5,273 bases of DNA from an uncultured Fretibacterium sp. GTDB lineage: Bacteria > Synergistota > Synergistia > Synergistales > Aminobacteriaceae. Location of the stretch: positions 1 through 5,273 of the forward strand of contig CALAUZ010000284.1 of the NCBI GenBank assembly GCA_937892105.1, read 5' to 3'. Shown piece after piece: positions 1 through 5,273 of this stretch (its first letter is position 1; every line of letters starts with the position of its first letter). Made by a program: the position numbers and the translations under genes. The notes beneath the pieces were generated by a model, which saw only the letters and a list, made by a program, of their open reading frames with translations, searched no databases and was not told where the DNA came from.

Positions 1-1
1 G

Positions 2-2998
2 AAAATCATGATGGACAACCTCAACACCGAAGTAGCCGGGCAGTATATATTCGGCGGGACAGACACAAGCACTCAGCCTTTTGTAGAGATGCCGGACGGA
101 AGCATACAGTATCAGGGCACAGATGAACGCATAAAGTACGCTGTAAGTGAGAGCCTGCTGGGAGATGTATCATTTGCGGGGAGTGATATAGTTCCGGAGA
201 ACGAGAACTCATACTTCATCTGTTCGCATTATGTTCCGCTTGACTGGGAATGGACTGGCAGAGAGGAGAAAGTGCAGATTACTGTTGGGAACAGGACGCT
301 TTCCGTGTTCATACCTGAAGACTGGCAGGACTCCGACTACAACAAGACCAATAAATACAGCGATGACGAAACAAAACTCATAAACTATTCAGACCGCAAC
401 GGCTACAGAGATCCCAATGAAGTTAAAGGAATAAGCCTCGAAGAACTAGCTTCCATAGTGAACAGTTCGCTGGAAGAACAAGGGGCTGATATGCTTGTTC
501 ATGCGTACATCGAGAAGGATTACGAGATCGGAAGGCAGCAGCTTATTCTCAAATCCAACACCGGCGAGAAGGTTGGCATAACCGGCTGGCCTGACACCGA
601 CTACATGCCTATGGAGGCTACAGTAACAACCCTCGACATGAGCGATCCTACAGAGTGGAGGCCTTCTGGAACTGAGACATCATCATTCACGTTAATGATA
701 GGCAATGACCCCAACAATAAAGCAACGATAAATATTACGGACACTGATACTGTTACGACTATTGCAGACAAGATTAACTCTGTGAACGGTATATTTGCCA
801 GAACATCGGCTGACGGAAAAAGCATAGTTATATCCGCAGAACGTATCGGAGACCTTCCCGAAGACAGGCTCAGGATTGATGAAGCAAAAGAAGCACTGCA
901 TTACCCATCATTGACGATAACGGCAGAAGGTAACGCGAAGAAGATATTTGACCTTCCCACAGACAGCACAGGCAATTACACCAGCGATACTTTGACGGCT
1001 AAGAGCGAAACCCGCAAAATCGACCAGAGCCATATGGACGTTTTCGATGTTCTTGGCATGGAGACGGCCATGAAGTCAAGAGAGTTTGGCATGAATGATG
1101 TGCTGACGGTGAAGAATGGAGAGCAGCTTCACTGGCGAATGATAAGCGGCGGAAGAACGGCTGACATCAAGCTCAACTCTGGAACATATACTCTTGAGGA
1201 CATAGCGTCAAGGCTCAAGAATGCTGGCGCAGGGTGGGTTGAGGTTACTCTCAGCGAGGACGTTAAGGACGACTCCGGCACTGGAACCCTCGACAATGAG
1301 GAGAAGACACAGAGGCTTGTCATGCGGGGTTACAATGGCGAACAAGTAATATTCCTCGACATGAACGGCAACAATTACGCCGACAAGCTAGGAATGTCAA
1401 CAGCCCTCCGTACTGACGCTTACACAGACACAGTTAATGGTACAGGCACTAAATGCGTAAATTTCCCTTCAGCTCCCTGCGTTGATGACAATGTTGGAAT
1501 ACAGATGAGGGTCCAGATGAATTGCGGAATGAGCTATGACGTTAATATCAAGAAAGCCGATGTAGTTGACAAGAACACAGGTTTCGTTGACAGGGCGTTG
1601 GTAATGCAGGAGATAGTAGACCAGGTGAACGACTTAGAGGGATATGATGTCATGGGTTTTGCCCAGCATGTTGACGAGAATGGAACGGATATACCCGGCT
1701 CATGTTCGATATACTTCCTTTCTGGCGAGGCATTTACGGTTGTGGATTTGCCATTCACTGACCCTGAGTGGGACGACTATTCGGGCGGTCTTGCGGCTCA
1801 GATGGGCATTCACGGCGGTGTAACGTCAAACCTGAAGCAGACGGAAGTACCCATGAAGGACAATGCAACGTTTGGAGCAGCCTACACTGACGCAGGAAAC
1901 ACATTCAGGCCGGGAACTATACGCTTCTCGAACCTTGCGCACAGCGTTGAAATAGACGTGAGCGAGGAGGATACTGTGAAAGACGTTATGGACAGGCTCA
2001 GAACTCAGGCAGGGGAATGGCTGTACGTCAACTATTACGATGAACACATGGGTCAGGACGCGACACGAAATACAGGGGATTATCCTTTGCTTTCCATTTC
2101 ATCGGTTGATGGTTCTGCTGTGAATATACTTGACGTTAAGGGACATATTGCAGAAGATGCATTGGGGCTGTCAACGAGTGTTCAAGGGAGGCTCAACGAA
2201 GATGGTACAAGAAACGGCATAGAGGCTTTCGAGTGGGACATAGAGAACCAGTCATTCCCTGCTGATACTCTGAGCATTACCGTAGCAGGATACACTCACA
2301 CCATAGACCTTACGGCATTAAGGGACGTTACGGCGGACAACAAGATAAAGGCTGAAGATGTCGTGAAGTTTGTCAATGCGAGAATGCAGGATTATGACGT
2401 TCAGGCTGAAGTCAACAAGGATAACGAGTTAATGCTGTGGTCGCCTAGAGGATACTCGGTCAGTATTGCATTCCAGAATAAAGACGGGACGGACAAGACA
2501 GCGGATTTTCTGGGAACAGGGACATCATCGAGAAGCTGCTACAGGGGCGGCTATAACCTTGAGGGTTCGGCAACTACGCGCGGAATTGACACGACTGACA
2601 TGTACAGTTCAGGGATACACGCACAGAACGCAACAATCAGGAGCGGTGCGAACACCATGAAGCAGAATGGCTTTGGTGTAATCAATGACGCAATAGCCGC
2701 GATTGAGGCAGGAAACAGGGACGACCTTGCGGACAAGATGCTCCCGAGAATAGATGACTTCATCAGCAATATTCTGTCAGTCATGGCGGAAGATGGAGCG
2801 TTGCAGGCGCGTTACAGCTACAACAACGAGCGTCTTGTTACGGAGAGTGCGATAATGGACGAGCAATACGATGACCTGGTGAAGATTGACCCTGCGGACG
2901 CAATCTCACAGCTTATGATTGCGGATTACATGTATCAGGCTAACCTTGCCATGATTGCGAGGATAATACAGCCCAGCCTTCTCGATTTTCTGAATTAA
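2..2998 (+). CDS. flgL: Flagellar hook-filament junction protein FlgL (HAP3), oversized, 5' partial
   Basis: FlgL is exported by the flagellar type III apparatus and forms the ring joining the hook (through FlgK) to the filament. The frame is open to the window edge. The ATGs at 8 and 11 are internal, because the sequence after them (MMDNLNTEVAG, then QYIFGGTDTSTQPF) matches the end of the N-terminal helical domain of FlgL, which normally lies about 120-150 residues into the protein. Residue numbers here count from the ATG at 8. Residues about 885-996 are the C-terminal helical domain, with an INDAIAAIEAG helix, repeated acidic and hydrophobic heptads, and a final YMYQANLAMIARI helix like the flagellin/FlgL C-terminus. 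Between them lie about 860 residues with six diverged units starting near 89, 227, 365, 497, 636 and 753. Each has beta strands (xIxVxG), a helix such as TVTTIADKINS or TVKDVMDRLR, and often a closing A..LGxST motif, like flagellin hook IN motifs. Typical FlgL is about 300 residues. The stop is TAA at 2996-2998 and a terminator follows directly. The FlgL assignment is firm; an unusual flagellin paralogue is the main alternative. Confidence 0.87.
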   Translation, partial: KIMMDNLNTEVAGQYIFGGTDTSTQPFVEMPDGSIQYQGTDERIKYAVSESLLGDVSFAGSDIVPENENSYFICSHYVPLDWEWTGREEKVQITVGNRTLSVFIPEDWQDSDYNKTNKYSDDETKLINYSDRNGYRDPNEVKGISLEELASIVNSSLEEQGADMLVHAYIEKDYEIGRQQLILKSNTGEKVGITGWPDTDYMPMEATVTTLDMSDPTEWRPSGTETSSFTLMIGNDPNNKATINITDTDTVTTIADKINSVNGIFARTSADGKSIVISAERIGDLPEDRLRIDEAKEALHYPSLTITAEGNAKKIFDLPTDSTGNYTSDTLTAKSETRKIDQSHMDVFDVLGMETAMKSREFGMNDVLTVKNGEQLHWRMISGGRTADIKLNSGTYTLEDIASRLKNAGAGWVEVTLSEDVKDDSGTGTLDNEEKTQRLVMRGYNGEQVIFLDMNGNNYADKLGMSTALRTDAYTDTVNGTGTKCVNFPSAPCVDDNVGIQMRVQMNCGMSYDVNIKKADVVDKNTGFVDRALVMQEIVDQVNDLEGYDVMGFAQHVDENGTDIPGSCSIYFLSGEAFTVVDLPFTDPEWDDYSGGLAAQMGIHGGVTSNLKQTEVPMKDNATFGAAYTDAGNTFRPGTIRFSNLAHSVEIDVSEEDTVKDVMDRLRTQAGEWLYVNYYDEHMGQDATRNTGDYPLLSISSVDGSAVNILDVKGHIAEDALGLSTSVQGRLNEDGTRNGIEAFEWDIENQSFPADTLSITVAGYTHTIDLTALRDVTADNKIKAEDVVKFVNARMQDYDVQAEVNKDNELMLWSPRGYSVSIAFQNKDGTDKTADFLGTGTSSRSCYRGGYNLEGSATTRGIDTTDMYSSGIHAQNATIRSGANTMKQNGFGVINDAIAAIEAGNRDDLADKMLPRIDDFISNILSVMAEDGALQARYSYNNERLVTESAIMDEQYDDLVKIDPADAISQLMIADYMYQANLAMIARIIQPSLLDFLN

Positions 2999-3019
2999 GG
3001 GATAAAGTGAAGAATTTTG

Positions 3020-3061
3020 GCGGTCAGCGGGGATAAATATTTCTCACTGGCCGCTGTTTTT
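3020..3061 (+). terminator. Rho-independent terminator of flgL
   Basis: The arm GCGGTCAG (3020-3027) pairs with CTGGCCGC (3047-3054), giving 8 pairs of which one is a T-G wobble. Weak extra pairing inside (GGGGA with TTCTC) leaves an AT-rich loop. A run of five T follows at 3057-3061. The hairpin starts 21 bases after the flgL stop codon, which suits it as the end of the flgL transcript, so flgL is probably the last gene of its operon. Confidence 0.72.
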
Positions 3062-3118
3062 GTGCCTGGCATTTCCTTATTAATGCGAGGGGTATTTTCT
3101 TCATTGCCGGGCAAAAAC
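3056..3118. repeat. Inverted repeat overlapping the flgL terminator tail
   Basis: GTTTTT (3056-3061) plus GCCTGGCA (3064-3071) can pair with TGCCGGGC (3105-3112) plus AAAAAC (3113-3118). This gives about 14 pairs with a two-base bulge and a 33-base loop. One pair is T-G in plus-strand RNA but C-A in minus-strand RNA, so the plus-strand transcript folds better. It has no T-tract of its own on the plus strand. The left arm uses the T-run of the preceding terminator. It may simply protect the 3' end of read-through RNA; no function is established. Confidence 0.45.
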
Positions 3119-3162
3119 TCCTCCTCCTTTCAAAATCTGCCGCAGCTGTTTGTCGAGATTGC

Positions 3163-3207
3163 ATAATAAAAATCAGGGCGGCTCATTACATAAAAGCCTG
3201 ACCCTGA
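3163..3207 (-). terminator. Rho-independent terminator on the minus strand (flagellin or small RNA)
   Basis: Read on the minus strand, TCAGGG (5' arm, from 3207) pairs with CCCTGA (3' arm, ending at 3173), giving a 6-pair outer stem. A small asymmetric bulge separates this from an inner AGGC-side stem (plus-strand GGCT 3180-3183 with AGCC 3195-3198) and an AT-rich loop. The 3' arm is followed by TTTTTATTAT, the plus-strand A-run ending at 3172. The orientation fits the flagellin gene, whose stop lies about 150 bases upstream. That is a long distance, which leaves room for a separate short transcript ending here. Confidence 0.75.
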
Positions 3208-3285
3208 CAGTTATATGCGTATAGATTTAGGGTTTGGGCTTCTTAGTTCCCCGTCAGCATGATGGCCGAACAGGAGAGCCTGTGT
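3163..3285 (-). ncRNA. Candidate small RNA or flagellin 3' UTR segment
   Basis: If the promoter-like sequence at 3291-3319 is real, transcription would start near 3285 and stop at the minus-strand terminator, giving an RNA of about 120 nt. Its 5' end would be a small hairpin, ACAGG-CTCT-CCTGT (3283 to 3270). The terminator hairpin forms the 3' end. The segment has no useful reading frame: an internal ATG near 3251 stops after five codons. I compared it with what I remember of 6S RNA, SRP RNA, tmRNA and common riboswitch cores and found no match. The simpler alternative is that this is the 3' UTR of the flagellin mRNA. Confidence 0.3.
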
Positions 3286-3290
3286 GTGAA

Positions 3291-3319
3291 AATATAACAC
3301 ATATTTAATTATGACGCAA
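3291..3319 (-). promoter_or_regulatory. Sigma-70-like promoter candidate downstream of the flagellin stop
   Basis: On the minus strand, TTGCGT (3319-3314) is followed after exactly 17 bases by TATATT (3296-3291). A TGT just before the latter gives an extended -10 (TGn). The -35 box matches consensus at only its first three bases. The surrounding sequence is AT-rich, so a chance match is quite possible. It lies between the flagellin stop codon and its presumed terminator, so it can only drive a short transcript. Confidence 0.33.
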
Positions 3320-3359
3320 AACTTTTACATCACAACACGCCAAAATATTTCATCATTAA

Positions 3360-5273
3360 TCAATCTCTTATCAATGATAGAACATTCTCTGGCTGCTGGT
3401 TGGCCTGAGCAAAAACACTAGTTTGTGCATTGAGCATAATCTGAAGTTTCGTAAAGTCTGCCGCCGCTTTAGCTTCATCAGCATCACGTATTCTGCTTTC
3501 TGAGCTTGTTACATTCTCATGCATTACCGATATTACTGACGCGCTGTGTTCAAGCCTGTTAATCAGCACACCGACTTTTGCGTTCTGTGATGAAACTTTA
3601 TCGAGTGCCGTATCAATAACGCCTATAGCTTCTGCAGCTCTCTCTCGGCTCACAACATCAACTTTCTTCAGGTTCAGGCTATCCGATGAAATTTCTCCAA
3701 TACCGAAGTCTATCACTTCCCCTTCATTAATGCCTGCCTGAAGACGGACTGAATTGTCCTTCAAGTGTACAGTTGTTGTTGCGTTTTGAGCTGAGAACAT
3801 AAATTTTTTGGCGGTGTCGTTCCAGTCGGCATGTATTCCCGCCATCGCGTCAAATACAATATCCGCGTCAGGACTGATTGCTCCTATTAAGTGATTGCCC
3901 GTAGTCTTGATGTTTAGCGCAACATTACTGTTATTATGCGAATTGGTTATGTTTATCTCAAACTCGCTTTCTGTCGCTTCCTGAATTGTATTCACTCCAA
4001 GACTGTTCAGCAGTTCTTCTGCCCCTGAGAACCTGAGTCTGCCTTCACTTCCTGCTATTGCCGAACGTATCACTATGCTTCCTGCAACCGACTCTGAAGT
4101 GTTTTCGGCCGCGTTATCCTCCGTAACGAGAGAGGCAAAATGATTACCGCTGCCGTCCGTAAGATATTTTGACTGGCCAAGTTCTTCAGATATTGCGCTG
4201 TTGAGTTTCTGGACAACATCATTCAGTGTGTCATTGCCGTAGAACATAATGCTTGCAGTCTGGCCGTCTCCCTGAATAATGGTGAGTTTCTGGGGAACAT
4301 CAAGAAGGAATTTTCCGCCCTCATCGTAGAAATTGGCAAGCTCACTAAGCATGAAATTACCTGTTGCCATACTTCCTGCGGCAACAGATTCTTCAATGTA
4401 GCCGGAGTCGATGAGGACCTCGTTGCTTATTGTCGTGAAAGCAACATTGTCGCCAGTGTCGGCACTGCTTAACCCGATAGAGGCAGCTCTGATGAAGCCG
4501 TTTTCGTACAGCCCCTCCTGTATGGAGATGTTTGTTATGCCGGTTGCCTCACCATTTGCATCAGTAGATTGTGTTGGTGCGTTGTTTCCTCCTCCGATTG
4601 CGGCCGCATTGCCAGTAGTGCCTGCTGTTGCCGTGATATATCCGCCGGTGATACTGATGGTGTTCCCAGGTGCTTGAAGTCCGCCGCCGATACCTGCTCC
4701 GTTTGAGCCTCCTTCAGCAGTGATTTCACCGCCGCTTATGGTGATAGTTCCTTTACCGGTTCTTGCAGAATCACCAACGCTGACAGTGCCATCTCTTTCG
4801 CTTCCACTTCCACTGCCGATGCCCGAACCGCTAGGACCTCCTTTAGCCTTGATAGTACCTCCTGTTATAGTGATACTTCCCGCATTTGCGTACCTTCCGC
4901 TTCCGATACCTGCTGCTTCGTTGCCGCCTGAAGCCTCAATGTAGCCTCCGCTTATGGTTATATTTTCACCCGCTGCTTTAGATCCGCTTCCAATGCCTGC
5001 ACCAGCCTGTCCTGTGTTGAGGGCTTTGATCGTGCCTCCACTGATGTTGATTTCACCGCCCATTCCGGCTGAGCCGCCGCCTATTCCTGCTCCCCAGCTG
5101 GGGCTTGTTGCTGTAATATCTCCGCCAGTTATATTGATAGTACCGTTCACCATATACCTTCCGCTTCCGATACCTGCCCCATAATTTCCGCCGGTAGCTT
5201 CGACAGTCCCGCCGTTGATGTTGATAGTTCCACCATTGTAAGTGATAGTTCCATCAGCAGATCCTGGCTCTCT
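3360..5273 (-). CDS. fliC: Large flagellin with beta-helix repeats in the variable region, 5' partial
   Basis: Flagellin is the filament subunit, exported through the flagellar channel and polymerised outside the cell. The frame is open to the window edge, giving 637 visible residues (numbered from the edge). The ATG at 5153 is internal: the repeat pattern continues upstream of it (GTININGGTVEA, then GAGIGSGRYM), and no ribosome site precedes it. Residues about 5-235 are tandem GAGIGxG / IxIxGGxIxA repeats, a likely right-handed beta-helix. They end in a degenerate unit near 247-260. Residues about 328-360 (LTIIQGDGQTASIMF, then TLNDVVQKLNSAI) resemble the flagellin IN motif. LQAGINEGEVIDFGI near 512 is the conserved lead-in to the C-terminal domain. 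Residues about 540-637 are canonical flagellin D1/D0: INRLEHSASV, ESRIRDADEAK, and an ending of PENVLSLIRD. The conserved N-terminal domain must lie outside the window, implying a full protein well above 750 residues. The stop is TGA at 3360-3362. Flagellin identity is strong; which paralogue it is cannot be told. Confidence 0.88.
   Translation of the reverse strand, partial: REPGSADGTITYNGGTININGGTVEATGGNYGAGIGSGRYMVNGTINITGGDITATSPSWGAGIGGGSAGMGGEINISGGTIKALNTGQAGAGIGSGSKAAGENITISGGYIEASGGNEAAGIGSGRYANAGSITITGGTIKAKGGPSGSGIGSGSGSERDGTVSVGDSARTGKGTITISGGEITAEGGSNGAGIGGGLQAPGNTISITGGYITATAGTTGNAAAIGGGNNAPTQSTDANGEATGITNISIQEGLYENGFIRAASIGLSSADTGDNVAFTTISNEVLIDSGYIEESVAAGSMATGNFMLSELANFYDEGGKFLLDVPQKLTIIQGDGQTASIMFYGNDTLNDVVQKLNSAISEELGQSKYLTDGSGNHFASLVTEDNAAENTSESVAGSIVIRSAIAGSEGRLRFSGAEELLNSLGVNTIQEATESEFEINITNSHNNSNVALNIKTTGNHLIGAISPDADIVFDAMAGIHADWNDTAKKFMFSAQNATTTVHLKDNSVRLQAGINEGEVIDFGIGEISSDSLNLKKVDVVSRERAAEAIGVIDTALDKVSSQNAKVGVLINRLEHSASVISVMHENVTSSESRIRDADEAKAAADFTKLQIMLNAQTSVFAQANQQPENVLSLIRD
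4570..5273 (-). repeat. Tandem repeats of about 87-90 bp encoding the flagellin beta-helix
   Basis: At least seven units encode the pattern GTIxIxGGxIxAxxG...GAGIGxG. Successive cores are GTININGGTVEA, GTINITGGDITA, GEINISGGTIKA, NITISGGYIEA, SITITGGTIKA, GTITISGGEITA and TISITGGYITA. Most units are 29-30 residues. The fifth carries an extra insert (GTVSVGDSARTGK) and the last visible one has a longer Thr/Asn-rich tail. The units are diverged at DNA level but keep near-identical blocks: the same 23 bases occur at 4891-4913 and 5155-5177, encoding the AGIGSGRY step. The array continues beyond 5273, so its total copy number is unknown. Confidence 0.85.

Follow-up and report, generated by a model that had tools for sequence, protein, structure and literature searches.

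The flagellin frame and its repeats

What might a flagellin do with an array of glycine-rich repeats in its variable region, and does the array form a folded domain? The question is raised by a window of 5,273 nt, i.e., the whole stretch of DNA that was analysed, from what is apparently a gut bacterium. On the minus strand at 5273..3360 it carries a 637-aa open frame that is stop-free up to the window edge; the flagellin gene is 5′-open and has its stop codon at the 3360 end. Two Pfam families match the translated protein above their cut-offs: Flagellin_C (PF00700; 72.4 bits, E 3.9e-20, cut-off 23) and, in six stretches, Beta_helix_3 (PF18889; 92.6 bits, E 1.2e-26, cut-off 27).

In the direction of the frame, the minus strand encodes the C-terminal part of a predicted beta-helix insert, with seven coils of ~29 aa (4536..5252, residues 8-246), a linker between the helix and the flagellin core (4323..4535, residues 247-317; pLDDT <50 at residues 253-263 and 272-304), a D2-like core common to the Synergistaceae flagellin family (3639..4322, residues 318-545), recognised from alignment with P0176 and from the match to 9au6, and the C-terminal helical D1/D0 region covered by PF00700 (3369..3626, residues 550-635). 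The assignment of the C-terminal half to flagellin, made in the earlier note, is thus borne out by the PF00700 score. The span to which that note had drawn attention, 4535-5273, corresponds to residues 1-246. A stop, a frameshift or a missing N-terminal domain upstream would have spoken against the gene; the frame stays open and stop-free to the window edge, and any Flagellin_N region of the window gene would lie beyond that edge. Flagellin_N is found in 31 of the 33 members of the set of relatives termed A1. A scan for terminators over 2900-3450 found none.

The top NCBIfam models for the window protein are flagellins, with up to 87.2 bits, every one under its cut-off; the protein is atypical and cut at its N-terminus, and the cut lowers all its NCBIfam scores. 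The FlgL model TIGR02550 gives 32.8 bits against a cut-off of 127.2, and a hook-associated protein was rejected as an identity since the flagellin models score above FlgL. The flagellinolysin model NF033876 likewise stays far under its cut-off (43.5 bits vs 205), and the stretch that it matches, 429-566, is the flagellin part of the protein. Window residues 323-636 align with residues 220-543 of P0176, a flagellin of 543 aa without an insert, i.e., through the P0176 end. Judged by its core sequence, the window protein probably belongs to the Synergistaceae flagellin family.

Seven AGIGxG-like units start at residues 32, 61, 91, 120, 149, 192 and 223, with spacings of 29, 30, 29, 29, 43 and 31. 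Self-identity of residues 1-246 is highest at lag 29 (30%; lags 5-69 scanned) and does not exceed 10% elsewhere in the protein. A stricter form of the motif occurs in 5 copies, against a maximum of 3 in any of 20,000 shuffles. The period-29 signal, the shuffle test and the Pfam score rule out chance or low complexity as the source of the repeats, and the claim of at least seven GAGIGxG / IxIxGGxIxA repeats in the variable region holds. Recent tandem expansion was also rejected, as the DNA copies are just 64-86% identical to their reference copies.

Predicted fold of the insert

The repeats are modelled as a beta-helix in both structure predictions, which agree on the parallel beta-helix that the earlier note had expected. 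The window model is moderately confident (71.6), and domain placement is uncertain because pTM is <0.5 for both models. The nearest solved fold for the helix is Cthe_2159 (PDB 4peu/4phb, PF14262), which was found only in a second look by VIA-align; Cthe_2159 is absent from the Foldseek matches listed (50 of 168 and 50 of 115). On the predicted structure the insert appears to share this fold, and the models support a parallel helix, right-handed and of the Cthe_2159 / pectate-lyase-like type. For the window protein as for P0006, the Geovibrio thiophilus flagellin 9au6 is the best PDB match among those listed, in sequence as well as in Foldseek. It has the same core as these two proteins, but the confident match is confined to that core and the middle aligns poorly in sequence.

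At the sequence level the link to Cthe_2159 is weak, with E 0.012 for the insert profile and E 0.041 for the window protein. PF14262 was not reached by the window protein at E <= 0.1 or by 10 relatives at E <= 1, and it is absent from the 25 families listed, out of 39, for the 33 members of A1, the other 14 ranking below a family with one member and E 0.17. P0057 has a PF14262 match at 333-597 (31.5 bits, cut-off 25.8) that covers GAGIG / IxIxGGxIxA motifs; P0049 has PF14262 in the precomputed listing, yet the family was not recovered on rescan at E <= 0.1. Proteins with Beta_helix_3 carry the same repeats as the window protein but mostly differ in context: 111 of the 120 listed (of 6,373 matches) have no flagellin domain, and there are examples with fimbrillin, S-layer-homology or LysM domains.

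Relatives with the same architecture

Flagellin_N, Beta_helix_3 and Flagellin_C are found together in one chain in at least 15 distinct proteins, according to precomputed Pfam annotation of the matches listed (120 of 6,373, 120 of 1,213 and 120 of 695). These are P0005, P0006, P0008, P0017, P0122, P0123, P0125, P0126, P0130, P0134, P0166, P0167, P0199, P0218 and P0275. Source names are known for five of the 15 (P0005, P0122, P0130, P0167 and P0218), all Synergistaceae bacterium. A chimeric contig is unlikely because these 15 distinct proteins have the same architecture. Thus flagellins with both conserved termini and the same repeats do occur, and the suggestion of a further class of insert-bearing flagellins is answered by beta-helix flagellins in the sequence databases.

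The nearest relative among the matches listed, P0002 (74% identity), also starts inside the repeats. At the junction of helix and linker (residues 201-270; 4464-4673, minus strand) the window protein and P0002 share 70 consecutive identical residues; whole blocks of the two proteins are 73-84% identical. Recombination or strong constraint may account for this run. P0004 (45% identity) has Flagellin_N and the repeats without Flagellin_C; it shows eight Beta_helix_3 stretches and lacks Flagellin_C though its longest contig is 121 kb. The partial P0262, named Defluviitaleaceae, i.e., of another lineage, has Flagellin_N and repeats. P0261, P0262 and P0275 are more distant flagellins, in which helix repeats follow a similar lead-in, P0261 falling below the PF18889 cut-off. 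Two different helix flagellins, P0136 and P0145, have the locus-tag prefix IJR43 in common, and one MAG therefore seems to encode at least two.

No relatives were found in the viral contigs searched. A scan of genome contigs gave only two loci, L001 and L002, both C-terminal matches, and the flagellin at L001 lacks the helix motif. The Lachnospiraceae locus L001 belongs to genome G001, and a search with P0017 of 391 genomes from the same class as G001 gave a match in 129. At most two candidates were scored per genome and single stretches were reported, so that absence is not shown by this search; each of the matches listed falls within either the flagellin N part or the lead-in and repeats, and none covers both. 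Eight loci fetched from the search show helix motifs (2), a flagellin motif (5) or neither (1), and none has both in one frame. PF18889 was not found in G001, and control genomes gave no signal either.

The insertion slot and its contents

The flanks of 124 proteins (119 from the relatives listing together with P0004, P0005, P0006, P0008 and P0009) were matched separately to the insert-free P0176; 14, including P0176, were dropped and 110 kept. All 110 have their extra sequence between P0176 residues ~196 and 220. Because the query used to collect the sample bears a helix, the 31 helix inserts in 110 are not a natural frequency. A looser clustering placed 109 of the 110 inserts in one group. 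Stricter single-linkage clustering, with the last 40 residues cut, gave groups of 75, 30, 3, 1 and 1, of which the largest (238-598 aa) lacks the helix motif and the group of 30 has it; the single members are P0203 (nidogen-like) and P0004 (helix). P0154 and P0177, both clustered in the group of 75, have vWA domains between flagellin flanks in the same slot. The alignments support a fixed position for the beta-helix, between the N-terminal D1 segment and the D2-like core, that relatives fill differently. P0176 could itself have lost an insert.

The flagellin-core trees were examined for the history of the helix. With 116 rows the helix label needs 5 changes, 4 of them forced by starred branches, and in the C-core tree of 56 rows it needs 4 changes, with only 2 forced. 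The vWA flagellin P0177 falls within a starred set of 16 helix rows in the larger tree. That tree also joins the window protein with P0176, but the pairing was flagged as a long-branch join and carries no weight here. A single clade of helix carriers was rejected on the C core (p-AU 5.6e-5). The test set comprised 55 of the 116 rows and the unlabelled P0003, with 32 rows carrying the helix and 23 other rows, of which 20 were chosen by hand; P0004, P0176 and the distant P0017, P0261 and P0275 were left out, and the group was tested after the 116-row tree had been seen. Since beta-helix carriers are not one clade, the slot content has changed repeatedly. Gains, losses or swaps of the insert have thus recurred.

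Conservation and charge of the insert

Of the 308 insert columns in a 33-row alignment, 76 reach >=80% conservation; 71 of the 76 hold Gly, Ile, Ala, Leu, Val or Phe, the exceptions being W224, Y240, N303, S329 and T374. Among the 33 rows, the insert has no column of Asp, Glu, Lys, Arg or His conserved to 80%. In the D2-like core, 44 of the 79 columns conserved at >=80% are polar or aromatic. Because the conserved insert columns are uncharged and nearly all scaffold residues, the scaffold appears to be what is kept, with no catalytic, ligand or calcium site visible. The helix inserts (n=31) are all net negative, from -12 to -34, at about the same charge density as other inserts (-5.7 vs -4.9 per 100 residues). 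Acidic sugars would therefore be unfavourable unless calcium bridges them.

Eleven helix pairs, hand-picked and not independent, were compared. In 6 the insert equals or exceeds the C core in conservation, and in 5 it falls below it, in two of them by more than 25 points; measured against the N core, it falls below in 10 of the 11. For the non-helix insert type, conservation is lower than in the C core in all 8 pairs. A uniformly fast, antigen-like insert is not supported by the 6 pairs on the C core, but the 5 remaining pairs and the 10 on the N core point the other way.

Possible roles

The architecture and the fold have computational support; binding is what we infer. In PMC6712302, proteins of the Cthe_2159 type are described as beta-helical binders of cellulose and polygalacturonic acid, and because the closest solved fold is a described carbohydrate binder, the binding surmised in the earlier note is better founded than before. 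Cthe_2159 of Clostridium thermocellum differs from the window protein in being a stand-alone chain of 313 residues and no flagellin. Solenoid clusters predicted in fibrillar adhesins are treated in PMC9210967. We put at about an even chance that the protein is a display flagellin, in which a Cthe_2159 / pectate-lyase-like beta-helix inserted at the slot serves as a surface glycan-binding solenoid. The D0/D1 helices would polymerise as in any flagellin, to judge from the intact core in relatives, and the architecture of flagellins suggests that the beta-helix would sit on the outside of the filament. Every copy would then present a Cthe_2159-like sugar-binding solenoid face, and the filament, or a stretch of it, may bind polysaccharide at high avidity, for example plant cell-wall fibre or gut mucin. 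A broader proposal is plausible but more tentative, namely that Synergistaceae flagellins have a standing D1/D2 cargo slot in which folded domains (Cthe_2159-like glycan-binding helices, vWA, nidogen-like and others) were swapped over evolution, giving a polyvalent display filament that attaches to gut polysaccharides.

The main rival is a passive outer domain with no specific ligand, a stiff spacer whose effect would be to make the filament thicker or more rigid, or to keep immune receptors, proteases or phages away from its conserved core. The scaffold character of the conserved insert columns favours it, as do the unrelated segments that occupy the same slot in relatives and the mechanical role discussed for giant flagellins in PMC6248924, where Synergistetes are named among the carriers; we regard it as possible, though on the doubtful side. 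Giant flagellins resemble the window protein in having a very large surface insert; those studied in that source arose by duplication of internal domains together with a further insert, and are reported to show no resemblance to enzyme domains. The window protein may instead be a rare subunit or a junction protein, or its gene may be truncated, so that the filament would be left uncoated; this seems unlikely. The N-terminus of the window gene is outside the window, the IJR43 pair implies that several flagellins may share one filament, and P0004 combines Flagellin_N and repeats without Flagellin_C; against this stand the lead of the flagellin models over FlgL and the alignment of the window protein to the very end of P0176. 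Very improbable is an active polysaccharide lyase, the sugar-cleaving counterpart of flagellinolysin, which is argued against by the lack of any charged or His insert column at 80% conservation, and a helix fold in common is no proof of activity.

A flagellin with a folded insert is a known kind of protein. In PMC5595980, 61 domains are reported in flagellin variable regions, and the ten commonest given there include vWFA (21) and Sialidase (10) and no beta-helix. Flagellinolysin, as presented in that source, is alike in having a folded domain in the variable region between conserved ends and in being scattered over lineages; its insert is an HExxH peptidase, unlike the beta-helix of the window flagellin. 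No description of a beta-helix flagellin was found in the titles and abstract openings of the open-licence papers listed on inserted flagellin domains, in one case 10 of 1,779, and a prior mention is possible; the type, as read from sequence, may thus be an undescribed one within that literature.

Flagella are commonly regarded as propellers with variable decoration. In the display flagellin proposed here, a solenoid of the sugar-binding type would be built into the flagellin subunit, at a slot that is filled otherwise in relatives. If the helix binds, one gene would be enough to convert an organelle of motility into an adhesive fibre micrometres in length, and proteins could be displayed on filaments through a slot where insertions are tolerated in nature. 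For a gut family of which little is in culture, the proposal supplies a ligand hypothesis specific enough to be tested with one purified domain.

The neighbouring gene

The plus strand of the window carries a second gene at 2..2998, likewise 5′-open. It encodes 998 aa from the C-terminal end of a large hook-filament junction protein of FlgL type, cut at its N-terminus. TIGR02550 (flagell_flgL) matches it at E 5.3e-25 with 88.6 bits against a cut-off of 127.2, and Flagellin_C gives 27.2 bits. The two genes are convergent and 361 bases apart, and because the FlgL-like gene adjoins, the genomic context is flagellar. The neighbour, at no less than 998 aa, is far above the 387 positions of the TIGR02550 model; the hook-junction protein seems to be enlarged here as well.
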